This document shows positions 1 to 64,000 of a stretch of 64,000 bases of DNA, piece after piece. Below the pieces are notes generated by a model. The model ran no database searches. It was not told the origin of the DNA and saw nothing but the letters and a program-made list of their open reading frames with translations. The stretch is from Shouchella oshimensis (GTDB lineage: Bacteria > Bacillota > Bacilli > Bacillales > Bacillaceae_D), in NCBI RefSeq assembly GCF_002019765.1, contig NZ_KV917380.1:3364576-3428575 (forward strand), in the 5' to 3' direction. The first letter of the stretch is position 1, and each line of letters begins with the position of its first letter. The position numbers were made by a program, and so were the translations under genes.

Positions 1-111
1 GTAAGCAGCACATTGCCTAGCAATGGCATATCCGATCCCTTTTCTACGACTAACCCCTGTTATCAACACGGTTTTATTCTGCAATGGCAACGTTTCTCGC
101 TTAAATGGCAT
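1..111 (-). CDS. SDR-family oxidoreductase, N-terminal fragment
   Basis: Only the first 37 codons lie in the window; the gene runs off the left edge. The start ATG at 111 has an AAAAGGAG-type ribosome binding site. The peptide contains a TVLITG strand followed by a glycine-rich turn (TGVSRRKGIG), the NAD(P)-binding signature of short-chain dehydrogenases. The extended spacing of the glycine loop resembles SDRs with a TGxxxxxGIG pattern. The substrate cannot be told from this fragment. It is the last gene of a short minus-strand pair, starting 20 bases after the stop of the preceding gene. Confidence 0.75.
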   Translation of the reverse strand, partial: MPFKRETLPLQNKTVLITGVSRRKGIGYAIARQCAAY

Positions 112-130
112 TCGATTGTTCTCCTTTTGT

Positions 131-700
131 TCAAGCTTTTACGATCCACTCAAAAGTTGTCAGCGGTGTTTTTTTGCTCCATTCTTTTTCCTCTACTACA
201 ATCGTTACTTCTTCTTGTATCGCAGGGCTAACAACAAACCGATAGCCTTGCATCGCATCCCCACCACTTCCCTCTGTCATTTGGGCTCTGTATGGCTTTG
301 ACCCTTTTACGTTGATTGTAAAAACCCTCGTCCGCTCATGAAAATTGACCTTCTCTGGACGACAGACCATTTGCAGGAGTAACACTGTTGCATTTTGATA
401 GGTTTGCAACGCTGGTATGCTATAAAGGATGTCGTCCTCTTCATGTAACAACGATTGAGGAATGGTGTTTACATAGCCTTTAGGTTGAATTATTGGCCTA
501 TATTCTTCCTCGTTAGCGGCGACATGAAAAATACTCGCAATCATTTCCTTTTCAAGTTGATAGGTTTGTGCCCATTCTTCCATTTGATCCATAGACGGAC
601 AGCCTGGATTATTGTTTGTCATCACCTTACGTTTGTGTAGCAAAGCACAAATCTCTTCATCTATCTCTTTGACTCGTTTATTATCATATTCATCATGCAT
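131..700 (-). CDS. hypothetical protein, 189 aa
   Basis: I do not recognise a family. The start is set by an AGGAGGG site eight bases before the ATG at 700. The first 35 residues are charged and helical (DEEICALLHKRK), reminiscent of a chorismate-mutase-like or coiled-coil helix. The remainder looks like a mixed alpha/beta or beta-rich soluble domain. There is no signal peptide or membrane segment. It precedes the SDR gene by 20 bases and is probably co-transcribed with it. It is transcribed divergently from the membrane-protein gene at 817, so the 701-816 gap should hold both promoters. Confidence 0.7.
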   Translation of the reverse strand: MHDEYDNKRVKEIDEEICALLHKRKVMTNNNPGCPSMDQMEEWAQTYQLEKEMIASIFHVAANEEEYRPIIQPKGYVNTIPQSLLHEEDDILYSIPALQTYQNATVLLLQMVCRPEKVNFHERTRVFTINVKGSKPYRAQMTEGSGGDAMQGYRFVVSPAIQEEVTIVVEEKEWSKKTPLTTFEWIVKA

Positions 701-816
701 TCCATCATCCCTCCTACTTTAGTATAACATTCACTATTCGTAATGTTATCATTTACCTGTCTTTTTTATGTATACTGGTAAGAAGCATTCCTCAGCTTAG
801 GAGGGCGTCATCTATT

Positions 817-1524
817 ATGAATATTCTTTACGCATTTTTCCTTGTAGGTTTAGTCGCTATTCCCATTCGCTTCGCTTTCACTGGGAAGCTTGAGTGGATC
901 CAAGTTTTCGCCACAGGATTCTTTCTGTTTGTTGCCTTCCTATTAACCTTGTTTCTTCGGTGGCAAGGCAGAAAAGATCAAGACTATGTCCCACATCATC
1001 ATAGAGCTGTCTTTTCTGTTCGATTGTTTGATCGCGTATCAACGAATAAAAAGCCACTTTTCTTTCAAGGCAAAAAAATTGGTTATGTTGAACGATCCTA
1101 CAAAAAGAAATGGCACCGTCTCCTCGAATCACTTGCTCGTGGACAAGGTAGTCACCACCTCCAACTTCATTTTTCATTTGAAAACGGCACGTATCTGTCT
1201 TTCCAACAACATGATAAACGAAAAGAATGGCATATCTACAAAAATGATATCAAGGTAGGAATTGCTCAGCTTGACTCAGCTCTATCTGCTTTAAAGAATG
1301 GACAGAGTTGTATGTTTGTTCAACTAAATGACAGCACATTTAAATTGACGACTGAGCTTATTGGTCAAGAATTGCGCATCACCTGTGACGATTTTCTAAT
1401 CGGAACCGGTCAACATGTTAATCGATATCTATATGAACTGTCCCTCTCTTCAAAAGGAGATAAAGAAGAACACTACTTCTTGTTAGCCGTTTATGTTGCC
1501 TTTCATTTTATTCATCGTAAATAA
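817..1524 (+). CDS. hypothetical membrane protein, 235 aa
   Basis: The N-terminus has two hydrophobic segments (about residues 2-20 and 28-47), then a soluble, basic, beta-rich domain. This is the layout of a small membrane-anchored protein facing the cytoplasm. A good ribosome binding site (TAGGAGGGCG) precedes the ATG. No catalytic motif is recognised. The HIT gene follows after 13 bases, so the three plus-strand genes 817-2631 look like one operon. Function unknown. Confidence 0.7.
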   Translation: MNILYAFFLVGLVAIPIRFAFTGKLEWIQVFATGFFLFVAFLLTLFLRWQGRKDQDYVPHHHRAVFSVRLFDRVSTNKKPLFFQGKKIGYVERSYKKKWHRLLESLARGQGSHHLQLHFSFENGTYLSFQQHDKRKEWHIYKNDIKVGIAQLDSALSALKNGQSCMFVQLNDSTFKLTTELIGQELRITCDDFLIGTGQHVNRYLYELSLSSKGDKEEHYFLLAVYVAFHFIHRK

Positions 1525-1537
1525 AGGAGATGACACA

Positions 1538-2002
1538 ATGGATCATTGGAAACAAAATCGTATTAAAGCAGCACAACAGCAGCAAAATCCGATGGCGATG
1601 GCACGAATGCGCACTGGCTTTGCGGTTATAGGTGACACGCAGTTCCTCCCCGGTTATTGCGTACTGTTACCAGATGAAGAATACCCCTCTCTTGAAGCGT
1701 TGCCGTATCAAAAAAGAAGCGATTATCTACTAGACATGAGCTTAATTGGCGATGCTATTCTTCATGTATGTAAGCCCATTCGAGTAAATTATTCAATCTA
1801 TGGCAATACAGATCCCTTTTTACATGCTCATATTTTCCCAAGATACAGCTGGGAGCCTGAAGAGCGCATTCCTTATCCAGTTTGGCAATACCCAAAACAG
1901 AACTGGACGGATGAGAACGAACAGTTCCAAGAAAACAAACACGGTGGTTTACGAGCAGAACTAACGAAGCATTTACATATTTTGATGAAAGACGCTTATT
2001 AG
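1538..2002 (+). CDS. HIT-like family protein, 154 aa
   Basis: The sequence carries the fingerprint HAHIFPRY near residue 95, a variant of the histidine-triad motif HxHxH in which the third position is not His. HIT proteins are nucleotide hydrolases or transferases acting on substrates such as diadenosine polyphosphates; the degenerate triad makes the activity uncertain. The start at 1538 is chosen over an in-frame upstream ATG at 1493 because AAAGGAGA lies just in front of it and the longer form would overlap the upstream gene. It sits between a membrane protein and a methyltransferase in a likely operon. Confidence 0.8.
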   Translation: MDHWKQNRIKAAQQQQNPMAMARMRTGFAVIGDTQFLPGYCVLLPDEEYPSLEALPYQKRSDYLLDMSLIGDAILHVCKPIRVNYSIYGNTDPFLHAHIFPRYSWEPEERIPYPVWQYPKQNWTDENEQFQENKHGGLRAELTKHLHILMKDAY

Positions 2003-2016
2003 TAAGGAGCCATGAT

Positions 2017-2631
2017 ATGAACACACAACAACAATTAAAAGAAGCCTACAACAAACAAGCGAAACACCGAGATTCTGTTATAACAGATGATTGGAAAACA
2101 AATGAAAGAGAAGGGTTTTTACGAGTATTGCAATGTGAAAAGAAGACAAGCTTACTAGAGATCGGTGCAGGTCCTGGACATGATAGTTTGTATTTTCATC
2201 AACATGGTTTCCATACATTTAGTACGGACTTGTCCCCTGAAATGATTGCCATTTGTAAAAGCAAAGATCTTGAGGCAGCAGAAATGAACTTTTATCAACT
2301 CCAGTTTCCTGATGAACAGTTTGATGCTCTCTATGCATTCAATTGCCTGTTACACGTTCCGAAAGCAGAATTAGGTGAGGTGTTAAGTGAATTAAAGAGG
2401 GTGATAAAACCAAATGGTCTGTTTTATTTAGGTGTGTATGGTGGGAGAACATCTGAAGGAATATGGGAAGAGGATGTTTATGAGCCTAAACGCTTTTTCT
2501 CATTTTATGAACATGAGCCTCTCCAGTCTCTTTTATCTGCCTTTTTTTCCATCGAATCGTTCAACGTAATTCCAAGTAACGTCATTGGTGGAGACTTGGC
2601 CTTTCAGTCAATTGTTTTACGAAAGGAATAA
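2017..2631 (+). CDS. class I SAM-dependent methyltransferase
   Basis: A 204-residue soluble protein with the Rossmann methyltransferase motifs: motif I LLEIGAGPGHDS near residue 47, the acidic strand end STDLSPEM for the ribose of SAM, and a FDALYAFNCLLHV segment typical of the UbiE/Methyltransf_11 families. The substrate cannot be read from sequence. The start has an AAGGAGCC site. It ends the three-gene plus-strand group and no clear terminator follows it. Confidence 0.88.
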   Translation: MNTQQQLKEAYNKQAKHRDSVITDDWKTNEREGFLRVLQCEKKTSLLEIGAGPGHDSLYFHQHGFHTFSTDLSPEMIAICKSKDLEAAEMNFYQLQFPDEQFDALYAFNCLLHVPKAELGEVLSELKRVIKPNGLFYLGVYGGRTSEGIWEEDVYEPKRFFSFYEHEPLQSLLSAFFSIESFNVIPSNVIGGDLAFQSIVLRKE

Positions 2632-2682
2632 CCTTTACGTCCTTCTTTTGCTCCCTTCTAACAATTGATTGAATTTTGTGAC

Positions 2683-2707
2683 GTTTACCTTCTTATAGAA
2701 GTGGTAT
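2683..2707 (+). promoter_or_regulatory. candidate sigma-B-type promoter for the cupin gene
   Basis: GTTTAC is followed after 13 bases by TGGTAT, close to the general-stress sigma-B pattern GTTTAA-N12-14-GGGTAT, about 33 bases before the cupin start. No good sigma-A pair is obvious here. This is a consensus match only. Confidence 0.35.
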
Positions 2708-2739
2708 AGAGTAAGAAATGCAAATTGGAGGGCATTGTT

Positions 2740-3246
2740 ATGCGCGATATAACCGAGATCACTGTACAGCAACATTTTTTTCCCGATGATGGTCGTATTC
2801 CTAACCACCCCCATTATCCTTTTGTTCGTTATCCAGCGGTTTTTGACAAAACGGATGCTATTGAAGAAGTGCTTGAACGGAATCATTGGAGGAATACGTG
2901 GCGAGGCAGTGTATTTGATTACCACCATTATCATAGCAATGCCCACGAGGTCCTTGTAGTAGCGGAAGGAGAAGCAACGTTACACATAGGAGGGGCATCA
3001 GGTGAGGAGCTTCATTTAACTATTGGCGATGTGCTACTCTTACCTGCTGGAACCGGTCATAAGTTTATTCGGGGTAGTCATTCATTCACAGTTGTTGGGG
3101 CCTATCCTAACGGGACTGCCTATAATCTTTGTACAGGTGATCCAATAGAGAAAGATAAACATATTCAACAAATTGCAGCCGTCCCTAAACCAAGTCACGA
3201 TCCTATATTTGGAGAGAACGGTCCTTTACTGACATTATGGACATAA
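2740..3246 (+). CDS. yjlB: YjlB-like cupin protein
   Basis: A single-domain cupin of 168 residues. Motif 1 is visible as FDYHHYHSNAHEVL, with His and Glu metal ligands, and motif 2 as GDVLLLPAGTGHKF. The conserved C-terminal stretch (HDPIFGENGPLLTLW) matches the Bacillus YjlB group, whose function is unknown. The ATG at 2740 is preferred to a TTG at 2725 because GGAGGG is seven bases upstream of the ATG. A candidate stress promoter lies upstream, and the gene ends at a bidirectional terminator. Confidence 0.82.
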   Translation: MRDITEITVQQHFFPDDGRIPNHPHYPFVRYPAVFDKTDAIEEVLERNHWRNTWRGSVFDYHHYHSNAHEVLVVAEGEATLHIGGASGEELHLTIGDVLLLPAGTGHKFIRGSHSFTVVGAYPNGTAYNLCTGDPIEKDKHIQQIAAVPKPSHDPIFGENGPLLTLWT

Positions 3247-3274
3247 AAAAAGTAGCAAATCCGCTACTTTTTTT
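3245..3274. terminator. bidirectional intrinsic terminator
   Basis: A hairpin AAAGTAGC / GCTACTTT flanked by an A run on one side and a T run on the other sits between the convergent cupin and deformylase genes, so it can serve both. Confidence 0.85.
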
Positions 3275-4529
3275 GTGTGTTACACCAACGTACCATAAAG
3301 GATAAAAGGGATTTCGTGTACATAATCAGTTCGTCTATGTCAATTTTTTCATTTACTGCATGGGCGTTGGCTAATGTTCCCGGTCCGTATAAAATCGTTG
3401 GTATACCATAAGCCGCTAACCACCCGCCATCTGTCACAGTCGGTGACATATCGACCTTTGGTTGCTCTTTAAAGACCGCTTCATGCGCTTCTGAAACGAC
3501 TGAAAACCCTGGATGCTTTTCATCAACAGAGAACGCTGGAAACACTTCTCCTCGATCAACAATCATTGACTCTCCACCCCACTCAAATTGTGGTAGATGA
3601 TCACGTAACCAAACATCTCCTTTTGCTACCGCTAGAAGATGTGTTTCAATTTCTTTTGTTACCTCTTCAATCGACTCATTTGGATAAAAATGAACCGTAA
3701 TCCATAAACGGCATTCATCCGCAATAAATGCAGGGTGCCTTCCTCCTTCAATCACCGCAGGATTAATGGTGTTTGTCCCTGACGGAAATCCAGGATACGA
3801 TTTTGTAATTGCCCAATGTCGCTCTAACTCTTGTAAAGCTGTAATCAGCTTTGCCATTTTTTCAATGGCACTCGCCCCATTTACACCACCCCCAGCATGA
3901 ATAAGCTGGCGCCTTGTCCCGTCGTGATGCGTAGTTGGGCTTTTAATCGTAATCCACCCAGTTATGACACCACCCTGACCTTGAATCGAACAGTGACTCG
4001 TATCAGCTACGATGGCATAATCTGCTTTATACCCCCGTTCACAGCATTGCTTTGTCCCTGCTTCCCCTACTTCTTCTCCGATAACCGACTGTAAAATAAC
4101 GTCCCCTTTTAATTCAACGCCATGGTCATAAGCTAGCTTTAACGCAAACAAACAGGCAGCAAGTCCGCCTTTCATATCTGCAGCACCACGACCATAAATC
4201 GACCGATCTTTTACTTCTGCAGTAAAAGGGGAGGTATCCCATTCTTCATCTTCTTCGACAGCAGCCACGTCAACATGTCCATTTAAGATTAAACTTTGAA
4301 AGGCCTCCCTGTCTGTTCCTTTTAACGTTCCGACAACATTCGGGTCACCTTCATATACATCCCACTGATCAATCGACATCCCCATTTCTTTTAAATAATT
4401 GGCAATATACGTTTGAATGGCTACTGTATTTCGTGCTGGTGGTGCTGGTGTTTGAAATGCAATTAACGCTTTCACTAGTTCAATAAGCTCGTCCTCGCGC
4501 ATGTCCACTTGATCCATTAGTTCGTTCAT
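3264..4529 (-). CDS. ylmB: M20-family deacylase, probable formylaminopyrimidine deformylase (YlmB-like)
   Basis: This 421-residue M20 metallopeptidase-fold enzyme shows the two-metal ligands in order: LNGHVDVA (His), ADMKGGLAA (Asp), GEEVGEAG (catalytic Glu pair), ADTSHC (Asp) and a C-terminal GPGTLANAHAVNE (His). Family members include ArgE/DapE deacylases and YlmB, which removes the formyl group from N-formyl-4-amino-5-aminomethyl-2-methylpyrimidine during salvage of degraded thiamine. The specific call rests on the TPP riboswitch directly upstream, which ties the gene to thiamine metabolism. The ATG at 4529 is chosen because AAGGAGG stands nine bases before it. It is a single-gene transcription unit. 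Confidence 0.82.
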   Translation of the reverse strand: MNELMDQVDMREDELIELVKALIAFQTPAPPARNTVAIQTYIANYLKEMGMSIDQWDVYEGDPNVVGTLKGTDREAFQSLILNGHVDVAAVEEDEEWDTSPFTAEVKDRSIYGRGAADMKGGLAACLFALKLAYDHGVELKGDVILQSVIGEEVGEAGTKQCCERGYKADYAIVADTSHCSIQGQGGVITGWITIKSPTTHHDGTRRQLIHAGGGVNGASAIEKMAKLITALQELERHWAITKSYPGFPSGTNTINPAVIEGGRHPAFIADECRLWITVHFYPNESIEEVTKEIETHLLAVAKGDVWLRDHLPQFEWGGESMIVDRGEVFPAFSVDEKHPGFSVVSEAHEAVFKEQPKVDMSPTVTDGGWLAAYGIPTILYGPGTLANAHAVNEKIDIDELIMYTKSLLSFMVRWCNTQKK

Positions 4530-4547
4530 TTTTCTCAGCCTCCTTAA

Positions 4548-4580
4548 ATAAAAAAACACTCCTTAATGAAAAGAAGTGTT
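4548..4580 (-). terminator. expression-platform terminator of the TPP riboswitch
   Basis: On the minus strand AACACT, a short loop and AGTGTT are followed by a run of seven T, between the aptamer and the gene's ribosome binding site. This fits transcription attenuation when TPP is bound. Confidence 0.7.
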
Positions 4581-4599
4581 GAACAGAACATACCTATTG

Positions 4600-4690
4600 C
4601 TCAACCACTTCCCTCCGCTAGCATCATCTAGATCAGGTTTATAAGGGTTAAGACTTCATCGTCTCTCTCAGCATGACGCACCCCTAGTGG
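4600..4690 (-). promoter_or_regulatory. TPP riboswitch (THI element)
   Basis: The minus strand contains the conserved THI-box blocks in order: GGGGTGCGTC, CTGAGAGAGAC, ACCCTTATAAACCTGATCTA and GATGCTAGCGGAGGGAAG. These are the pyrimidine- and pyrophosphate-sensing helices of the thiamine pyrophosphate aptamer. A terminator follows before the YlmB-like gene. Confidence 0.93.
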
Positions 4691-4823
4691 TAGGTGTATG
4701 TAGTTCGTTTGCGGTATTCTCTTCCCTAGTGTACCAAAACAACAACTCTTTTCACATCTATTTAACCCTCGCATCGAACTTACAGGCTATAACTCATTCC
4801 GCTAAATAATTTCAAACTTTTAC

Positions 4824-4973
4824 TTGCTCACCATTTCACAATATGTTATTCTTACATTGTAAGCAGCTGAAATGAACTTCACTTTTCTTTGCTCATTTCT
4901 TCACAAAGTTAAACTGTTGGTGAGAATGGTTTCTCTCCTTCCTTTATAAAAACGATTGTTCAGTATTTCACAA
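4824..4973 (+). promoter_or_regulatory. Rex-like operator sites upstream of NADH oxidase
   Basis: Three copies of the half-site TTCACAA occur in this 150-base stretch. The best, TTGTTCAGTATTTCACAA at 4956-4973, matches most positions of the Rex consensus TTGTGAAATATTTCACAA. Rex represses NADH-consuming genes when NADH is low, which suits the gene that follows. The other two sites (near 4835 and 4899) are half-sites. Confidence 0.55.
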
Positions 4974-4995
4974 TAAATTTTAGGAGGCTATTTCT

Positions 4996-6360
4996 ATGAA
5001 AATTATTGTTATTGGTTGTACACATGCCGGGACACAAACCGTTAAAAATTTGCTTCGTCTTCATCCTGATGCAGACATTACAGTCTACGAACGAAACAAC
5101 AACGTTTCCTTTCTTTCCTGTGGGATTGCACTAAATGTTGGCGGTGTTGTAAAGAATGCAGAAGACCTATTCTATTCGTCTCCAGAAGAGTTAGAAGCCC
5201 TTGGTGCAACGATGCACGTTCATCACAACGTTTTGTCGATTAATCGACAAGCAAAAACCATTGTTGTTGAAAACCTTGAAACAAATGAAACGAAGCAAGA
5301 TCATTATGACAAACTAGTTTATACCACTGGGTCAACGCCGATTGTCCCACCTATTTCAGGAATTGGGTTAAAACATATTCAGCTTTGCAAAAACTATGCA
5401 CAAGCACAAGACATTATTAAGAAAGCGGCTCATGCTACTAACATTGCTGTAATCGGTGCTGGTTATATTGGTGTGGAGCTAGTTGAAGCCTTTGAAGCAT
5501 ATGGCAAGCATGTCACATTTATCGAGGGTTCTGATCGCGTTTTAAACAAGTATTTGGATCGTGAATTTACAGACGAAGTTGAACAAACGTTAACGAATCA
5601 CGGTATTCAATTGGCACTTAATGAGAAAGTAGAATCATTCGCTGGCAATGATGACGGTTATGTAAAGTCTGTTCAAACAAGCAAGGCTACCCATGATGTT
5701 GACCTAGTTATTCTCTGTGTTGGCTTTCGACCTCAAACGGAATTAGTAAAAGACGAACTAGATACGTTATCCAATGGGGCACTACTCGTAAATGACTATA
5801 TGCAAACGAGTGACCCTTCGATCTTTGCGGCTGGGGACAATTGCTCAATATTTCACAATTCTGCACAGCACCATGCCTATATACCACTTGCAACGAACGC
5901 AACTAAAATGGGCACACTTGTTGCTTATAATATTATGCAACCCACCATTCGTTACCGTGGTACACAAGGAACATCTGGCTTAAAGCTTTATGACCTTCAT
6001 ATGGCATCAACCGGTCTTACAGAAGATGCAGCGGCAACGTACGGTCTAGATGTTCGCTCTACAACACTTATTGATCATGAGCGACCAACCTTTATGCCAA
6101 CTGCAACAGAAGTCAGGCTTAAGCTCGTGTATGAAAACGAGACAATGCGTCTAATTGGCGGTCAGATTATGAGTAAAAGTGACCAGACTCAACTCATGAA
6201 TACCTTATCTGTCTGCATCCAGCAAGGAATGACTGTAGAAGACCTGGCATTTAGCGATTTCTTCTTCCAGCCACATTATAATAAGCCTGTTAATCTGCTT
6301 AACACCGTTGCGTTAAAAACGTTGGCTGAACGAGATCAGGTTCACCTACAAACTCAATAA
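4996..6360 (+). CDS. nox: NADH oxidase (Nox, FAD-dependent, pyridine disulfide family)
   Basis: The 454-residue protein belongs to the NADH oxidase / CoA-disulfide reductase / NADH peroxidase group. The FAD-binding start (IIVIGCTHAGT, His10) and the redox-active single cysteine in SFLSCGIAL (Cys42) are both present, as is a second Rossmann motif for NADH (IAVIGAGYIGVELVEAF) and the FAD-binding IFAAGDN near residue 278. Such enzymes reduce oxygen to water, or peroxide to water, using NADH, and protect against oxygen while recycling NAD+. Rex-like sites upstream support NADH-responsive control. Single-gene unit with an AGGAGG site. A CoA-disulfide reductase role is not excluded. Confidence 0.88.
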   Translation: MKIIVIGCTHAGTQTVKNLLRLHPDADITVYERNNNVSFLSCGIALNVGGVVKNAEDLFYSSPEELEALGATMHVHHNVLSINRQAKTIVVENLETNETKQDHYDKLVYTTGSTPIVPPISGIGLKHIQLCKNYAQAQDIIKKAAHATNIAVIGAGYIGVELVEAFEAYGKHVTFIEGSDRVLNKYLDREFTDEVEQTLTNHGIQLALNEKVESFAGNDDGYVKSVQTSKATHDVDLVILCVGFRPQTELVKDELDTLSNGALLVNDYMQTSDPSIFAAGDNCSIFHNSAQHHAYIPLATNATKMGTLVAYNIMQPTIRYRGTQGTSGLKLYDLHMASTGLTEDAAATYGLDVRSTTLIDHERPTFMPTATEVRLKLVYENETMRLIGGQIMSKSDQTQLMNTLSVCIQQGMTVEDLAFSDFFFQPHYNKPVNLLNTVALKTLAERDQVHLQTQ

Positions 6361-6475
6361 AAAACGAAGCAAAAAGACGAATGTTCTCTATGATTAGCAC
6401 CCTATCAAGTAAACTTTAACAACAATCCATTGAAGGGAGCCCATCACTAAGACATTCGTCTTTCGTTTTTTACAC
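6359..6475. other. long inverted repeat after nox
   Basis: Arms containing AAGACGAATGT and ACATTCGTCTT, each extended by A-rich and T-rich flanks, enclose a roughly 70-base loop. It could act as a terminator for nox, with T-rich tail TCGTTTTTT. The long loop suggests either a structured RNA or the remains of a small mobile element. No open reading frame is visible in it. Confidence 0.45.
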
Positions 6476-6563
6476 TTCATTCTATTTTCTAATAGAGTTT
6501 TGGCTACATCTACCTTTCGAATCACACCCCATAGATAACGTAGAACGTCCTATAAGGCTCACT

Positions 6564-8489
6564 TTATTCCTCCTCTAACCATATACCATCTAAATGCTTG
6601 CGACTCTGATCATTTTTCACTTTCCGATAGGTTTTGCTTTTAAAGATAATATCGAAGTCATAGTCTGCAGGGTACAGCTCTTCCGCTGAAATATGCAACG
6701 TTAAGCGCTTATGGTTAATGATTCGCTTGTCGTCCTTCACTTGCACGATATAGTTTCCTTTTTCATCAGGGCCTTTATAAATGATTGCCGTTTCATTCGT
6801 TGCTTGAATCGTTACATTATCCCCTTGTTGGAATACCTCCACATCAGAAGAGAGGGTTTTCTTCTGTTTGTTTGCGTGACGATTGAAAATAACTTGTTTA
6901 CGAAACGCATCGCTTTGAAGGGCCTCAGCAGAAAAACGATCTTGATAGGAACGCTTCTGTCCATATGAGAGTTGATGTGCTTCCTCAACGATACTTGGAT
7001 GTAAGCCTAATTTAAGTGCGATTTCAAAAGCCTGACTCTTCCCACTTTCACCGATTAATAATCGATACGTTGGTTGTAAGCTTTCTACATCAAATTCCAT
7101 TGAGCCGTTAATGAAGCCGTCTGTATCATCGGCAAAAGTTTTCATTTCGCTATAGTGGGTCGTAGCGAAAAGTGTTGAACCCTTTTTATATAACTGGTTT
7201 AGAATCGTAATGGCTAAACCCATTCCTTCATTTGGATCAGTACCAGAACCAAGTTCGTCAAGCAAGACAAGAGATCGATCATTGGCTTCTCGTAATATCT
7301 CTATAATGGAAACCATTCTTGAACTAAATGTGCTTAAATTATCCTCAATACTTTGCCCATCACCAATATCCACAAAAATGGATTGGAAGATGCCGATCTG
7401 ACTACCTTTTTCTGCAGGAATCAGCAGCCCTGCCTGAGCCATTGCAGTCAATAACCCAACGGTTTTCAACGTGACGGTTTTCCCACCTGTATTCGGTCCA
7501 GTAATTACTAACGCTCGATCAACTGCTCCACCAAAGGTTAACGTCAACGGCACTGCTTTCTGCCCTAAGGCTGGGTGTCTAGCACGTACGAGCTTAATGG
7601 TTCGATCGTTGGATAAAGAAGGTTTTATTCCTTCTATTTCCCGACAATATTTTGCCTTAGCGAACAACACATCGTACTCATGCATGACATCCATTGCAAT
7701 TGAAATGGTCTGTTCTTGTGCTAGTAACGCTTCTGTTAGTTCAAATAGGATTCGTTCTACTTCTGCCTCTTCTGCATACGTGTACATACTTACTTCTTCT
7801 TGAATATCACTCACTTCAGCCGGTTCAATAAACAAAGTTGAACCAGAAGCGGATGTGTCCAGAACTGTACCGTTTACTTTATTACGGTATTCTTTTTTTA
7901 TTGAAAGAACGTATCGCCCTTGGCGTGTGGAGACCATCTTATCTTGCAAGAAGCTTTTGTATTTCCCTCCATTTGCAAGATGCTCCACTTTCGTTTTTAA
8001 TCGTTCTAAAGCCACTTTCTTTTGACGACGAAGGTAACTCAATTCTTTTGACGCATACTCATCTACTTGACCATTACGAATGGCAGAAGTAAGTTGTTCC
8101 TCTACTGAGGATAGATCATCAATCGAAAACGCATAGCTACTAATTAGCGGTGCAATCTCTTGTTTATCATTCATAAACCGCTTTAATTTGCTACAGTGTT
8201 CTAAAAACGATATCACTCTTGTAAATTGGTCCGCACGAATAAACAATCCTTTCTTTGCTTGCATAATCATTTGGGCAATATCATCCACAACGTGAATAGG
8301 AACACTGCCGCTACGTGTTAGAATACGCATAGCCTCTTCAATTTCAGTCATCTTATGCGCCATTTGACTTTGATTTACTAGGGGCGTCATCTGAAGAATT
8401 GTTTCACGCGCCCGATCCATACGGGTTTGTTCAGCAATGTCTTTAAGGACATCGTAAAATCCTATCGCTTCTAAAGTTTGTTGTTTCAT
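6564..8489 (-). CDS. MutS2-like ATPase with KOW-like segment, no Smr domain
   Basis: The 641-residue protein starts like MutS2 (helical core and lever regions) and has the MutS-family ABC ATPase: Walker A GPNTGGKT near residue 335, signature region around STFSSRM, Walker B LVLLDELGSGTDP and the ATTHYSEMK switch. After the ATPase and a helical clamp region comes a small beta segment (GDNVTI...KGNYIVQV) resembling the KOW domain of MutS2. The C-terminal Smr nuclease domain is missing; full MutS2 is about 785 residues. Bacillus MutS2 acts on collided ribosomes, for which the ATPase and KOW parts are relevant. The upstream leader with a tiny ORF and terminator suggests induction by translation stress. 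A role in DNA recombination remains possible. Confidence 0.85.
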   Translation of the reverse strand: MKQQTLEAIGFYDVLKDIAEQTRMDRARETILQMTPLVNQSQMAHKMTEIEEAMRILTRSGSVPIHVVDDIAQMIMQAKKGLFIRADQFTRVISFLEHCSKLKRFMNDKQEIAPLISSYAFSIDDLSSVEEQLTSAIRNGQVDEYASKELSYLRRQKKVALERLKTKVEHLANGGKYKSFLQDKMVSTRQGRYVLSIKKEYRNKVNGTVLDTSASGSTLFIEPAEVSDIQEEVSMYTYAEEAEVERILFELTEALLAQEQTISIAMDVMHEYDVLFAKAKYCREIEGIKPSLSNDRTIKLVRARHPALGQKAVPLTLTFGGAVDRALVITGPNTGGKTVTLKTVGLLTAMAQAGLLIPAEKGSQIGIFQSIFVDIGDGQSIEDNLSTFSSRMVSIIEILREANDRSLVLLDELGSGTDPNEGMGLAITILNQLYKKGSTLFATTHYSEMKTFADDTDGFINGSMEFDVESLQPTYRLLIGESGKSQAFEIALKLGLHPSIVEEAHQLSYGQKRSYQDRFSAEALQSDAFRKQVIFNRHANKQKKTLSSDVEVFQQGDNVTIQATNETAIIYKGPDEKGNYIVQVKDDKRIINHKRLTLHISAEELYPADYDFDIIFKSKTYRKVKNDQSRKHLDGIWLEEE

Positions 8490-8552
8490 TTAGGTTTCCT
8501 CCTTTTATTGCTGTATAAGGAACCATGGGAACGATTATTCAAGAGACAACAA

Positions 8553-8588
8553 AGAGACCGCTCTGAACAATCGTTCACAGCGGCCTCT
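8553..8588 (-). terminator. attenuator terminator in the MutS2-like leader
   Basis: A ten-pair GC-rich stem (AGAGGCCGCT / AGCGGTCTCT) is extended by an inner TGAAC/GTTCA stem, followed on the minus strand by TTTGTTGTCTCTT. It lies between the leader ORF and the MutS2-like start, so it can abort transcription of the gene. Confidence 0.65.
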
Positions 8589-8589
8589 T

Positions 8590-8745
8590 AGAAAAGGACC
8601 TACCTATTGTAGGTAGACTTCAAGTAGGACAACTCTTACTAGTAAACGTGTTCTTAACTCCTTGAAATGCCATGACAAAATAAGCGTCACCAGTACGCTG
8701 AAAAATCGCATTTCAAGCTATCCAATTCATGGATTAGTTAAGAAC
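8590..8745 (-). promoter_or_regulatory. structured leader RNA with alternative stems
   Basis: Several perfect complementary pairs occur on the minus-strand transcript. Ten bases overlapping the end of the leader ORF (8736-8745) pair with 8650-8659. Nine bases at 8708-8716 pair with 8662-8670. AGCGT pairs with ACGCT inside it (8683-8699), and a CTACCTA hairpin lies at 8600-8616. Because the first stem uses leader-ORF sequence, a ribosome stalled there would change the fold and could control the terminator at 8553-8588. Confidence 0.6.
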
Positions 8746-8757
8746 CACCAGATACAT
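8734..8757 (-). CDS. leader peptide MYLVVLN
   Basis: A seven-codon ORF (MYLVVLN, stop TAA) begins nine bases after AAAGGAG, a strong ribosome binding site, and about 45 bases after the promoter. Short leader ORFs with a strong site in front of a foldable leader are the hallmark of antibiotic-inducible attenuation in Bacillota. No protein function of its own is expected; its translation would be the sensor. Confidence 0.6.
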   Translation of the reverse strand: MYLVVLN

Positions 8758-8800
8758 AAAAGTTGTCTCCTTTATACGTGCAATTATTTACTACACACCT

Positions 8801-8830
8801 ACTATAGGTCTTTTCTCATGTGGAAGTCAA
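8801..8830 (-). promoter_or_regulatory. sigma-A promoter of the MutS2-like transcript
   Basis: TTGACT (8830-8825) and TATAGT (8806-8801) are separated by 18 bases on the minus strand. Transcription would start near 8794, upstream of the leader ORF. The promoter lies just after the response regulator stop codon. Confidence 0.7.
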
Positions 8831-8853
8831 GGGACTTCTTTTTTTATTGAGCC

Positions 8854-9543
8854 TTAAACAGATTCAATTTTGTAGCCGACTCCCCAGACGGTTTGAATGA
8901 CTTTATACCCTAACGCTTTTTCAAGCTTGTCTCGCAAGTTGCTTATATGCACCATCACAGTGTTATTTGAATCATAGTACTTTTCCTTCCAAACGCTTTG
9001 AAAAATAGTCTCTGAGTCAAACACTTGTCCCGCTTGACTAGCAAGGAGATATAATATATCAAATTCTTTAGAGGTTAATTTCAGTTCATTTCCATGCACT
9101 CTAGCTTGATATTTCTTTTTATCAATGGTTAAATCGCCTAACTCAAGGATGCCACCTTCTTTTGGAGCGCCGTGATAGTAGTACGCTCTTCGTACTAACG
9201 CCTTCACACGAACAACGAGCTCAAGAATGTTAAAAGGCTTAATAACATAATCATCAGCACCTGTCATAATTCCTGTAATTTTATCCATATCTTCTGATTT
9301 AGCACTAATCATCAGGATAGGTAGACTATGGCTGCGCCTGACGGTTTGGCAAAATTCCAATCCATTCATTTCAGGCATCATCACATCTAATACGATTAAA
9401 TCAATAGGATGCTGTTCCAGTTGTTTCATTGCTTCCACACCATTGCTAGCCATAATTGTGTTGAAGCCTTCATTTTTCAGAGAATAGTTAATGAGGTTTG
9501 CTATGTCTTGGTCGTCATCTACAATTAAAATTTGTTTAGACAA
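8854..9543 (-). CDS. OmpR-family response regulator (VanR-like)
   Basis: A 229-residue two-domain regulator. The receiver domain has the acidic pocket (IVDDDQD), the phospho-acceptor Asp in DLIVLDVMMPEMNG near residue 53 and the KPF lysine. The C-terminal winged helix contains LTSKEFDILYLLA and the recognition region VMVHISNLRDKLE with a final WGVGYKIE. The start appears to be TTG at 9543, with an AAGGATG site about a dozen bases upstream. It follows the sensor kinase after a 142-base gap and forms a two-component pair with it. The nearby D,D-carboxypeptidase is a plausible target, suggesting a cell-wall signal. Confidence 0.9.
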   Translation of the reverse strand: MSKQILIVDDDQDIANLINYSLKNEGFNTIMASNGVEAMKQLEQHPIDLIVLDVMMPEMNGLEFCQTVRRSHSLPILMISAKSEDMDKITGIMTGADDYVIKPFNILELVVRVKALVRRAYYYHGAPKEGGILELGDLTIDKKKYQARVHGNELKLTSKEFDILYLLASQAGQVFDSETIFQSVWKEKYYDSNNTVMVHISNLRDKLEKALGYKVIQTVWGVGYKIESV

Positions 9544-9685
9544 TGCGGCTCACATCCTTTTTTACGAGTTGATGGATATCGTCTACAAGCACTCCATACG
9601 ATTCGATAGACTCGGTCGTTCGTAAGGGTTCATATATTTTTGTCCTCTCCATATAGGAGGTGTTCCTTCGTCTATGAGAGAATCT

Positions 9686-10810
9686 TTACGCTTCCTTATC
9701 CATAATAGGCAAGGTGATGAAAAATGCCGTTCCTTCTGAATTACTCGTTACATCAATTTCACCTTCATGTAGCTCAACAATGTTTTTTGCAATGGCTAAC
9801 CCTAATCCAGAACCTCCAGTGTCTTTTGAACGAGATTGGTCCACACGGTAAAACCTTTCAAAAATAAATGGGATCTCAGACTGAGCAATAGGTTCCCCGT
9901 AATTTCGAATTTCCATTTCTGTTTCTTTCTCTCTTTGGTGAAGAGTAATATCAATAAACGGTGCATCCGCTCCATACTTGATTGCATTACCGATAATGTT
10001 TTCAAATACCCGAGAAAGCTTTTCTCCATCCACATATTGCTTCACTTCTTGATCCGGAAGATTCATCCTAAAGCTCAATTTCGCTTCTGCCATTTGTAAA
10101 TGAAAATGGGAAGCGATTTGCTTGATCACTTCTTTTAGGTCGATGTAGTCTTTATTTAACAGTAACTTAGGGTTTTTCGTCCGAATGTATTCAAATAAGT
10201 CGTTAACCATTGTGTTCATTTGCTTCGCTTTATCATAAGCGATGTCTGTAAAATAGCGTAAGGTAACTTCATCCTTATATTGATCTCTCTCGATTAAATC
10301 GAGGTAGCCCATGATAGAAGTAAGAGGTGTTCGTAAGTCATGGGATACATTTGTAATCAATTCTGTTTTTGATTGCTCAGCAATTCTTTCTTCATGTACA
10401 GTGGTTTCTAACCTTTCTATTAATTGGTTCACTTGCCTAGCTAATTGACCTAATTCATGATTTTCTTTTACCTCGATCCGTTGAGAAAGCTCGCCACTTG
10501 CCATCTGCCCAAGATCCTTTTCAATCTTCACGAAATAATGTATGTACCTGTGTCCAATGACCACTATAGATAAGACAATTCCAAGAAAGAATAATACATT
10601 TATTAAATTGAATAATTCATAGATATAAAAGTTCAGTGTTGCGTTAAAAGCCGCTGCAAATCGATCAAACACATTCACATAATAATGTAAGTTCGACACC
10701 TGGTACGTAAAGTAAAGTCCAGCAATAGCCACACTTGTAATAAACCCACTTATAAATAACAACATTACCATCTTAAAAAGTAAAGCCACATACCGACTAT
10801 CCAACGCCAT
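9686..10810 (-). CDS. sensor histidine kinase (VanS-like)
   Basis: The 374-residue kinase has two membrane segments near residues 13-35 and 65-86 with a short extracellular loop. These are followed by a HAMP region, a dimerisation and phospho-acceptor box (NVSHDLRTPLTS) and an ATPase domain with GNAIKYG, FERFYRVDQSR and GGSGLGLAIAK. It would phosphorylate the adjacent regulator in response to an envelope signal. The ATG at 10810 sits very close to GGGAGG; a TTG six bases further in (10804) has better spacing and may be the true start. Confidence 0.9.
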   Translation of the reverse strand: MALDSRYVALLFKMVMLLFISGFITSVAIAGLYFTYQVSNLHYYVNVFDRFAAAFNATLNFYIYELFNLINVLFFLGIVLSIVVIGHRYIHYFVKIEKDLGQMASGELSQRIEVKENHELGQLARQVNQLIERLETTVHEERIAEQSKTELITNVSHDLRTPLTSIMGYLDLIERDQYKDEVTLRYFTDIAYDKAKQMNTMVNDLFEYIRTKNPKLLLNKDYIDLKEVIKQIASHFHLQMAEAKLSFRMNLPDQEVKQYVDGEKLSRVFENIIGNAIKYGADAPFIDITLHQREKETEMEIRNYGEPIAQSEIPFIFERFYRVDQSRSKDTGGSGLGLAIAKNIVELHEGEIDVTSNSEGTAFFITLPIMDKEA

Positions 10811-10935
10811 TGCCTCCCTTTAACCCATTTGTTCCTTATCCGAAACACTCTATCGTTTTATTCTCGATCCCAACGCTCTGGTATTCTCTTTATCATACCA
10901 TCTAACAATCGACGCCATACCACTTTCTAAATGGG

Positions 10936-11796
10936 TTATTCTCTGTCAAGAGAAGCTTCTAAAGGAGGACGATACGGCTCACCAAAAGCAAACGATAAGA
11001 GCTTTTTTGTTTCTACAAATCGTGCCTGATCGTTTTCGGTTCCTAATACAACGGTTATAAACCGTTGCCCATTTCTGCTTGCCGTTCCAACAAAGCAATA
11101 TCCCGCTTCATTTGTATAGCCTGTCTTAAAGCCATCCAACCCATCAAAAGCAAGGTCTGATTTGGTTAACATATGATTGGTTGTATGAACCCGTTCACCT
11201 GAAAATAACAGCGTATGAGAAGACTTGGCTGTATCTTGCAGAACCTCAGGAAATCGAGTAATGATCAACTGCGCCAACACAGCAATATCACGGGCACTCA
11301 TTTGATTGCTTTGTGAATTTAACTCTGTTAGTCCTGTTGCGTTAACAAACGTAGATTTGGTTAACCCCATTTCTTCCGCCTTTTCATTCATCTTTTTCAC
11401 GAACTCTTTTTCACTATCGGCTAAATGTTCGGCTAACGCAACCGTTGCATTATTCGCAGAGGGGAGTAGCATCGCCATATATAAATCATGAATGGGAACA
11501 ACATCTCCTTCTGATAAAGAAATGTTTGCCCCTTCTTTCGATGCTGCCTCACCACTTATTTGAACAGGGTCACTCCAATCAATAATACCCTGTTCGATTG
11601 ATTCTAATATGAGATACTCTGTCATCATTTTTGATATACTTGCAACAGGCACAGCCTCATCAATACCTGAGTCGATTACTAATTTATCCTCATTTACATC
11701 TAGTAACAATGTTTTTTCAGCTGTTGAAAAGAAAAAGGAATACGTTAGTAACACTAAGCTAATAGGAATTCCAATTGCCAGCCATTTTTTTCTCAT
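10936..11796 (-). CDS. D-alanyl-D-alanine carboxypeptidase, PBP5-type (S11)
   Basis: A serine-type penicillin-binding protein of 286 residues. An N-terminal membrane anchor (residues 5-23) leads into the S11 motifs: SISKMM (SxxK, nucleophile Ser), SAN in PSANNATVALAEHL, and KTG in GFKTGYTNEAG. It trims the terminal D-Ala of peptidoglycan stem peptides outside the membrane. It is shorter than DacA (about 400 residues) because the C-terminal beta domain and amphipathic anchor are absent. The ATG at 11796 follows AAGGAG by nine bases. It lies upstream of the VanSR-like pair on the same strand, so it may be regulated by them. Confidence 0.88.
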   Translation of the reverse strand: MRKKWLAIGIPISLVLLTYSFFFSTAEKTLLLDVNEDKLVIDSGIDEAVPVASISKMMTEYLILESIEQGIIDWSDPVQISGEAASKEGANISLSEGDVVPIHDLYMAMLLPSANNATVALAEHLADSEKEFVKKMNEKAEEMGLTKSTFVNATGLTELNSQSNQMSARDIAVLAQLIITRFPEVLQDTAKSSHTLLFSGERVHTTNHMLTKSDLAFDGLDGFKTGYTNEAGYCFVGTASRNGQRFITVVLGTENDQARFVETKKLLSFAFGEPYRPPLEASLDRE

Positions 11797-11908
11797 CTTC
11801 GTCAACTCCTTCAAAAAGAAGTCTACCCACTAAACGATAAGAAGATAAAAAGAAAACCTTAAGAATCATAAAGAATGGTTTTAGGAAGAGTGTCTACACT
11901 CCTACAAC

Positions 11909-11936
11909 TAAAAAAAGAACGTAACATGAACGTTCT
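11909..11936 (-). terminator. intrinsic terminator, minus strand
   Basis: AGAACGT / ACGTTCT with a seven-base loop is followed by a run of T on the minus strand. It is 190 bases beyond the stop of the 148-residue protein gene, so it may end that transcript or a separate short RNA. Confidence 0.6.
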
Positions 11937-11986
11937 AGGTTTAAAACATGACAGAATGGGTATAGTACCACATACTTACTCTTTAT

Positions 11987-12020
11987 AAAGCTTGCTCTCC
12001 CCCCTGAGCAAGCTTTTTTT
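11987..12020 (+). terminator. intrinsic terminator, plus strand, C-rich loop
   Basis: AAAGCTTGCTC and GAGCAAGCTT surround a loop containing six C, followed by seven T and ATTT. No plus-strand gene precedes it, so it may terminate an unannotated small RNA starting between 11830 and 11970, where a TATAGT -10-like box lies at 11961. Confidence 0.65.
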
Positions 12021-12129
12021 ATTTGTAAGAAGACCGGCCTTTCTCTTTAAAATAAGAAAATATATGGACAGCGTATGTTGGAAAGAACGCCCTACCGGTT
12101 GTCTTTTTCAGTGTGACCCTTTTAACCCT

Positions 12130-12576
12130 CTATTCATTTCGGTACCATTCAATTGAATCTAAGTTTTCAATGTAAGCTGTCGCCTCGTTCTCTCCAAGTA
12201 ACGTATATATACCTGACGGCAACGTCACTCGCGGATCATTGAAATCCATTGAGAAACTTCCTCCTCCATCAACTTTTACGTAAACCAAATAAGAGTCTTT
12301 CGCTTTTTGATTCACCACTTGCTTCGTTTTTTGTACATCTAACGCATTGACTTTTTGGAGCAATGTCTCAATCTCATCTGGATTATGCAAATACCCTACA
12401 TTTACGACTCCCTCTTTGTACTGATTCACCTCAATCTGCTCAATGGTAATCTCATTAAATCGCTCAGCCATTTCTTCACCTACAGTTGACGGTGCTGGCT
12501 CCCTCTCTAAATAACGAGAATAGCCACCAATAACAATAAAAAAAATGATAAGAATAATAACAACATTCCGCTTCAT
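12130..12576 (-). CDS. hypothetical membrane-anchored protein, 148 aa
   Basis: One N-terminal hydrophobic segment (about residues 4-18) precedes a soluble extracellular or periplasm-facing domain of about 125 residues with no cysteine. The start has a GAGGGTG site. I do not recognise the family. The domain has a repeating beta pattern (SYLVYVKVDGGGSFSMDF) suggesting a small beta sandwich. It stands alone between the zinc transporter and the carboxypeptidase. Confidence 0.7.
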   Translation of the reverse strand: MKRNVVIILIIFFIVIGGYSRYLEREPAPSTVGEEMAERFNEITIEQIEVNQYKEGVVNVGYLHNPDEIETLLQKVNALDVQKTKQVVNQKAKDSYLVYVKVDGGGSFSMDFNDPRVTLPSGIYTLLGENEATAYIENLDSIEWYRNE

Positions 12577-12669
12577 CTATAGCACCCTCTTTCAACCTTT
12601 CATACGGTCAATTCCATAAAAAAGTTTCAATACCTCCTGCTCCTTATAGGAAAATACAATGCTTTTAGA

Positions 12670-12717
12670 AAAAGTAAAACCCAAAGAATGGACGTATAGG
12701 CGCCAACTCTTTGGGTT
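12670..12717 (-). terminator. terminator after the zinc transporter permease
   Basis: AACCCAAAGA and TCTTTGGGTT form a ten-pair stem about ten bases after the permease stop codon, followed on the minus strand by TTACTTTTTC. Confidence 0.75.
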
Positions 12718-12727
12718 GTGTATATAG

Positions 12728-13564
12728 TTAACGACGCAGTGGATTGTGACTGGATCTAAAGAGTCTTAAAGCTCGTTGCAAAGCAATCACACATCCTAAA
12801 ATAACGATGAGAATTAACGTTATGGTTGCTCCTGGAGGCGTTCCATATTCATAAGAAGTGAAAAGGCCACTAAGCATACCGGTTAAAGCAATAGGAATAC
12901 CTAATAAGATGGTGGTTGAAAAACGTTTACTTAGCCTCATTGAAATTGCTGCTGGTAGAATTAAGATTGCTGACACTAATAGAGCTCCAACGATCGGCAT
13001 AATAACAGCGATCGTTACTCCAGTTAATACGTTAAACATTATAGACATTGTTTTCACTGGTAGACCTGCTGTAAAGGCGGTTTCTTCGTCAAAAACCATT
13101 ACGTACATGGCTTTGCGCAGGACAGCATATAGAATTAAAATGATACTTGCCAATGCCACTAGCATCCATACTTGTTGTGAACTAATGGTTACGATCGATC
13201 CAAACAAAAATTGATTGATGTTAAGTGTAGTACCACCTTGATTGAGACTCATTAAAAATAGTGCTAATGCCATTCCAGCAGACATTAAAATCGCAATGGA
13301 GACTTCCGAATAGCTACGATAAACCATTCGCAAATACTCTAATACAATGGCAATGACCATTACCAAGAAAATGTTTGTCCATGTTGGATTAATACTGAGC
13401 AACAAGCCTAACGCGACTCCTGCTAAAGAAACATGTGCAAGCGTATCTGCCATTAAAGATTGTCTTCTTAAAATCAGAAAGAGACCTAATAATGGTGCGA
13501 TTAATGAGATGAGTAGTGAGGCTTGGAAAGCTCTTTGCATGAATCCATAGAAAAACATCTCCAA
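12728..13564 (-). CDS. znuB: zinc ABC transporter permease (ZnuB/AdcB-like)
   Basis: The 278-residue protein belongs to the ABC-3 permease family, with about eight hydrophobic segments and the family signature near LADTLAHVSLAGVALG. It forms the membrane channel of the high-affinity zinc importer encoded here. A TTG start at 13564 has an ideal AGGAGG seven bases upstream; an ATG two codons later is the alternative. The gene overlaps the end of the ATPase gene by 64 bases, indicating translational coupling. Members of this family also carry manganese, but the Zur box and ZinT neighbour point to zinc. Confidence 0.9.
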   Translation of the reverse strand: MEMFFYGFMQRAFQASLLISLIAPLLGLFLILRRQSLMADTLAHVSLAGVALGLLLSINPTWTNIFLVMVIAIVLEYLRMVYRSYSEVSIAILMSAGMALALFLMSLNQGGTTLNINQFLFGSIVTISSQQVWMLVALASIILILYAVLRKAMYVMVFDEETAFTAGLPVKTMSIMFNVLTGVTIAVIMPIVGALLVSAILILPAAISMRLSKRFSTTILLGIPIALTGMLSGLFTSYEYGTPPGATITLILIVILGCVIALQRALRLFRSSHNPLRR

Positions 13565-14217
13565 GGTAACCCCTCCTTCCGAACTAATTCAATATGTTTG
13601 TTACAATATTTCCTAAGTTCCTCATGATCATGTGAAACCATTAGTATACTCTTGCCATGCTTATCACAATTGTGCTTAAGCAATTTATAAAATTCTTCTC
13701 TTGATTGACTATCCATCCCTGTTGTTGGTTCATCAAGAATAAACAAATCTGGATCGGTAGCAAAAACCCGAGCGATCGATATGCGTTGCTTTTGCCCCCC
13801 AGATAGCTCTCCTATCTTTTTATGTCGCATTTCCCACATTCCAACTGATTTAAGGGAACGTTCAACTTGGGCTTTATCATTCTTAGTTAATCTTGTAAAC
13901 CATTTGCCTCGTTGATAACGGCCAGAACTAACTAACTCCCATACCGTACTAGGAAATCCGACATTAAAGGAGGCTACTTGTTGAGGTACATACCCAACAA
14001 GTAATTTTTCGCCTAAGTGGTTTGTAGAAGATAACGTTACGTTTCCTATTGATGGTTTTAATAAACCCAAGATGTTTCGAATTAACGTTGTTTTCGCAGC
14101 TCCATTCTCTCCAGTAAGCATAACGAAATCTCCTGGATTTAATTCAAACGAAATGTTTGTTAAAACGGGCTCTTTCTCATAATAAAAAGCGAGATTCTCG
14201 ACTTTAATATAGACCAT
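13501..14217 (-). CDS. znuC: zinc ABC transporter ATP-binding protein (ZnuC/AdcC-like)
   Basis: A 238-residue ABC ATPase with Walker A GENGAAKTTL (Ala where Gly is usual before Lys), Q-loop VGYVPQ, signature LSGGQKQR, Walker B LFILDEPTTGMD and the switch His in MVSHD. It powers zinc uptake with the adjacent permease. The Walker A is GxxGAAKT rather than GxxGxGKT, an unusual change that may still allow function and deserves checking. The long C-terminal tail overlaps the permease start. It is preceded by the binding-protein gene with a 158-base gap. Confidence 0.9.
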   Translation of the reverse strand: MVYIKVENLAFYYEKEPVLTNISFELNPGDFVMLTGENGAAKTTLIRNILGLLKPSIGNVTLSSTNHLGEKLLVGYVPQQVASFNVGFPSTVWELVSSGRYQRGKWFTRLTKNDKAQVERSLKSVGMWEMRHKKIGELSGGQKQRISIARVFATDPDLFILDEPTTGMDSQSREEFYKLLKHNCDKHGKSILMVSHDHEELRKYCNKHIELVRKEGLPWRCFSMDSCKELSKPHYSSH

Positions 14218-14375
14218 GCTTATCTACCTTTCTTTTTCAATAACGGTGTACAGGACACCATTCTAGTTAAAAAAGTGAAACACAGGCATTCAGATACAGA
14301 AACTCTAAGCATTTACTGGACCAAGTTTATTTGCCAAAATCCTATTCTAGAATGGGCTCGCTGTTTAGGACAAGA

Positions 14376-15929
14376 TTAGTAGATACTAATTTGCAATGAC
14401 TCTAAATTATGTCGCATTGCTTCAATGTAACCTAAGTCATTTTCGAGCAGTTCCTCTGATAAAACTTCTAAGTCATATAGTACAGCCGTATCTGTTCCTG
14501 TTTCAGTTGCTACAGTTTGGGCAATTGCAGAGCTAGCCCCTTGTTGATAATAAATAACTGGCACACCATAATCTTGTACTAAATCAGCAATTTCTGACAT
14601 ACGGGAAGGGCTTGGCTCAACTTCTGTAGATAACCCTCCTATGGCAACTTGATCTAAATTGTAGCGGTCAGCAAGATAGCCAAATGCTTGATGCTGTACC
14701 ACGAATACACGGTTTTCCGCATCTTCTAATGTGGAACGATACTCTTCATCTAAGCTTTTTAACTCCTCAATGAACGCATCTGCATTTTCCTCATAAACAT
14801 TTCGACCATCAGGATCAGCCTCAATCAATGCGTCACGAATTATGCGAACTTGATCTTGTGCCAATACTGGATCCAGCCAAATGTGAGGATCTACATCATC
14901 GTGGTCATCAATTCGTACAGAAACAGCTTCTGATTCTAAATGTACATTGTCTTCCTCATCATAGAGAACCGCTTTCACTTCAAAACTTTCCCCTGTTGTC
15001 TTGTATTCAAAATGATCGGTATTCTGATCTGGTACAGCTTCCCAATCGTGATGTTCTTCCTTTATAAACCATTCCCACTGATCGAAATCTGTACGATTGT
15101 TTACGTCTGCAACTAATGTAACCACATCTCCAGTATGATAATGATCTGCTAAACCAATTATATCAATCTCTTCATTCGAATTTACCTGCTCATTATCTTC
15201 TTCACTATAGTCGTGGTCATGATCATGATCTTCATGGTCTGACCCATCACTTCCATGATTATCAATGCGAATCTCCTTAGATGTTGATTCAGCATAAACA
15301 TTGTGATGATTGTCATAGATAACTGCTTTTAGTTCGAAACTCTCCTCAGGAGCATCCAGCTGTAATGTTTCTGCATATTGCCCTGCCAAAGCTGTCCATT
15401 CTTCATCAGAATTGGCTCGTTGATACCAGTGCCAATGATCAAAGTTTACATCCGCCGATAGCGTGGCAGTGATGTCGATCTTATCCCCAGTATGGTAGTG
15501 GTCTGCTATGCCGTTCATCGTCACTTCAGCTTCTTCGGACCCTTCGTGATGTTGCTCTCCGTAATCAAGCCCATCCGCTGCACGAGCAACGATTAAATCA
15601 TCATTTTCTATTGCATTAAATAAACGATTAACCCAGAATTCCATTTCCTCACTGCTATAAACAAACACATCTGTTTCGTTCATAGTTGCAACATCTTGAG
15701 CACTTGGTTCATAATGATGTGCATCTTGGCCTTCTGATACCATCAATTGAACATTCGCACGGTCACCAGCCACTTGTTTTGTAAACTCATACATTGGTAA
15801 AAAAGAGGCTACTACTGAAATCTGAGAATCGTCACTAGTGTTGTTTTGACCGTCTTGCGATTGACAACCGGAGAGAACCGCTATTGCTGCGCAACTTGCC
15901 AGTATCGATCGATATACTTTTTTATTCAT
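14376..15929 (-). CDS. znuA: zinc-binding lipoprotein ZnuA/AdcA-like with two inserted His-rich domains
   Basis: A 517-residue lipoprotein (lipobox LSGC, Cys22). The N-lobe carries the metal histidines in DAHHYEPS and the C-lobe has DPHIWLDP and a final ILYDLEVL region, as in ZnuA. Family members are about 300 residues. The extra length comes from two similar modules at residues 135-222 and 254-341. Each opens with ADHYHTGD and a FDHWHWY/FDQWEWF motif, and they are joined by a linker rich in His and Asp (DHEDHDHDHD). They sit where ZnuA proteins carry the flexible His-rich loop, so they probably collect zinc. The ATG at 15929 follows AAAAGGAG. A hairpin lies between this gene and zinT. Confidence 0.9.
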   Translation of the reverse strand: MNKKVYRSILASCAAIAVLSGCQSQDGQNNTSDDSQISVVASFLPMYEFTKQVAGDRANVQLMVSEGQDAHHYEPSAQDVATMNETDVFVYSSEEMEFWVNRLFNAIENDDLIVARAADGLDYGEQHHEGSEEAEVTMNGIADHYHTGDKIDITATLSADVNFDHWHWYQRANSDEEWTALAGQYAETLQLDAPEESFELKAVIYDNHHNVYAESTSKEIRIDNHGSDGSDHEDHDHDHDYSEEDNEQVNSNEEIDIIGLADHYHTGDVVTLVADVNNRTDFDQWEWFIKEEHHDWEAVPDQNTDHFEYKTTGESFEVKAVLYDEEDNVHLESEAVSVRIDDHDDVDPHIWLDPVLAQDQVRIIRDALIEADPDGRNVYEENADAFIEELKSLDEEYRSTLEDAENRVFVVQHQAFGYLADRYNLDQVAIGGLSTEVEPSPSRMSEIADLVQDYGVPVIYYQQGASSAIAQTVATETGTDTAVLYDLEVLSEELLENDLGYIEAMRHNLESLQISIY

Positions 15930-15957
15930 CCCTGCTACTCCTTTTAAACAAAAATAG

Positions 15958-15983
15958 GAAGAAAAGCGAAACGCTTTTCTTCT
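15958..15983 (-). terminator. intercistronic hairpin between zinT and znuA
   Basis: GAAGAAAAGCG and CGCTTTTCTTC form an eleven-pair stem with a three-base loop. Without a strong T run it more likely attenuates transcription or protects mRNA than ends it. Confidence 0.45.
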
Positions 15984-15992
15984 CAAAGATTA

Positions 15993-16982
15993 TTAGTGTG
16001 CTAGTTGATCACGTACAATGCCATCAGCATCTAATTCAGACGGGTAATACGTTGGCCAATGGGTTACTTCTTCGAAAAGTTCCTCTTTGTCATCTCCCCA
16101 ATACAAGTGGAAATGACTTGAAGGTGTTGGAAAAATAATATGATCACTGAATTGAATGTATTGAGGCATCTCGTCATCCCCTTCAGCTAGTTCGTATACA
16201 AAACGAACACCACGATTCCCTTTTTCATAAGTTAAAATTTCGTATCCATCATACTCATATTCCCCAGAGTATTCTTCATCGTTTTCAAGGAATGTAACGT
16301 GACCATTATCAATAATAATTCTTTCTACATCTGTTTCATATCCAGTTGTATAGTAGTCTTTATACTCTTCTGCAGTCATACTTCCTTCTTCTGCTTTATG
16401 TTCAAAGACTTCATCTAAATCACCGTTCACAAGATATGGATAGACGGATTGCCAATCGCCCTCCCAATCTGATAAATCACGATCTTGCACTTGATCATCA
16501 TCAAAATAGCCTTGATAAATCTGTCGACTCTCCTCATCATGGCCGTGGTGATCGTCAATTATGATGGTTACAACTTCTGACTCTGCGTATACATTGTGAT
16601 CATCGTCATAAAGCGTGGCTTTAATCTCTAAACCATCAGTCGCTGCTTCATCGCTAAATGTTTCAGATTGTTGTCCAGACGCTACTTCCCATTCTGTTTG
16701 ACCAGGTTCTTTTGTATACCAGTGCCAATGGTCATAATCAACATTTTCAGAAGTTGATGCCGTTAATTCGATGGTGTCACCTGTATGATAGTGATGACCT
16801 AAACCTTCTATAGCAATCTCTCCTGTTTCATTTGATTCAGTCTCATTAGAAGAATCGTCAGTAGTATGTTCTTGTTCGGATTCAGTGTCATTATTTGTCT
16901 GTTCAGTTGAATCCTGACAAGCAGCTAGTGTGGCGCTTAGCGCTAAAACACTAACGAATATGAATGATTTCTTCAACCTCAT
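15993..16982 (-). CDS. zinT: ZinT-type zinc-binding lipoprotein with N-terminal HYHTGD module
   Basis: A 329-residue lipoprotein with a lipobox ending in AAC at about Cys22. A low-complexity acidic linker leads into a module with GHHYHTGD and YDHWHWY, the same unit as in the neighbouring ZnuA. From about residue 155 the protein matches the ZinT/YodA lipocalin-like fold (DWEGDWQSVYPYL, MTAEEYKDYY, then HFHLYWGD with zinc-ligand histidines). ZinT binds zinc and passes it to ZnuA. First gene of the zinT-znuACB transcript, behind a TTGACA/TATAAT promoter and a Zur box. ATG 16982 is preferred to an adjoining GTG. Confidence 0.92.
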   Translation of the reverse strand: MRLKKSFIFVSVLALSATLAACQDSTEQTNNDTESEQEHTTDDSSNETESNETGEIAIEGLGHHYHTGDTIELTASTSENVDYDHWHWYTKEPGQTEWEVASGQQSETFSDEAATDGLEIKATLYDDDHNVYAESEVVTIIIDDHHGHDEESRQIYQGYFDDDQVQDRDLSDWEGDWQSVYPYLVNGDLDEVFEHKAEEGSMTAEEYKDYYTTGYETDVERIIIDNGHVTFLENDEEYSGEYEYDGYEILTYEKGNRGVRFVYELAEGDDEMPQYIQFSDHIIFPTPSSHFHLYWGDDKEELFEEVTHWPTYYPSELDADGIVRDQLAH

Positions 16983-17002
16983 CACCCTTCCCTTTTTTAA
17001 CG

Positions 17003-17025
17003 TTAATCGTAATCATTACGTTTTA
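17003..17025. promoter_or_regulatory. Zur operator for zinT-znuACB
   Basis: AATCGTAATCATTACGTTTT is a near-perfect match to the Zur/Fur-family 7-1-7 palindrome (TCGTAATnATTACGA). It lies just downstream of the -10 box, where bound Zur would block transcription. Confidence 0.85.
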
Positions 17026-17028
17026 TAG

Positions 17029-17056
17029 ATTATATTGTTAGCATACACTTTGTCAA
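17029..17056 (-). promoter_or_regulatory. sigma-A promoter of zinT-znuACB
   Basis: Consensus TTGACA (17056-17051) and TATAAT (17034-17029) are separated by 16 bases on the minus strand, directly ahead of the Zur operator. Confidence 0.85.
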
Positions 17057-17327
17057 GATCGTTTTTTAATTTTATTTGTCACTCGGTTTTTCACTATTTC
17101 TTTTGAATGAATTGGATTAAACCATCTGAAAGCAAGAAGTGCTATTTTTTTGAGATGGTCGTTTCTCTAGAATCATTAGCAGACTACTTACCCTGTAGAT
17201 AGCTAAAAAATATGATAAAACCGTTTGTGCTTCAAACGATTACGATTCAAGCACTAGACATCCTCCCCATATTCAAGTAGTCTATTTCATCTATTTCTTT
17301 CTCTACTTCGAACAATCTAGATTCTTC

Positions 17328-17357
17328 TTGCTTTTCCAAAGAGACTTATCCTATAAT
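17328..17357 (+). promoter_or_regulatory. sigma-A promoter of folE2
   Basis: TTGCTT at 17328 and TATAAT at 17352 are separated by 18 bases. The -10 box abuts the Zur operator at 17359. Confidence 0.75.
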
Positions 17358-17358
17358 T

Positions 17359-17379
17359 AAATCGTAATGTTTACGATTT
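17359..17379. promoter_or_regulatory. Zur operator for folE2
   Basis: AAATCGTAATGTTTACGATT matches the Zur palindrome with one change in the half-site. A weaker partial copy (ACGATTACGATT) lies at about 17238. The rest of the 16983-17523 gap shows no gene. Confidence 0.85.
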
Positions 17380-17523
17380 GAAAGATACACTTATGACAGG
17401 CTAACAATTAAGATTCCTCCATGGTTAATGTCACGATAGAAACATAACCTTCGAACGCTCGGATGTCTGTAGATACAATTAAGAAACAAACAATGTAGAA
17501 CGAAAGTGAGTTGAGCGCTTATT

Positions 17524-18414
17524 ATGAAAATACCTTTGAAAGCAGCGCGTCATGCGTTATTTGGTTCAGTCTCACCAAGCGTTAAAACCAAACCAACTGA
17601 AAAAGAACATATGCAGGATTTACAAAATACACATAAGGACTTTCTGTTCGACGTTAATCTTGTAGGGGTTGCCAATGTTAAACGACCTGTACAAATAAAA
17701 AGCACATCAAGCCCAGTCAATCAAACGACCGTAGCAACTTTTTCCATAGGTGCACAATTAAATCGCTATGCAAAAGGCACAAATATGAGTCGTTTTCTAA
17801 CAGCCCTTGAAGAATTCAATGGTCAAAACCAAACCTTATCTCTTGCGTCACTAAAAAATCTAGCACGATCGTTAGCTGATCGTTTAAATCAAGACATGAT
17901 TCATATTCACGTTGCTTTTCCTTGGTTTTATTCAAGAGAGGCGCCAACCTCATTACAATCAGCCCATAATCATTCTGAGATCGAGATCTCGCTTAACTAC
18001 TCTAAAACACTAGGGTTTAAAACAGAATTAACCCTAGCATGTTTAGTAACGACTCTATGCCCTTGTTCAAAAGAAATCAGTGAGTATAGCGCTCATAACC
18101 AGCGTGGGGAAGTAAAAATGAGTGTAGAACTATGTGAAGACTTTGACGAAGATAAAATAGACTGGAAGAATGAATTGTTAGTAGCAGCGGAATCAAATGC
18201 TAGTGCAAGGATTCACCCCATTTTAAAGAGGCCAGACGAAAAAGTGGTTACGGAGCAAGCATTTGAGAATCCTCGCTTCGTTGAAGATTTAGTAAGACTT
18301 GTTGCTGCCGATCTTTATGAGTATGACTGGGTAACCGCCTTTAAGGTCACCTGTCAAAACCAAGAATCCATCCATCTGCATGATGCAGTCGCAAAAATCA
18401 CCTATAAAAAATAG
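17524..18414 (+). CDS. folE2: GTP cyclohydrolase FolE2 (type IB)
   Basis: The 296-residue protein is FolE2, which converts GTP to dihydroneopterin triphosphate at the start of folate synthesis. It shows the family motifs VGVANVKRPV near residue 47, the LCPCSKEIS cysteine region with metal/active-site Cys, and AHNQRG just after. FolE2 can work with metals other than zinc, and Bacillus Zur induces it when the zinc enzyme FolE fails under starvation. The Zur box at 17359 supports exactly this role. The ribosome binding site is weak (GTGAG). Divergent from the zinc importer. Confidence 0.94.
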   Translation: MKIPLKAARHALFGSVSPSVKTKPTEKEHMQDLQNTHKDFLFDVNLVGVANVKRPVQIKSTSSPVNQTTVATFSIGAQLNRYAKGTNMSRFLTALEEFNGQNQTLSLASLKNLARSLADRLNQDMIHIHVAFPWFYSREAPTSLQSAHNHSEIEISLNYSKTLGFKTELTLACLVTTLCPCSKEISEYSAHNQRGEVKMSVELCEDFDEDKIDWKNELLVAAESNASARIHPILKRPDEKVVTEQAFENPRFVEDLVRLVAADLYEYDWVTAFKVTCQNQESIHLHDAVAKITYKK

Positions 18415-18504
18415 TAAGATACGTATTTTTAAGACGAATTCTTAAACGTCAATAATTAAACGAAAAACGTTTTTGCCGACAACCTTACAGAGAAGAACCT
18501 CTCT

Positions 18505-18556
18505 CTAAAAAACCTCATAGAGTAGAGCTACCTGCTTTCCTATGAGGTCTTTTCTC
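18505..18556. terminator. bidirectional terminator between folE2 and the FAH gene
   Basis: AACCTCATAG and CTATGAGGTC form a ten-pair stem. T-rich sequence follows on both strands (TCTTTTCT plus; TTTTTTAG minus). Confidence 0.8.
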
Positions 18557-18596
18557 ATATTTGTTTTTCTGACACATGGCTAAGAAAAATAAGAGA

Positions 18597-19472
18597 TTAA
18601 GCATGCACCTCTTTGTTTATAGCCCTATTTTCCAACTGTTTACTGAATCCACTAATACGACAGGCTACAACAGCGCCATCCCGCAAGACGACCGCTCCAG
18701 GTGTACCAGTTAGGAGAATATCTCCGGGCAAAAGGGTCATCACTTCTGAATGAAAAGAAACAATATAGGCTAGGTTATATCGCATGGCTCCTATCCTATT
18801 GGTATGCTGCTCCTCCCCGTTCTGTAGTGTCGTAACGTAAATATCATCTAAACATGGATATTCATCTAAACTAACAAGTTCTGAACCGAAGCTAAAAAAC
18901 GTGTTAAAGCTTTTTGCTCGAGTCAGATAGCGTAAGTTTTCGGCGTGGATGTCTGCTTCAGTCATGTCAAGGGCGGCTGCAACCCCAGCTACATAGTCAA
19001 GTGCATCAGCTTCAGACACTTCTTTGCACGTTTTTCCTATGACGAGTGCCAGTTCTGCTTCTGCCGTCGTATTTTTAGATAAAGGAGGTATTTGAATGAG
19101 ATCTTCTGGACCTATTAAACTAGTGTCTGGTTTCATAAAGCTAACAGGAGCAACCGTATTTGAAGCAAATTGATCCTCATCACCTTTCCTGTAGTTCATA
19201 CCAATTCCCCAGATTTTTCGTGGGTGTCTATAGAGGGGGGCAGGTACCCATTCTTCTAGAAAAGGCAAATGAGGATTTGCTAGCGCTTCTTTCCCCTCAT
19301 GTACATACCAGTTTTTCAGAGACTCATATTGTCCTTTTTCCAGTAAGGAAAAAACGGTTGTTTCATAATGAAAATGAAAGTGGTCGTTCAAGGCAAGAAG
19401 CGGAATTAGTTTTCCACCAATTTCAATCGCTCCTTGCTCTTCATCATTCGCTTTATAAGATACAAGTTTCAT
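18597..19472 (-). CDS. fumarylacetoacetate hydrolase family protein
   Basis: The 291-residue protein has the FAH fold motifs: WGIGMNYRKGDED, then the metal-binding acidic cluster AEAELALVIG and the second segment GVAAALDMTEADIH, and finally LLPGDILLTGTPGAV. FAH enzymes hydrolyse C-C bonds of 2,4-dioxo acids, hydrate or isomerise related acids, or decarboxylate oxaloacetate. Here it is the last gene of the N-heterocycle operon, its ATG overlapping the amidase stop by four bases. It may process the open-chain acid left after ring opening and deamidation, but the substrate is inferred from context only. Confidence 0.85.
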   Translation of the reverse strand: MKLVSYKANDEEQGAIEIGGKLIPLLALNDHFHFHYETTVFSLLEKGQYESLKNWYVHEGKEALANPHLPFLEEWVPAPLYRHPRKIWGIGMNYRKGDEDQFASNTVAPVSFMKPDTSLIGPEDLIQIPPLSKNTTAEAELALVIGKTCKEVSEADALDYVAGVAAALDMTEADIHAENLRYLTRAKSFNTFFSFGSELVSLDEYPCLDDIYVTTLQNGEEQHTNRIGAMRYNLAYIVSFHSEVMTLLPGDILLTGTPGAVVLRDGAVVACRISGFSKQLENRAINKEVHA

Positions 19473-20653
19473 AACAACACCTCTTCTTTTTCTTGTACGC
19501 TTCGTGCAAATTGCAAAAGTGCCAAATCATTGTGCTTGTTTGCTAGAAAAGACAGACCTACTGGTAAGTCATGAATGGTTAAGCAAGGAATGGTTACTTG
19601 TGGGATTTCGGCCAACCCACTAATTGCCGTTAATTTAAATGTATTTTTGCGGTGAGCTTCTAAATCACTTGGATCCGTTCCAATCTTAGGCGCCACATCT
19701 GGTGATGTCGGAATCGCTAACAAACCACCGTTTTGTAACAGTTCTTGTAACTGAGCTTTAATTGTACTTACTTGCTTTTCTGCATTTTTTTGGTCTTCTT
19801 CCGTTATCGTACTAGTCCACCGAAACCGTGTTGCAATATCATCAGCAAACGTTGGCTGATGCGTTTCGATCCACTCCCTATGTGTTTGCCAAATTTGGTA
19901 GCCTTGTAACGTGCGAAAAGTCTCCATGTAAGTGTCCAACCGATCTGTTGTTAAGCGGATTGAGACGATTGGCAAATGGCCCACCATTGCTTTTAGTTCT
20001 GCTAAGAAGGCTTCCGCCACTTTCGGCTGCACAAGTTGTAATGCTTCTTCAGGAACATATACTGTTGAAAAGGAAGTTAGGTGCTTATCGCTTTCAGATA
20101 AGAGGACACTTCCTACTTTTTCTAGCAAAGAAGCAGAGCGGGCAAACCAGCCAACTGTATCAAAACGAGAAGCAAGTGGAATAACACCTTCTATTGAAAC
20201 AGCGTTATGAGTAGGTCGAAAACCGTAAATACCGCAGTAACTTGCCGGAATCCGAACCGAGCCTGCCGTATCTGTGCCTAGTGAAAAGTCAACGGACCCG
20301 TCTGCTACAGCAACAGCCGATCCACTAGAGGACCCACCTGGAATACGGTCATTTGCCACAGGATTAACGGGTGTTCCGTAATGACTATTTTCTCCGTTTA
20401 AACTAAACATTAATTCATCTGTTATTGTCGCACCAACAAGGGTTGCTCCTTCATGAAGGAGTTGCCTAATAGCTGGAGCATGGGTAGTCGCTGATTCATG
20501 TGTAGCAAGCCAGTCTGGATTCCCGGCACTAGACGCATGACCTTGAATGGTGAACACATCCTTCACAGCAAATGTATACGTATGTACTCTTCCTTCGCTT
20601 TTGTTTTCCTTTACGTTCCAGCCTCTTTGCATAAATGCTCGTGATTCAATCAT
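19469..20653 (-). CDS. amidase-signature hydrolase (AtzE/AtzF/ureidomalonase-like context)
   Basis: A 394-residue amidase-signature enzyme. The catalytic Ser-cisSer-Lys triad is visible as the Lys in FAVKDVF, the Ser in GGSSSGSAVAVA and the nucleophile in LGTDTAGSVRIPAS. Relatives cleave amides of small carboxylates, and AtzE, AtzF and ureidomalonase work after ring opening of cyanurate or barbiturate. Position between the PucR regulator and the FAH gene, with a four-base gap and a four-base overlap, places it in the same pathway. Which amide it cleaves cannot be read from sequence. No AtzG-like small partner is visible. Confidence 0.85.
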   Translation of the reverse strand: MIESRAFMQRGWNVKENKSEGRVHTYTFAVKDVFTIQGHASSAGNPDWLATHESATTHAPAIRQLLHEGATLVGATITDELMFSLNGENSHYGTPVNPVANDRIPGGSSSGSAVAVADGSVDFSLGTDTAGSVRIPASYCGIYGFRPTHNAVSIEGVIPLASRFDTVGWFARSASLLEKVGSVLLSESDKHLTSFSTVYVPEEALQLVQPKVAEAFLAELKAMVGHLPIVSIRLTTDRLDTYMETFRTLQGYQIWQTHREWIETHQPTFADDIATRFRWTSTITEEDQKNAEKQVSTIKAQLQELLQNGGLLAIPTSPDVAPKIGTDPSDLEAHRKNTFKLTAISGLAEIPQVTIPCLTIHDLPVGLSFLANKHNDLALLQFARSVQEKEEVLL

Positions 20654-20657
20654 TTCA

Positions 20658-22283
20658 TCATCCCCCTTTAGATAAGTGAGTAAATCGAAGTTTTAATGCG
20701 AGCTGAAGCTCTAAGCATGCTTCCGCATCTTGCAAATCGATTCCAAGTAATGCTGAAATTTTCTCTAGACGATACACAATTGTATTGTAGTGTGCGTATA
20801 ACGCATCAGCAGTGGCACGAACGTTCTTGTTTTTCTGAAAAAACACATCTAATGTTTCGAAATAAAGCACATCATTTCGTGTGCTTCGTAACGGACCAAT
20901 GATTCCTTCAAGATAATGAGCGACTTCTGATGTTTGTGGCAAATGGTATAGAAGCTGATAGACATGTAAGTCGTCATAGTTCAACACAGACGTTGTTAAC
21001 TGGTTATGTTTCGCGATGGTCTTTACATGGTAAGCTTCATTAAAGCTTTGCTTAATGTGCCCAATGTATTGAACAGCTCTTCCTCCGTAAAGCTGATAAA
21101 GGGGGGGCTGCCCATCTTTCTTTACAATTCGCTGTACAGCCGTTTCAATCATTTGCAGCATAATTGGTATACTTGTCTTTCGATCGACACAGATCAGCAT
21201 GACAAAAGCTTTATCAAGGGATGTACCTAATACTTGACCGTGCGACTGCATCGTTATTTTCTTTAAGAAAAGCTGGAATGCTGTAACATCAGAAAATACG
21301 CCTTCCTCCAAATCTAAAATAACCGTTTGAAACCACTTATCTTTTAAGTCTAAATCGAATGAATGGGCGCGTAGGTCGATGTCATAATCCGAAACAATGT
21401 CTCCAACAACTAATTCTTTAACAAATTGGTTTAAGTATTTTTGTTCAATTCGTTTTCTAGCTGTTTGGTTCGTCAGCTCGATGCTCAGCATTGAACTCAC
21501 TTTATCTAGTGTCATACAATCTACTTCAGTGAGATCAACATTCGTCTCAATACATGCTATATAAGGGACAAAATGAATAAGACCTTCAGAAACAAGAGGC
21601 ACACAGTAACATTGAAACGATTCGTCTCTTATTGAAATCGTTGTTTTCCCAATACCTGCTTTTGCTTCTAACGTATGATTAAGGTGGAGACATTCTTTCG
21701 GTTCTAACACTTGCTCAAACAGTGGTGCGGTAAGCTGTTCCTCAAAATCGAGTACAACAATTGGATTGCCAATCATCTGTTCAATTCCTTTTAATAAATC
21801 AGGTAAAGAATGATCGCGATTGAGCTGATCCATAAAGACTTGTACGCGATGATACAATGTGACTAGATGCTCTGATTCCTGATAAAATACTTCTTCCATT
21901 GCTACCCTAACGACATCAGAGAAAATGGTTTGTGGTCGAATTTCAATGATTGGAAAAGACAACTCTCGTGCACGGCACAAAAGATCTTCTGGAATAACAT
22001 CAATAAACCGTTCCACTTTAATACCCATCCCAGTTACCCCTCTGTCGTGAAGGGCATCGATCAGCTTTCTTAAATGAATCGTATTGTCCTTAAACAAATA
22101 GCCTGTTGTCATTACGAATTCTTCCGGGCGCACAAACTGATCAATATCTGGTGAACCCATGATGTTAATTCTCGAGATGCGCTTTTGCTTATTTTGGTCA
22201 CCCGTTATTAACCGAGCACCATGCAAAGGCTCAAGCTCAAGCAGGCGCTCAATCGTTAACCCTCTTTTATGAAAGGAGCTCAA
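20658..22283 (-). CDS. PucR-family transcriptional regulator
   Basis: A 541-residue regulator. The N-terminal PucR-like domain (LEPLHGARLITGDQNKQKRI, then GSPDIDQFVRPEEFVMTTGY) is followed by a middle region of GGDEF-like fold and a C-terminal PucR helix-turn-helix (VRATADALYAHYNTIVYRLEKISALLGI). PucR proteins activate purine, allantoin and related nitrogen-compound catabolism in response to pathway metabolites. It is embedded in the operon it most likely controls, between the transporter and the amidase. Start TTG at 22283 has AGGTG seven bases upstream. Confidence 0.9.
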   Translation of the reverse strand: MSSFHKRGLTIERLLELEPLHGARLITGDQNKQKRISRINIMGSPDIDQFVRPEEFVMTTGYLFKDNTIHLRKLIDALHDRGVTGMGIKVERFIDVIPEDLLCRARELSFPIIEIRPQTIFSDVVRVAMEEVFYQESEHLVTLYHRVQVFMDQLNRDHSLPDLLKGIEQMIGNPIVVLDFEEQLTAPLFEQVLEPKECLHLNHTLEAKAGIGKTTISIRDESFQCYCVPLVSEGLIHFVPYIACIETNVDLTEVDCMTLDKVSSMLSIELTNQTARKRIEQKYLNQFVKELVVGDIVSDYDIDLRAHSFDLDLKDKWFQTVILDLEEGVFSDVTAFQLFLKKITMQSHGQVLGTSLDKAFVMLICVDRKTSIPIMLQMIETAVQRIVKKDGQPPLYQLYGGRAVQYIGHIKQSFNEAYHVKTIAKHNQLTTSVLNYDDLHVYQLLYHLPQTSEVAHYLEGIIGPLRSTRNDVLYFETLDVFFQKNKNVRATADALYAHYNTIVYRLEKISALLGIDLQDAEACLELQLALKLRFTHLSKGG

Positions 22284-22297
22284 CTTTATTCACCTCG

Positions 22298-23338
22298 CTA
22301 CTGATCAAGCTGAAAGAATTCATTCGTAAAATAAGCTTCTGCGTCCTGTTTGTCTGAAATTAACCCACTTCCCTCTAAAATGGTTAATGTTTCTGCAATA
22401 TTTTCTTCTTCTATCCAGCCATATGGCACGGAATCAAACTGAGCAATCTCTTCCAGCAACAGTAATTGTTTCCTCACAACCTCTTCATCAACAGCATCTG
22501 GAAATCGCTCCGCAGATATGGCGACGGCTTCGTCTACATGATCCAATGTGTAGCGGAATGCCTCGTCCATTGCTGCAAGAAATCGTGCTGCCGTGTTAGG
22601 ATTGTCATTCAAAAACTGATTGTTGCCGATCACAGTTAATCCAGCTAAATCAAATTGATACTCACTTAAATAAAGCGGCGTTAATTCATAGCCAAGCTCT
22701 TGTTCAAATACAGGTAGTTCATTTGTTGAGAAGATGGCAACAGCATCGACTTCTTTTCCTAGGAAGAGACCGTTTCGAGCAGAAGCCTCCACTTGCACTG
22801 CCTCTACTTGAGTGGCATCGACATTCTCTTGATCTAGAAAACGAGGGAAAATATTCGTGAAGGTTGAAGCAATGGCCATTGCTATAGACTTCCCTTCTAG
22901 ATCGGCTGGCGTTTCCACTGGAGTATCCGGGTGAGAAGCAATCATTATAGGAGAAGAATTCATGTATGTTGCAATCATTGTAATGGGCATTCCTTCTTCT
23001 ACACCTTGGGCTGGTTCAACGGTAGACGTAATCCCCAAATCATCTTGCCCCTGGGCCACTGTTTGCATAACGCTTGTTGAGCCATTTCCTTCAAGTACAT
23101 CGACATTTAGTCCATATTCTTCAAAGAAGCCTTTTTCTTGTGCAACATAGAAAGGAGCAAACTCCCCTTTGAATCGCCAATTCAAGCGGAGTGTAACATC
23201 TTCCACCTCCGGCTCTCCAATTTCACCTGTGTCAGCATTTACCGTAGGCTTAGCTAAAGAGCTTCCTCCTTCATTTCCACACCCTACTAGAAAACCTAGG
23301 AAGCAACCTGCTACTGTATAAGGAATAAACCGTTTCAT
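22298..23338 (-). CDS. NMT1/THI5-type ABC transporter substrate-binding lipoprotein
   Basis: The 346-residue lipoprotein has a signal peptide and lipobox FLVGC (Cys20), then the NMT1/THI5-like periplasmic-binding fold (LRLNWRFKGEFAPFYVAQEKGFFEEYGL, a pattern shared with pyrimidine- and taurine-type binding proteins). Relatives bind pyrimidine or thiamine-precursor molecules, sulfonates or nitriles. Together with the next two genes it forms a complete importer. The operon context suggests a heterocyclic nitrogen compound as ligand. Confidence 0.87.
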   Translation of the reverse strand: MKRFIPYTVAGCFLGFLVGCGNEGGSSLAKPTVNADTGEIGEPEVEDVTLRLNWRFKGEFAPFYVAQEKGFFEEYGLNVDVLEGNGSTSVMQTVAQGQDDLGITSTVEPAQGVEEGMPITMIATYMNSSPIMIASHPDTPVETPADLEGKSIAMAIASTFTNIFPRFLDQENVDATQVEAVQVEASARNGLFLGKEVDAVAIFSTNELPVFEQELGYELTPLYLSEYQFDLAGLTVIGNNQFLNDNPNTAARFLAAMDEAFRYTLDHVDEAVAISAERFPDAVDEEVVRKQLLLLEEIAQFDSVPYGWIEEENIAETLTILEGSGLISDKQDAEAYFTNEFFQLDQ

Positions 23339-23358
23339 CCTTTTTCCTCCTCTACTTC

Positions 23359-24141
23359 TTATGCTTCCGCCAAAATGCCTTGGGTTTGGAAAATTGAACG
23401 GATGGCTGAGACGTGTTCAGTGAATTCCGGTTCTTTTCTTGTATCTCCATTCCGGGGGCGAGAAAGTGTTGACGGAATTTCTTTTACAATGGAACCAGGC
23501 CGCCCCGACATCACAACTACTTTATCTGATAGAAACACAGCTTCCTCAATACTGTGGGTAATAAAAACGGTAGTAAATTGATACGTATCGGATAAGCGCA
23601 GCAAATCGTACATCATTTGCTCCCGTGTTAGCGCATCAAGAGCGCCAAAAGGTTCATCCATTAATAGCAGCTGTGGATCTTGAATAAGTGCTCGGCAAAT
23701 GGCTACTCGCTGTTTCATCCCACCAGATAATTCATGGGGGTATTTCTGTTCAAATCCTTCTAACCCGACGCTTTTCAGTAGCTGCATGGCTTTATCAACA
23801 GTTGCTTTTTTTTGTTTCTTCCCATGCTTTATTTCAATTGGAAACAGCACGTTATCAAGGACAGACCGCCATGCTAACAAGACATCTTTCTGAAACACCA
23901 CCGCCATATCGTCACGATGGTTTTTAAGATCCTCCCCATTCTTTTTAATGGATCCTGTTGACGGCTGTTCAAGACCTGCGATAATACGCATCACCGTGCT
24001 TTTCCCACAACCACTTGGACCAACAATGGAAACAAACGAACGAGGAGCAATTGACAGATGCACATGCGATAGTGCTTGTACTTCACCTGTTCTTGTTTGA
24101 TAAACTTTACCAATGTGTTGCAGCTCAAGGCTCGTTGTCAC
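23359..24141 (-). CDS. ABC transporter ATP-binding protein (SsuB/TauB/ThiZ-like)
   Basis: A 260-residue ATPase of the nitrate/sulfonate/pyrimidine importer family: Walker A GPSGCGKST, Q-loop VFQKDVLLAW, signature LSGGMKQR, Walker [13 protein letters not shown] and switch ITHSIEEA. It drives uptake with the adjacent permease and binding protein. The GTG start overlaps the permease stop (GTGA), showing tight coupling. Confidence 0.9.
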   Translation of the reverse strand: MTTSLELQHIGKVYQTRTGEVQALSHVHLSIAPRSFVSIVGPSGCGKSTVMRIIAGLEQPSTGSIKKNGEDLKNHRDDMAVVFQKDVLLAWRSVLDNVLFPIEIKHGKKQKKATVDKAMQLLKSVGLEGFEQKYPHELSGGMKQRVAICRALIQDPQLLLMDEPFGALDALTREQMMYDLLRLSDTYQFTTVFITHSIEEAVFLSDKVVVMSGRPGSIVKEIPSTLSRPRNGDTRKEPEFTEHVSAIRSIFQTQGILAEA

Positions 24142-24968
24142 GATCGATCACCCCCCGCTTTATTCGCGCTATACCAAGGCATCAGCCATCTTTCAAGTAA
24201 TTGAACCGCTCCAAACAGCATCATCCCTATAAGGGCAAGTGTAAATAATGTCGCAAACACAAGGGGTGTATCAAGTCTTGCGTTTGCAGTGAGTTGTAGA
24301 TAACCAAGACCGCGTTCTGAAGCAACAAACTCTCCAACAACTGCCCCTACTACTGCTAATGTAACGCCGACCTTTATCCCTCCGAATAGATGGGGAAGAG
24401 CATTCGGTAAACGTAAATAGAAGAAATTTTTCCACTCCGAAATACCAATTGACCGTCCCAGATCATGCATATCTTTATCTAATGAACGAAAACCAGTTAC
24501 AGCATTGATGACAATAGGGAAAAAAGAGATTAAACAAGCGAGCAAAATCTTTGTGGTTAACCCATAACCAAACCAGATAACCAGAATAGGCGCAATCGAT
24601 ACCATGGGAATACATTGAATGGCAATTAGAATTGGGTACAGAGCGTTTGCCAAATAACGAGAGTATACAATGGCTATGGCAAGAGGGATACCAATGGAAA
24701 CACTTAGTGCAAAGCCTAACCCTACTTCTGCCAGTGTTGTTAGTGCATGAGAGAGTAGTACCTGTGATTCGCTTAGCACACGTGTGAAAATGATTAGTGG
24801 AGAAGGCAACAAATATTGGGGAATGGCTAACAGCATTGTTGCCAACTGCCAAACAAGGAAAAAACCGATTAATGTAAATCCTGCCCACAATGAATGTGGT
24901 ATTTGTATACGTTTGACGTTTTTTTGCTTTGCTTGTTTCATCCACGTTGTCTCTGTTTTTGTTTGCAT
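24138..24968 (-). CDS. ABC transporter permease (SsuC/TauC/ThiX-like)
   Basis: A membrane protein of 276 residues with about six hydrophobic segments and the binding-protein-dependent permease EAA loop (around DLGRSIGISEWKNFFYLRLPNALPHL, split here by context). It forms the channel of the importer. The start could be the ATG at 24986, which overlaps the previous stop, or the ATG at 24968. The latter is chosen because AGAGGTGG lies seven bases before it. Confidence 0.87.
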   Translation of the reverse strand: MQTKTETTWMKQAKQKNVKRIQIPHSLWAGFTLIGFFLVWQLATMLLAIPQYLLPSPLIIFTRVLSESQVLLSHALTTLAEVGLGFALSVSIGIPLAIAIVYSRYLANALYPILIAIQCIPMVSIAPILVIWFGYGLTTKILLACLISFFPIVINAVTGFRSLDKDMHDLGRSIGISEWKNFFYLRLPNALPHLFGGIKVGVTLAVVGAVVGEFVASERGLGYLQLTANARLDTPLVFATLFTLALIGMMLFGAVQLLERWLMPWYSANKAGGDRS

Positions 24969-24982
24969 TGTCCCTCCACCTC

Positions 24983-25996
24983 TCATGAGTAAATCGTTTT
25001 TTCCGTTGACGCAATCACCGGAACATCTGCGAGCAAATCACTAAGACGATCAACCTCGTAGTCCACATTACGATTAAGCTTCTCTATGGCTATAGCCACC
25101 TGTTGATTCAGCGGAGTTGCACTTAACCAAGATAGCAGCTGTTCGAGTTCTTCTTTTTCGTAGAAACGCTGCACGTAAGCAAGCAATTGTCCATATTGCA
25201 ACATGTTCCCACTACCTAATGGATTAAAGTAGTCACGTAAATTGTCTGAACCAAGCTGTATAGGTACCCCTGCTTTTGCCAGATCCTTTACTCTTGTTAA
25301 ATTCCTCGTTGCAATGGCCGTTGGACAAGTTGTTACCGTCATACCAGCATGTGCTACTTTCTCAATCGTTCGTTCAGCCAGCTCATCCTCTACATTCGCT
25401 AGGGAACAACAATGAATCGCTGTTACCTTCTGTTTATAGCCGAGGCGGTTCGTGATATCTGCTAGGTAGGGAAGATTAAAATCTTGCGGATTGCCAGTTT
25501 CATCAGTATGAAATTCAATCCAATCTAAATTTTTCTTCTCTGCTAGTGCAAAAATATTGTGAATATGAGCTTTGGCATCCTTATCCATGCTCGTATGACC
25601 ACCTATGCCATTTACACCTAACTTAAGGGCTTCTTCTAGCAATACTGTTGTTTCTGGGAAGCGATCAAAGCCTTCTTGGTTAAATGCAACAATGTCGAGA
25701 ACCACTCGATCCTTCCATTCTTGCTTTATTTCTAGCATCGCTTCAATTCCTCGAAGCTCAACTAACGGATCAACATCTACATGGGTACGCACGTAAGTAG
25801 TACCGTGTACGGTCATTTTTTCTAGCGCTTGGCTTGCTGCTCGTTTTATATCTTGTTTCGTCATCATCACTTTCGCGTCACGTGTCCACTCAGCTCGAAC
25901 CGGTGCAGGTGCATCTTCGTACCGGTTTGGAGGAATAAGAAAGCCTTTATCAAGGTGAGCATGATAATTTTTCCAACCTGATTGAATGGTCTTCAT
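24983..25996 (-). CDS. cytosine deaminase-like amidohydrolase
   Basis: A 337-residue metal-dependent amidohydrolase related to cytosine and isoguanine-type deaminases. The visible ligands are NYHAHLDKGF (two His near the N-terminus), RTHVDVD, EFHTDETGN (His and Glu), AIHCCSLAN and the late Asp in QLGSDNLRDYF. Such enzymes hydrolyse exocyclic amines or ring amides of heterocycles. It lies between the ring-opening hydrolase and the permease with four-base overlaps on both sides. It could deaminate the imported compound before ring opening. Substrate unknown. Confidence 0.85.
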   Translation of the reverse strand: MKTIQSGWKNYHAHLDKGFLIPPNRYEDAPAPVRAEWTRDAKVMMTKQDIKRAASQALEKMTVHGTTYVRTHVDVDPLVELRGIEAMLEIKQEWKDRVVLDIVAFNQEGFDRFPETTVLLEEALKLGVNGIGGHTSMDKDAKAHIHNIFALAEKKNLDWIEFHTDETGNPQDFNLPYLADITNRLGYKQKVTAIHCCSLANVEDELAERTIEKVAHAGMTVTTCPTAIATRNLTRVKDLAKAGVPIQLGSDNLRDYFNPLGSGNMLQYGQLLAYVQRFYEKEELEQLLSWLSATPLNQQVAIAIEKLNRNVDYEVDRLSDLLADVPVIASTEKTIYS

Positions 25997-27036
25997 GCTA
26001 CACCCCCTACAATTCGAACAATAGGGGCAATGAGATTAGCACCTTGTGGGCCTTGATGCTCTGAACCTGCTGAGCAAAGAATTCTTGTTTCGCCAACATA
26101 GCTTCCCACCACTGCATTGGCAACGGCTTTTGCTAAAATTCCTGCATGCATACTTAATGCATCGGTATGCATGGTATGACGTTGACCACGAATATCTGGA
26201 AGAGCATCTGCTCCAGCATTAACAAAGACCTGTATAACTCTTTCTTGCTGGGCTTTTGTAAGAAATCCGTCGGCTTTTAATCCAACATCTTCGAATGCCT
26301 GTTGCAAACCGACTAAATCAAGGGCATCACCCATCACACCTGCACCAATCTTTAGCTCACTTACAGAAGTGGCTGAATTCCCCATCACAATTACTCTTAC
26401 TGCGACTTGCTCCTGTCCAGCAGAGACACTCGTTTTTGTAGAATAGAGTGAATGATCTTGGTTTACACTTGTTTCTGTTAATTTTGAGCGATCAACTTCT
26501 CCTAGTGCTACGGCAGAGCCTAATGCAGCTGCAGCCTTTGATAAACTTCCACCCTCACCCCAAGGACACTTTATTTCAACACATTTAACATCTTCTGGCT
26601 GTTCTATGTTCGCTTCTTTCATAGCCACTTCTACTGCTTCACGTACAAGGTCGACTTGAGTTAATGTTCCAATTTCTTCTTTTCGTAATGGTCTCGTTGA
26701 CTGGACGCCAAAGCTAAATCGTTTCGTGCCATCACCTACTTGATTACTTTCTTTTTTTAAGAAAAGGGTAAAATGTGGCGTCATTAAACCGCCTGTCTTT
26801 CCAATCATCATCATAGGAATGGAAGCAAACACCTCTTCTTGACTAATGTCTAAACGTTCTGATAATAATTGTTGGAAAGCAAGCGTTGCATAACCTCTTG
26901 CATAACCGTCTCCCTCGGTTTGAGCTATAATCGCTTTAATCTCCTGCGCATGTACTTGATTTGTATCAAGTAACTCTTGTAAAGCCGTCACATCTCCTGG
27001 ATGGCTCATGTCACATCGAATCATATCGTAGTTCAT
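25993..27036 (-). CDS. ring-opening amidohydrolase (barbiturase / cyanuric acid hydrolase family)
   Basis: A 347-residue member of the rare AtzD/TrzD/barbiturase fold, built of three repeats each giving a Ser-Lys pair. Recognisable pieces are AQTEGDGYARGYATLAF, GKTGGLMTPHFTLFLK, SAGQEQVAVRVIVMGNS and the terminal AGSEHQGPQGANLIAPIVRIV. Family members hydrolyse one ring amide of barbiturate or cyanurate. Telling the two apart needs alignment of substrate-specific residues. First gene of the eight-gene operon. The ATG at 27036 is chosen because GAGGTG lies six bases before it; a GTG at 27045 is the alternative. Confidence 0.88.
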   Translation of the reverse strand: MNYDMIRCDMSHPGDVTALQELLDTNQVHAQEIKAIIAQTEGDGYARGYATLAFQQLLSERLDISQEEVFASIPMMMIGKTGGLMTPHFTLFLKKESNQVGDGTKRFSFGVQSTRPLRKEEIGTLTQVDLVREAVEVAMKEANIEQPEDVKCVEIKCPWGEGGSLSKAAAALGSAVALGEVDRSKLTETSVNQDHSLYSTKTSVSAGQEQVAVRVIVMGNSATSVSELKIGAGVMGDALDLVGLQQAFEDVGLKADGFLTKAQQERVIQVFVNAGADALPDIRGQRHTMHTDALSMHAGILAKAVANAVVGSYVGETRILCSAGSEHQGPQGANLIAPIVRIVGGVA

Positions 27037-27103
27037 TCCAGTCACCTCTTTTTTTCGCTGTTGATTGAATTTCTTTCATTCTAGCAACACGAGGAAACGA
27101 AGT

Positions 27104-27117
27104 AATGGTGAACCATT
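27104..27117. promoter_or_regulatory. perfect inverted repeat, candidate operator of the N-heterocycle operon
   Basis: AATGGTGAACCATT is a perfect six-base inverted repeat with a two-base spacer. It lies 67 bases before the first gene and downstream of the likely promoter, so it could bind the operon's PucR protein. No other motif is evident in the 27118-27377 gap apart from the promoter. Confidence 0.4.
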
Positions 27118-27169
27118 TCCAAATTTATCGATTCATTATTAGGAAGTTTCACTAATAGTAGCGCACCTT

Positions 27170-27198
27170 GTTATATCCAAGCCACAAGTCCGTTACAA
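27170..27198 (-). promoter_or_regulatory. candidate sigma-A promoter of the N-heterocycle operon
   Basis: TTGTAA (27198-27193) and TATAAC (27175-27170) with a 17-base spacer on the minus strand, about 130 bases before the first gene. Confidence 0.45.
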
Positions 27199-27377
27199 AA
27201 TCTAACGATCGAACATACAGAAACCATTTTTCTACATTAGCCATTCTGATTCGCCAGGATTTTCCCAACCTCGTTCTTTTTTTCCCAACTGTGTAAGAAA
27301 CATCTAGCTCTTATACTTAAAACTAGAAACACTTCTCACGAGAAGCAGACACCTTAAATCATTAAGGAGGAGATGAC

Positions 27378-28232
27378 ATGAAGAAAGTAATAGGAGCACT
27401 ATCGATAGCTGCTTGCACCACTTTATTCGCCACTTCATATGTCGGTGCAGAAGAGACTCAAGGAGAACCATCCATTGAACAAGAAGGATGGAACTTAGTC
27501 TGGAGCGATGAATTTGACGGCAATTCGCTTGACCCATCTAAATGGCGGCATGATATTGGCAACGGACAGCCGAATTTGCCTGGCTGGGGAAATGAAGAAC
27601 TACAATACTATAGCGATGATCCGAAGAACGTTCGTGTGGAAAATGGGGAATTAATTATTGAAGCGCACCAAGAATCCGTTTCTGATCAATATGGCACACA
27701 CGGCTATACATCAGGAAAAGTGTTAACAGAAGGTCGTTTCAGTCAAACTTATGGCCGTTTTGAAGCACGCATGCGTTTACCCGCTGGACAAGGGTTCTGG
27801 CCAGCTTTTTGGATGATGCCTGAGAATGACCAGTACGGTGGTTGGGCAGCATCTGGTGAAATTGATATTATGGAGAATGCAGGAGGAACACCTAATAAAG
27901 TAGGAGGCGCTATTCATTATGGTGGTCCTTGGCCGGAGAATCAATTTCAAGCTGGGGATTACTATTTCCCTGCTGGTACCGATGCGACAGGATATCACGA
28001 ATATGCAGTAGAATGGGAGCCAGGAGAAATTCGATGGTATGTTGACGGGAACCACTATCAAACGATTAACGACTGGTATTCTACCGGTGGATCTTACCCC
28101 GCACCATTTGATCAAGACTTCCATTTAATTCTCAACCTAGCTGTTGGTGGTTGGTATGGTGGAAATCCAGACGGATCAACACCGTTTCCATCTTCCATGG
28201 CAGTGGATTATGTGCGCGTGTATGAGCGGTAA
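27378..28232 (+). CDS. secreted GH16 beta-glucanase (laminarinase-type)
   Basis: A 284-residue secreted enzyme. The Sec signal peptide ends near the GAEET site at residue 24. The GH16 catalytic motif GEIDIMENAG supplies the nucleophile and acid/base glutamates (ExDxxE). WSDEFDG at the start and AVDYVRVYER at the end mark a complete single catalytic domain. The motif with Met before Glu is typical of beta-1,3-glucanases (laminarinases), though lichenase activity is possible. AAGGAGGAG precedes the ATG. Stand-alone gene ending in a bidirectional terminator. Confidence 0.93.
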   Translation: MKKVIGALSIAACTTLFATSYVGAEETQGEPSIEQEGWNLVWSDEFDGNSLDPSKWRHDIGNGQPNLPGWGNEELQYYSDDPKNVRVENGELIIEAHQESVSDQYGTHGYTSGKVLTEGRFSQTYGRFEARMRLPAGQGFWPAFWMMPENDQYGGWAASGEIDIMENAGGTPNKVGGAIHYGGPWPENQFQAGDYYFPAGTDATGYHEYAVEWEPGEIRWYVDGNHYQTINDWYSTGGSYPAPFDQDFHLILNLAVGGWYGGNPDGSTPFPSSMAVDYVRVYER

Positions 28233-28288
28233 AGCCCTTTCATTAAGCTAGTGTAAAGAACGAGTAAAAGATTCATGAGAATGACTAA

Positions 28289-28325
28289 GAAAAAGAGTAT
28301 TGAGGATCACCCCATACTCTTTTTC
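28289..28325. terminator. bidirectional terminator
   Basis: AAAAAGAGTAT and ATACTCTTTTT form a stem between the convergent glucanase and MFS genes, with A and T runs giving termination on both strands. Confidence 0.85.
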
Positions 28326-28326
28326 T

Positions 28327-29799
28327 TTATTCTGCTTCGATTTTTCGTACAGCTTCCATACTTGTATCAACTCTTTTCACAAAGAACGAGAGCAGTAATG
28401 CAATAAGTGTCATTCCAAACGCGACATAGAAAGAAAATTGGATTCCCGCTAATAACGACTGTTGCATTAGCGCAGCTTCATTGACAGCAGCAGGATCAGT
28501 TTGGCTTAAAATACTTTCTGCTTCGCTAGCAGCAACACTGTTCATAATCGTTACAAGAATTGCTGTTCCAATGGATCCAGATACTTGTTGTGCTGTATTG
28601 TTAATGGCCGTCCCGTGCGGATTTAAACGTGTTGGTAGTTGATTTAATCCGTTTGTCATAATGGGCATCATGACAAGAGACATTCCAAGCATTCGTATAC
28701 TGTAAATAACAACAATCATAGCATACGGTGTATCAAGTTGGAGGTTAGCCAACATATAAGTAGAAATAGCCGAAATCACAAGACCAAGTACAGATATGGT
28801 TCGTGGTCCAAATTTATCAAATAGCTTCCCGGTTATAGGAGACATCAATCCCATAATAATGGCTCCTGGTAACATAAGTAACCCGGAATCTAGCGGTGAG
28901 ATACCGCGTACGCTTTGTACATAAGCAGGCGTCAAAATCATACCGGAGAACATAGCCACTGCATTAACTGCAGCAATAACCGATGCCAATGCAAACATTG
29001 GGTACTTATACACTCGTAAATCTAAGAGCGGCTCATCCATCCGCAATTGCCGTATGATAAAGGCAGTGAGGGTAATGACACCAACGATTAATGTCACTAA
29101 TACCCAAAAATCTGTCCATCCATCCGAGCTTGCTGAGCTGAATCCATAAAGCAACCCACCGAAGCCTAAGCTTGAAAGGATCACTGACGTGTAGTCCAAG
29201 TGAGCCTCTTTATTTTGAGGCATCACGTTTCCTAATTTCCATAAAGCTAAAACAAGACTAATAATAGAAAGTGGCAGAATCATTTCAAATAACAAGCGCC
29301 AATCGTAATTTTGCACAATGTAACCAGATAATGTTGGTCCAATCGCAGGTGCAGTAATCATGACAAGGCCAAATACACCCATAGCCGTTCCCCGTTTTTC
29401 CCGTGGAAAACTAATGAGCATCACGTTCATCAGCAACGGTCCCATAACAGAGCCGCCTACCGCCTGCACCATTCTTCCTGTTAATAACAGACCAAAGTTT
29501 GGAGCAAATGCCGCAAGAGCTGTTCCAATTGTAAAAATGGCCATTGCTGCTATATAAAGATTCCGATTTGTAAACCGGGTTAGTAAATAGGCAGAAGCCG
29601 GAATTAGTACACCACTGACAAGCATATAGCCAGTTGCTAGCCATTGGACTGTGGAGTAATCTTCAATGCCTAAATCCACCATAATACTTGGTAAAGCTAC
29701 ATTTAATAATGAATTATTTAAGAATGCTACAAACGCACCAACAAATAAAATCCCTATCATCAAGTAGGGAGGTCTTTTTAGCTGCATGCTTTCGTTCAT
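28327..29799 (-). CDS. MFS multidrug efflux transporter, DHA2 (14-TM) family
   Basis: The 490-residue protein has fourteen predicted hydrophobic segments and the EmrB/QacA-type motifs: NSLLNVALPSI in helix 1, LTGRMVQAVGGSVMGPL (motif A/B region) and the motif C-like GPTLSGYIV. These are proton-driven drug exporters such as LmrB and EmrB. The start follows GAGGTG. It is divergent from a TetR regulator, with a 25-base palindrome between them, the standard layout of a drug-inducible efflux unit. Substrates unknown. Confidence 0.9.
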   Translation of the reverse strand: MNESMQLKRPPYLMIGILFVGAFVAFLNNSLLNVALPSIMVDLGIEDYSTVQWLATGYMLVSGVLIPASAYLLTRFTNRNLYIAAMAIFTIGTALAAFAPNFGLLLTGRMVQAVGGSVMGPLLMNVMLISFPREKRGTAMGVFGLVMITAPAIGPTLSGYIVQNYDWRLLFEMILPLSIISLVLALWKLGNVMPQNKEAHLDYTSVILSSLGFGGLLYGFSSASSDGWTDFWVLVTLIVGVITLTAFIIRQLRMDEPLLDLRVYKYPMFALASVIAAVNAVAMFSGMILTPAYVQSVRGISPLDSGLLMLPGAIIMGLMSPITGKLFDKFGPRTISVLGLVISAISTYMLANLQLDTPYAMIVVIYSIRMLGMSLVMMPIMTNGLNQLPTRLNPHGTAINNTAQQVSGSIGTAILVTIMNSVAASEAESILSQTDPAAVNEAALMQQSLLAGIQFSFYVAFGMTLIALLLSFFVKRVDTSMEAVRKIEAE

Positions 29800-29834
29800 G
29801 CATCGTCACCTCTAATCAGAAATTCAACACTACG

Positions 29835-29861
29835 CTATATTATACCTATGGTACAATATAG
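29835..29861. promoter_or_regulatory. palindromic TetR operator between efflux pump and regulator
   Basis: CTATATTATACC and GGTACAATATAG form a twelve-base inverted repeat with one mismatch around a three-base centre, located in the divergent promoter region. This is the expected size and place for a TetR-family dimer site. Confidence 0.65.
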
Positions 29862-29947
29862 TCAATATATTATACTCACTGTATAAATTGTTTTTTTTCG
29901 TTCTAGAATTTATACTAAGCACATCGGAATCTATCGAGGAGGCTCCA

Positions 29948-30817
29948 ATGAACGAAAGAAAGAAACATGTCGCGGAAACGGCTTTAAAACTCTTTCAAGA
30001 GAAAGGCATTCAGCATACATCGATCCAAGATATAGTAAAAGCAGCATCTATCTCAAAAGGTACGTTTTATAATTATTTTTCCTCTAAAAATGATTGTGTT
30101 GCCGAAATTTTAGAGGATTTACGATATGAAGCAAGCCAACGGCGCATTGCTGCACAAATCGGCAAAGCCCGAAACGATCGAACCATTTTCATTGAGCAAA
30201 TTGCGATTTTCATTAAATTGCAAGAAGAAAAACACCTTTATCGGCTATTCGAAGCGATTCTCCATTCAAACGAAGCCGATTTAAAAAAGCTAGTCCTCAA
30301 GCACCGCGTGCATGATATGGAATGGCTCACCCAACGCTTAATTGAAGTAAGAGGTGAATCCGTACGCCCTTATGCATTTGAAGGAGTCGTTCTTTTTACA
30401 GGTATGATGCAACACACACTATTTGTTCATCGCTATACAAACAGTAGTTACCATCTTGAGACAGTCATAGACATCCTTCTTTCCTATTTAGAAGACATTC
30501 TGAAAAAAATGGAGCGAGACCAGCATCTGTTGTTGAACGATGGTGCCATTCAGCAATTCCGTTCCCAAGTTGAACATAGAACGATTACAAAAAAAGATGT
30601 GTTGTCTTACGCAGAGTCATTTGATGTAGCACACTTTTACGAAGAGCAGAAAGATTTATTTGATGCCATTTTAGAAGAGCTTCAAAAAGAGCGTATACGA
30701 AAAGCCGTTCTGTTACCTTTATTGAAACCGTTTCAAGCATCAGCACAAGATACAACAATGGAAGACACTGTACAAACGTTTATTAACATGATTTGGTATT
30801 ACGTTCATTCATACTGA
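29948..30817 (+). CDS. TetR-family transcriptional regulator
   Basis: A 289-residue protein with the TetR DNA-binding domain at residues 5-50 (ALKLFQEKGIQHTSIQDIVKAASISKGTFYNYFSSK in two overlapping helices). It is longer than the usual 190-220 residues, with about 80 extra residues at the C-terminus that repeat a helical ligand-domain pattern (DVAHFYEEQKDLFDAILEEL). The ATG at 29948 follows AGGAGG by five bases. It most likely represses the divergent MFS pump and itself. Confidence 0.9.
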   Translation: MNERKKHVAETALKLFQEKGIQHTSIQDIVKAASISKGTFYNYFSSKNDCVAEILEDLRYEASQRRIAAQIGKARNDRTIFIEQIAIFIKLQEEKHLYRLFEAILHSNEADLKKLVLKHRVHDMEWLTQRLIEVRGESVRPYAFEGVVLFTGMMQHTLFVHRYTNSSYHLETVIDILLSYLEDILKKMERDQHLLLNDGAIQQFRSQVEHRTITKKDVLSYAESFDVAHFYEEQKDLFDAILEELQKERIRKAVLLPLLKPFQASAQDTTMEDTVQTFINMIWYYVHSY

Positions 30818-30871
30818 CTCCTTTTCATGCAACGTGCATAAGGGCAGGGCTTCACTTATGAAATAAGAGAA

Positions 30872-30904
30872 AAAGATGTAGCAACGATTCGCTACATCTC
30901 TTTT
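30872..30904. terminator. bidirectional terminator, overlaps the next stop codon
   Basis: AGATGTAGC and GCTACATCT pair across a short loop, followed by CTTTT. The minus-strand stop codon at 30892 lies inside the hairpin. Confidence 0.7.
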
Positions 30905-31485
30905 ATTTTCGAACGCCATTCTTCACGTAAGCGTTCATTGTATTCCTCTGCTGTTTCTCCTTCTTGAATAGGAAATTCGTCTTCGAGCTGGCTCCCTATT
31001 TCACGCCACGCATAATTGTAAGCAAAATGGTCATATTCCCATTCAAACATAAATGCTTCTAGTGACATTCCATGAGCGGCAGCGATGGGTTTCATAAACG
31101 CGTCGTCGACTTGTTCCAATTCTTGATTTATGAAGGTATGAATCTGATTCTCACTCATATCTACACCATATACTTCTTTTGCTACCATTAGTTGATCGTT
31201 TCTTTTTACATGAGCCTGTTCCGCTTGTGCGAGTAAATCTTCTTCAGACTGCACATGACCAGTAGTCAATTGATTGATTCTTAGTCTTATTGCCCATTTC
31301 TCTATTCCTTTGTCCCTTAGTCCATCTATAGCGGCGACATCTTCTCGCGCTTGTACAATTGCTTCTAGAAGTGGCTGTTGGAACTGCTCATTTTCTTCCG
31401 GGGCTATGGTTTGAATTTGGAAAAAGAAAAGGCTTACGATAAGAATTGCACCTAAAGTAGGAGCTTCTACGATCCATTTTTTCAC
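30892..31485 (-). CDS. hypothetical membrane-anchored helical protein, 197 aa
   Basis: A GTG start follows GGAGGTG. One N-terminal membrane segment (residues 9-23) anchors an acidic, almost wholly helical extracytoplasmic domain (LLEAIVQAREDVAAIDGL, ending in EEYNERLREEWRSKIKEM). The helical pattern resembles SurA/PrsA N-terminal chaperone regions without a rotamase domain. No firm family assignment. Stand-alone gene. Confidence 0.7.
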   Translation of the reverse strand: MKKWIVEAPTLGAILIVSLFFFQIQTIAPEENEQFQQPLLEAIVQAREDVAAIDGLRDKGIEKWAIRLRINQLTTGHVQSEEDLLAQAEQAHVKRNDQLMVAKEVYGVDMSENQIHTFINQELEQVDDAFMKPIAAAHGMSLEAFMFEWEYDHFAYNYAWREIGSQLEDEFPIQEGETAEEYNERLREEWRSKIKEM

Positions 31486-31842
31486 CTAATCACCTCCACT
31501 CGTTTTACGTAACAACATGAACCATGTTTCATCCCATTAGACTGTTTTGCGAGCCAGCCATTTGTTCACCCATTGTGCAACGACTGTGTCTTAAAACTTT
31601 AATCGCCCATCTGCATTTGCAGGATTTCGCCATAAAAGAATGAATTTTATTACCAATACCCACTTTCTACACTTTTTGTCTTAAGGAACGAGTTGTTTTT
31701 ATTTACTTAACAAGCTACAAATTACGATAAAATACTTACAGATTCGCTACTACTGTCTAGCTTCTAAAAAAAAGTGACTCGAAAAAAGGGGCACGCTCCT
31801 AGCAACATGTGAATCGTAAAAAAAAACGAGGAGGAAAACAAA
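31486..31842. other. intergenic region, no gene seen
   Basis: This 357-base AT-rich stretch separates divergent genes. A possible promoter (TTAACA, 15-base gap, TAAAAT around 31707-31733) points towards the acetyltransferase. A run of A before its ribosome binding site is notable. No open frame with a start signal was found. Confidence 0.5.
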
Positions 31843-32355
31843 TTGAACGAGGATGTACTCGTAACGGATCGACTAGCCTTGCGGCAGATGACACTTGCCG
31901 ATGTAGACCATTTAATGACCATATTTACTGATCCAGAAGCAATGGTTCATTATCCTGGAACAAAAAGTGAAACTGAAACAAAAAAATGGATTCATTGGCA
32001 GCTAGATCTTTATCAACAAACCGGAGCTGGTCTTTGGATCGTTGAAGAGAAAGAGACAAAAACGTTTTTAGGTCAATGTGGTTTAGTGCCCCAACATGTA
32101 GAAGGGAAAGATGAAGTAGAAATTGGTTACTTGTTCGCAAGGCATGCGTGGGGCAATGGCTATGCAACCGAAGCGGCATCTGCTTGCCGTGATTTCGCCA
32201 TTAACGACCTAGGACAAAAGCGACTCATTTCCTTAATTGCTCCACTCAACTACCCTTCCATTCGAGTCGCTGAGCGAATTGGTATGACAAAAGAAAAACG
32301 CATTCTTACGTGGGGAAAAGAAATTTTGGTTTATAGTCTGTGTGAGTCTTCTTAG
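31843..32355 (+). CDS. GNAT acetyltransferase, RimJ/RimL type
   Basis: A 170-residue GNAT protein with the RimJ-like beginning LVTDRLALRQMTLADVDHL and the acetyl-CoA loop in ARHAWGNGYATEAASACRDFA (Q/RxxGxG/A variant). It ends with SIRVAERIGMTKEKRI, characteristic of ribosomal-protein alanine acetyltransferase relatives. The substrate is not known. TTG start with GAGGAGG eight bases upstream; no ATG competes. Confidence 0.86.
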   Translation: MNEDVLVTDRLALRQMTLADVDHLMTIFTDPEAMVHYPGTKSETETKKWIHWQLDLYQQTGAGLWIVEEKETKTFLGQCGLVPQHVEGKDEVEIGYLFARHAWGNGYATEAASACRDFAINDLGQKRLISLIAPLNYPSIRVAERIGMTKEKRILTWGKEILVYSLCESS

Positions 32356-32493
32356 CTATGAGCAAGTAAACTCTTATACAAAATAGAGATGCCACATTTT
32401 GACTTAGCTTACAGTATAACTCGTAATTTTAAAAGTGGAAGGAAACGAAGAAAACGTTTACAATGTGAAGAATGACGATAAAGGAGAGATTCT

Positions 32494-33483
32494 ATGGTAT
32501 ACGTAGCAGCTAGTAATAGATACGAACACATGCAGTATCGTCGGTCTGGACACTCTGGTTTAAAACTTCCACTTATTTCGTTTGGCTTGTGGCATAATTT
32601 CGGCGGTGTCGATGCAAGGGAAACGGGAAAAGAAATGATACGAAAAGCCTTTGACTTAGGCATAACACATTTTGATTTGGCAAATAATTACGGACCGCCA
32701 CCAGGTTCTGCAGAAGAATTTTTTGGAGAGATGCTCAAGACAGATTTGGCGCCTTACAGAGATGAACTCATTATTTCCAGCAAAGCAGGTTACAAGATGT
32801 GGGACGGCCCTTATGGAGACTGGGGTTCAAAAAAATACCTCGTATCAAGCTTAGATCAAAGCTTAAAAAGAATGGGCTTAGAGTATGTTGATGTGTTCTA
32901 TCATCATCGTCCTGATCCTGATACACCCCTTGAAGAGACGATGCATGCACTGGATTTACTTGTTCGACAAGGAAAAGCCTTATATATTGGCATTTCGAGC
33001 TATGATGCAAAGCAAACCTCTGAAGCCGTGAAGATACTCAATGACATGGGTACACCATTATTCATTCATCAACCTGCTTACTCCATGTTGAACCGTTGGA
33101 TTGAAGACGGGTTGCAAGAAGTGTTGGAGGAAAATGGAGTTGGTTCGATTGCATTTGTTCCACTTGCTCAAGGTTTGTTAACAAGCAAGTACTTAAATGG
33201 AATTCCTAAAGGATCTCGCGCTAGTAAAGGAACGAGCTTGTCTCAAGAAGAGATCACCGATGCTACCATTTCAAAATTAATTCAATTAAACGAGATAGCA
33301 AAGGAGCGCAACCAGTCCCTAGCCCAGATGAGCCTAGCTTGGGTACTTCGTGAAGGGAAAGTCACATCAGCATTAATTGGCGCAAGTAAGGTGGAACAAA
33401 TTGAAGAGAATGTAAAAGCCCTTGATCATTTAGCGTTTAGCAAGAGCGAACTAGAAATGATTGATAGTATTCTAACATCTTAA
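32494..33483 (+). CDS. aldo/keto reductase (YghZ-like)
   Basis: A 329-residue NADPH-dependent aldo/keto reductase. The catalytic tetrad is visible: Asp and Tyr in HFDLANNYGPPPGSAE, Lys in IISSKAGYKMW and His in DVFYHHRPDPDTP. The long loop after the tyrosine (GPPPGSAEEFFGEML) and the KAGYKMWDGPYGDWGSKK stretch are typical of the YghZ group, which reduces L-glyceraldehyde 3-phosphate and methylglyoxal. Strong AAAGGAGA site. Monocistronic, ending in a hairpin at 33521. Confidence 0.9.
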   Translation: MVYVAASNRYEHMQYRRSGHSGLKLPLISFGLWHNFGGVDARETGKEMIRKAFDLGITHFDLANNYGPPPGSAEEFFGEMLKTDLAPYRDELIISSKAGYKMWDGPYGDWGSKKYLVSSLDQSLKRMGLEYVDVFYHHRPDPDTPLEETMHALDLLVRQGKALYIGISSYDAKQTSEAVKILNDMGTPLFIHQPAYSMLNRWIEDGLQEVLEENGVGSIAFVPLAQGLLTSKYLNGIPKGSRASKGTSLSQEEITDATISKLIQLNEIAKERNQSLAQMSLAWVLREGKVTSALIGASKVEQIEENVKALDHLAFSKSELEMIDSILTS

Positions 33484-33520
33484 TTTCGTTCAGAGCATCA
33501 CAATGTAAACTAGAGTGCCC

Positions 33521-33555
33521 AGAGTTTGTTTCGATTCGAGACAAGCTCTTTATTT
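33521..33555 (+). terminator. terminator after the aldo/keto reductase
   Basis: AGAGTTTGTTTCG and its imperfect complement ending AAGCTCT are followed by TTATTT. Confidence 0.6.
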
Positions 33556-33662
33556 ATCACCATGCCTTGTGCCCCGCTATTTTAACCATATGAAGCTGTA
33601 CTCACTTTCTTCCCCTTATCAATCATTCCAGTTAAAAGGATGCTTCATTCACAAAAAACTTA

Positions 33663-33691
33663 TTGACAGATCGGAATTATAAGAATAATAT
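33663..33691 (+). promoter_or_regulatory. sigma-A promoter of the sulfate transporter operon
   Basis: TTGACA at 33663 and TAATAT at 33686 with a 17-base spacer. The spacer holds GGAATTATAAGAATAA, which shares its GGAATTAT core with CymR sulfur-regulator sites, so sulfur control is possible. Confidence 0.65.
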
Positions 33692-33767
33692 AAGAACACA
33701 TTAGCAAGCTATTTTTTTAGTCTTAATTCCCACTAAATACATAGGAATACATAAAAGGAGTGTTGAC

Positions 33768-34769
33768 ATGAAAAAAATTATCCTTCCCTTACTATCATTA
33801 GGTGTTCTCGCTGCTTGCAATACCACCTCTAGTTCTGGATCAACAGTGGAGTTATTAAATGTCTCTTATGACCCTACGCGTGAATTGTATACGGATGTGG
33901 ATGATGCCTTTATTGAATATTGGGAAGAAGAAACAGGAGAAACAATTAAAATTAATGCCTCACACGGTGGGTCTGGAAGTCAAGCACGCTCAGTTTTAGA
34001 TGGCCTTGATGCAGATGTTGTTACGTTAGCATTGGCTTACGATATTGATGTTCTACAGGAAAGAGAGTTGCTCGATTCAGATTGGCAATCACAGTTCGCA
34101 GATAACTCTTCTCCTTATACATCTACTATTAATTTTCTCGTCCGAAAAGGTAATCCAAAAGATATTCAAGATTGGGATGATTTAATTCGTGAGGACGTTG
34201 AAGTCGTCACTCCAAACCCGAAGACTTCTGGTGGTGCTCGATGGAATTATTTAGCCGCATGGGGATTTGCTGAAGAAGCATATGGCTCCGAAGAAGAAGC
34301 ACAAGCATTTGTGAGTGATATCTACAAAAATGTGGTCGCTTTAGATTCAGGCGCACGCGGGGCAACGACTTCATTTGTTGAGCGTAATATTGGGGATGTT
34401 CTTCTCGCTTGGGAAAACGAAGCGATTCTTGCTGCGAACGAATTAGGGGAAGATGAGTTTGATATTGTAACGCCTTCTATTTCAATATTAACCGAACCAC
34501 CAGTAGCAATCGTTGATAAAGTGGTTGATCGGAAAGGAACACGAGAAGTCGCCGAAGCTTATTTAGAATTTTTATATACCGATGAAGGACAGCGATTAAT
34601 TGCAGAGCATCACTATCGTCCAAGAAACGAAGAAGTTCTTTCAGAATATAGTGATTCCTTCCCCGAGCTTGAGCTCTTTACCATTGATGAGAAGTTCGGT
34701 TCATGGCAAGAAGCACAGGAAAAACATTTCGCCGACGGAGGCATTTTCGATACGATTTATCAACCTTAA
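33768..34769 (+). CDS. cysP: sulfate ABC transporter substrate-binding protein (CysP/Sbp-like)
   Basis: A 333-residue lipoprotein (lipobox LAAC near Cys16) with the sulfate-binding family signatures [14 protein letters not shown] and [44 protein letters not shown] and [14 protein letters not shown]. It captures sulfate or thiosulfate outside the membrane. First gene of a four-gene operon for a complete importer. AAAAGGAG precedes the ATG. Confidence 0.94.
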
Positions 34770-34785
34770 TACGTAGGAGTCGATT

Positions 34786-35613
34786 ATGAAACGAATATTA
34801 CCCGGCTTTGGGTTAAGCTTAGGCTTTACGATGCTCTATATGAGTTTTATTGTTTTCATTCCCCTTGCCGCATTGATTGTGTTTACTGTTTATAATGGCT
34901 GGGATACGTTTTGGAACGCGCTAAATGACCCACGTGTATACGCAGCGTTTCGCTTATCTTTTACAGCCTCGTTAATTGCTGCATTAATAAATGGTGTTTT
35001 TGGGGTTTTAATTGCTTGGGTCATGGTGCGTTACACGTTCCCAGGTAAACGGATCATGGACGGCATGATTGATCTACCTTTCGCCTTACCTACTGCTGTA
35101 GCAGGAATAGCGTTGACAAGCCTTTACACAGAAAGTGGATGGATTGGCTCACTACTTGCTCCTCTGGGCATTCAAGTCGCTTTCACACCAATTGGAGTTA
35201 CCATTGCGCTAACCTTTATTGGACTTCCGTTTGTCGTTCGTATGGTGGAACCGGTATTAAAAACCATCGATCAAGAAACGGAAGAAGCTTCGGCACTGCT
35301 CGGCGCTACTCCTTTCCAAACATTTCGGACCGTAATCTTCCCTGTGCTCATTCCTGCCTTACTGGCAGGAATGACGCTAGCATTTGCACGAGCCCTTGGA
35401 GAATACGGCTCAGTCGTTTTTATCGCCGGTAATATGCCGATGCAAACAGAGATTGTACCGTTGCTTATTATGACGAAGCTTGAGCAATTTGATTATGGTG
35501 GCGCTACAGCAATTGCCGTTGTCATGCTAACACTTTCGTTTGCGCTTCTTTTGGCTGTTAATGCACTTCAGTGGTTTATTTCAAGGAAACTTGGACAAAG
35601 GAGGATAACGTAA
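34786..35613 (+). CDS. cysT: sulfate ABC transporter permease CysT
   Basis: The 275-residue inner-membrane protein has about six hydrophobic segments and the permease EAA loop EEASALLGATPFQTFRTVIFP. It matches CysT/CysU (DLPFALPTAVAGIALTSLY). It pairs with CysW to form the channel. Its TAA stop overlaps the CysW ATG by one base (TAATG). Confidence 0.93.
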   Translation: MKRILPGFGLSLGFTMLYMSFIVFIPLAALIVFTVYNGWDTFWNALNDPRVYAAFRLSFTASLIAALINGVFGVLIAWVMVRYTFPGKRIMDGMIDLPFALPTAVAGIALTSLYTESGWIGSLLAPLGIQVAFTPIGVTIALTFIGLPFVVRMVEPVLKTIDQETEEASALLGATPFQTFRTVIFPVLIPALLAGMTLAFARALGEYGSVVFIAGNMPMQTEIVPLLIMTKLEQFDYGGATAIAVVMLTLSFALLLAVNALQWFISRKLGQRRIT

Positions 35614-36431
35614 TGCAAGCAAAAAAAACATGGTTAAGCTATGTATTAATAAGTGTTGCGTTTTTATTCTTACTGTTGTTTTTGTTTCTTCCACTAATCG
35701 TAATCTTCTCAGGTGCTTTTGCCCAAGGCTTTCAAGTCTTTGTTGCGTCAATCACAGAACCAGATGCATTATCTGCCATTCAGTTAACACTATTAGTCGT
35801 AGTCATTACTGTTCCCTTACATACATTATTTGGTCTAGCTGCCGCTTGGGCGCTTACCAAGTTTCGGTTTAAAGGTAGACAATTTCTCATAACGCTTATA
35901 GAAATTCCTTTTGCGGTTTCTCCTGTTATTGCAGGGCTACTCTTTATTTTGCTTTATGGTGTTTATGGCTTTTTTGGTAAATGGCTTACAGCAAATGGTT
36001 TTCAAGTGATCTTTGCATTACCAGGAATCATTCTCGCGACGATGTTCGTCACGTTACCTTTTGTAGTGAGAGAACTCATTCCACTAATGGAGGCACAAGG
36101 ATCAGAAGCCGAAGAAGCATCCGTTACCCTTGGTGCCAGCGGCTGGCAAACCTTTCTTCGTGTGACGTTACCCGCTATTAAATGGGGACTTCTCTACGGC
36201 GTCATTCTCTGTACAGCCCGCACAATTGGTGAATTTGGTGCCGTATCCGTTGTATCAGGTCGAATTCGAGGCAGCACTAATACGATGCCCCTTCACGTTG
36301 AAATCTTATACAACGAATACCAGTTCACGGCGTCGTTTGCCATTGCTGCATTAATGTCCCTCTTTGCCATTGTTACCATCGTTGTAAAGCAATTGGTGGA
36401 ATCCCGTCAAAGGAAGGTAAAAACGAAATGA
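35613..36431 (+). CDS. cysW: sulfate ABC transporter permease CysW
   Basis: A 272-residue permease with six hydrophobic segments, the EAA loop [21 protein letters not shown] and the CysW signature [27 protein letters not shown]. The ATG at 35613 is preferred because AGGAGG lies upstream and it is coupled to the CysT stop. Its own stop overlaps the cysA start. Confidence 0.93.
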
Positions 36432-37495
36432 CCATAAAAATGATGAACCTCTATAAATCATTCGGTACCACACCGATTTTAAAGGATATTAATCTTGAAG
36501 TGGAACAAGGAGAATTGTTCGCTTTACTTGGTCCTTCTGGTTCTGGTAAAACGACACTACTACGCATGATTGCTGGATTAGAGACAACCAATGGTGGCGA
36601 AATTGAGATTAAAGGGAAAAATGTCACCCACCGATCCCCACGAGAACGAAAAGTGGGTTTCGTGTTTCAACACTATGCCCTGTTTGCTCACATGACTGTA
36701 TCAGCAAACATTGCATACGGATTAACGGTTTTAAAACGTAGCGAACGACCTTCTAAGCAAGAGATTACAAAGCGTGTGGATGAACTTCTTTCTCTTGTGA
36801 AGCTCGACGGTCTTGGAGAAAGGTATCCTTCTGAATTATCAGGAGGACAGCGTCAACGTGTAGCACTCGCTCGTGCCTTAGCTATTAATCCAGATGTATT
36901 ACTACTAGATGAGCCGTTCGGGGCACTTGATGCCCAAGTACGTAAAGAGCTACGCCGGTGGTTACGAACGTTGCACAAGCAGACAGGTATTACGACTGTA
37001 TTTGTTACACACGATCAAGAAGAAGCACTTGATGTAGCTGATAAAGTAGTTGTCATGCGCAACGGTACCATCGAGCAAGTAGGCACACCTACTTACGTCT
37101 ATGAAGAACCCCGAACACCATTTGTCTATGAATTTCTAGGAAACGCAAACCGTTTTTCCGGTCAGGCTAAAGCAGGGACCTTGCACATTCAAGGTGCCGA
37201 CTGGGAAACCGCTTCAACACTGGAAGAAGAGGAAGCGATCGGATTTGCTCGCCCACACGAATTTTCCATTTCGACGACTTATGAGGGAAAAGCCGACTTA
37301 AAAATAACGATCACATCCATTCATCCAGTTGGCCCTATTGTTTTTATTGAAGCGAAACATGAAGGTCACCCGGAGATGATTGACATTCAACAACCGAAAA
37401 AAACAATTGTCGAGCTTGGCCTACAAGTTGGCGATACCGCTTATATTCGACCTGAAAAAATTGGTGTTTTCCACGTAAATGACTATGTTATTTAA
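36428..37495 (+). CDS. cysA: sulfate ABC transporter ATP-binding protein CysA
   Basis: A 355-residue ATPase with Walker [18 protein letters not shown]-loop [13 protein letters not shown], signature LSGGQRQR, Walker [12 protein letters not shown] and switch His in [16 protein letters not shown]-terminal TOBE-like regulatory domain follows from about residue 235. It powers sulfate/thiosulfate import. Last gene of the operon; a terminator follows at 37513. Confidence 0.94.
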
Positions 37496-37512
37496 CCAAG
37501 TCTATTCCATGC

Positions 37513-37552
37513 CAAAGAGCCTATACAAAGTGATAGGTTCTTTTGTCTTTTC
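37513..37552 (+). terminator. terminator of the sulfate operon
   Basis: AAAGAGCCTAT and ATAGGTTCTTT pair, followed by TGTCTTTT. Confidence 0.75.
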
Positions 37553-37688
37553 TATTGCCTTAGTATTAATGACTCTCAAATAAAAAATCTTTCTTATTGT
37601 CAAGAAAGCGATCTTCTCGTCAAAATGATAGGATGAATTGATTCAATTTATTACCTAAAAGCAAAAGTTGTTTAAAGGAGGACAGCAC

Positions 37689-37856
37689 TTGATTATTTTC
37701 TTACTTTTTATCGTAGTGTTTGTTATTGTCTTTATTCTTAATGGGATTTTCGATGCTTTGTTAAAAAACGAAGGAACACTAAAATCATGGTTTGTAGCCT
37801 CAACTGTAATTGCTTTTATTATTACTATAATGGCAAGCTTACTTCTCGGTATGTAA
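37689..37856 (+). CDS. small membrane protein, 55 aa
   Basis: A short protein made of two hydrophobic helices (residues 2-18 and 33-53) joined by a charged loop (LLKNEGTLKS). The TTG at 37689 has AAAGGAGG seven bases upstream, the best start; an in-frame TTG seven codons earlier lacks a site. I do not recognise the family. Confidence 0.6.
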   Translation: MIIFLLFIVVFVIVFILNGIFDALLKNEGTLKSWFVASTVIAFIITIMASLLLGM

Positions 37857-37964
37857 CAGGTTTCAGCAGAGGAACAGAACCGATAACAAAACAAGTACAT
37901 GAACCATACAGGTAATCAGGAAAAGGACATAGAAGTTATCTCATTTATGCCCATCTGTTTATTT

Positions 37965-38564
37965 TTATTTATACCAGCCTTTTTCTTGGATCAGCGAAAT
38001 AGCTTCAATTCGATTAGTAACGTTTAACTTTTCATAAATCACCGATACATAGTTTCGGACGGTTCCTGTTTTTATGTTTAAATGATCTGCTACTTCTTTT
38101 GTGCTCTTTCCTTCTGCAATGAGTTGAATTACTTGACCTTCTCGATCTGTTAACGGGTTCGTGCTGTCGTCGATCATATCCATTAATTCAGGTGCATAGA
38201 CTTTGCGTCCATCTAGAATCGTGCGAATGGCTCGTGCTAATTCATCACTTGGACTATCTTTTAGCAGATACCCACTGACACCAGCCGCACGAGCATAATT
38301 AAAATAACCGGTTCGCGCGAATGTCGTGAGAATAATAATTTTGCATGCCTCACCTTTTAATTGTTCAGCAGCCTCTATTCCGGTCATAAGTGGCATTTCA
38401 ATATCCATGATGCAAATATCCGGTTGGACCTGCTTTACAAGCGCAACGGCGTCAACACCTGTTTTGGCTTTTCCAACAACTGTCATATCGGCTTCCAATT
38501 CTAACAAGGATGCAAGTGCACCTAAAACCATTCCTTGATCCTCTGCAATCACAATTCGAATCAT
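37965..38564 (-). CDS. desR: response regulator DesR
   Basis: A 199-residue NarL/LuxR-type regulator: receiver with IVIAEDQGM and phospho-acceptor DICIMDIEMPLMTG near residue 54, and a C-terminal LuxR helix-turn-helix (LTDREGQVIQLIAEGKSTKEVADHL in two helices, then VRNYVSVIYEKL). Next to DesK and the desaturase, it fits DesR, which activates des when membranes stiffen in the cold. Its start overlaps the kinase stop by four bases. Confidence 0.92.
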   Translation of the reverse strand: MIRIVIAEDQGMVLGALASLLELEADMTVVGKAKTGVDAVALVKQVQPDICIMDIEMPLMTGIEAAEQLKGEACKIIILTTFARTGYFNYARAAGVSGYLLKDSPSDELARAIRTILDGRKVYAPELMDMIDDSTNPLTDREGQVIQLIAEGKSTKEVADHLNIKTGTVRNYVSVIYEKLNVTNRIEAISLIQEKGWYK

Positions 38565-39694
38565 AGTACCTCTCCTTCTTTTTGATAAATAATTCTTGGT
38601 ATAGCAATGGTCAGTACTGTTCCCTCACTAGACGTTATGTCCAAATCCCCGTTCACAAATTCTAGTCTTTCTTTCATTCCAATTAATCCACTTTTCTTTC
38701 TTGCTGGTAGCTTATGTTGCAATCCGACGCCATCATCCCTTACAATCATACGCCATTCGTTCGGATGATTTTCTAATTGAATGGTGCACGTAGTAGCTTC
38801 ACTATGCTTGACTACATTTGTCACAGATTCTTTTAAGCACATACAGAACACGTCTTCAAGTAGCAGAGGAAGGTGTTTAAATGACCCTTCTCCTGAAATC
38901 TCACACGCCATATCGCTGGAAGCAAGGAGCGCTTGAACATGGACCATCTCGTCTTTCAATCGCGCTGTTCTCATATCTGAGACAATTTCCCTCACTTCAC
39001 GTAATGCTGTTCTTGACGTTTGGTTTATATCTTCAAGCTCTTGCTCAGCTAAATCTGGCTTGACTTTTAATAACTTTCGAGCCAAGTCACTTTTCAGGCC
39101 AATTAAAGATAGCTTTTGTCCCAATGTGTCGTGTAGATCTCTAGCAATCCGCTGCCTCTCCTCCACAACCATAAGCTGGGAGATTCGTTCATTCGCTACT
39201 TTAAGCTGGCTCTCTAACTCTTCTCTACGATTACGGTGAGAAATGGTAAATGGTAACAAAATCACACCTAATATACTAAGGACATTAAAAGGAAGTTGAG
39301 CCATAAACCCTTCATTCTCTAATAAGGAACCAATGGTAAACGCTATGACAGTCGTGGAAAGGTGCACGACATATAGACTAATAAAGCCTGCTCGGCTTTT
39401 TAAATTGCCTATAAAAAAGGCGATAAATAATGCGAAGTAGACATAACCAAAATAAATAGTCATGCCAATACTAATAAGCATTTCAATACTAAGTGCTACA
39501 TAAACGGTCCAGCCTTTTTTGATAAAAGACAAACGATAGGCAGTGAAAAAAAGCATAATCATTGCCACACCTACAATAATTTCATAAACAGTAGATGAAC
39601 GAATAATGAAGTAAAAGGGCAATAAGCAAAAGACAATCCATGCATAGAGACTTAACCCTGTATTTTTGGGGAAAATATGAAACCAGTGATACAT
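38561..39694 (-). CDS. desK: thermosensor histidine kinase DesK
   Basis: The 377-residue protein has four to five N-terminal membrane helices (residues about 10-155) followed by a two-helix coiled coil, the HisKA_3 phospho-acceptor box ARDLHDTLGQKLSLIGLK and an ATPase domain (KESVTNVVKHS, RDDGVGL, GLIGMKERLEF). This is the DesK layout; DesK senses membrane thickness at low temperature and controls DesR. Immediately upstream of desR and downstream of des. Confidence 0.92.
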   Translation of the reverse strand: MYHWFHIFPKNTGLSLYAWIVFCLLPFYFIIRSSTVYEIIVGVAMIMLFFTAYRLSFIKKGWTVYVALSIEMLISIGMTIYFGYVYFALFIAFFIGNLKSRAGFISLYVVHLSTTVIAFTIGSLLENEGFMAQLPFNVLSILGVILLPFTISHRNRREELESQLKVANERISQLMVVEERQRIARDLHDTLGQKLSLIGLKSDLARKLLKVKPDLAEQELEDINQTSRTALREVREIVSDMRTARLKDEMVHVQALLASSDMACEISGEGSFKHLPLLLEDVFCMCLKESVTNVVKHSEATTCTIQLENHPNEWRMIVRDDGVGLQHKLPARKKSGLIGMKERLEFVNGDLDITSSEGTVLTIAIPRIIYQKEGEVL

Positions 39695-39727
39695 TCTAAA
39701 GACTCCTTACAGCCAATTTGGTGTACA

Positions 39728-39758
39728 GCAAAGAAAGCTCCCTTTTCCGAGAGCTTTC
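39728..39758 (-). terminator. terminator after the desaturase gene
   Basis: GAAAGCTC and GAGCTTTC pair with a ten-base loop, followed by TTTGCTG on the minus strand, separating des from desKR transcription. Confidence 0.65.
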
Positions 39759-39769
39759 CCATTTTACTT

Positions 39770-40813
39770 TTATCCTACTCGATTTGTTCTACCTCGTGAA
39801 CGTCGAATGGATTGTAAGCGATTAGCCAGTTTCATTTCTTTAAAGCTAATAAACGTTTGATTCTCTTCATCATATAACCGGAAAGAAATGGATTCAAGAC
39901 TCTTTTTCAGTGTAATCGTTGTTGCCGTCTGTAATGGTGGTGTATTCTCATGCGTTTTTTCTAAATAATAATTTGGCACTTTTGGACTTAAATGATGCAC
40001 ATGGTGATACCCAATATTGCCAGTCAGCCATTGTATAATCTTAGGTAATTTATAGTAAGAACTTCCATCAACAGCTGCTTTTACAAAATCCCATTCATGA
40101 TCATTTTCAAAGTAAGAATCTTCGAATTGATGTTGTACATAGAATAGCCAAATTCCTGCTGCGCCTGACACATACATAATAGGAAGTTGAACAAGTAAGA
40201 AAGCTTCCCAACCAACAAGCATACTCATTCCAACATAAATCAACACAATACAAATATTGGTTACGTACGTATTATAGCGTTCCTTCCGTTTTGCGCCCTT
40301 ACAATTGATACGATTTTCTATTAAAAATAAATAAAGTGGACCTAATCCGAATAAAATCAACGGATTTCTGTACAAGCGATACTTTAAACGTTCGAATGAT
40401 GATGCTTCTTTATATTCATCTACAGTCATTACCCAAATATCACCTGTGCCACGTTTGTCTAGATTCCCACTCGTTGCATGATGGATTGAATGACTATGCT
40501 TCCACTTTTCAAACGGAAAATGAGTAAGCACACCCGTTACATTTCCTATTAGTCGATTCCATTTAGGTGACTTCAAAAAGCTTCCATGAGTACAATCATG
40601 AAAAATAATAAACGTTCGAACGACAAATCCTGCTGCGATAACGGAACAAACAAGACTTAATACCACAGAAATAGTTAAGCTCTGATAAGCTAAGAACCAC
40701 ATAATTAAAAAAGGTACTAGTGTGTTTATTAATTGAAAGACGCCAATCTTTGTATTCGATTTAGCATACGGTGCAACACTTTGTTTTAACGCTCGTTGTT
40801 TTTCCCTACTCAT
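39770..40813 (-). CDS. des: membrane fatty acid desaturase Des
   Basis: A 347-residue membrane desaturase with the three histidine boxes for the di-iron centre: HDCTHGS, HSIHHATSG and HHVHHLSP, and four hydrophobic helices. Bacillus Des inserts a delta-5 double bond into membrane phospholipid acyl chains after cold shock. The ATG at 40813 follows GAGGTGG by six bases. The linked desKR genes provide its control. Confidence 0.93.
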   Translation of the reverse strand: MSREKQRALKQSVAPYAKSNTKIGVFQLINTLVPFLIMWFLAYQSLTISVVLSLVCSVIAAGFVVRTFIIFHDCTHGSFLKSPKWNRLIGNVTGVLTHFPFEKWKHSHSIHHATSGNLDKRGTGDIWVMTVDEYKEASSFERLKYRLYRNPLILFGLGPLYLFLIENRINCKGAKRKERYNTYVTNICIVLIYVGMSMLVGWEAFLLVQLPIMYVSGAAGIWLFYVQHQFEDSYFENDHEWDFVKAAVDGSSYYKLPKIIQWLTGNIGYHHVHHLSPKVPNYYLEKTHENTPPLQTATTITLKKSLESISFRLYDEENQTFISFKEMKLANRLQSIRRSRGRTNRVG

Positions 40814-41017
40814 CTCCAACCACCTCAATCGTTATTGTAATGGTTGATACTTGCATACGTAAGACACATCTGTCATTCACAGACTATGATAAGTGTCATG
40901 GTCAAGACAATAAAGCCCGACTAAAAGCCATTTTACGTATAAAAAAAGAAGCCCTTCATTCCGAGTAGGCTCCTTTCGTCTAACTTTATATGAGGTTTAC
41001 TATCAAGTAAAAGCAAT

Positions 41018-41155
41018 TTATGGCATTGATATCTCTTTATCATCCATTTCCGTAAGTATATGTTGTAAGAAAACCCGTTCTTCCTCTAACAGGGGACGAT
41101 TGAGACCGTTTTCAAAATCATCAATTAGTCTCTGTAAAACGTCTGAAGAATAAAT
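41018..41155 (-). CDS. possible small acidic protein with non-standard start
   Basis: An open frame of 45 codons (begins IYSSDVLQRLIDDFENG, ends in KEISMP) reads as a charged amphipathic helix pair. The region has a strong AAAAGGAGGG site, but the first codon at good distance is ATT, not ATG/GTG/TTG. The frame stays open back to a TTG at 41197 that has no site. The strong site and protein-like composition support expression; the start is unresolved. The rest of the 40829-41279 gap shows only short A-rich runs. Confidence 0.35.
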   Translation of the reverse strand: MYSSDVLQRLIDDFENGLNRPLLEEERVFLQHILTEMDDKEISMP

Positions 41156-41279
41156 ACTAATACCCTCCTTTTGCCTAGTATCTTCACTATAGTACAAATG
41201 ACTTGAGAATGAAAATCAATTTGTTAAAAAAGGCAAAAAACAGGAACATTAGCCTATTCTTCAGCTGTTTGTTTTGCAT

Positions 41280-42377
41280 CTATTCCGTTACAGTTATTGT
41301 CGTTTGTGCCAGCGTCACACCATTTGCTAGTAAGGAAACAGTATGATCACCTGGGTAGTGCTTCCTGGTGGATAGATCCGCAAAATGATGCATCCGGTGA
41401 CGCGTTAATGTCTCTTTTTCCGAAAATGCTCGATCTAAAAGAAGGAATTTTTTTCGTGAACTTTTTCCGTTAGCTTTCATAAAATCGATGGCATATTCAA
41501 AGCGAATTCTGCCCTTAACAGGCTCTTTAATCGCTACATCCCAAGATAGCGTAACAGAGTCACCAATTTTAATGGTAGTTGCCGAAGCCTCTAAGTGTGC
41601 ATTTTCAAGAATGTGGGAACATTCTGTACTGTTCACATAATTGAATAGCGCATAAGCTTCAGGTACATCTAGTCTTAATAACCCTCTGCAACCATGACGA
41701 ATAATCCAATCCGTATATTCATGCTGTCCTTTCCATCGATTGGCAACGGCTAGTACAATAGCAGGATGGTCTTTTGAAAGATCATTTAAATTGTTGGCAA
41801 CACTTTTTCGGACGTATTTGGAAGGGTCTTTTTTCAAGAGCTCTAACACTTCTAAAACTGGGCTTGGATCGCGCTTGAAGTCCGTCAATGCCTCTCCCCA
41901 CGGTAAGCGAGGACGACAGCCTTCACTTGCCAAACGTCTAACATGCTCGTCCTTATCCGTTGCCCATCTCTTCATTTGTTCCATCATACGGTCAGGGTCT
42001 TTCTTAATAAATGGTCGCACGGCAAACTCACTTGTTGAACCCTTCGTAAAATATTCAAGAGCGTGTATGGACTCTTTCCAATGCTCTAGTCCATACACTT
42101 CCACAAAATCAGGAAATAGTACAAACAGCCCTTTTTGAGCATCATTTCCTAATGACTGTAAAATACAAAGTGCCTTCCGATAATCCTTAGGAAGGGTTTG
42201 ACCAAGAGCCAGTGTAATCTTTCGCATTCGTTCTTTTAAAGACAATGATTCCCACTGTCCACTAAAGATGGCTTCAATGAATTTCACCTTATCGAAATGA
42301 TCATCTTTAGCGCTTATTCGCGTAGCCAAATCCTCTAATAGTGGTCTACTATACATATTTTTTAATGGCTCTGCCAT
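41280..42377 (-). CDS. alkC: DNA-3-alkyladenine glycosylase AlkC with C-terminal Ig-like domain
   Basis: A 365-residue HEAT-like repeat protein. The alkylation-repair core (ERMRKITLALGQTLPKDY, HVRRLASEGCRPRLPWG, DPSKYVRKSVANNLND) matches the AlkC family, which excises 3-methyladenine-type lesions. Residues from about 275 form an Ig-like beta domain (RFEYAIDFMKANGKSS, KHYPGDHTVSLLANG), present in the larger AlkC form. The ATG at 42377 is chosen over an upstream ATG at 42515 because GAGAGGTGA precedes it. Stand-alone, divergent from sda. Confidence 0.9.
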   Translation of the reverse strand: MAEPLKNMYSRPLLEDLATRISAKDDHFDKVKFIEAIFSGQWESLSLKERMRKITLALGQTLPKDYRKALCILQSLGNDAQKGLFVLFPDFVEVYGLEHWKESIHALEYFTKGSTSEFAVRPFIKKDPDRMMEQMKRWATDKDEHVRRLASEGCRPRLPWGEALTDFKRDPSPVLEVLELLKKDPSKYVRKSVANNLNDLSKDHPAIVLAVANRWKGQHEYTDWIIRHGCRGLLRLDVPEAYALFNYVNSTECSHILENAHLEASATTIKIGDSVTLSWDVAIKEPVKGRIRFEYAIDFMKANGKSSRKKFLLLDRAFSEKETLTRHRMHHFADLSTRKHYPGDHTVSLLANGVTLAQTTITVTE

Positions 42378-42517
42378 CTTCTCACCTCTCCACACATCTT
42401 CGCCAACTCTCTTTTCTACAAATTTTATAGAAAAAAAGACAATTTGTGTAGGGATTTGCAACGTTATTCTAGAAATTAAGGGATATAAGTGAAATACTGT
42501 CGATAAGGAGTGCATTT

Positions 42518-42724
42518 ATGTCATTAAAAAGCTTACCGAATCAATGCCTTTTAGAAGCGTACACCCATGCTCTCACGCTAGCTTTACCAGAAGATTTCAT
42601 TCTCATTCTTAAAAAGGAAATCCTTCTGCGAATGCAATCAAACAATCAGAATGCGCCGGCAACATCATTTGTTTTGCTTCCTAAATCAGATATAGGAAAT
42701 GAACTTAAGAAAAACGATCAATAA
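42518..42724 (+). CDS. sda: Sda-like sporulation checkpoint inhibitor with C-terminal tail
   Basis: The first 40 residues form the Sda helical hairpin (SLKSLPNQCLLEAYTHAL then LPEDFILILKKEILLRM). Sda blocks the sporulation kinases when DNA replication is disturbed. Typical Sda is about 46 residues; this one has some 28 additional, mostly disordered residues rich in Asn. AAGGAGTG precedes the ATG. No DnaA box was found in its own upstream region, unlike the classic sda promoter. Confidence 0.75.
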   Translation: MSLKSLPNQCLLEAYTHALTLALPEDFILILKKEILLRMQSNNQNAPATSFVLLPKSDIGNELKKNDQ

Positions 42725-43052
42725 TTAGATCAAAGTGCGCTTTCTTCTTACACAGTTTGTTGGCGTAACCTTCTATTCTTTTCCTCTTAATCTCCCTCTT
42801 ATTCTTTATCCTGTTTGTCCTGCCATAAAATTGGTAGCTTTTGAGTCCTTAATAAAAACTCAAAAATAGCTTCTAATATTAAGAATATAAGCAAGAAAAG
42901 CAAGCTAGCTTGTTTATTAACTATTCTTACTTTAATAAACCTAATTCTAAATTTTTTATAAAATAATCACATAAAGCATTGTTAAATTTCCAATACGAGT
43001 TACAATTAAAACAAATAAATCCAGTAATAGTAATAATAGTGAATAGTAGAAA
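42725..43052. other. AT-rich intergenic region, no gene seen
   Basis: About 330 bases of low-GC sequence between sda and a small membrane-protein gene. It includes a palindrome AAGCAAGCTAGCTTGTTT near 42896-42914. Base composition drops compared with the neighbours and stays low to about 44020. Confidence 0.6.
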
Positions 43053-43080
43053 AAAGAAGCTTTGCTAAGCACAGCTTCTT
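43053..43080 (-). terminator. terminator after the small membrane protein
   Basis: AAGAAGCT and AGCTTCTT pair, followed by TTTTTC on the minus strand. Confidence 0.75.
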
Positions 43081-43086
43081 ACAAAA

Positions 43087-43311
43087 CTATTTTTTCATTT
43101 CCTTCGTGTAATAACGATATAGAGAATAACAGGCTATAGTAAGTAAAACAACTGGAAAGATAACTAACCCAGGGGAAAACATCGAAGAATAAATCTGATT
43201 TAAACCATAAAGGTAAGTTATAAAAATAAATGTAAAAATTAAGCTTATGACTCCAGTTAATAAATACAACAAAAATTCCACCTTTTTAAAATTTTTGGTT
43301 TCTTTCCCCAT
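43087..43311 (-). CDS. small membrane protein, up to 74 aa
   Basis: Two hydrophobic helices (about residues 14-35 and 45-63) and a basic end (YRYYTKEMKK). The ATG at 43311 has no ribosome binding site and overlaps a TATAAT box. A TTG at 43272 or 43269 behind AAGGTGG may be the real start. It is divergent from the secreted protein at 43369 in an AT-rich island; a toxin/immunity-like pair is possible but unproven. Confidence 0.55.
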   Translation of the reverse strand: MGKETKNFKKVEFLLYLLTGVISLIFTFIFITYLYGLNQIYSSMFSPGLVIFPVVLLTIACYSLYRYYTKEMKK

Positions 43312-43368
43312 TATACTAAATCTAATGAAAAAAATACATTAGAAAATTTTTAAAAAAGGAGATTTAAA

Positions 43369-44019
43369 ATGATCAATGTAAATTCAAAATTTGCGGTAAT
43401 ATTCTTATCAGTTGTTACTCTATTCACTTTTTTAATAACAGAAGGGAAAACTGTTAACGCTCAAGACGAACAACTAATCGATTTAGGGAAGAACACTGAA
43501 GAATGGTTAGAAATGGAGGGGGCAGAAGTTGACATAAAAGTGGATGCTCCATACCAATACACCGAAGAAGATGGTAGTGTTACAATCTTTGAAAATAAAG
43601 AAGATATGGATGCTTATGAATCAGACACTATAAGAACTTTCGTTTCAGGTAATAGAACCACTTCAACTGTAGTAGAAAGAAAAGATTTCAGCAGAGTATG
43701 GATTAATTACCACAAGTTTACACCAGCGTGGAGTTATGCTGATAACTATACTATAACTAACGGTAAAAGTTATACAATGACTGGTAATTATAAATACAAG
43801 GGAATTACTGCAACTATCAGCGTTACACACAGTACGACAGTATCAGTTTCATACCCTGCTGATCCAAGGCGTTATAATAGATTAGGTGTTAGAAGTGATT
43901 TATTTTATGTAAAACATAAGCATGTAGAGAGAACTCCAGGAGGTAAGCATGTCAAAACATGGTATAGCGAAAGAATTTCGAAGACAGGCGCTCCATATAT
44001 AGGTGTTACTTATAAATAA
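43369..44019 (+). CDS. secreted protein of unknown function, 216 aa
   Basis: A Sec signal peptide (basic start, hydrophobic residues 8-25, cleavage near VNAQDE) precedes an acidic pro-like region (residues 32-90). A basic, tyrosine- and threonine-rich beta domain follows (NYTITNGKSYTMTGNYKYKG, ending GAPYIGVTYK). The charge contrast between the acidic and basic parts recalls secreted pro-proteins or bacteriocin-like exoproteins. I do not recognise a family. AAAAAAGGAGA precedes the ATG. The low GC of this island suggests transfer. Confidence 0.7.
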   Translation: MINVNSKFAVIFLSVVTLFTFLITEGKTVNAQDEQLIDLGKNTEEWLEMEGAEVDIKVDAPYQYTEEDGSVTIFENKEDMDAYESDTIRTFVSGNRTTSTVVERKDFSRVWINYHKFTPAWSYADNYTITNGKSYTMTGNYKYKGITATISVTHSTTVSVSYPADPRRYNRLGVRSDLFYVKHKHVERTPGGKHVKTWYSERISKTGAPYIGVTYK

Positions 44020-44033
44020 AATAAGATCCCCTC

Positions 44034-44066
44034 CATCAGGTAGCGTTTGGTGGACAGGGGGTTTTT
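44034..44066 (+). terminator. terminator after the secreted protein
   Basis: GATCCCCTCCA and TGGACAGGGGG pair imperfectly, followed by TTTTT. Confidence 0.7.
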
Positions 44067-44069
44067 CAT

Positions 44070-44306
44070 ATTAACAATCCCAGGAAAGAAGTTTTTTCTA
44101 CCCTCAATTCTTTTTTAAAAGGACATATAAAAGGAATAACCCTTTCTCTCATTCTCTTTATCATCTTCTCAGTGCTCACATTCCTATTTATTGACCATCC
44201 ATTTTTACAAGATCTTTTTCTCTTCAGTTTACTATTCTCTATTCCGGTTCTTATTGGACTATTGATTATCAGTCCATTTCTCCCCTTGCTCTATCGCTAT
44301 TTTTGA
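44070..44306 (+). pseudogene. membrane-protein reading frame without a standard start codon
   Basis: An open frame of 78 codons ends at TGA 44304-44306 and contains two clear hydrophobic helices (LSLILFIIFSVLTFLF and LFSIPVLIGLLIISPF). It has no ATG, GTG or TTG near its beginning and runs back into the upstream terminator. It overlaps the end of the convergent gene by ten bases. Probably the 3' part of a broken small membrane-protein gene. Confidence 0.4.
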
Positions 44307-45286
44307 CCTAGTAAAAACACTTTCCCATTGAAATTTGACGCTTGTTCTGCTTGCTTGACCGCTTGTTGAACATTCGCTAATTCATATGCCGTACCATCAT
44401 TACTAATAGTTAGTATGCCTTCACTTACATGTGAAATCAGTGTATTGAATGCTTGATGCCAGTGAGTGTCAGTAACAGTCTTGTTCCACTGCCTTAAATG
44501 GAAAAGCGTTGTTTGCAAACGACTTGATAATCCTTGCCAATTTACCTGTTGTCCTGATAGCAAGCCAACAGCCAAAAACACCCCATTTCTTTGCACGCAA
44601 GCACCAAGCCTGTTCCCTGCTTCACCACCAATGGAATCAATTGCTACCGTTGCACCAGCTCCTGCTGTATATGCTAGCACTTCATCGTACACGGATTCAT
44701 CGCCATTGTTCACAACAGTTGTTGCGCCTAATTGCAGAAGTTCTTCTTTATAAACGTCATTTCGAACGACGGCAATGAACGAGAACCCTCTTAATTTTGA
44801 CATTTGTGCAATTAATTTTCCCAGTGCCGAGCTAGCCGCATTCATCACAACAACATCTCTAGGCCTAAGGTTCAAAATGTCTGTACAAAGCACAAATGCT
44901 GTTAACGGATTAATATAAAGTTGTGCAGCAGTTCGGTCATTTAGTGTTGAAGGAATTGTCACTACATGAGCTGCTTTTGTTTGAACAACATCTTGCCAAG
45001 TCCCTTCTCCTCTTAACGGAAGAACACGCTTTCCAATAAGAGTAGATGACACATTGCTCCCTACCTCTTCAACAATACCTACACCTTCATATCCAGGTAC
45101 AGCAGGCAGTGAAATGCGATGAGCATATGCCCCACGTATTGGAATAAGATCAGACGGATTAATTGGCATCATCGTCATTTTTACAAGTACGTCATCCTTC
45201 TTTAATGCCCGAGACGGACTTTCTTCAACAGATAAAACAGACGCAGGAGAACCAAACTGTCGGTAAATAATTCGTCTACCATTCAC
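44297..45286 (-). CDS. zinc-type alcohol dehydrogenase / enoyl-reductase family protein (MDR)
   Basis: A 329-residue medium-chain dehydrogenase/reductase. It has the GroES-like N-domain (VKMTMMPINPSDLIPIRGAY, LPAVPGYEGVGIVEEVG), a Rossmann part (VVMNAASSALGKLIAQM) and the AIDSIGGEAG turn. The NPSD motif and lack of the catalytic zinc cysteine resemble quinone oxidoreductases and mitochondrial-type trans-2-enoyl reductases (MECR/ETR1). The nucleotide loop AASSALG replaces the usual AxxGxxG. GTG start. Substrate unknown. Confidence 0.85.
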   Translation of the reverse strand: MNGRRIIYRQFGSPASVLSVEESPSRALKKDDVLVKMTMMPINPSDLIPIRGAYAHRISLPAVPGYEGVGIVEEVGSNVSSTLIGKRVLPLRGEGTWQDVVQTKAAHVVTIPSTLNDRTAAQLYINPLTAFVLCTDILNLRPRDVVVMNAASSALGKLIAQMSKLRGFSFIAVVRNDVYKEELLQLGATTVVNNGDESVYDEVLAYTAGAGATVAIDSIGGEAGNRLGACVQRNGVFLAVGLLSGQQVNWQGLSSRLQTTLFHLRQWNKTVTDTHWHQAFNTLISHVSEGILTISNDGTAYELANVQQAVKQAEQASNFNGKVFLLGQK

Positions 45287-45509
45287 AAGCCCAACCCCTT
45301 TTAACGCATTATAGCATTAGGTTGAACGACAAAAACAAAACAAATTGGAACCTCCCTTGACTTTCCATCGATTCAATGTCCACACTTTATGGATTCCTTT
45401 TCTTTTTTGTTTAAAATGTTAACAGTCGTTAACATCTTACGTTACCTTTAGTTGGTAGAAAAGCTCGTTAATCCCGCTATAATGAAAGAAAAGGAGGATG
45501 AAAAATAGG

Positions 45510-45938
45510 ATGAATGAGCATTTAAAGAAACTAAGAAAGAAAAACAAACTCACACAAGAAAACGTTGCAGAGCAACTACAGGTTTCCCGGCAAGCCGTTG
45601 CAAAGTGGGAAAGTGGCGATACGGTTCCTGATATGAACCATGCGATTGCTCTTGCCCGCCTGTTTAACGTTCGTTTAGACGATCTGGCTTCAGGAGAAGA
45701 GTCCCAATACGGTATCGGACCCAAAGGCAAGCATATTTTTGGAGTCACAACGATTAGCGAACGGGGACACATTGTGATTCCCAAAAAAGCTCGCGATCTT
45801 TTTCAATTGCGAGCTGGGGATAAGCTATTAATTCTCGGTGATGAAGAACAAGGATTAGCTCTTGTAAAGAATGAGCATTTTTTAACATTAGCCGGTGACA
45901 TCTTCGCTGCCCAAAATGAAAGTGACAACGTCGAATGA
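45510..45938 (+). CDS. XRE-AbrB fusion transcription regulator
   Basis: The 142-residue protein fuses two DNA-binding modules. The N-terminus is an XRE helix-turn-helix (LRKKNKLTQENVAEQLQVSRQAVAKWESG). The C-terminus is a SpoVT/AbrB swapped-hairpin domain (ISERGHIVIPKKARDLFQLRAGDKLLILGD). It overlaps the start of the ABC ATPase by four bases and likely regulates that transporter. ATG 45510 is preferred because ATG 45498 abuts the GGAGG site. Confidence 0.88.
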   Translation: MNEHLKKLRKKNKLTQENVAEQLQVSRQAVAKWESGDTVPDMNHAIALARLFNVRLDDLASGEESQYGIGPKGKHIFGVTTISERGHIVIPKKARDLFQLRAGDKLLILGDEEQGLALVKNEHFLTLAGDIFAAQNESDNVE

Positions 45939-46669
45939 AAGCAATTGAGACGCTTGATTTAACAAAACAGTATGCTACGCACAAAGCTGTGAATCAGCTT
46001 AATCTTTCCATTAGAGAAGGCGAACTTTTCGCGTTGCTTGGTTTAAACGGGGCAGGGAAAACAACGTTGATCAATATGCTCACCACTATACTTGCGCCAA
46101 CAAGTGGTGAAGCTACGATACATCACCTTTCCATACAGAAAAAGCCTCAACAAATAAAATCACTCATTGGAGTTTCTCCACAAGAAAGTGCTGTTGCTCC
46201 TCATTTAACCGTGGAAGAAAATATTCTTCTAATGGCGACTATTTATGGAGCATCAAAATTAGAAGCAAAAAAACAGTGTAAACACACTCTCTTGCAATTG
46301 AATTTACAACATGAGAAAACTAAAAAAGCGAAGCATTTATCTGGCGGCATGATGAGGCGATTAAGTATAGGCATGGCGCTCGTCACAAAACCAAACGTCC
46401 TTTTTCTTGATGAACCAACTGTAGGAGTTGATGTTGTTGCTCGTAGAGAGCTTTGGAATGTTATCAAGGAATTAAAAGGGAGTATGACGATTGTTTTAAC
46501 AACCCATCACATGGAAGAAGCAGACGCACTTGCTGACCGGATTGGTATTATGGCAAATGGATTCCTTATTAAAACAGGTACCCCTGCAAACTTAAAAAAG
46601 CAGAAGCATACAGACTCTTTAGAGGATGCATTCGTATCCTTTGTGCAAACAGAGGAGGTACCCTCTTGA
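45935..46669 (+). CDS. ABC transporter ATP-binding protein
   Basis: A 244-residue ABC-2-type exporter ATPase with Walker A GLNGAGKTTLINML, Q-loop GVSPQESAVAP, signature LSGGMMRRLS, Walker B VLFLDEPTVGVD and switch HHMEEAD. It pairs with the permease that follows, its stop overlapping that start. Exporters of this type handle drugs, lipids or peptides. Translation is coupled to the XRE-AbrB regulator upstream. Confidence 0.9.
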   Translation: MKAIETLDLTKQYATHKAVNQLNLSIREGELFALLGLNGAGKTTLINMLTTILAPTSGEATIHHLSIQKKPQQIKSLIGVSPQESAVAPHLTVEENILLMATIYGASKLEAKKQCKHTLLQLNLQHEKTKKAKHLSGGMMRRLSIGMALVTKPNVLFLDEPTVGVDVVARRELWNVIKELKGSMTIVLTTHHMEEADALADRIGIMANGFLIKTGTPANLKKQKHTDSLEDAFVSFVQTEEVPS

Positions 46670-47397
46670 AGACGATGGCATTCGCATCTCGAAATTATAA
46701 GGAAATGACGCGAGAATGGCTCACCCTACTGTTCGGGTTTGCTTTCCCTTCCCTGCTTCTTTTCTTACTCACTCTTATACAATCGAACATTCCGAATGAA
46801 CCTTTTCACATTGAACAACTGACGCCAGGTATCGCTCTGTTCAGCTTATCCTTTATTTCTCTGTTCGCAGGAATGTTGATAGCAAGCGATCGTGAGTATT
46901 CTTTTTTGCTCAGATTATTTACAACGCCTTTACGTTCACAGCACTTCATCCTTGGTTACGCACTACCCCTTTTTTTATTAGCACTCGTACAAATGACTTT
47001 TTGCTATCTTATCGCTTTCTTCCTTGGTCTCCCACTATCTATTAACATCTTTTGGTCAATCCTAACTCTCCTTCCAGCGGCTTTGCTCTTTATTGCGATT
47101 GGGTTACTAGCTGGTAGTGTTTGTACTACTAAACAAGTTGGAGGCATTTGCGGAGCCGTTTTGACGAACCTATGTGCATGGCTTAGTGGTGCTTGGTTTG
47201 ATGTCTCTTTAATTGGCGGCTGGTTTGAAGCTGTTGCCTATTCCCTCCCATTTGTTCATGCTGTTGAAGCAAGCAGAGAGGCATTATCTGGTCATCTCAT
47301 CGATACACTTCCTCACGTAGGATGGGTGTTTCTTTACGCAATCGGTATGAGTGTAATGGCCGTCTTTACCTTTAAACGACGTATGCGGTACGTGTGA
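46666..47397 (+). CDS. ABC-2 type transporter permease
   Basis: A 243-residue membrane protein with six hydrophobic helices and the ABC-2 layout (early LTLLFGFAFPSLLLFLL, later FGLPLSIN-like and AGSVCTTKQVGGICG regions). It forms an exporter with the preceding ATPase. Its TTG start overlaps the ATPase stop by four bases. Confidence 0.88.
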   Translation: MKTMAFASRNYKEMTREWLTLLFGFAFPSLLLFLLTLIQSNIPNEPFHIEQLTPGIALFSLSFISLFAGMLIASDREYSFLLRLFTTPLRSQHFILGYALPLFLLALVQMTFCYLIAFFLGLPLSINIFWSILTLLPAALLFIAIGLLAGSVCTTKQVGGICGAVLTNLCAWLSGAWFDVSLIGGWFEAVAYSLPFVHAVEASREALSGHLIDTLPHVGWVFLYAIGMSVMAVFTFKRRMRYV

Positions 47398-47417
47398 AAA
47401 ATGGAAGATACACCACC

Positions 47418-47466
47418 CCTTTTTTAATATGATTCGAATTTCTTATCATAGAGGATTAAAAAGGGG
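47418..47466. other. inverted repeat after the exporter operon
   Basis: CCCCTTTTTTAAT and ATTAAAAAGGGG form a twelve-pair outer stem around an inner ATGAT/ATCAT stem. Lacking a T run beyond the stem, it may be a terminator of weak type or a protein-binding palindrome. Confidence 0.45.
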
Positions 47467-47534
47467 TATTATGTTCATTACTACTTTCGCGATACAATAA
47501 AGATCGATTCTCATTACGAATGGAGTGATTCCAT

Positions 47535-48452
47535 ATGTTTGGTGCTATCTTCCTTGAAGTCATTTTTCCAATTCTTGTCCTTATGGCGTTAGGCCTCTTG
47601 TTACAACGCCAGTATGAGTTTAAATTAAAACCGTTTTCTACTTTATTAACTGTATGTTTTATGCCAGCATCGATTTTTTTAAATCTCTATTACGTCGACA
47701 TTGATCTAATTGTTCTATCACAAATCCTTGGCTACCTTCTTTTATTTACACTGGTGATGATCCTATTTAGTACAGCGATTACTAAAATACTTCACCTTTC
47801 AGGTAGCGAAGCAGCCGTTTTAAAAAACAGTGTCTCACTAATGAATTCAGGAAACTATGGTTTACCTGTCAGTCAAATGATCTTCAGCGCTAATCCCCTT
47901 GGCGTTACGATTCAAATCTTTGTACTCATTTTTCAAAATTTACTTACCTATTCGTATGGATTGTATAACCTCTTATCGGCGACAAAATCCTTTAAAGGCA
48001 TTCTTCTCTCATTCTTAAAAATGCCGATTATTCATGCCCTTATTCTAGGACTGCTTTTTCAATTGTTTCGGATTCCACTTCCTAGTTTTATTGAAACACC
48101 TCTGAGTTATCTTGCAAATGGGTTCATTGCACTTGCGCTCATCCTTTTAGGGGCCCAATTAGCGACTATTCAATTTGGTTTGTTTCATCGTGTTGTTCTT
48201 TTTTCTATTATTGGACGGTTACTCGTTGGACCATCCGTCGCATTAGGTATTATCGTACTTTTGAATCTTGATGGTATTGTTGCGCAATCTCTCTTTATTG
48301 CTAGCTCTTTTCCAACCTCAAGGAATACGGCAACACTTGCACTGCAATACAATATTGAACCTGAATTACATGCACAAGTTGTTTTGTATACAACACTTTT
48401 TAGCTGCCTTACAGTTACTGGTGTTATCGCTTTGTCAACCGTACTTTTTTAA
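47535..48452 (+). CDS. AEC-family transporter (auxin efflux carrier type)
   Basis: The 305-residue protein has ten hydrophobic helices in the two-bundle AEC pattern and the conserved NSVSLMNSGNYGLPVSQM stretch of the first crossover, with SSFPTSRNTATLALQYN in the second. Bacterial AEC carriers export or exchange organic acids such as malate. A GGAGTG site precedes the ATG. Stand-alone; specificity unknown. Confidence 0.88.
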   Translation: MFGAIFLEVIFPILVLMALGLLLQRQYEFKLKPFSTLLTVCFMPASIFLNLYYVDIDLIVLSQILGYLLLFTLVMILFSTAITKILHLSGSEAAVLKNSVSLMNSGNYGLPVSQMIFSANPLGVTIQIFVLIFQNLLTYSYGLYNLLSATKSFKGILLSFLKMPIIHALILGLLFQLFRIPLPSFIETPLSYLANGFIALALILLGAQLATIQFGLFHRVVLFSIIGRLLVGPSVALGIIVLLNLDGIVAQSLFIASSFPTSRNTATLALQYNIEPELHAQVVLYTTLFSCLTVTGVIALSTVLF

Positions 48453-48499
48453 GGAGGAATCTGTACTTTATTTTTAAATTAATTAGTCACATATTAGCA

Positions 48500-48622
48500 A
48501 TTTACTTTCTTAATTGGCGGAAGCTTGCCGTGGAGGAACGGTTGAGCCAACGCAGACCTAGCTGCTATGTCTCAACACGTCCCTTCTTCCACAGGCGTCA
48601 CCGCCAATTAAAAATTGCTAGT
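48500..48622. repeat. palindromic repeat element
   Basis: AATTGGCGG at 48512 pairs with CCGCCAATT at 48601. Inside, GTGGAGGAACGGTTGAG-like and CTCAACACGTCCCTTCTTCCAC-like arms (interrupted) extend the stem to a roughly 90-base hairpin with flanking AGCAATTT / AAATTGCT. This looks like a REP/MITE-type element of alkaliphilic bacilli. It follows a broken GNAT gene. Confidence 0.6.
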
Positions 48623-48670
48623 TCATAATACACCTCCTCAATACATGTATAAGTACCAATCCATAATGCT

Positions 48671-48841
48671 TCAAAAACCTTCTTCCGTTAATACATCTTC
48701 TCCATATACTCGATCGAAATGGTCTGTTTCGCCATCTAAGATTGCTCGCAATCTACCAAGTGTAGTGGCATCTTCTATTTTGGCTTCGCGAACAGTAATC
48801 GTCAGGCCTCGCTTTTCGTATTTAACTACATCTTCTCTCAT
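48671..48841 (-). pseudogene. N-terminal fragment of a GNAT acetyltransferase
   Basis: A 56-codon frame starts with ATG behind GAGGTGATGAA and reads like a GNAT N-terminus (LTITVREAKIEDATTLGRLR, then DHFDRVYGEDV), but stops before the acetyl-CoA domain. The palindromic element lies just beyond, suggesting deletion or insertion removed the rest. Might still be translated. Confidence 0.6.
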
Positions 48842-48949
48842 TTCATCACCTCTCTGAATCTATGTAAGCATTGTTTTTCGCTTTTCTGCAACTATTTGGT
48901 AAGCTAACAGTAATAACCATCTAAAGCCTTCATAAAGGAGGAATGTTTG

Positions 48950-49441
48950 ATGCACATACGAGATATGAAAAAGCGTGACATCCATGCCATCCGAGCACTC
49001 GCTACTAAGACGTGGAAGGCAACCTATACACCGCAAATTCCAGATGAGATTCAGAAAAAAGTCATTCGAGATGCTTATTCCTCCCACGAGATGAATCGTC
49101 GTTTTCGTTCTTCTATTACACTTGTTGCCGAGGAACATGGTCGTATTCATGGATATGCGTTTTTTTCCCGGGAGAAATATTCTGAGCATAACGCTTACCT
49201 TGAATCACTCTATGTAGATCCAGATCAGCAAGGTCAAGGTATTGGGAGATCTTTGCTTCATACAGGACTGAGACGATTTGAACAACCAGACCACTGCCGT
49301 CTGATCGTTTATAAAGGGAATAAAAGCGTTGATTTTTACACAAATGAAGGGTTTGAGCGAACTGGAGAGCGTACGGGAGATTTTTTTGGTTATCCAGTCA
49401 CCCTCATTGAAATGGAAAAAAAACTAAATGGGAAAGGATGA
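48950..49441 (+). CDS. GNAT-family N-acetyltransferase
   Basis: A 163-residue GNAT enzyme beginning IRDMKKRDIHAIRALATKTW, with strand 4 and the acetyl-CoA loop clear in LESLYVDPDQQGQGIGRSLLH (Q-x-x-G-x-G). It ends with VDFYTNEGFERTGERTGDFFG. The ATG at 48950 follows AAAGGAGG. Its last codons overlap the ribosome binding site of the amidohydrolase, so the two are co-translated. Substrate unknown. Confidence 0.88.
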   Translation: MHIRDMKKRDIHAIRALATKTWKATYTPQIPDEIQKKVIRDAYSSHEMNRRFRSSITLVAEEHGRIHGYAFFSREKYSEHNAYLESLYVDPDQQGQGIGRSLLHTGLRRFEQPDHCRLIVYKGNKSVDFYTNEGFERTGERTGDFFGYPVTLIEMEKKLNGKG

Positions 49442-49446
49442 TCCTT

Positions 49447-50784
49447 ATGAAGAAGACACTTATTAAAGGCGGGACTGTCATACCCGTAACAGATCAAACT
49501 ACTTACATAAAAGCTGATATTTTAATAGAGGGGACAAAAATAAGTAAAATTGAACCTTCTATCCACGATGAAGAGGCCGACATCATTAATGCGAGTAATA
49601 GGATTGTGATGCCTGGCTTTGTTGACAGTCACCGTCACACTTGGGAATCTATGATTCGGAATATTGGTGCTGATTGGTCCTTACAAACCTACTTGAGTAA
49701 ACTCTATTATGGTGGGATAGGTTCAAAGCGTAGACCTCAAGACGATTACATCGGCAATTTGTTTGGCGCGTTAGAAGCATTAGACGCTGGTGTAACAACC
49801 ATCCTCGATTGGACAATGATTAATTCCATTGAACATGCTGAAGAAAGCATTCGTGGATTACAAGATGCTGGAATTCGAGCTGTATTTGCATATGGTGCAC
49901 CTGGAGATGAGGCATTTTGGAACAATGACAGTACATTAACGCATACAGACGATGCGAAAACCATTCAATCGGCTTACTTCCAATCCCCAAACCAGCTGCT
50001 TACATTAGGTCTTGCTATTCGCGGCCCTGAATTCAGTGCATGGGATACAGCTGTAAACGAAATAAACACCGCTCGAGAAATGGGAATTTTGGCTACCATG
50101 CATTTAGGATTTGGTACTTGGGGACGTACAGCCCATTCCATCGAACGCCTTGACGAGCAACACCTTCTTGGAAAGGACTTGAACTTTACGCATATGAACC
50201 GCGTAACCGATGAGGCCATGAAACGAATTGCCGCTAAGGGTGGGAGTGTGTCTGTCACACCAGAAGTCGAAATGATGATGGGCCATGGCTACCCAGCTAC
50301 AGGCCTCGCTCTTGAAAATGGTGTCAAGCCTACTCTCGGTGTCGATGTCGTGACGTCTACAGGTGGCGATATGTTTGCTCAAATGAAGTTTGCCTTACAA
50401 GCAGAGAGAGCGCGAGTCAATGAAAAGCTTCTTGATGAAGGCATAATGCCCGGACCAGACCTCCATCTCTCTGCCAATCAAATCCTAGAATGCGCAACTA
50501 TTGAAGGAGCTAAAGCACTCTTACTTGACGACAAGATTGGTAGTCTTGAAGTAGGAAAAGAAGCTGACATTATTTTACTAAATACGTGTGATCTAAACTT
50601 AAGTCCGATTACCGATCCAATCGGCGCTGTCGTCCAAACTGCACATCCAGGCAATGTTGATTCTGTATTCGTTGCTGGTAAGGCCGTTAAACGACACGGT
50701 CAGCTGTTATTCAGTAATCTTGACTCACTTCGTAGCCAGTTATCGGACGCGCAACAGCATGTGCTTGCTCATACGAACGTATAG
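49447..50784 (+). CDS. amidohydrolase of the cytosine deaminase / chlorohydrolase family
   Basis: A 445-residue metal-dependent hydrolase of subtype III. The metal site is visible as FVDSHRHTWESM, then MHLGFGTWG (His), NFTHMNRV (His) and the catalytic Asp in LGVDVVTSTGGD. The C-terminal shell is typical (GSLEVGKEADIILL). Relatives include AtzB/TrzN-type and guanine/cytosine deaminases. The first-site motif is HRHTWE rather than the more common HxHxx, a feature of the uncharacterised group. Co-transcribed with the GNAT gene. Substrate unknown. Confidence 0.87.
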   Translation: MKKTLIKGGTVIPVTDQTTYIKADILIEGTKISKIEPSIHDEEADIINASNRIVMPGFVDSHRHTWESMIRNIGADWSLQTYLSKLYYGGIGSKRRPQDDYIGNLFGALEALDAGVTTILDWTMINSIEHAEESIRGLQDAGIRAVFAYGAPGDEAFWNNDSTLTHTDDAKTIQSAYFQSPNQLLTLGLAIRGPEFSAWDTAVNEINTAREMGILATMHLGFGTWGRTAHSIERLDEQHLLGKDLNFTHMNRVTDEAMKRIAAKGGSVSVTPEVEMMMGHGYPATGLALENGVKPTLGVDVVTSTGGDMFAQMKFALQAERARVNEKLLDEGIMPGPDLHLSANQILECATIEGAKALLLDDKIGSLEVGKEADIILLNTCDLNLSPITDPIGAVVQTAHPGNVDSVFVAGKAVKRHGQLLFSNLDSLRSQLSDAQQHVLAHTNV

Positions 50785-50795
50785 TAGCTGAACAT

Positions 50796-50832
50796 AACAG
50801 CCTTACGAGCATTCGGAAGGCTGTTCGTTTTT
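50796..50832 (+). terminator. terminator after the amidohydrolase
   Basis: AACAGCCTT and AAGGCTGTT pair, followed by CGTTTTTG. Confidence 0.8.
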
Positions 50833-50840
50833 GAAATATT

Positions 50841-50959
50841 TGTGGATAACACTTCGAAAACGAATTCATTTTCCACAGTTTTCCGACTTATCTACATTTT
50901 TTATACACATATTAACCTCTTTGATCATCAATTTTGATTGTCTGTGATGGTTATCCACA
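50841..50959. promoter_or_regulatory. cluster of five DnaA boxes
   Basis: Three perfect matches to TTATnCACA occur: inverted TGTGGATAA at 50841, TTATACACA at 50901 and TTATCCACA at 50951. Two single-mismatch boxes lie between them, TTTTCCACA at 50869 and TTATCTACA at 50888. The density in 119 mostly non-coding bases is far above chance. No dnaA, dnaN or replication gene is nearby. Confidence 0.75.
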
Positions 50960-51481
50960 TTCATGAACAAGCACGCTAAATAATAATGAATCCCGCCAAT
51001 GGTCTTTTGACCAGAGGTTTTCGCGTAATCTTCCTTCTTCTCGCATGCCAAGACGCTGTAGTACCCTTGCCGAGGCACCATTATTCGGATCGCATGTTCC
51101 ATAAATACGATGTAACTCTAATTCTTCAAATCCATATAGAAGCATCTTTTTTGCTGCTTTTGTTGCTAAACCTTGTCCCCAATAATCAGGATGTAAAATG
51201 TACGAAATCTCGCCATTTGTTTTATCTCGCACATTTAATTCTGTAACGCCAATCGTTCGCCTATCTTTTTGAATAGCATACGCAAAACGGATACGTGGCA
51301 CCTGCTGAGCAGCCTCTACAATTCCTTTCACATAATCGGTCGTATCTTTCTCTCTCATTGTCTCCCATGGTTGGTATTGACTAACGATTGGAAGTGACGC
51401 ATAACGATGAATGGCTTTCCAATCTTCATAAACCACTTCTGCTAAATCGAATTCCGCTTCTGAAAATACTACTTTTCCCAC
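50951..51481 (-). CDS. GNAT acetyltransferase, RimJ/RimL type
   Basis: A 176-residue acetyltransferase. The core shows TIGVTELNVRDKTNGEISY, the acetyl-CoA loop PDYWGQGLATKAAKKMLLY, and the C-terminal NGASARVLQRLGMREEGRLREN region found in ribosomal-protein acetyltransferases. The GTG at 51481 is chosen because GGGAGGG is nine bases upstream; a GTG ten codons earlier is the alternative. The stop codon lies inside a DnaA box. Confidence 0.86.
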   Translation of the reverse strand: MGKVVFSEAEFDLAEVVYEDWKAIHRYASLPIVSQYQPWETMREKDTTDYVKGIVEAAQQVPRIRFAYAIQKDRRTIGVTELNVRDKTNGEISYILHPDYWGQGLATKAAKKMLLYGFEELELHRIYGTCDPNNGASARVLQRLGMREEGRLRENLWSKDHWRDSLLFSVLVHECG

Positions 51482-51569
51482 TCCAATTTTCCCTCCCTTT
51501 CTATTCACTCACCCTTACTCTATCATGAACGATAGGCAAAATAAAAAAGCCTATTAGGCTCTGAACGAA

Positions 51570-51749
51570 TTAATACCCTTGCTTTCTTCTTAATTGAAAC
51601 GCATACCGTCTTAAGGTTGATGTAACGTTGTTTTCATGCTGACACACGTCGCAATAAACATAATGAGCAGTCGCGATATATGCTTTTAATACATAGTTCG
51701 ATAGGGCCTTCGGGTTTCCGCACTTATCACAAAATACTAGTACCTTCAA
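51570..51749 (-). CDS. small zinc-ribbon-like protein, 59 aa
   Basis: A short protein starting at TTG with GAGGAGG eight bases upstream. Two cysteine pairs, FCDKCGNP near residue 7 and VYCDVCQHEN near residue 33, form a Cys4 zinc-ribbon pattern, and the C-terminus is basic (STLRRYAFQLRRKQGY). It may bind RNA, DNA or another protein. Family not recognised. Confidence 0.65.
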   Translation of the reverse strand: MKVLVFCDKCGNPKALSNYVLKAYIATAHYVYCDVCQHENNVTSTLRRYAFQLRRKQGY

Positions 51750-51835
51750 TTCGTTCGCCTCCTCACATCCAGCATTATAATCTTTTGTATACCCATTTCA
51801 CATAAAAAAACGCACCTGCTTTAGATGCGTCTCCT

Positions 51836-52492
51836 TTAAAATTCTTTTCGCTTGTATAGAATGAGTGACACGATATAGGAAAGGACAAACACGATGAGAG
51901 TGATGCCAATAAACAGTAAGCCAAAGAATAAATCGGCGTCTGATCCAAAATAGGTTCCCTCTTCATTAAATACCATTGAAAAAATCGTATAAGTCAATAA
52001 ATAAACACCGATTGAGCCACCCATTCCTAAAACCAAAATCATATCACTCTTTTCGGCTCCAAGGATATAGGTTAGGGGGTACGTAATGACTCCCGAGGTT
52101 AGCACAATGCCAATGATCGACAAGATTCCAACAAAGAAATAATCTGTAGGCACTTGGTTAAATAAGTGAGTTGCGATAAAATAAGCGGCTCCAGCAAAAC
52201 CAACCCCAACTAGAAGTAACAATACAAAGAATAAATAGTGACTTTGGACAACTTTGGCTCGACTTATTGGGAGTGTAGCCATATATTTACTCCATCCAGA
52301 TTTTCCTTCATGCTTTAACACTTCTAACGCTGGTGAAACCATAAAACCAATCGCAACAAAAGCCGCTAATCGATCAAGCATACTCCCTTCAAAAAATATG
52401 AGGATCACAACCGGAATAACGAATGCAAGCAACGCATACACCCATATTGATTTTTGCACACTATAATATTGATTTAATAGCAACCCTTTCAT
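51836..52492 (-). CDS. ABC-2 family transporter permease
   Basis: A 218-residue membrane protein with six hydrophobic helices, similar in layout to Bacillus ABC-2 permeases of ytr/bcr-type loci (YSVQKSIWVYALLAFVIPVVI, later MVSPALEVLKHEGKSGWSKYMATLPISRAKVV). It forms an exporter with one or both upstream ATPases. Its start overlaps the previous stop by four bases; last gene of the GntR-ABC-ABC-permease operon. Confidence 0.87.
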   Translation of the reverse strand: MKGLLLNQYYSVQKSIWVYALLAFVIPVVILIFFEGSMLDRLAAFVAIGFMVSPALEVLKHEGKSGWSKYMATLPISRAKVVQSHYLFFVLLLLVGVGFAGAAYFIATHLFNQVPTDYFFVGILSIIGIVLTSGVITYPLTYILGAEKSDMILVLGMGGSIGVYLLTYTIFSMVFNEEGTYFGSDADLFFGLLFIGITLIVFVLSYIVSLILYKRKEF

Positions 52493-53325
52493 ACATGAAC
52501 ACCTCTCATGAGTAATACTGTCATTTCATCTAAAGATGCTGCCTTGCCTTCTTTCCCTTTAACAAGAACAGAAACAAGCTCCTCCTGTACTCGATAGGCG
52601 ACAATTGTTTCTTTTGTTAAAGAGTGAAATTCCTTCGTCGTACACGATCGTATGCGGTAAGTCGATAGCAATGATTCTTTCTCAATATCAAATAGAATCC
52701 TGCCATCTTTAATGAAAATAAGCGAATCGGCAATCTTTTCAATATCACTCGTTATATGAGAAGAAAGAAGAATGGATCGCTTTCCATCGCTGACAAATGT
52801 GCGTAATACACTCAAAAGATCATCACGCCCACTCGGATCAAGCCCTGCCGTTGCTTCATCTAACAGAAGCAGCTTCGCATCATGGGAGAGTGCCACAGCT
52901 ACCGATACCTTCATCGACATGCCTCTTGAAAAAGACCCTATTTTCTTTTTTCTTGGTAAAGAGAATTGTTCGACATATGAGTAAAACATCTCTTTATCCC
53001 AATTGCGATAAATTCCATTAAACACACGTTCTAACTTCACAATAGTTAATTCTTCAGGAAGTTGAACGGTATCAAATACAACCCCAATCTCTTCTTTTAC
53101 AAAGTCTTTTCCGTCTTGCATTTCCTGACCAAACACGCGGACAGTACCTTGATCCTTGCGAATGGAACCAATGATAGAACCAATGGTTGTTGATTTACCG
53201 GCACCATTTTCCCCAATAAAGCCAACAATCGATCCTGGCTTAATGGTAAAGGAAACATTTTTTAAACCAAAACCACCTTGTTTAAATGTTTTGTTAAGTT
53301 CGCTTACTTCCACTAAAGCATTCAC
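52489..53325 (-). CDS. ABC transporter ATP-binding protein
   Basis: A 278-residue ATPase: Walker A GENGAGKSTTIGSIIG, signature FSRGMSMKVSVA (R replacing the first G), Walker B LLLLDEATAGLD and switch SSHITSDIEKI. The substitution LSGG to FSRG is characteristic of this BcrA/YtrB-like group. GTG start after GGAGGG. It acts with the permease downstream. Confidence 0.9.
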   Translation of the reverse strand: MNALVEVSELNKTFKQGGFGLKNVSFTIKPGSIVGFIGENGAGKSTTIGSIIGSIRKDQGTVRVFGQEMQDGKDFVKEEIGVVFDTVQLPEELTIVKLERVFNGIYRNWDKEMFYSYVEQFSLPRKKKIGSFSRGMSMKVSVAVALSHDAKLLLLDEATAGLDPSGRDDLLSVLRTFVSDGKRSILLSSHITSDIEKIADSLIFIKDGRILFDIEKESLLSTYRIRSCTTKEFHSLTKETIVAYRVQEELVSVLVKGKEGKAASLDEMTVLLMRGVHV

Positions 53326-53352
53326 ACTCGCACCCTCCTTTACCTCAACCGT

Positions 53353-54222
53353 TTACCTTATTTCCGATCGATCACCGATCGTGTACACCATTATCTCTTC
53401 TAAAGACGCCTTCTCCATTACCACTTCATCTCCCATTAGACGTCTTACAAGGCTAGCTTGATTCGTTAACGCTTCAAACCCAAACGATGTCTCTTTCACT
53501 TGTAAAAATAGCTTTCGCGTATCTGAATCAAGCAAGTCAGTAGCACCTCTGACAATAAAATGCTGATCGAGAATCGCGTCTTTCTCATCATGTAAAAGGA
53601 CTGTTCCATTATGGAGAAACAGAATATAATCAGCGATTTGCTCTAAGTCAGTCGTAATATGCGTCGAAAAAAATACAGCTTTTTCTTCATCCTGAATGAC
53701 GTCCATTAACAACTGCAAAATCTCTCTACGACTTATTGGATCAAGAGCTGACGTTGGTTCATCTAACACAATCAAATCAGCGTGATGGGATAACGCAATC
53801 GCAATGGAAAGCTTCATTCCCATCCCCTTAGACAATTGACCAATTTTTTGATCGGGACGCAAGTTGAACTGGTTTAAATAATGCTCAAATCGATCATCAT
53901 CCCATTTAGAATAGAAATTGGAGACAACGTTTTTCATTTTTTCAATGGTCAGATGCTGGTAAAGATGGTGCTCAGAGAAAACAACCCCTACCCGCTGCTT
54001 AATTTCCTCCCTATTAGACTGATACGTCTGATTAAACAAGTTGATTTCGCCTGAATCTGGTTTCACTAAATCAAGCATCAGTTTAATCGTTGTTGTTTTC
54101 CCTGCACCATTGGGCCCAATAAAACCCGTAATAAACCCTTTTTTAACGGAGAAAGAGACATCTCTTAACAAAAAGTTTTTATACGTTTTATGAACATGAT
54201 GAAATGAAACAACCTCTTCCAT
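53353..54222 (-). CDS. ABC transporter ATP-binding protein
   Basis: The second ATPase of the operon, 289 residues: Walker A GPNGAGKTTTIKLML, signature LSKGMGMKLSIA, Walker B LIVLDEPTSALD and switch STHITTDLEQI. It resembles the downstream ATPase, suggesting a heterodimer or duplication. It starts one base into the GntR stop (TAATG). Confidence 0.9.
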   Translation of the reverse strand: MEEVVSFHHVHKTYKNFLLRDVSFSVKKGFITGFIGPNGAGKTTTIKLMLDLVKPDSGEINLFNQTYQSNREEIKQRVGVVFSEHHLYQHLTIEKMKNVVSNFYSKWDDDRFEHYLNQFNLRPDQKIGQLSKGMGMKLSIAIALSHHADLIVLDEPTSALDPISRREILQLLMDVIQDEEKAVFFSTHITTDLEQIADYILFLHNGTVLLHDEKDAILDQHFIVRGATDLLDSDTRKLFLQVKETSFGFEALTNQASLVRRLMGDEVVMEKASLEEIMVYTIGDRSEIR

Positions 54223-54599
54223 TATTCTTCCTCCTCATATAGCATTACTACTAATTCTTGAAGTTGATGAAGGGAAATATTTAGGTTTTTACTTTCTTTT
54301 ACAATTTCCGCCAAGCCCTGTTCAACCATTTGCAAACGCCTCTCTTGAATGAGATCTTGATTTTGTCCTGCTATAAAAGACCCTTTCCCAACATACGAAA
54401 TAATGAAGCCGTCTCGCTCTAATTCTTCGTATGCGCGCTTTGTCGTGATGACGCTAATTTGTAATTCTTTAGCTAGTTTTCGCATTGAAGGTAGCGGGTC
54501 GCCTTCCATCAACTCCCCTCTCAATATGCTTTGTTTAATTTGATTTTTAATCTGCACATAGATTGGTTCTTGAGACGCATTCGATAAGATAATATTCAT
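54222..54599 (-). CDS. GntR-family regulator (YtrA-like)
   Basis: A 125-residue regulator with a winged helix (EPIYVQIKNQIKQSILRGEL, then LPSMRKLAKELQISVITTKRAYEELERDG) and a short C-terminal dimerisation helix, the compact YtrA subfamily. These repress ABC transporter operons and respond to cell-wall antibiotics. The ATG at 54599 follows GAGGT. A palindromic operator sits in its promoter spacer. Confidence 0.9.
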   Translation of the reverse strand: MNIILSNASQEPIYVQIKNQIKQSILRGELMEGDPLPSMRKLAKELQISVITTKRAYEELERDGFIISYVGKGSFIAGQNQDLIQERRLQMVEQGLAEIVKESKNLNISLHQLQELVVMLYEEEE

Positions 54600-54629
54600 A
54601 GGTACCTCGCAATTGTTATCTTTGTATTT

Positions 54630-54659
54630 ATTGTACATATACTTTATATACAATGTCAA
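54630..54659 (-). promoter_or_regulatory. promoter with internal palindrome for the YtrA-like operon
   Basis: TTGACA (54659-54654) and TACAAT (54635-54630) are 18 bases apart. The spacer holds GTATATAAAGTATATG with dyad symmetry, a likely self-repression site for the GntR protein. Confidence 0.7.
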
Positions 54660-54742
54660 CGGTTTTATACAGTCCATTTTTTCAGTAAAAAACAAGGATT
54701 TGCTGGATCATTGTCGAAAGTTCTTCTAAGGAGAGGTATTTT

Positions 54743-54829
54743 ATGAAACTCAGGAGTTGTTGCTGTCTCTTTAATGAGAGAGAAGAACTATTATGTTATC
54801 CCCCAATCATAACGGGAAAAGACCAATAA
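54743..54829 (+). CDS. possible 28-residue peptide upstream of a phosphotransferase
   Basis: A short frame starts with ATG six bases after AAGGAGAGG and begins MKLRSCCCLFNERE, with three adjacent cysteines, ending 33 bases before the next gene. The strong site suggests translation. It could be a leader peptide controlling the phosphotransferase, or a chance frame. A small TCTCT/AGAGA hairpin overlaps it. Confidence 0.4.
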   Translation: MKLRSCCCLFNEREELLCYPPIITGKDQ

Positions 54830-54862
54830 GGATTAGTAGAAGACTAGGAGAGACCATTAAAA

Positions 54863-55753
54863 ATGACTGAATCCATATGGATCGAACGCATAAGCCAATT
54901 CGATTCTACTTTACGTATTCATAAGCTTGAAATGATCCATTCAGGTTGGGATCATACCATCTTGTTTGTAAATGACACTCTTGTGTTTCGTTTTCCTAAA
55001 AAAAGAGGTTTTGAGATGGCACTGCATAAGGAGTTAGAATTAAACCGCGCTTTACAAGCAAGACAAACTAGTTTGTCTGTTCCAAGACTGACTCCACTCT
55101 TTATAGAAGAGACTTTAGTTGGCCTTTCCTATCCTCTTATTGCTGGTGTTCCAGTCGAGACCATTGAAAACCAAACAACACTTTCAACCATTGATTATCA
55201 GCATCTAGGAAATTTTTTAACAACTTTACATCGTATTACTGTTGATGAACTTCCGAATCTACATGCGACTCATAGTCATTCGTTTTGGGATACTATGTAT
55301 GCTCAATTGCAACAAAACATTTTTCCCCAGCTCGAAACCAACGTCAGCCATGCAATTAACGTTGTTTATGAGACTTTCTTAGAATCATTGTCATCAAATA
55401 ATAGAAAACCAGTACCGATTCATGGAGATCTTACAACGGCTAATATGATTTATAATCAAGGCGAACAAAAGCTAGTGGGGATTATTGATTTTACAGACGC
55501 ACAATTAAGTGATCCAGCATTTGATTTTGCTGGGCTTTATTGGACATATGGTCTTGATACGGTTCTTTCTGTATTACGCTATTACAAAACAGATGAATGC
55601 AAGCACGACATCGTTGAACGAGTAAAACGGTTTTATGGACTTCAACCACTTTTCCACCATCTACTTTACTTGCACGAACAAAAAGAGCTAGACAAAGCTA
55701 GCCCTTTTGTTAACCGTTTTCTTGAATTAAAAAAATTGGGGGGGTTTAGATGA
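54863..55753 (+). CDS. aminoglycoside phosphotransferase-fold kinase
   Basis: A 296-residue APH/choline-kinase-fold protein. The catalytic loop is HGDLTTANMIYN (Brenner-type HxDxxxxN) and the metal-binding IIDFTDAQLSDPAFDFAG follows. The glycine-rich start (SGWDHTILFVNDTLVFRFPK) is also typical. Such enzymes phosphorylate aminoglycosides, macrolides or small metabolites; resistance is possible but not shown. Its stop overlaps the start of the HAD phosphatase, implying linked function. Confidence 0.86.
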   Translation: MTESIWIERISQFDSTLRIHKLEMIHSGWDHTILFVNDTLVFRFPKKRGFEMALHKELELNRALQARQTSLSVPRLTPLFIEETLVGLSYPLIAGVPVETIENQTTLSTIDYQHLGNFLTTLHRITVDELPNLHATHSHSFWDTMYAQLQQNIFPQLETNVSHAINVVYETFLESLSSNNRKPVPIHGDLTTANMIYNQGEQKLVGIIDFTDAQLSDPAFDFAGLYWTYGLDTVLSVLRYYKTDECKHDIVERVKRFYGLQPLFHHLLYLHEQKELDKASPFVNRFLELKKLGGFR

Positions 55754-56526
55754 CTTACGACATCGTCTTTTTTGACGTTGACGGAACACTCACAAACAAT
55801 AAAACCGGACGCATACCTGAGTCTTCCAAAAGGTCAGTTCACGCATTACTAAATCAAGGGACACTCGTCGTGGCTGCAACCGGTCGACCATTATCTATGT
55901 GTGAAGTGTTAAAGAAGCTCGGTATCACAACGTTTATCACTGCAAACGGAGGCCTCGTCACACATCAAGACAATGTCATCTACAGTCAAACGATGAACGT
56001 AAGAACGGTGCAAGCAATCGAAAACTTTGCACGGCAACATCAGCATGCCTTATCGTTTTACAGTCACACATTTCATATGAATGGTTTTCAAAATGAGAAG
56101 ATCACCCATGCCTTGCAGGAAACCCTATCTCTCATGACCTATCCACCAATTAGACAAAAAGATACTCTTTTACCTGTCCATTTGCTTTGTCTATTTGGAG
56201 ATGAACGGATTGAACAGCTCTACAAAACAGCATTCCCATTGTTACAGTTCAAGCGCTGGCATCCTTACATCTTAAATGTGTTGGAAACAGATATTAGTAA
56301 AGCACGGGCTATCGAAAGCGTGTTACATTACTTTCACCTTGACCGTTCTCGTGCAATTGCTTTTGGAGATGGGGACAATGATATAGAAATGCTATCCTAT
56401 GTTTCTGTTGGAGTTGCGATGGAAAACGGTTCTCAAGGGATAAAGAAGGTTGCCGATTACATTACTAAATCCTCATCAGAAAACGGTATTGAGCATGGAC
56501 TAAAGCATTTTTCCATTATTCCTTAA
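55750..56526 (+). CDS. Cof-type HAD phosphatase
   Basis: A 258-residue HAD hydrolase of the Cof/YwpJ class: motif I FFDVDGTLTN with both catalytic Asp, motif II VVAATGRP, motif III Lys in ISKARAIESVL and motif IV AFGDGDNDIEMLSYV. The cap is the C2 type. It dephosphorylates sugar phosphates or similar small molecules. Translationally coupled to the upstream kinase. Confidence 0.9.
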   Translation: MTYDIVFFDVDGTLTNNKTGRIPESSKRSVHALLNQGTLVVAATGRPLSMCEVLKKLGITTFITANGGLVTHQDNVIYSQTMNVRTVQAIENFARQHQHALSFYSHTFHMNGFQNEKITHALQETLSLMTYPPIRQKDTLLPVHLLCLFGDERIEQLYKTAFPLLQFKRWHPYILNVLETDISKARAIESVLHYFHLDRSRAIAFGDGDNDIEMLSYVSVGVAMENGSQGIKKVADYITKSSSENGIEHGLKHFSIIP

Positions 56527-56609
56527 TAACATTGTTGGTAGCCCTCAGATTGCTTTATCAGGAAGTAGGGAAGTTAATGTACATTTACACCCTATTTCCA
56601 CCAGCGATA

Positions 56610-57692
56610 CTAGATGACTAGAGGAAATTGCATAATCTCTCTATAGACCTTTAGCTGATAGCTTGTTAGGTTCAATAAACGCTCATATTCGCTACAGTTG
56701 TTGTGCTGTTTTATGTGAAGTTCAACAAGTTTCGGTACTTCCCATACACATCTCAAAGCAAATGAAGTAAAAAAGCCATATCGGATAAAGGCTTCGTTTA
56801 ACTGAATACCTGTCTCAACCAATCCATCTACGTAAGAACGAAGCAGAAGCTCTTGGTATTCTTCCGCTTCTTGAATAGGAATAGCTTCTTGGCTCAGCAT
56901 AACGCCAAACAACTTCCCTAAATCTTCCCCTACACCTGAAAGACTCATAAACTGCCAGTCAATCAGCGTCACTTGCTTCTGATTAACAAATATATTTCCT
57001 TTACTCAAGTCTTGATGGGCAAGCACTCTAGGAAGCGCTTTCAATATGTTCAATTGTTTCTCCATGTTAGAAGTTAATGAGAGGTACGCTCGTAACCTAT
57101 CGTTCACCTGTTCACTCAATCGATTTGAATCGACAAAACCGTCCACCTGCATTGCGTACTTCTGACTGCTTTTAATCCAAGATGCCATCCAAGTCCGACA
57201 AATCCATTCCTCGTCGTGAGCAGGACCATTTACGTACGTTCCGTTAAAATGTCCGATTGATTTCGCTATAACAGCAAAGTCTTCCTTCGAGAACTGCTTA
57301 TGAACTCCATTCACTTCTTCCATCCAAATCCAAATCGTACCATCACTTTTTTCCTCGACCTCATAACAGGTTGGGCTTTTTATGACATTCGAATAACGAT
57401 TAAGAATACCAGTTTGATGGATAAGAGCCTCTCGTTTCCAATAATTATGGTGCTGTGGATTCCGTTTATCCTCTACCTCTTGAATCACTTTTATTATAAG
57501 CGACCATTTTATCTTTTTAAGGACTGAGCCAAAAACACGGTAAATGCCTTGCGTTGTAAAATTCACTTCTCCCGATAAAGCTTGTACGTTCCATTCAAGC
57601 TCTCCTTTTGTTAAAGGGCGCTTAAGCTGCAGACTCACACATTTCACTAACGTATCTTGATTGATACTTGCTTTCATGTCAGTTGTAGACAT
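56610..57692 (-). CDS. phosphotransferase-family protein (APH/choline kinase fold)
   Basis: A 360-residue kinase-fold protein with the catalytic loop HQDLSKGNIFVN (His-x-Asp with Gln between) and metal site LIDWQFMSLSGVGEDLG. The N-terminal 80 residues contain extra helices before the kinase lobe (VFGSVLKKIKWSLIIKVIQEV). Substrate unknown. The ATG at 57692 is chosen because GGTGGAAGG-type sequence precedes it; a GTG nine bases earlier is possible. It ends before the HAD gene, convergently. Confidence 0.82.
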   Translation of the reverse strand: MSTTDMKASINQDTLVKCVSLQLKRPLTKGELEWNVQALSGEVNFTTQGIYRVFGSVLKKIKWSLIIKVIQEVEDKRNPQHHNYWKREALIHQTGILNRYSNVIKSPTCYEVEEKSDGTIWIWMEEVNGVHKQFSKEDFAVIAKSIGHFNGTYVNGPAHDEEWICRTWMASWIKSSQKYAMQVDGFVDSNRLSEQVNDRLRAYLSLTSNMEKQLNILKALPRVLAHQDLSKGNIFVNQKQVTLIDWQFMSLSGVGEDLGKLFGVMLSQEAIPIQEAEEYQELLLRSYVDGLVETGIQLNEAFIRYGFFTSFALRCVWEVPKLVELHIKQHNNCSEYERLLNLTSYQLKVYREIMQFPLVI

Positions 57693-57732
57693 ACCTTCCA
57701 CCCTTTTTAAACAGATTCCCTCAATTCCTGTA

Positions 57733-58154
57733 GTATGAATTCACGCACTTCTAGAGAGTGCGATTTTATTGCTTTTTTGTAAACAATATAAGTAGGTAAA
57801 TTTCAATCCACGCACTCATATAGAGTGCGATGATTATCTCGAAACAAAATAAATTGCCCATCTTATTTCAATCCACGCACTGTGCGATCTAGATACGTTG
57901 AGTGTCAAATCAAGACGTTTACGATTTCAATCCACGCACTCATATAGAGTGCGATATTGAGATAGGTGAATTTACTGGCGAGGGTCTTGATTTCAATCCA
58001 CGCACTCATATAGAGTGCGATTTTTGTAAGCTCCCAATCGTAGCCGACTGCTGCAGATTTCAATCCACGCACTCATATAGAGTGCGATAAATTCAGTTAG
58101 ATGACTACAAGATATCGTAATAATTTCAATCCACGCACTCATATAGAGTGCGAT
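57733..58154 (-). CRISPR. orphan type I-C CRISPR array, 7 repeats and 6 spacers
   Basis: A 32-base repeat that reads, on the minus strand, ATCGCACTCTATATGAGTGC then GTGGATTGAAAT, has the ending and stem typical of type I-C. Repeats lie at 57733-57764 (degenerate terminal), 57800-57831, 57865-57888 (truncated to 24 bases), 57924-57955, 57990-58021, 58057-58088 and 58123-58154. Spacers are 33-35 bases. The degenerate copy marks the leader-distal end, so the array is transcribed from high to low coordinates. No cas gene is in the window. Confidence 0.95.
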
Positions 58155-58314
58155 AGCGGGAGAACGCTTAAAAGCACCTTTCTCCCCCTAAATATTACCA
58201 CAAATTAGCCTTCAGGTAAGATTTTTTAGCTAAACCAATTACACATTGTTACATATTAAGTCAAAAAAGCGGTGCGGGTCACCCAGGTTTTTATGTTCGC
58301 TTGGGGTTCGCACC
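58155..58314 (-). promoter_or_regulatory. CRISPR leader (type I-C), active copy
   Basis: The leader abuts the first repeat. It has an extended -10 box (TGGTAATAT, 58200-58192), a conserved TGTAACAATGTGTAAT block near 58236-58251 and an upstream hairpin (GGTGCGAACCCC...CGCACC, 58271-58314) followed by six T. That hairpin is characteristic of I-C leaders and would stop read-through into the array. A second copy lies at 63535-63704. Confidence 0.75.
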
Positions 58315-58671
58315 AATTATGAAGTTACTTTCAAAAAAGGTTCTCCTAAATGAAGATAGTCTCTTTAAACTTGTGACTTGGAATTGGTTCTTTATTAATT
58401 GTTCTAATAAATTCACTGATTTCCTTTTTTCATACAATAAAAATCTATTGTTTGACCCCTGATAAATGATCTTCCTGCATAAATTTAATAGAGTTCGTCT
58501 AATTGTAAAAAAGGTCATATGGCGCGCAATTGATGAACAGCGACCATTTTTTATAACGGTAAGACGTAATACTTTTATTCTATAACATTCACTAGATAAT
58601 AATAATAATTTGCTTTATCTCATTAAGTTAGACAAACGTGCATCTTCTACATACATCAAAAAGACTGCTTT
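58315..58671. other. AT-rich intergenic region between leader and effector module
   Basis: No gene is supported in this 357-base stretch. A 75-codon minus-strand frame (58291-58518) overlaps the leader hairpin, has no ribosome binding site and no recognisable domain, so it is not called. No cas remnant was recognised. Confidence 0.6.
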
Positions 58672-58710
58672 AAAACAAAAACACCCTGATTACGACCAGC
58701 GTGTTTTAAA
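58672..58710 (-). terminator. terminator of the effector module
   Basis: AAAACAC and GTGTTTT pair around a GC-containing loop, followed on the minus strand by TGTTTTAAAG, just after the last gene of the module. Confidence 0.65.
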
Positions 58711-58719
58711 GACCCACTT

Positions 58720-59058
58720 TTAATCGGTAAGCATGCGCCTGTAATGGAGGGATACTCGCTGCGTAGAGATATTTTCCAAATAGTTCTCAGCTAATTGCGT
58801 CGCTTGTTTTGCTTCAGAAGAAACCATTTCAATTCGCGTTGTCATATCTCTTGTCAATTCTGTTTCCTTCTCTTCAAGGGCGTCAATAAACGCGCCGCTG
58901 CTCGTACCTAAACTGGCACGAAGGGATTGGCCTAAAGTGGCTTGAAGCAAATAAAGTTGATTTATCGATAGCTCAAGCTGAAGTCGTTTCCACATATAGC
59001 TTGGTGGTTCTTTAAATTGGTGTGATATCACAACCACTCCTGTATCATCAGGAATCAT
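58720..59058 (-). CDS. small helical protein, possible T7SS helper (TlaA-like position)
   Basis: A 112-residue soluble, helix-rich protein (LQLELSINQLYLLQATLGQSL, then LEEKETELTRDMTTRIEMV and YLENISTQ). AGGAGG precedes the ATG by seven bases, and the gene follows the large lipase-like gene after 18 bases. In the staphylococcal TslA system, small helical TlaA proteins pair with the effector's C-terminal domain for secretion; size, helicity and position fit that role. No WXG motif is visible. The assignment is contextual. Confidence 0.6.
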   Translation of the reverse strand: MIPDDTGVVVISHQFKEPPSYMWKRLQLELSINQLYLLQATLGQSLRASLGTSSGAFIDALEEKETELTRDMTTRIEMVSSEAKQATQLAENYLENISTQRVSLHYRRMLTD

Positions 59059-59076
59059 GACTCATCCTCCTTCCTA

Positions 59077-61071
59077 TTACCCCGAAAGTGTAAAAATCGC
59101 GGCAACGTTGTATTCTTCATCAAAAATCTCTTCGATCCCTTCACGCATCTTTTCAAGGAAAGTGCGCTGCTTTTCCAATTGCTCCACCAAAGCCGCTTCC
59201 CACACTGGCCCTTCAGGCAATGCGATTCCGCCAATTTGGTCATGCACGACAATTCGCTCCATACGGCTGCCTACAGGCGCATGGCTTTTATTTAACAAGT
59301 GCTGATAGCCCTTAGGATTGCTTTCCATATCATTAAACGCTTGGACAAGCACCTTTTTCCGGGTTTCGACATCCTCTACGATCTCATTCTCATACAGACG
59401 CACAAACGCTTGTACTTGTTCTTGTTGTTGCTCCACAATCGTTAGACCGTTGTAATACGCTTCGACAGTAGTACTTAAATTAACACGGATTTCCTCGCCT
59501 CCGTGCTGAGTGCTCAAGATCATTTCATTGTTCGAGTACGAGACTCCGTTTTCTGCATTCAGCGCATTCAACAATTCATGGATACTGTGGCTATGACCAA
59601 TTTCACTCATGACTTCCTGCAATTCCTTTTCTAACGCCTGCCAATGGCCAGATAATTTTTCGCCATGTTCAATTAAGAGCAACAAAAAAGCCAAGTCACT
59701 TCCTAATAGCCCACTTCCTCCATCTCGCATTAAATGCGGATATTCTTTATACACATCTTCAAGATGCTCATAATCATTAAGGATTTCCAAAGACTCGGTC
59801 AATCCATTCAATTCTTTGACAATGTTGTCTTTCGAAGCCTCATCAATGTAGCCAGCCTCAACCAAATACCCGAACACCTCTTCAGCCGAATCGTTTAAGC
59901 CTTGAACTGTCTCTATGATCGGCCCTATGTTCCGTTGAAATTGTTTTATATGGTCAAACTCTGTCAATGCCTTGCTTAACAAATCAAAAGCTTGTGGAAT
60001 TTTCGCCCCTACCTGCCCGAGCGCATGGGAACGAGCCATCTCGCCTCGCATAAAGGCAGGGTACTCATCTAAATCAATCGTTTCCGATTCCATCAACTTT
60101 TGAAAATCTGCTTGCAACTCGCTTACATCATCAAACACCGTCCGTTTGAGACCCGTCATGTCTTCTAGCACTCCAAGTGCACCATCTACCCCATCAGTTA
60201 CATACGCATCAGCGGCCGGCATAAAAATCGTTTGCCACTTAGCGATTTCCTCATCTGGCAGATTGGCAAAAAGCGGCGACAGCCCTGCATAATTTTTGTT
60301 CGTTACAATCCCCTCTTTCGCGTCGATCGGAACCGTCACAAATCCTCGCGTATTTTCCATCAACGCATAAAGGGGGTCATTAATCGAACGAAGTTGGTAA
60401 ATAGAACCGGTGTCGATTTTTTCTTCTATGTACTCGATGGCAAATTGTTCGAATTCATGAGGGGGGAGGGTGTAGATGGCGTTTTTGTTTGTTATAGAAA
60501 GATTAAATTGATTATTTACTATTTCTGCAAAGTCTTCATCAGCCGTATAAAGCTGGTATGCATTGATTTGCGCACCATTAATCCCGTAAATTTTGTCGAA
60601 ATTTTCATTTAGCACTTGAGCCGTTAAATTATTATTATTGGCGAGCGAGTGACCTAGACCGACTGTCAACATCTCTTCATCGTTTATATTAAACGCCCTT
60701 TTTGCTTCATCAACAAAAATGTCGACGTCGATTGCCTGAGACGCGTCTTTTCCTTGGAACAGTCCGATAGCATTATACAACCAATCACCCTGATCATTTG
60801 AACCTTGTGAAATTACATACAGTTGGTTGATTCCTTTTTCTTCGTTTTCAAAATATATTGCTGTACCGTCATAATCCGATTTAATTATATTACTTTCATT
60901 TGAAGAGTACACTTTCATGTCTGCTGGAAGTTCTTCGCCCGTTTCCTCTATATAAATTCGCCGCACTTCTTTTTCAAACTCCTCTTTAGACATTCCATCT
61001 TTCATTTTATATTCTAACTGAGTAATACGAAGCCAAACTTCGTCTTTTTTTAATAGTTCGTCAGTCGCCAT
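59077..61071 (-). CDS. TslA-like lipase/helical protein, putative T7SS effector with reverse domain order
   Basis: A 664-residue protein with no signal peptide. Residues about 55-230 look like an alpha/beta-hydrolase lipase: LYVISQGS, then the nucleophile elbow GLGHSLANN with Ser142 in a GHS context, followed by YGINGAQINAYQL. The remaining 400 residues are mainly helical (LLSKALTEFDHIKQFQRNIG, LEILNDYEHLEDVYKEY, LTIVEQQQEQVQAFV). An N-terminal lipase plus C-terminal helical targeting domain is the reverse layout of TslA, a type VII-secreted phospholipase. The ATG at 61071 (GGAG nine bases upstream) overlaps the lipoprotein stop by 11 bases. No T7SS machinery is in the window, so secretion is inferred. 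Confidence 0.7.
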   Translation of the reverse strand: MATDELLKKDEVWLRITQLEYKMKDGMSKEEFEKEVRRIYIEETGEELPADMKVYSSNESNIIKSDYDGTAIYFENEEKGINQLYVISQGSNDQGDWLYNAIGLFQGKDASQAIDVDIFVDEAKRAFNINDEEMLTVGLGHSLANNNNLTAQVLNENFDKIYGINGAQINAYQLYTADEDFAEIVNNQFNLSITNKNAIYTLPPHEFEQFAIEYIEEKIDTGSIYQLRSINDPLYALMENTRGFVTVPIDAKEGIVTNKNYAGLSPLFANLPDEEIAKWQTIFMPAADAYVTDGVDGALGVLEDMTGLKRTVFDDVSELQADFQKLMESETIDLDEYPAFMRGEMARSHALGQVGAKIPQAFDLLSKALTEFDHIKQFQRNIGPIIETVQGLNDSAEEVFGYLVEAGYIDEASKDNIVKELNGLTESLEILNDYEHLEDVYKEYPHLMRDGGSGLLGSDLAFLLLLIEHGEKLSGHWQALEKELQEVMSEIGHSHSIHELLNALNAENGVSYSNNEMILSTQHGGEEIRVNLSTTVEAYYNGLTIVEQQQEQVQAFVRLYENEIVEDVETRKKVLVQAFNDMESNPKGYQHLLNKSHAPVGSRMERIVVHDQIGGIALPEGPVWEAALVEQLEKQRTFLEKMREGIEEIFDEEYNVAAIFTLSG

Positions 61072-61774
61072 TTGTCTCATCTCCATTGCTATGGGTCCCT
61101 GAAAACTCAATGGACTTCACCCACTGAAGTACATAATCTTCTTCCTCTGCAAGATCCATCTGGCAACTTTCAGACTCTTTATCCACACATGATGCAATAT
61201 AGAGAAATTCCATTCCTTGAGGCGCTTCTTTGGAAGAAACTTTATAGCCTATGACGACATATCGCTGGTAACCATCCATATCTTCAACTTTTGAACCAAA
61301 GTACGTGAGACCATGTTCATCTTCAGCTTCTTTCCATTCCTCTTCATAATCCCAACGGCCTCTTAAATTATCCAGTATCATATCTGGCCTCTCTGCATAC
61401 CCACTATAATTATATTGATAACCAACTAAATACCCTCTGTTTTCTTCTTCACTTTCATAAGCAAAACGCAATTTTTCATAGTGGTCCCCATCCACACCAG
61501 ATGCGTTGTCCATAAGCACAGCCTCTTCTGGAAACCAAATCGTAAAGGCGTCGATTTTTGAACGCATTAAATAATACCCTTCCGCTACTGGCTCTGTCGA
61601 CACCATCAGTTCTCGGGAATACTCATTTTGAAACGCATCAATCTGCGGCAAATCTGCCGGATCCATTTCCGCTGGTGTTCTTTCTGTTTCTTCATCTGGT
61701 GAGCTATCCATTTGGCCACATCCTCCTACCATCAAGGCAATAACAATTGCCAACAATATCTTTCTTTTGACCAT
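61061..61774 (-). CDS. lipoprotein, probable immunity protein (TilA-like position), copy 1
   Basis: A 237-residue lipoprotein with lipobox MVGGC (Cys about 19), an acidic linker and a single globular domain (VSTEPVAEGYYLMRSKIDAF, FTIWFPEEAV, YVVIGYKVSSK, then FLYIASCVDKESESC with two Cys that may form a disulfide). It lies directly before the lipase-like gene and overlaps its start. A membrane-anchored outer-face protein encoded beside a secreted phospholipase is the expected layout for immunity. Two paralogues lie upstream. ATG 61774 follows AAGGAG by nine bases. Confidence 0.75.
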   Translation of the reverse strand: MVKRKILLAIVIALMVGGCGQMDSSPDEETERTPAEMDPADLPQIDAFQNEYSRELMVSTEPVAEGYYLMRSKIDAFTIWFPEEAVLMDNASGVDGDHYEKLRFAYESEEENRGYLVGYQYNYSGYAERPDMILDNLRGRWDYEEEWKEAEDEHGLTYFGSKVEDMDGYQRYVVIGYKVSSKEAPQGMEFLYIASCVDKESESCQMDLAEEEDYVLQWVKSIEFSGTHSNGDETNGD

Positions 61775-61953
61775 TCTACTCGACTCCTTAGGCCTCACTA
61801 CCGCTTTTTTATCATTCTTAACATAATTATGAAAATAACGACACCTACATAAGACTTGTGAGTTTATACCTATTAAGGTTACTAGAAAGCAATTGGAGAG
61901 AAAAAGCCGCTAGATTCTGCTTTCTTATCGGTCTGTCTTTTTTTAATAGTTCG

Positions 61954-62664
61954 TCAGTCACCATTTGTCTCATCTCCGTGGCCACGAGTACCTGAAAACT
62001 GAATCGACTTCATCCAATGAAGAACATAATCTTCTTCCTCTGCAAGATCCATCTGGCAACTTTCAGACTCTTTATCCACACATGATGCAATATAGAGAAA
62101 TTCCATCCCTTGAGGTTCTTTTTGAGATGACACTTTATAGCCTATGACGACATATCGCTGGTAGTCATCCAATTCTTCAACTTTTGAACCAAAATAAGTG
62201 AGACCATTTTCATCTTCAACTTCTTTCCAGTCTTCTTCATAATCCCAGCGCTTTCTTAAATTATCCAGTATCCAATCTGGCCTTTCAGCATACCCGCTAT
62301 AATTATATTGGAAGTCAACCAAATATCCTCGATTTTCTTCTTCATTTTCATAAGCAAAACGCATTTTTTCATAATGGTCCCCATCCATACCAGATGCATT
62401 GTACATGAACACAGCCTCTTCTGGAAACCAAATCGTAAAGGCGTCAATTTTTGAACGCATTAAGTAAAACCCTTCCGCTACTGGCTCTGTCGACACCATC
62501 AGTTCACGAGAATGTTCGCTTTGAAACGCATCAATTTGCGGCAAATCTGCCGGGTCCATTTCCGCTGGTGTCTTTTCTGTTTCTTCTGGTGAGCTATCCA
62601 TTTGCCCACATCCCCCTACCAGCATGGCAAGAACAACCACCAGCAATAGCTTGCTTTTATCCAT
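61954..62664 (-). CDS. lipoprotein, probable immunity protein, copy 2
   Basis: A 236-residue paralogue of copy 1 with lipobox LVGGC (Cys19). It is nearly the same as copy 1 throughout, including the paired Cys region CVDKESESC. Differences are scattered (YNASGMDGDHYEKM, WMKSIQFSGT). Thirty bases at its 3' end repeat the first ten codons of the lipase-like gene with one change, showing that this unit was duplicated together with the junction. Same AAGGAGTCGAG start context. Confidence 0.75.
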   Translation of the reverse strand: MDKSKLLLVVVLAMLVGGCGQMDSSPEETEKTPAEMDPADLPQIDAFQSEHSRELMVSTEPVAEGFYLMRSKIDAFTIWFPEEAVFMYNASGMDGDHYEKMRFAYENEEENRGYLVDFQYNYSGYAERPDWILDNLRKRWDYEEDWKEVEDENGLTYFGSKVEELDDYQRYVVIGYKVSSQKEPQGMEFLYIASCVDKESESCQMDLAEEEDYVLHWMKSIQFSGTRGHGDETNGD

Positions 62665-62796
62665 TCTACTCGACTCCTTAGAACTTCTTTTAATACTCCG
62701 CTATCACTTTTCCTATGGACGTTACCAGAAAATGATTAGAGAGTGAAAAAAGTACTAGATTCTGCTTTCTTATCGGTCTGTCTTTTTAATAGTTTG

Positions 62797-63501
62797 TTAT
62801 TCGCCATCGGTCTCATCTCCATTGCTACGAGTGCCGGAAAATCGAATCGACTTCACCCACTGTAGTGCAAACTGTTTTTCCTCTTCTAAATGAATCTCAC
62901 ATCCTTTAGCCTGTTTATTTACGCAACCCACATCGTACACAAATTCTATGACTTGGGGGGTTTGTTTGATAGAAACCTTATATCCAATTACAACATATTC
63001 ATTTGGAGCCACTTCTTTTATCCCGTACAATATTCTACTCTCTTCTTCTTCAACTTCATTCCATTCATCTTCAAAGTCCCATCTCCACCTTAAATTATCT
63101 AAGATGCGTTCAGGTTTTTTGGCATTTCCTCCATACTGGTATTGAAAATTTCCTGTATACTCTCGATTTTCATTTTTATTTTCATAGGAAATTCTAAGCT
63201 TTTCATAATGATCCCCATCCACACCAGAAGCATTGTCCATAAACACAGCCTCTTCTGGAAACCAAATCGTAAAGGCCTCAATTTTTGAACGCATTAAGTA
63301 AAACCCTTCCGCTACTGGCTCTGTCGACACCATCAGTTCACGAGAATGTTCGCTTTGAAACGCATCAATTTGCGGCAAATCTGTCGGATCCATTTCCGCT
63401 GGTGTTTTTTCTGTTTCTTCATCTGGTAAGCTATCCATTTGCCCACATCCTCCTACCAGCAAGGCAAGAACAACCACCAGCAATAGCTTGCTTTTATCCA
63501 T
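62797..63501 (-). CDS. lipoprotein, probable immunity protein, copy 3 (diverged)
   Basis: A 234-residue paralogue with the same signal and lipobox (LVGGC) and a nearly identical first 90 residues. From about residue 95 it diverges strongly (ISYENKNENREYTGNFQYQYGG) before converging again at the end (SIRFSGTRSNGDE). This pattern suggests a recombined or diversifying protein specific to a different lipase variant. Its start is about 50 bases from a CRISPR-repeat remnant and 85 bases from the -10 box of the second CRISPR leader, which may drive the module. Confidence 0.75.
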   Translation of the reverse strand: MDKSKLLLVVVLALLVGGCGQMDSLPDEETEKTPAEMDPTDLPQIDAFQSEHSRELMVSTEPVAEGFYLMRSKIEAFTIWFPEEAVFMDNASGVDGDHYEKLRISYENKNENREYTGNFQYQYGGNAKKPERILDNLRWRWDFEDEWNEVEEEESRILYGIKEVAPNEYVVIGYKVSIKQTPQVIEFVYDVGCVNKQAKGCEIHLEEEKQFALQWVKSIRFSGTRSNGDETDGE

Positions 63502-63534
63502 TCTGCTCGACTCCTTGAAAATCTTTTTTCTTAT

Positions 63535-63704
63535 CTGAATCCACGCACTTCTGAAAAAAAGCTAACGCCACCTTCATATCCCTAAATATTACCATATATT
63601 CATTTTCCAGAAAGGCTTTTCAAAATACCTATTACACATTGTTACATGTTGAGTCGAAAAAAATGGTGCAGGTCTCCTAGGCATGTTCGCTTCGGGCCCG
63701 CACC
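63535..63704 (-). promoter_or_regulatory. second, diverged CRISPR leader with repeat remnant
   Basis: This stretch repeats the leader at 58155: hairpin 63665-63704 followed by seven T, the TGTAACAATGTGTAAT block, and TGGTAATAT (63594-63586) with the same TTTAGGG after it. It ends in a partial CRISPR repeat, GAATCCACGCACTTC at 63537-63551. No spacers follow; the lipoprotein operon begins instead. The hairpin also acts as the mtnA terminator. Confidence 0.7.
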
Positions 63705-63754
63705 ATTTTCAGAGTGCTACGTATTTTTTTGCTTTTTCTTTTTTATACACCCTA

Positions 63755-64000
63755 TCAGGTCAATTGAAGGTGTTCGGCAAGGTTTTCTTTATATGCTGGT
63801 CGAACAATACCATGCTCTGTAATAATCGCGGTAATAAGAGCATTGTCTGTTACGTCAAAAGCTGGGTTGTATGTCTTTACAGCCGGTGGCGCCATCGGCT
63901 GTTCATACCAAGAGTCGGTTATCTCTTTACCTGAACGCTCTTCAATTTCAATGTCTGCTCCTGTTTGACAGCTCCAATCAATGGTGGATGTTGGTGCACA
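63755..64000 (-). CDS. mtnA: S-methyl-5-thioribose-1-phosphate isomerase, C-terminal fragment
   Basis: The last 81 residues of MtnA, running off the right edge. The motifs [21 protein letters not shown] and [26 protein letters not shown] are diagnostic of MtnA (eIF2B-like isomerase) in the methionine salvage pathway. It converts methylthioribose-1-phosphate to methylthioribulose-1-phosphate in the cytoplasm. Followed by the hairpin at 63665. Confidence 0.92.

Follow-up and report, generated by a model that had tools for sequence, protein, structure and literature searches.

Introduction

The leaders of vmlR in B. subtilis and of tet(M) in Tn916-type elements (RF02864) are, together with HflXr of Listeria and MutS2 of B. 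subtilis, the described systems closest to the locus analyzed here. According to the published description, the vmlR leader contains a uORF within the base of a stem, an intrinsic terminator and, after the uORF stem and ahead of the terminator, the sequence TTATTT, which is a NusG-dependent pause motif (PMC9226507). For tet(M), tetracycline-responsive attenuation has been reported. ABC-F resistance genes are described as being commonly controlled by such uORFs (PMC10201436), and one uORF of E. coli reportedly senses ribosome-targeting drugs of several classes, tetracycline being sensed via stalling at the start codon (PMC12121999). HflXr, which is homologous to a ribosome-splitting factor and is preceded by a uORF attenuator, is reported as a case in which such a homologue can be a resistance factor (PMC6310831).

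The preliminary description of the DNA studied here held that Bacillus MutS2 acts on collided ribosomes, in agreement with the report that B. subtilis MutS2 splits stalled ribosomes via its ATPase and is recruited by its KOW and Smr domains (PMC10897456). According to the same report, B. subtilis cells without mutS2 are hypersensitive to chloramphenicol, tetracycline and erythromycin.

We analyzed a stretch of 64,000 nucleotides of Shouchella oshimensis, referred to as the window, in which a gene encoding a MutS2-like ATPase without Smr is preceded by an attenuator-type leader. The leader resembles that of vmlR in its uORF within a stem base, its likely TTATTT pause motif and its terminator-like hairpins; the vmlR leader differs, by its published description, in having the uORF MIN and in the antiterminator of its model (PMC9226507). 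By covariance model it is the same RNA as the tet(M) leader, which in Rfam carries the name of an sRNA and precedes a ribosome-protection GTPase gene. HflXr provides the parallel of a splitting-factor homologue under a uORF attenuator, but it is an HflX-type protein unrelated to the MutS2-like protein, and its leader peptide is of the RLR type (PMC6310831). In our best reading, the locus encodes a counterpart of HflXr, namely a MutS2 paralogue that would be induced by drugs or stalling; its drug induction and ribosome splitting are inferred. Neither the leader RNA family nor the Smr-less paralogue appeared in any title or abstract of the literature searched, which covered few subscription papers.

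Results

A leader with a mini-ORF precedes the MutS2-like gene

The features of the locus are listed in Table 1. The promoter proposed in the preliminary description is present as a sequence, but does not by itself stand out from shuffled DNA, while the proposed leader ORF was confirmed; it encodes MYLVVLN and has a good ribosome site. The leader folds far more strongly than its shuffles (z -7.1), and its RNA element has a single match in its own genome. An Rfam search of the window leader at the gathering score gave no family, RF02864 included, and a search of three MutS2-like loci (L005, L024 and L064) at a relaxed E-value gave nothing convincing.

Table 1. Positions of the leader elements and of the MutS2-like gene in the window
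Feature	Position	Strand	Basis or remark
Promoter-like TTGACT-18-TATAGT	8801..8830	minus	not above shuffles by itself
Ribosome site of mini-ORF, AAAGGAG	8767..8773	minus	sequence
Leader mini-ORF MYLVVLN, 7 codons, including stop	8734..8757	minus	sequence; homologues
P1 5' strand GTTCTTAAC(T), last codons of mini-ORF and first base of stop	8736..8745	minus	folds; pairs
P2 hairpin, immediately 3' of mini-ORF stop	8720..8734	minus	fold
P3, long covarying arm	8661..8717	minus	folds; covariation
TTATTT, NusG-type TTNTTT pause motif in P3 3' half	8678..8683	minus	TTNTTT enrichment in 80 leaders
P1 3' strand (A)GTTAAGAAC	8650..8659	minus	folds; covariation
First terminator-like hairpin, tail CCTTTTC	8598..8618	minus	
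Strong GC-rich terminator-like hairpin, T tract weak in this species	8552..8589	minus	-26.4 kcal/mol
MutS2-like ATPase gene, 641 aa, without Smr	6564..8489	minus	
KOW-like fold and conserved C-terminal tail, in place of the MutS2 Smr	6567..6857	minus	alignment of 24; fold

The gene encodes a MutS2 paralogue without Smr

The 641-aa protein scored 582.1 bits with the MutS2 model TIGR01069 (cut-off 400), with the match reaching model position 519 of 790. Pfam detected the ATPase domain alone (PF00488, 123.8 bits), which is an ATPase core with Walker motifs and in which the sequence GPNTGGKT is invariant across 41 sequences; no mismatch-recognition domain was found. The C-terminal part has a KOW-like fold, so that by its fold the protein has a KOW/SH3 domain; the first structural match was the MutS2 KOW domain 8r55, tied with other KOW/SH3-like folds. 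An alignment of 24 sequences revealed a conserved tail, YPxDYDFDIIFKSKEYRK...RKH. Smr, which was sought by Pfam scans and by alignment with the MutS2 of the same genome, is absent, and the 641-aa protein is therefore a MutS2 paralogue and not a full MutS2. Profiles, fold and alignment thus agree with the MutS2-like gene that had been described as keeping ATPase and KOW-like parts but lacking Smr. A lysine aminomutase reactivase, KamC (NF052383), was rejected as the identity of the protein because its score of 207.3 bits lies under the curated cut-off of 300.

The structure shares with B. subtilis MutS2 the fold of core, clamp and ATPase as well as the KOW-like fold. The protein differs from B. 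subtilis MutS2 in lacking Smr and the long stretch between ATPase and KOW, in its new C-terminal tail and in its attenuator-type leader. Of the KOW contact residues named for B. subtilis MutS2, which we mapped via the MutS2 of the same genome, the Q and K are kept and the I and L are changed.

The genome encodes three such proteins: the MutS2-like one of 641 aa; an 813-aa full MutS2, in which Pfam additionally finds Smr and the MutS2-associated SH3/KOW domain; and an 871-aa protein of MutS1 length. Such a trio is present in 10 of 10 genomes picked for having the MutS2-like gene, although in one of them, G394, a stop interrupts the MutS2-like frame. On the question of whether the MutS2-like protein is derived from MutS2 or is a sister of it, its tree support is 67/90; the label "MutS1" in this tree is from length and distance only. 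At L134 / L199, a MutS2-like gene is likewise interrupted by a stop, with the leader RNA retained.

The MutS2-like protein shares its fold with MutS, and MutS2 has been described in the literature, as far as consulted, as an anti-recombination protein. The MutS2-like protein might accordingly act on DNA, in recombination or repair, with the leader merely tying the gene to stress. We consider this unlikely given the retained KOW-like fold, the lack of a mismatch-recognition domain in Pfam and the occurrence of the same RNA before ribosome-protection genes (see below).

The leader forms a conserved and covarying three-way junction

We compared the leaders of 80 loci, the best among 153 homologous ones; the nearest named record among these loci is from Shouchella miscanthi (93%). 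The mini-ORF is present as a heptapeptide fitting the loose pattern MxxxVLN at 78/80 loci. Locus L032 has a 6-aa version, and L055 has just 245 nt of upstream sequence. The final three codons are GTT CTT AAC, with exceptions seen at three of the 80 loci (L006, L009 and L045). In L006, AAC is changed to AAT together with a change of the partner strand from GTT to ATT, and L045 is also altered on both strands. These two-strand changes point to conservation of the pairing rather than of the peptide.

Unconstrained folds of the 80 leader cores gave a three-way junction in most cases. In stem P1 the last codons of the mini-ORF pair with GTTAAGAAC, P2 follows the stop codon, and P3 is long and variable in its letters. 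A covariance model seeded from four sequences (R1) matches once in the window and at 79/80 homologous loci, the sole exception being the locus without upstream DNA. Over the 79 distinct rows, 94.3% of the cells are paired and covariation is 0.414, versus 0.101 for shuffled and at most 0.051 for slid alignments, as calculated from an alignment that was fitted to the structure and has one row misaligned in P1. In alignment A4 a one-base shift of the L032 row in P1 gives rise to some spurious double changes; genuine P1 changes are those of L006 and L045 and of the tet and other leaders. RNAalifold recovered P1 and P2 as well as the lower part of P3 from the structure-fitted alignment, and P1 only from a plain MAFFT alignment (A2), because P3 was misaligned in the latter, a problem that the four-sequence covariance model solved.

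Distribution of the leader among MutS2-like genes

Two further models were built, R2 from MutS2-like leaders only, which was run on 398 Bacilli genomes, and R3, which also includes leaders of other genes and was run on 398 genomes of the phylum. A protein profile of the KOW-like domain plus tail detected the MutS2-like gene in 99/398 Bacilli genomes at E<=1e-5; the match reaches E<=1e-20 in 65 of these. The RNA lies at the right distance and on the right strand in 59 of the 65 genomes with strong matches. Among the 34 genomes with weak matches, 18 of which were searched with R3 and the remainder with R2 only, there is a confident RNA match before the MutS2-like gene in G376 only and a marginal one in G155. 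Within the genus, the RNA was found in 11/13 genomes. One genome of the genus has a second, weaker copy of 40 bits (G787:C94:690-835).

We then inspected 15 upstream stretches lacking an RNA match at E<=0.001. Eight of them contain a short ORF and a ribosome site with diverged letters (for example MSAVVVLN, MSGSVVLR and MSVVGSK); one of these, L232, was counted by its ORF, without its stem. Five of the eight are from strong-match genomes without an RNA match, of which there are six in all (G369 is not among the 15 stretches), and have the same layout. When the 15 stretches were searched with R3 in a small search, seven matched at E<0.01. By eye, L228, L229 and L241 have a similar leader, L230 and L234 are ambiguous, and L235 and L242 have no recognizable leader ORF. 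Homologues lacking the leader ORF or terminator had been named beforehand as evidence against regulation of this kind; the 80 close loci contain none that refutes it, but 2/15 of the distant stretches lack a recognizable ORF.

The same RNA is located upstream of ribosome-protection genes

At E<=0.001, R2 gave 60 matches in 53/398 Bacilli genomes. The genes following them are 43 MutS2-like, 12 BpsA, 3 Tet(M), 1 GNAT and 1 MFS; the names are from profiles for examples and from reading for the rest, and 19/43 MutS2-like genes were assigned by position. R3 matched in 23/398 genomes of the phylum, and its 19 new loci comprise 10 MutS2-like genes, 2 Tet-type, 3 ABC-F and 1 APH-type gene, 2 ABC exporter pairs and 1 glycosyltransferase-like gene (Pfam). 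The match before the latter (L127) lies 322 nt upstream and may be due to chance. With NCBIfam models, L138 belongs to the Tet M/W/O/S family (1284.7 versus a curated cut-off of 1100) and L139 and L143 to the ribosome-protection ABC-F proteins (447.9 and 500.4 versus 380). In line with the view that leaders of this design precede ribosome-protection genes, the same RNA precedes tet(M) and ABC-F genes. Known resistance genes are a minority of the RNA matches (3 Tet among 60), and the link to them rests on the kind of target, not on number.

The 24 non-MutS2 leaders, which had been preselected by the R2 and R3 scans, all match R2 at E<=0.01 (24/24). Scored with this model, 86.0% of their cells are paired, with a covariation of 0.418 versus 0.141 for shuffled and at most 0.121 for slid alignments. 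The tet(M) leader scores 49.1 bits with R2 and aligns along the whole model, having a mini-ORF (MRQGILK), P1 (ATTCTTAAA/TTTAAGAAT), P2 and P3; in L100 this leader is matched by RF02864, "Enterococcus sRNA 30", at 201 bits. In three leaders located before ABC-F or APH-type genes (L118, L121 and L123), P1 is unchanged and the mini-ORF, MFIRS, is in another frame. That peptide and frame vary while P1 stays argues for a general sensor of ribosome stalling. On the same grounds, arrest dependent on a specific peptide, as in macrolide-type leaders, was ruled out as the general rule; it may apply to the MYLVVLN of the window.

Variation of the peptide also bears on the possibility that the leader responds to amino-acid starvation by reading Val, Leu and Asn codons, as in the leaders of classical biosynthetic operons. 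VLN is indeed near-constant across the leaders of the 80 close loci, but other leaders have other codons (MRQGILK, MSGSVVLR, MSVVGSK and MSESVIN), MFIRS lies in a different frame relative to an unaltered P1, and there is no amino-acid biosynthesis gene among the downstream genes inspected. Starvation attenuation is therefore very unlikely, and sensing of stalled ribosomes remains our preferred reading.

Some of the matches have additional neighbours. At L135 and L248, bpsA, encoding a branched polyamine synthase, directly follows the MutS2-like gene, and at other loci a separate copy of this leader RNA stands before bpsA itself. At L140 the gene behind the leader is that of an APH-type phosphotransferase (Pfam), with an ABC-F-like gene coming next, and a weak RNA match of 40.6 bits with the leader VSAVVLS (L254, G216:C1:4968882-4969031) precedes a gene with a marginal APH match.

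Terminators, pause motif and the search for an antiterminator

A terminator-like hairpin is present between P1 and the gene in 80/80 leaders, versus 39/80 when each leader was shuffled once, and 78/80 leaders have a hairpin of -15 kcal/mol or lower before the gene. The GC-rich terminator noted earlier is upheld as a terminator-like hairpin of the window. Of the 80 leaders, 61 have the motif TTNTTT in the 3' half of P3, where 22.2 are expected, and 19 have it in the 5' half, versus 19.3 expected; in 46 of the 61 leaders it lies 24-28 nt before the 3' strand of P1. Two features of the uORF attenuators of antibiotic resistance genes, a putatively translated mini-ORF overlapping a competing stem and a terminator-like hairpin before the gene, are present, and the mini-ORF in a stem, the pause motif and the terminators agree with the parts of a vmlR-like attenuator.

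Folding of the leader in terminated and antiterminated forms, which had been proposed as a check, showed no equilibrium switch on blocking the mini-ORF. In equilibrium partition functions the mean pairing of the terminators remained unchanged (0.88 to 0.85 for the first and 0.95 to 0.95 for the last), and it dropped by more than 0.3 for only 3/80 first and 1/80 last terminators. Duplexes between the released segment and a terminator arm outperformed shuffles (p<0.05) for 9/77 first and 8/80 strongest terminators, which is near chance. Folds of truncated transcripts, which had no shuffle baseline, were partly supportive: they gained more than 0.3 for 49/80 first and 36/70 second terminators, and in the window the sequestration of the terminator 5' arm went from 0.03 to 0.73 with the released segment. 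On these results we do not propose an antiterminator helix as a conserved element. With respect to the alternative stems said to use leader-ORF sequence, P1 exists and covaries, but a conserved antiterminator was not found.

A covarying three-way junction with conserved loops also looks like an aptamer, and BpsA genes follow 12/60 R2 matches. These observations would suit a ligand-binding riboswitch or a polyamine sensor in which the mini-ORF is secondary. However, the leaders keep the mini-ORF, its ribosome site and a stop codon within or adjacent to P1 despite changes of the letters, there are ribosome-protection genes among the targets whose kind is known, and the pause motif explains much of the conserved P3 loop. 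We regard a riboswitch as quite unlikely.

Discussion

The locus probably consists of a translation-stall-sensing transcription attenuator that controls a MutS2 paralogue acting on stalled ribosomes. RNA polymerase would pause at TTNTTT, giving a ribosome time to load on the mini-ORF. A ribosome that translates through the mini-ORF would allow P1 to close, followed by termination at the terminators, while a ribosome stalled on the mini-ORF by a drug or another stress would prevent P1 from closing and lead to read-through. The resulting MutS2-like protein, with ATPase and KOW-like parts but without the collision-sensing Smr, could then split or clear stalled ribosomes, with collision not needed, in a relation to MutS2 like that of HflXr to HflX. 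By analogy, we propose that the 641-aa protein is a stall-inducible, collision-independent splitting or clearing factor. For the drug- or stall-inducible factor suggested in the preliminary description, the regulatory half is well supported by the conserved ORF, P1 and terminators and by the RNA shared with tet(M) and ABC-F genes, but the switch is not explained by a conserved antiterminator.

The occurrence of the same RNA before genes for resistance to ribosome-targeting drugs, such as tet(M), suggests that the MutS2-like gene encodes a ribosome-stress or drug-tolerance factor. As reported for B. subtilis MutS2, removal of Smr dramatically reduces ribosome binding, which counts against this explanation, while the authors suggest that the contact between KOW and uS10 may allow partial activity without Smr (PMC10897456).

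A broader reading, which we put forward tentatively and which in our view falls somewhat short of probable, is that a ribosome-stress regulon across the phylum is controlled by one widespread RNA that senses translation arrest and has spread horizontally. Besides MutS2-like splitting factors and BpsA, this regulon would comprise protection proteins of the Tet(M) and ABC-F types as well as exporters and enzymes that modify drugs. The MutS2-like proteins would be a new class of intrinsic resistance factors acting by rescue, which split drug-stalled ribosomes independently of collisions, and BpsA would be their partner.

The analysis ties a MutS2 paralogue, present in 65 (strong matches) to 99 (any match) of the 398 sampled Bacilli genomes, to ribosome-drug sensing by means of an RNA. 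The tet(M) leader thereby becomes part of a family that combines a conserved three-way junction with a short mini-ORF and a pause motif. If our reading of the locus is right, the leader RNA by itself would predict new intrinsic ribosome-rescue factors, and branched polyamines would be implicated in the cellular response to arrested translation.

Other features of the window

Upstream of the leader, the region 8854-10810 (minus strand) encodes a response regulator (Pfam) and a sensor kinase, the latter named by reading. A gene resembling those of D-Ala-D-Ala carboxypeptidases, likewise named by reading, is located upstream as well, at 10936-11814. A TPP riboswitch was detected at gathering score at 4593-4695 (minus strand), before a deacylase-like gene at 3264-4559 that was named by reading.
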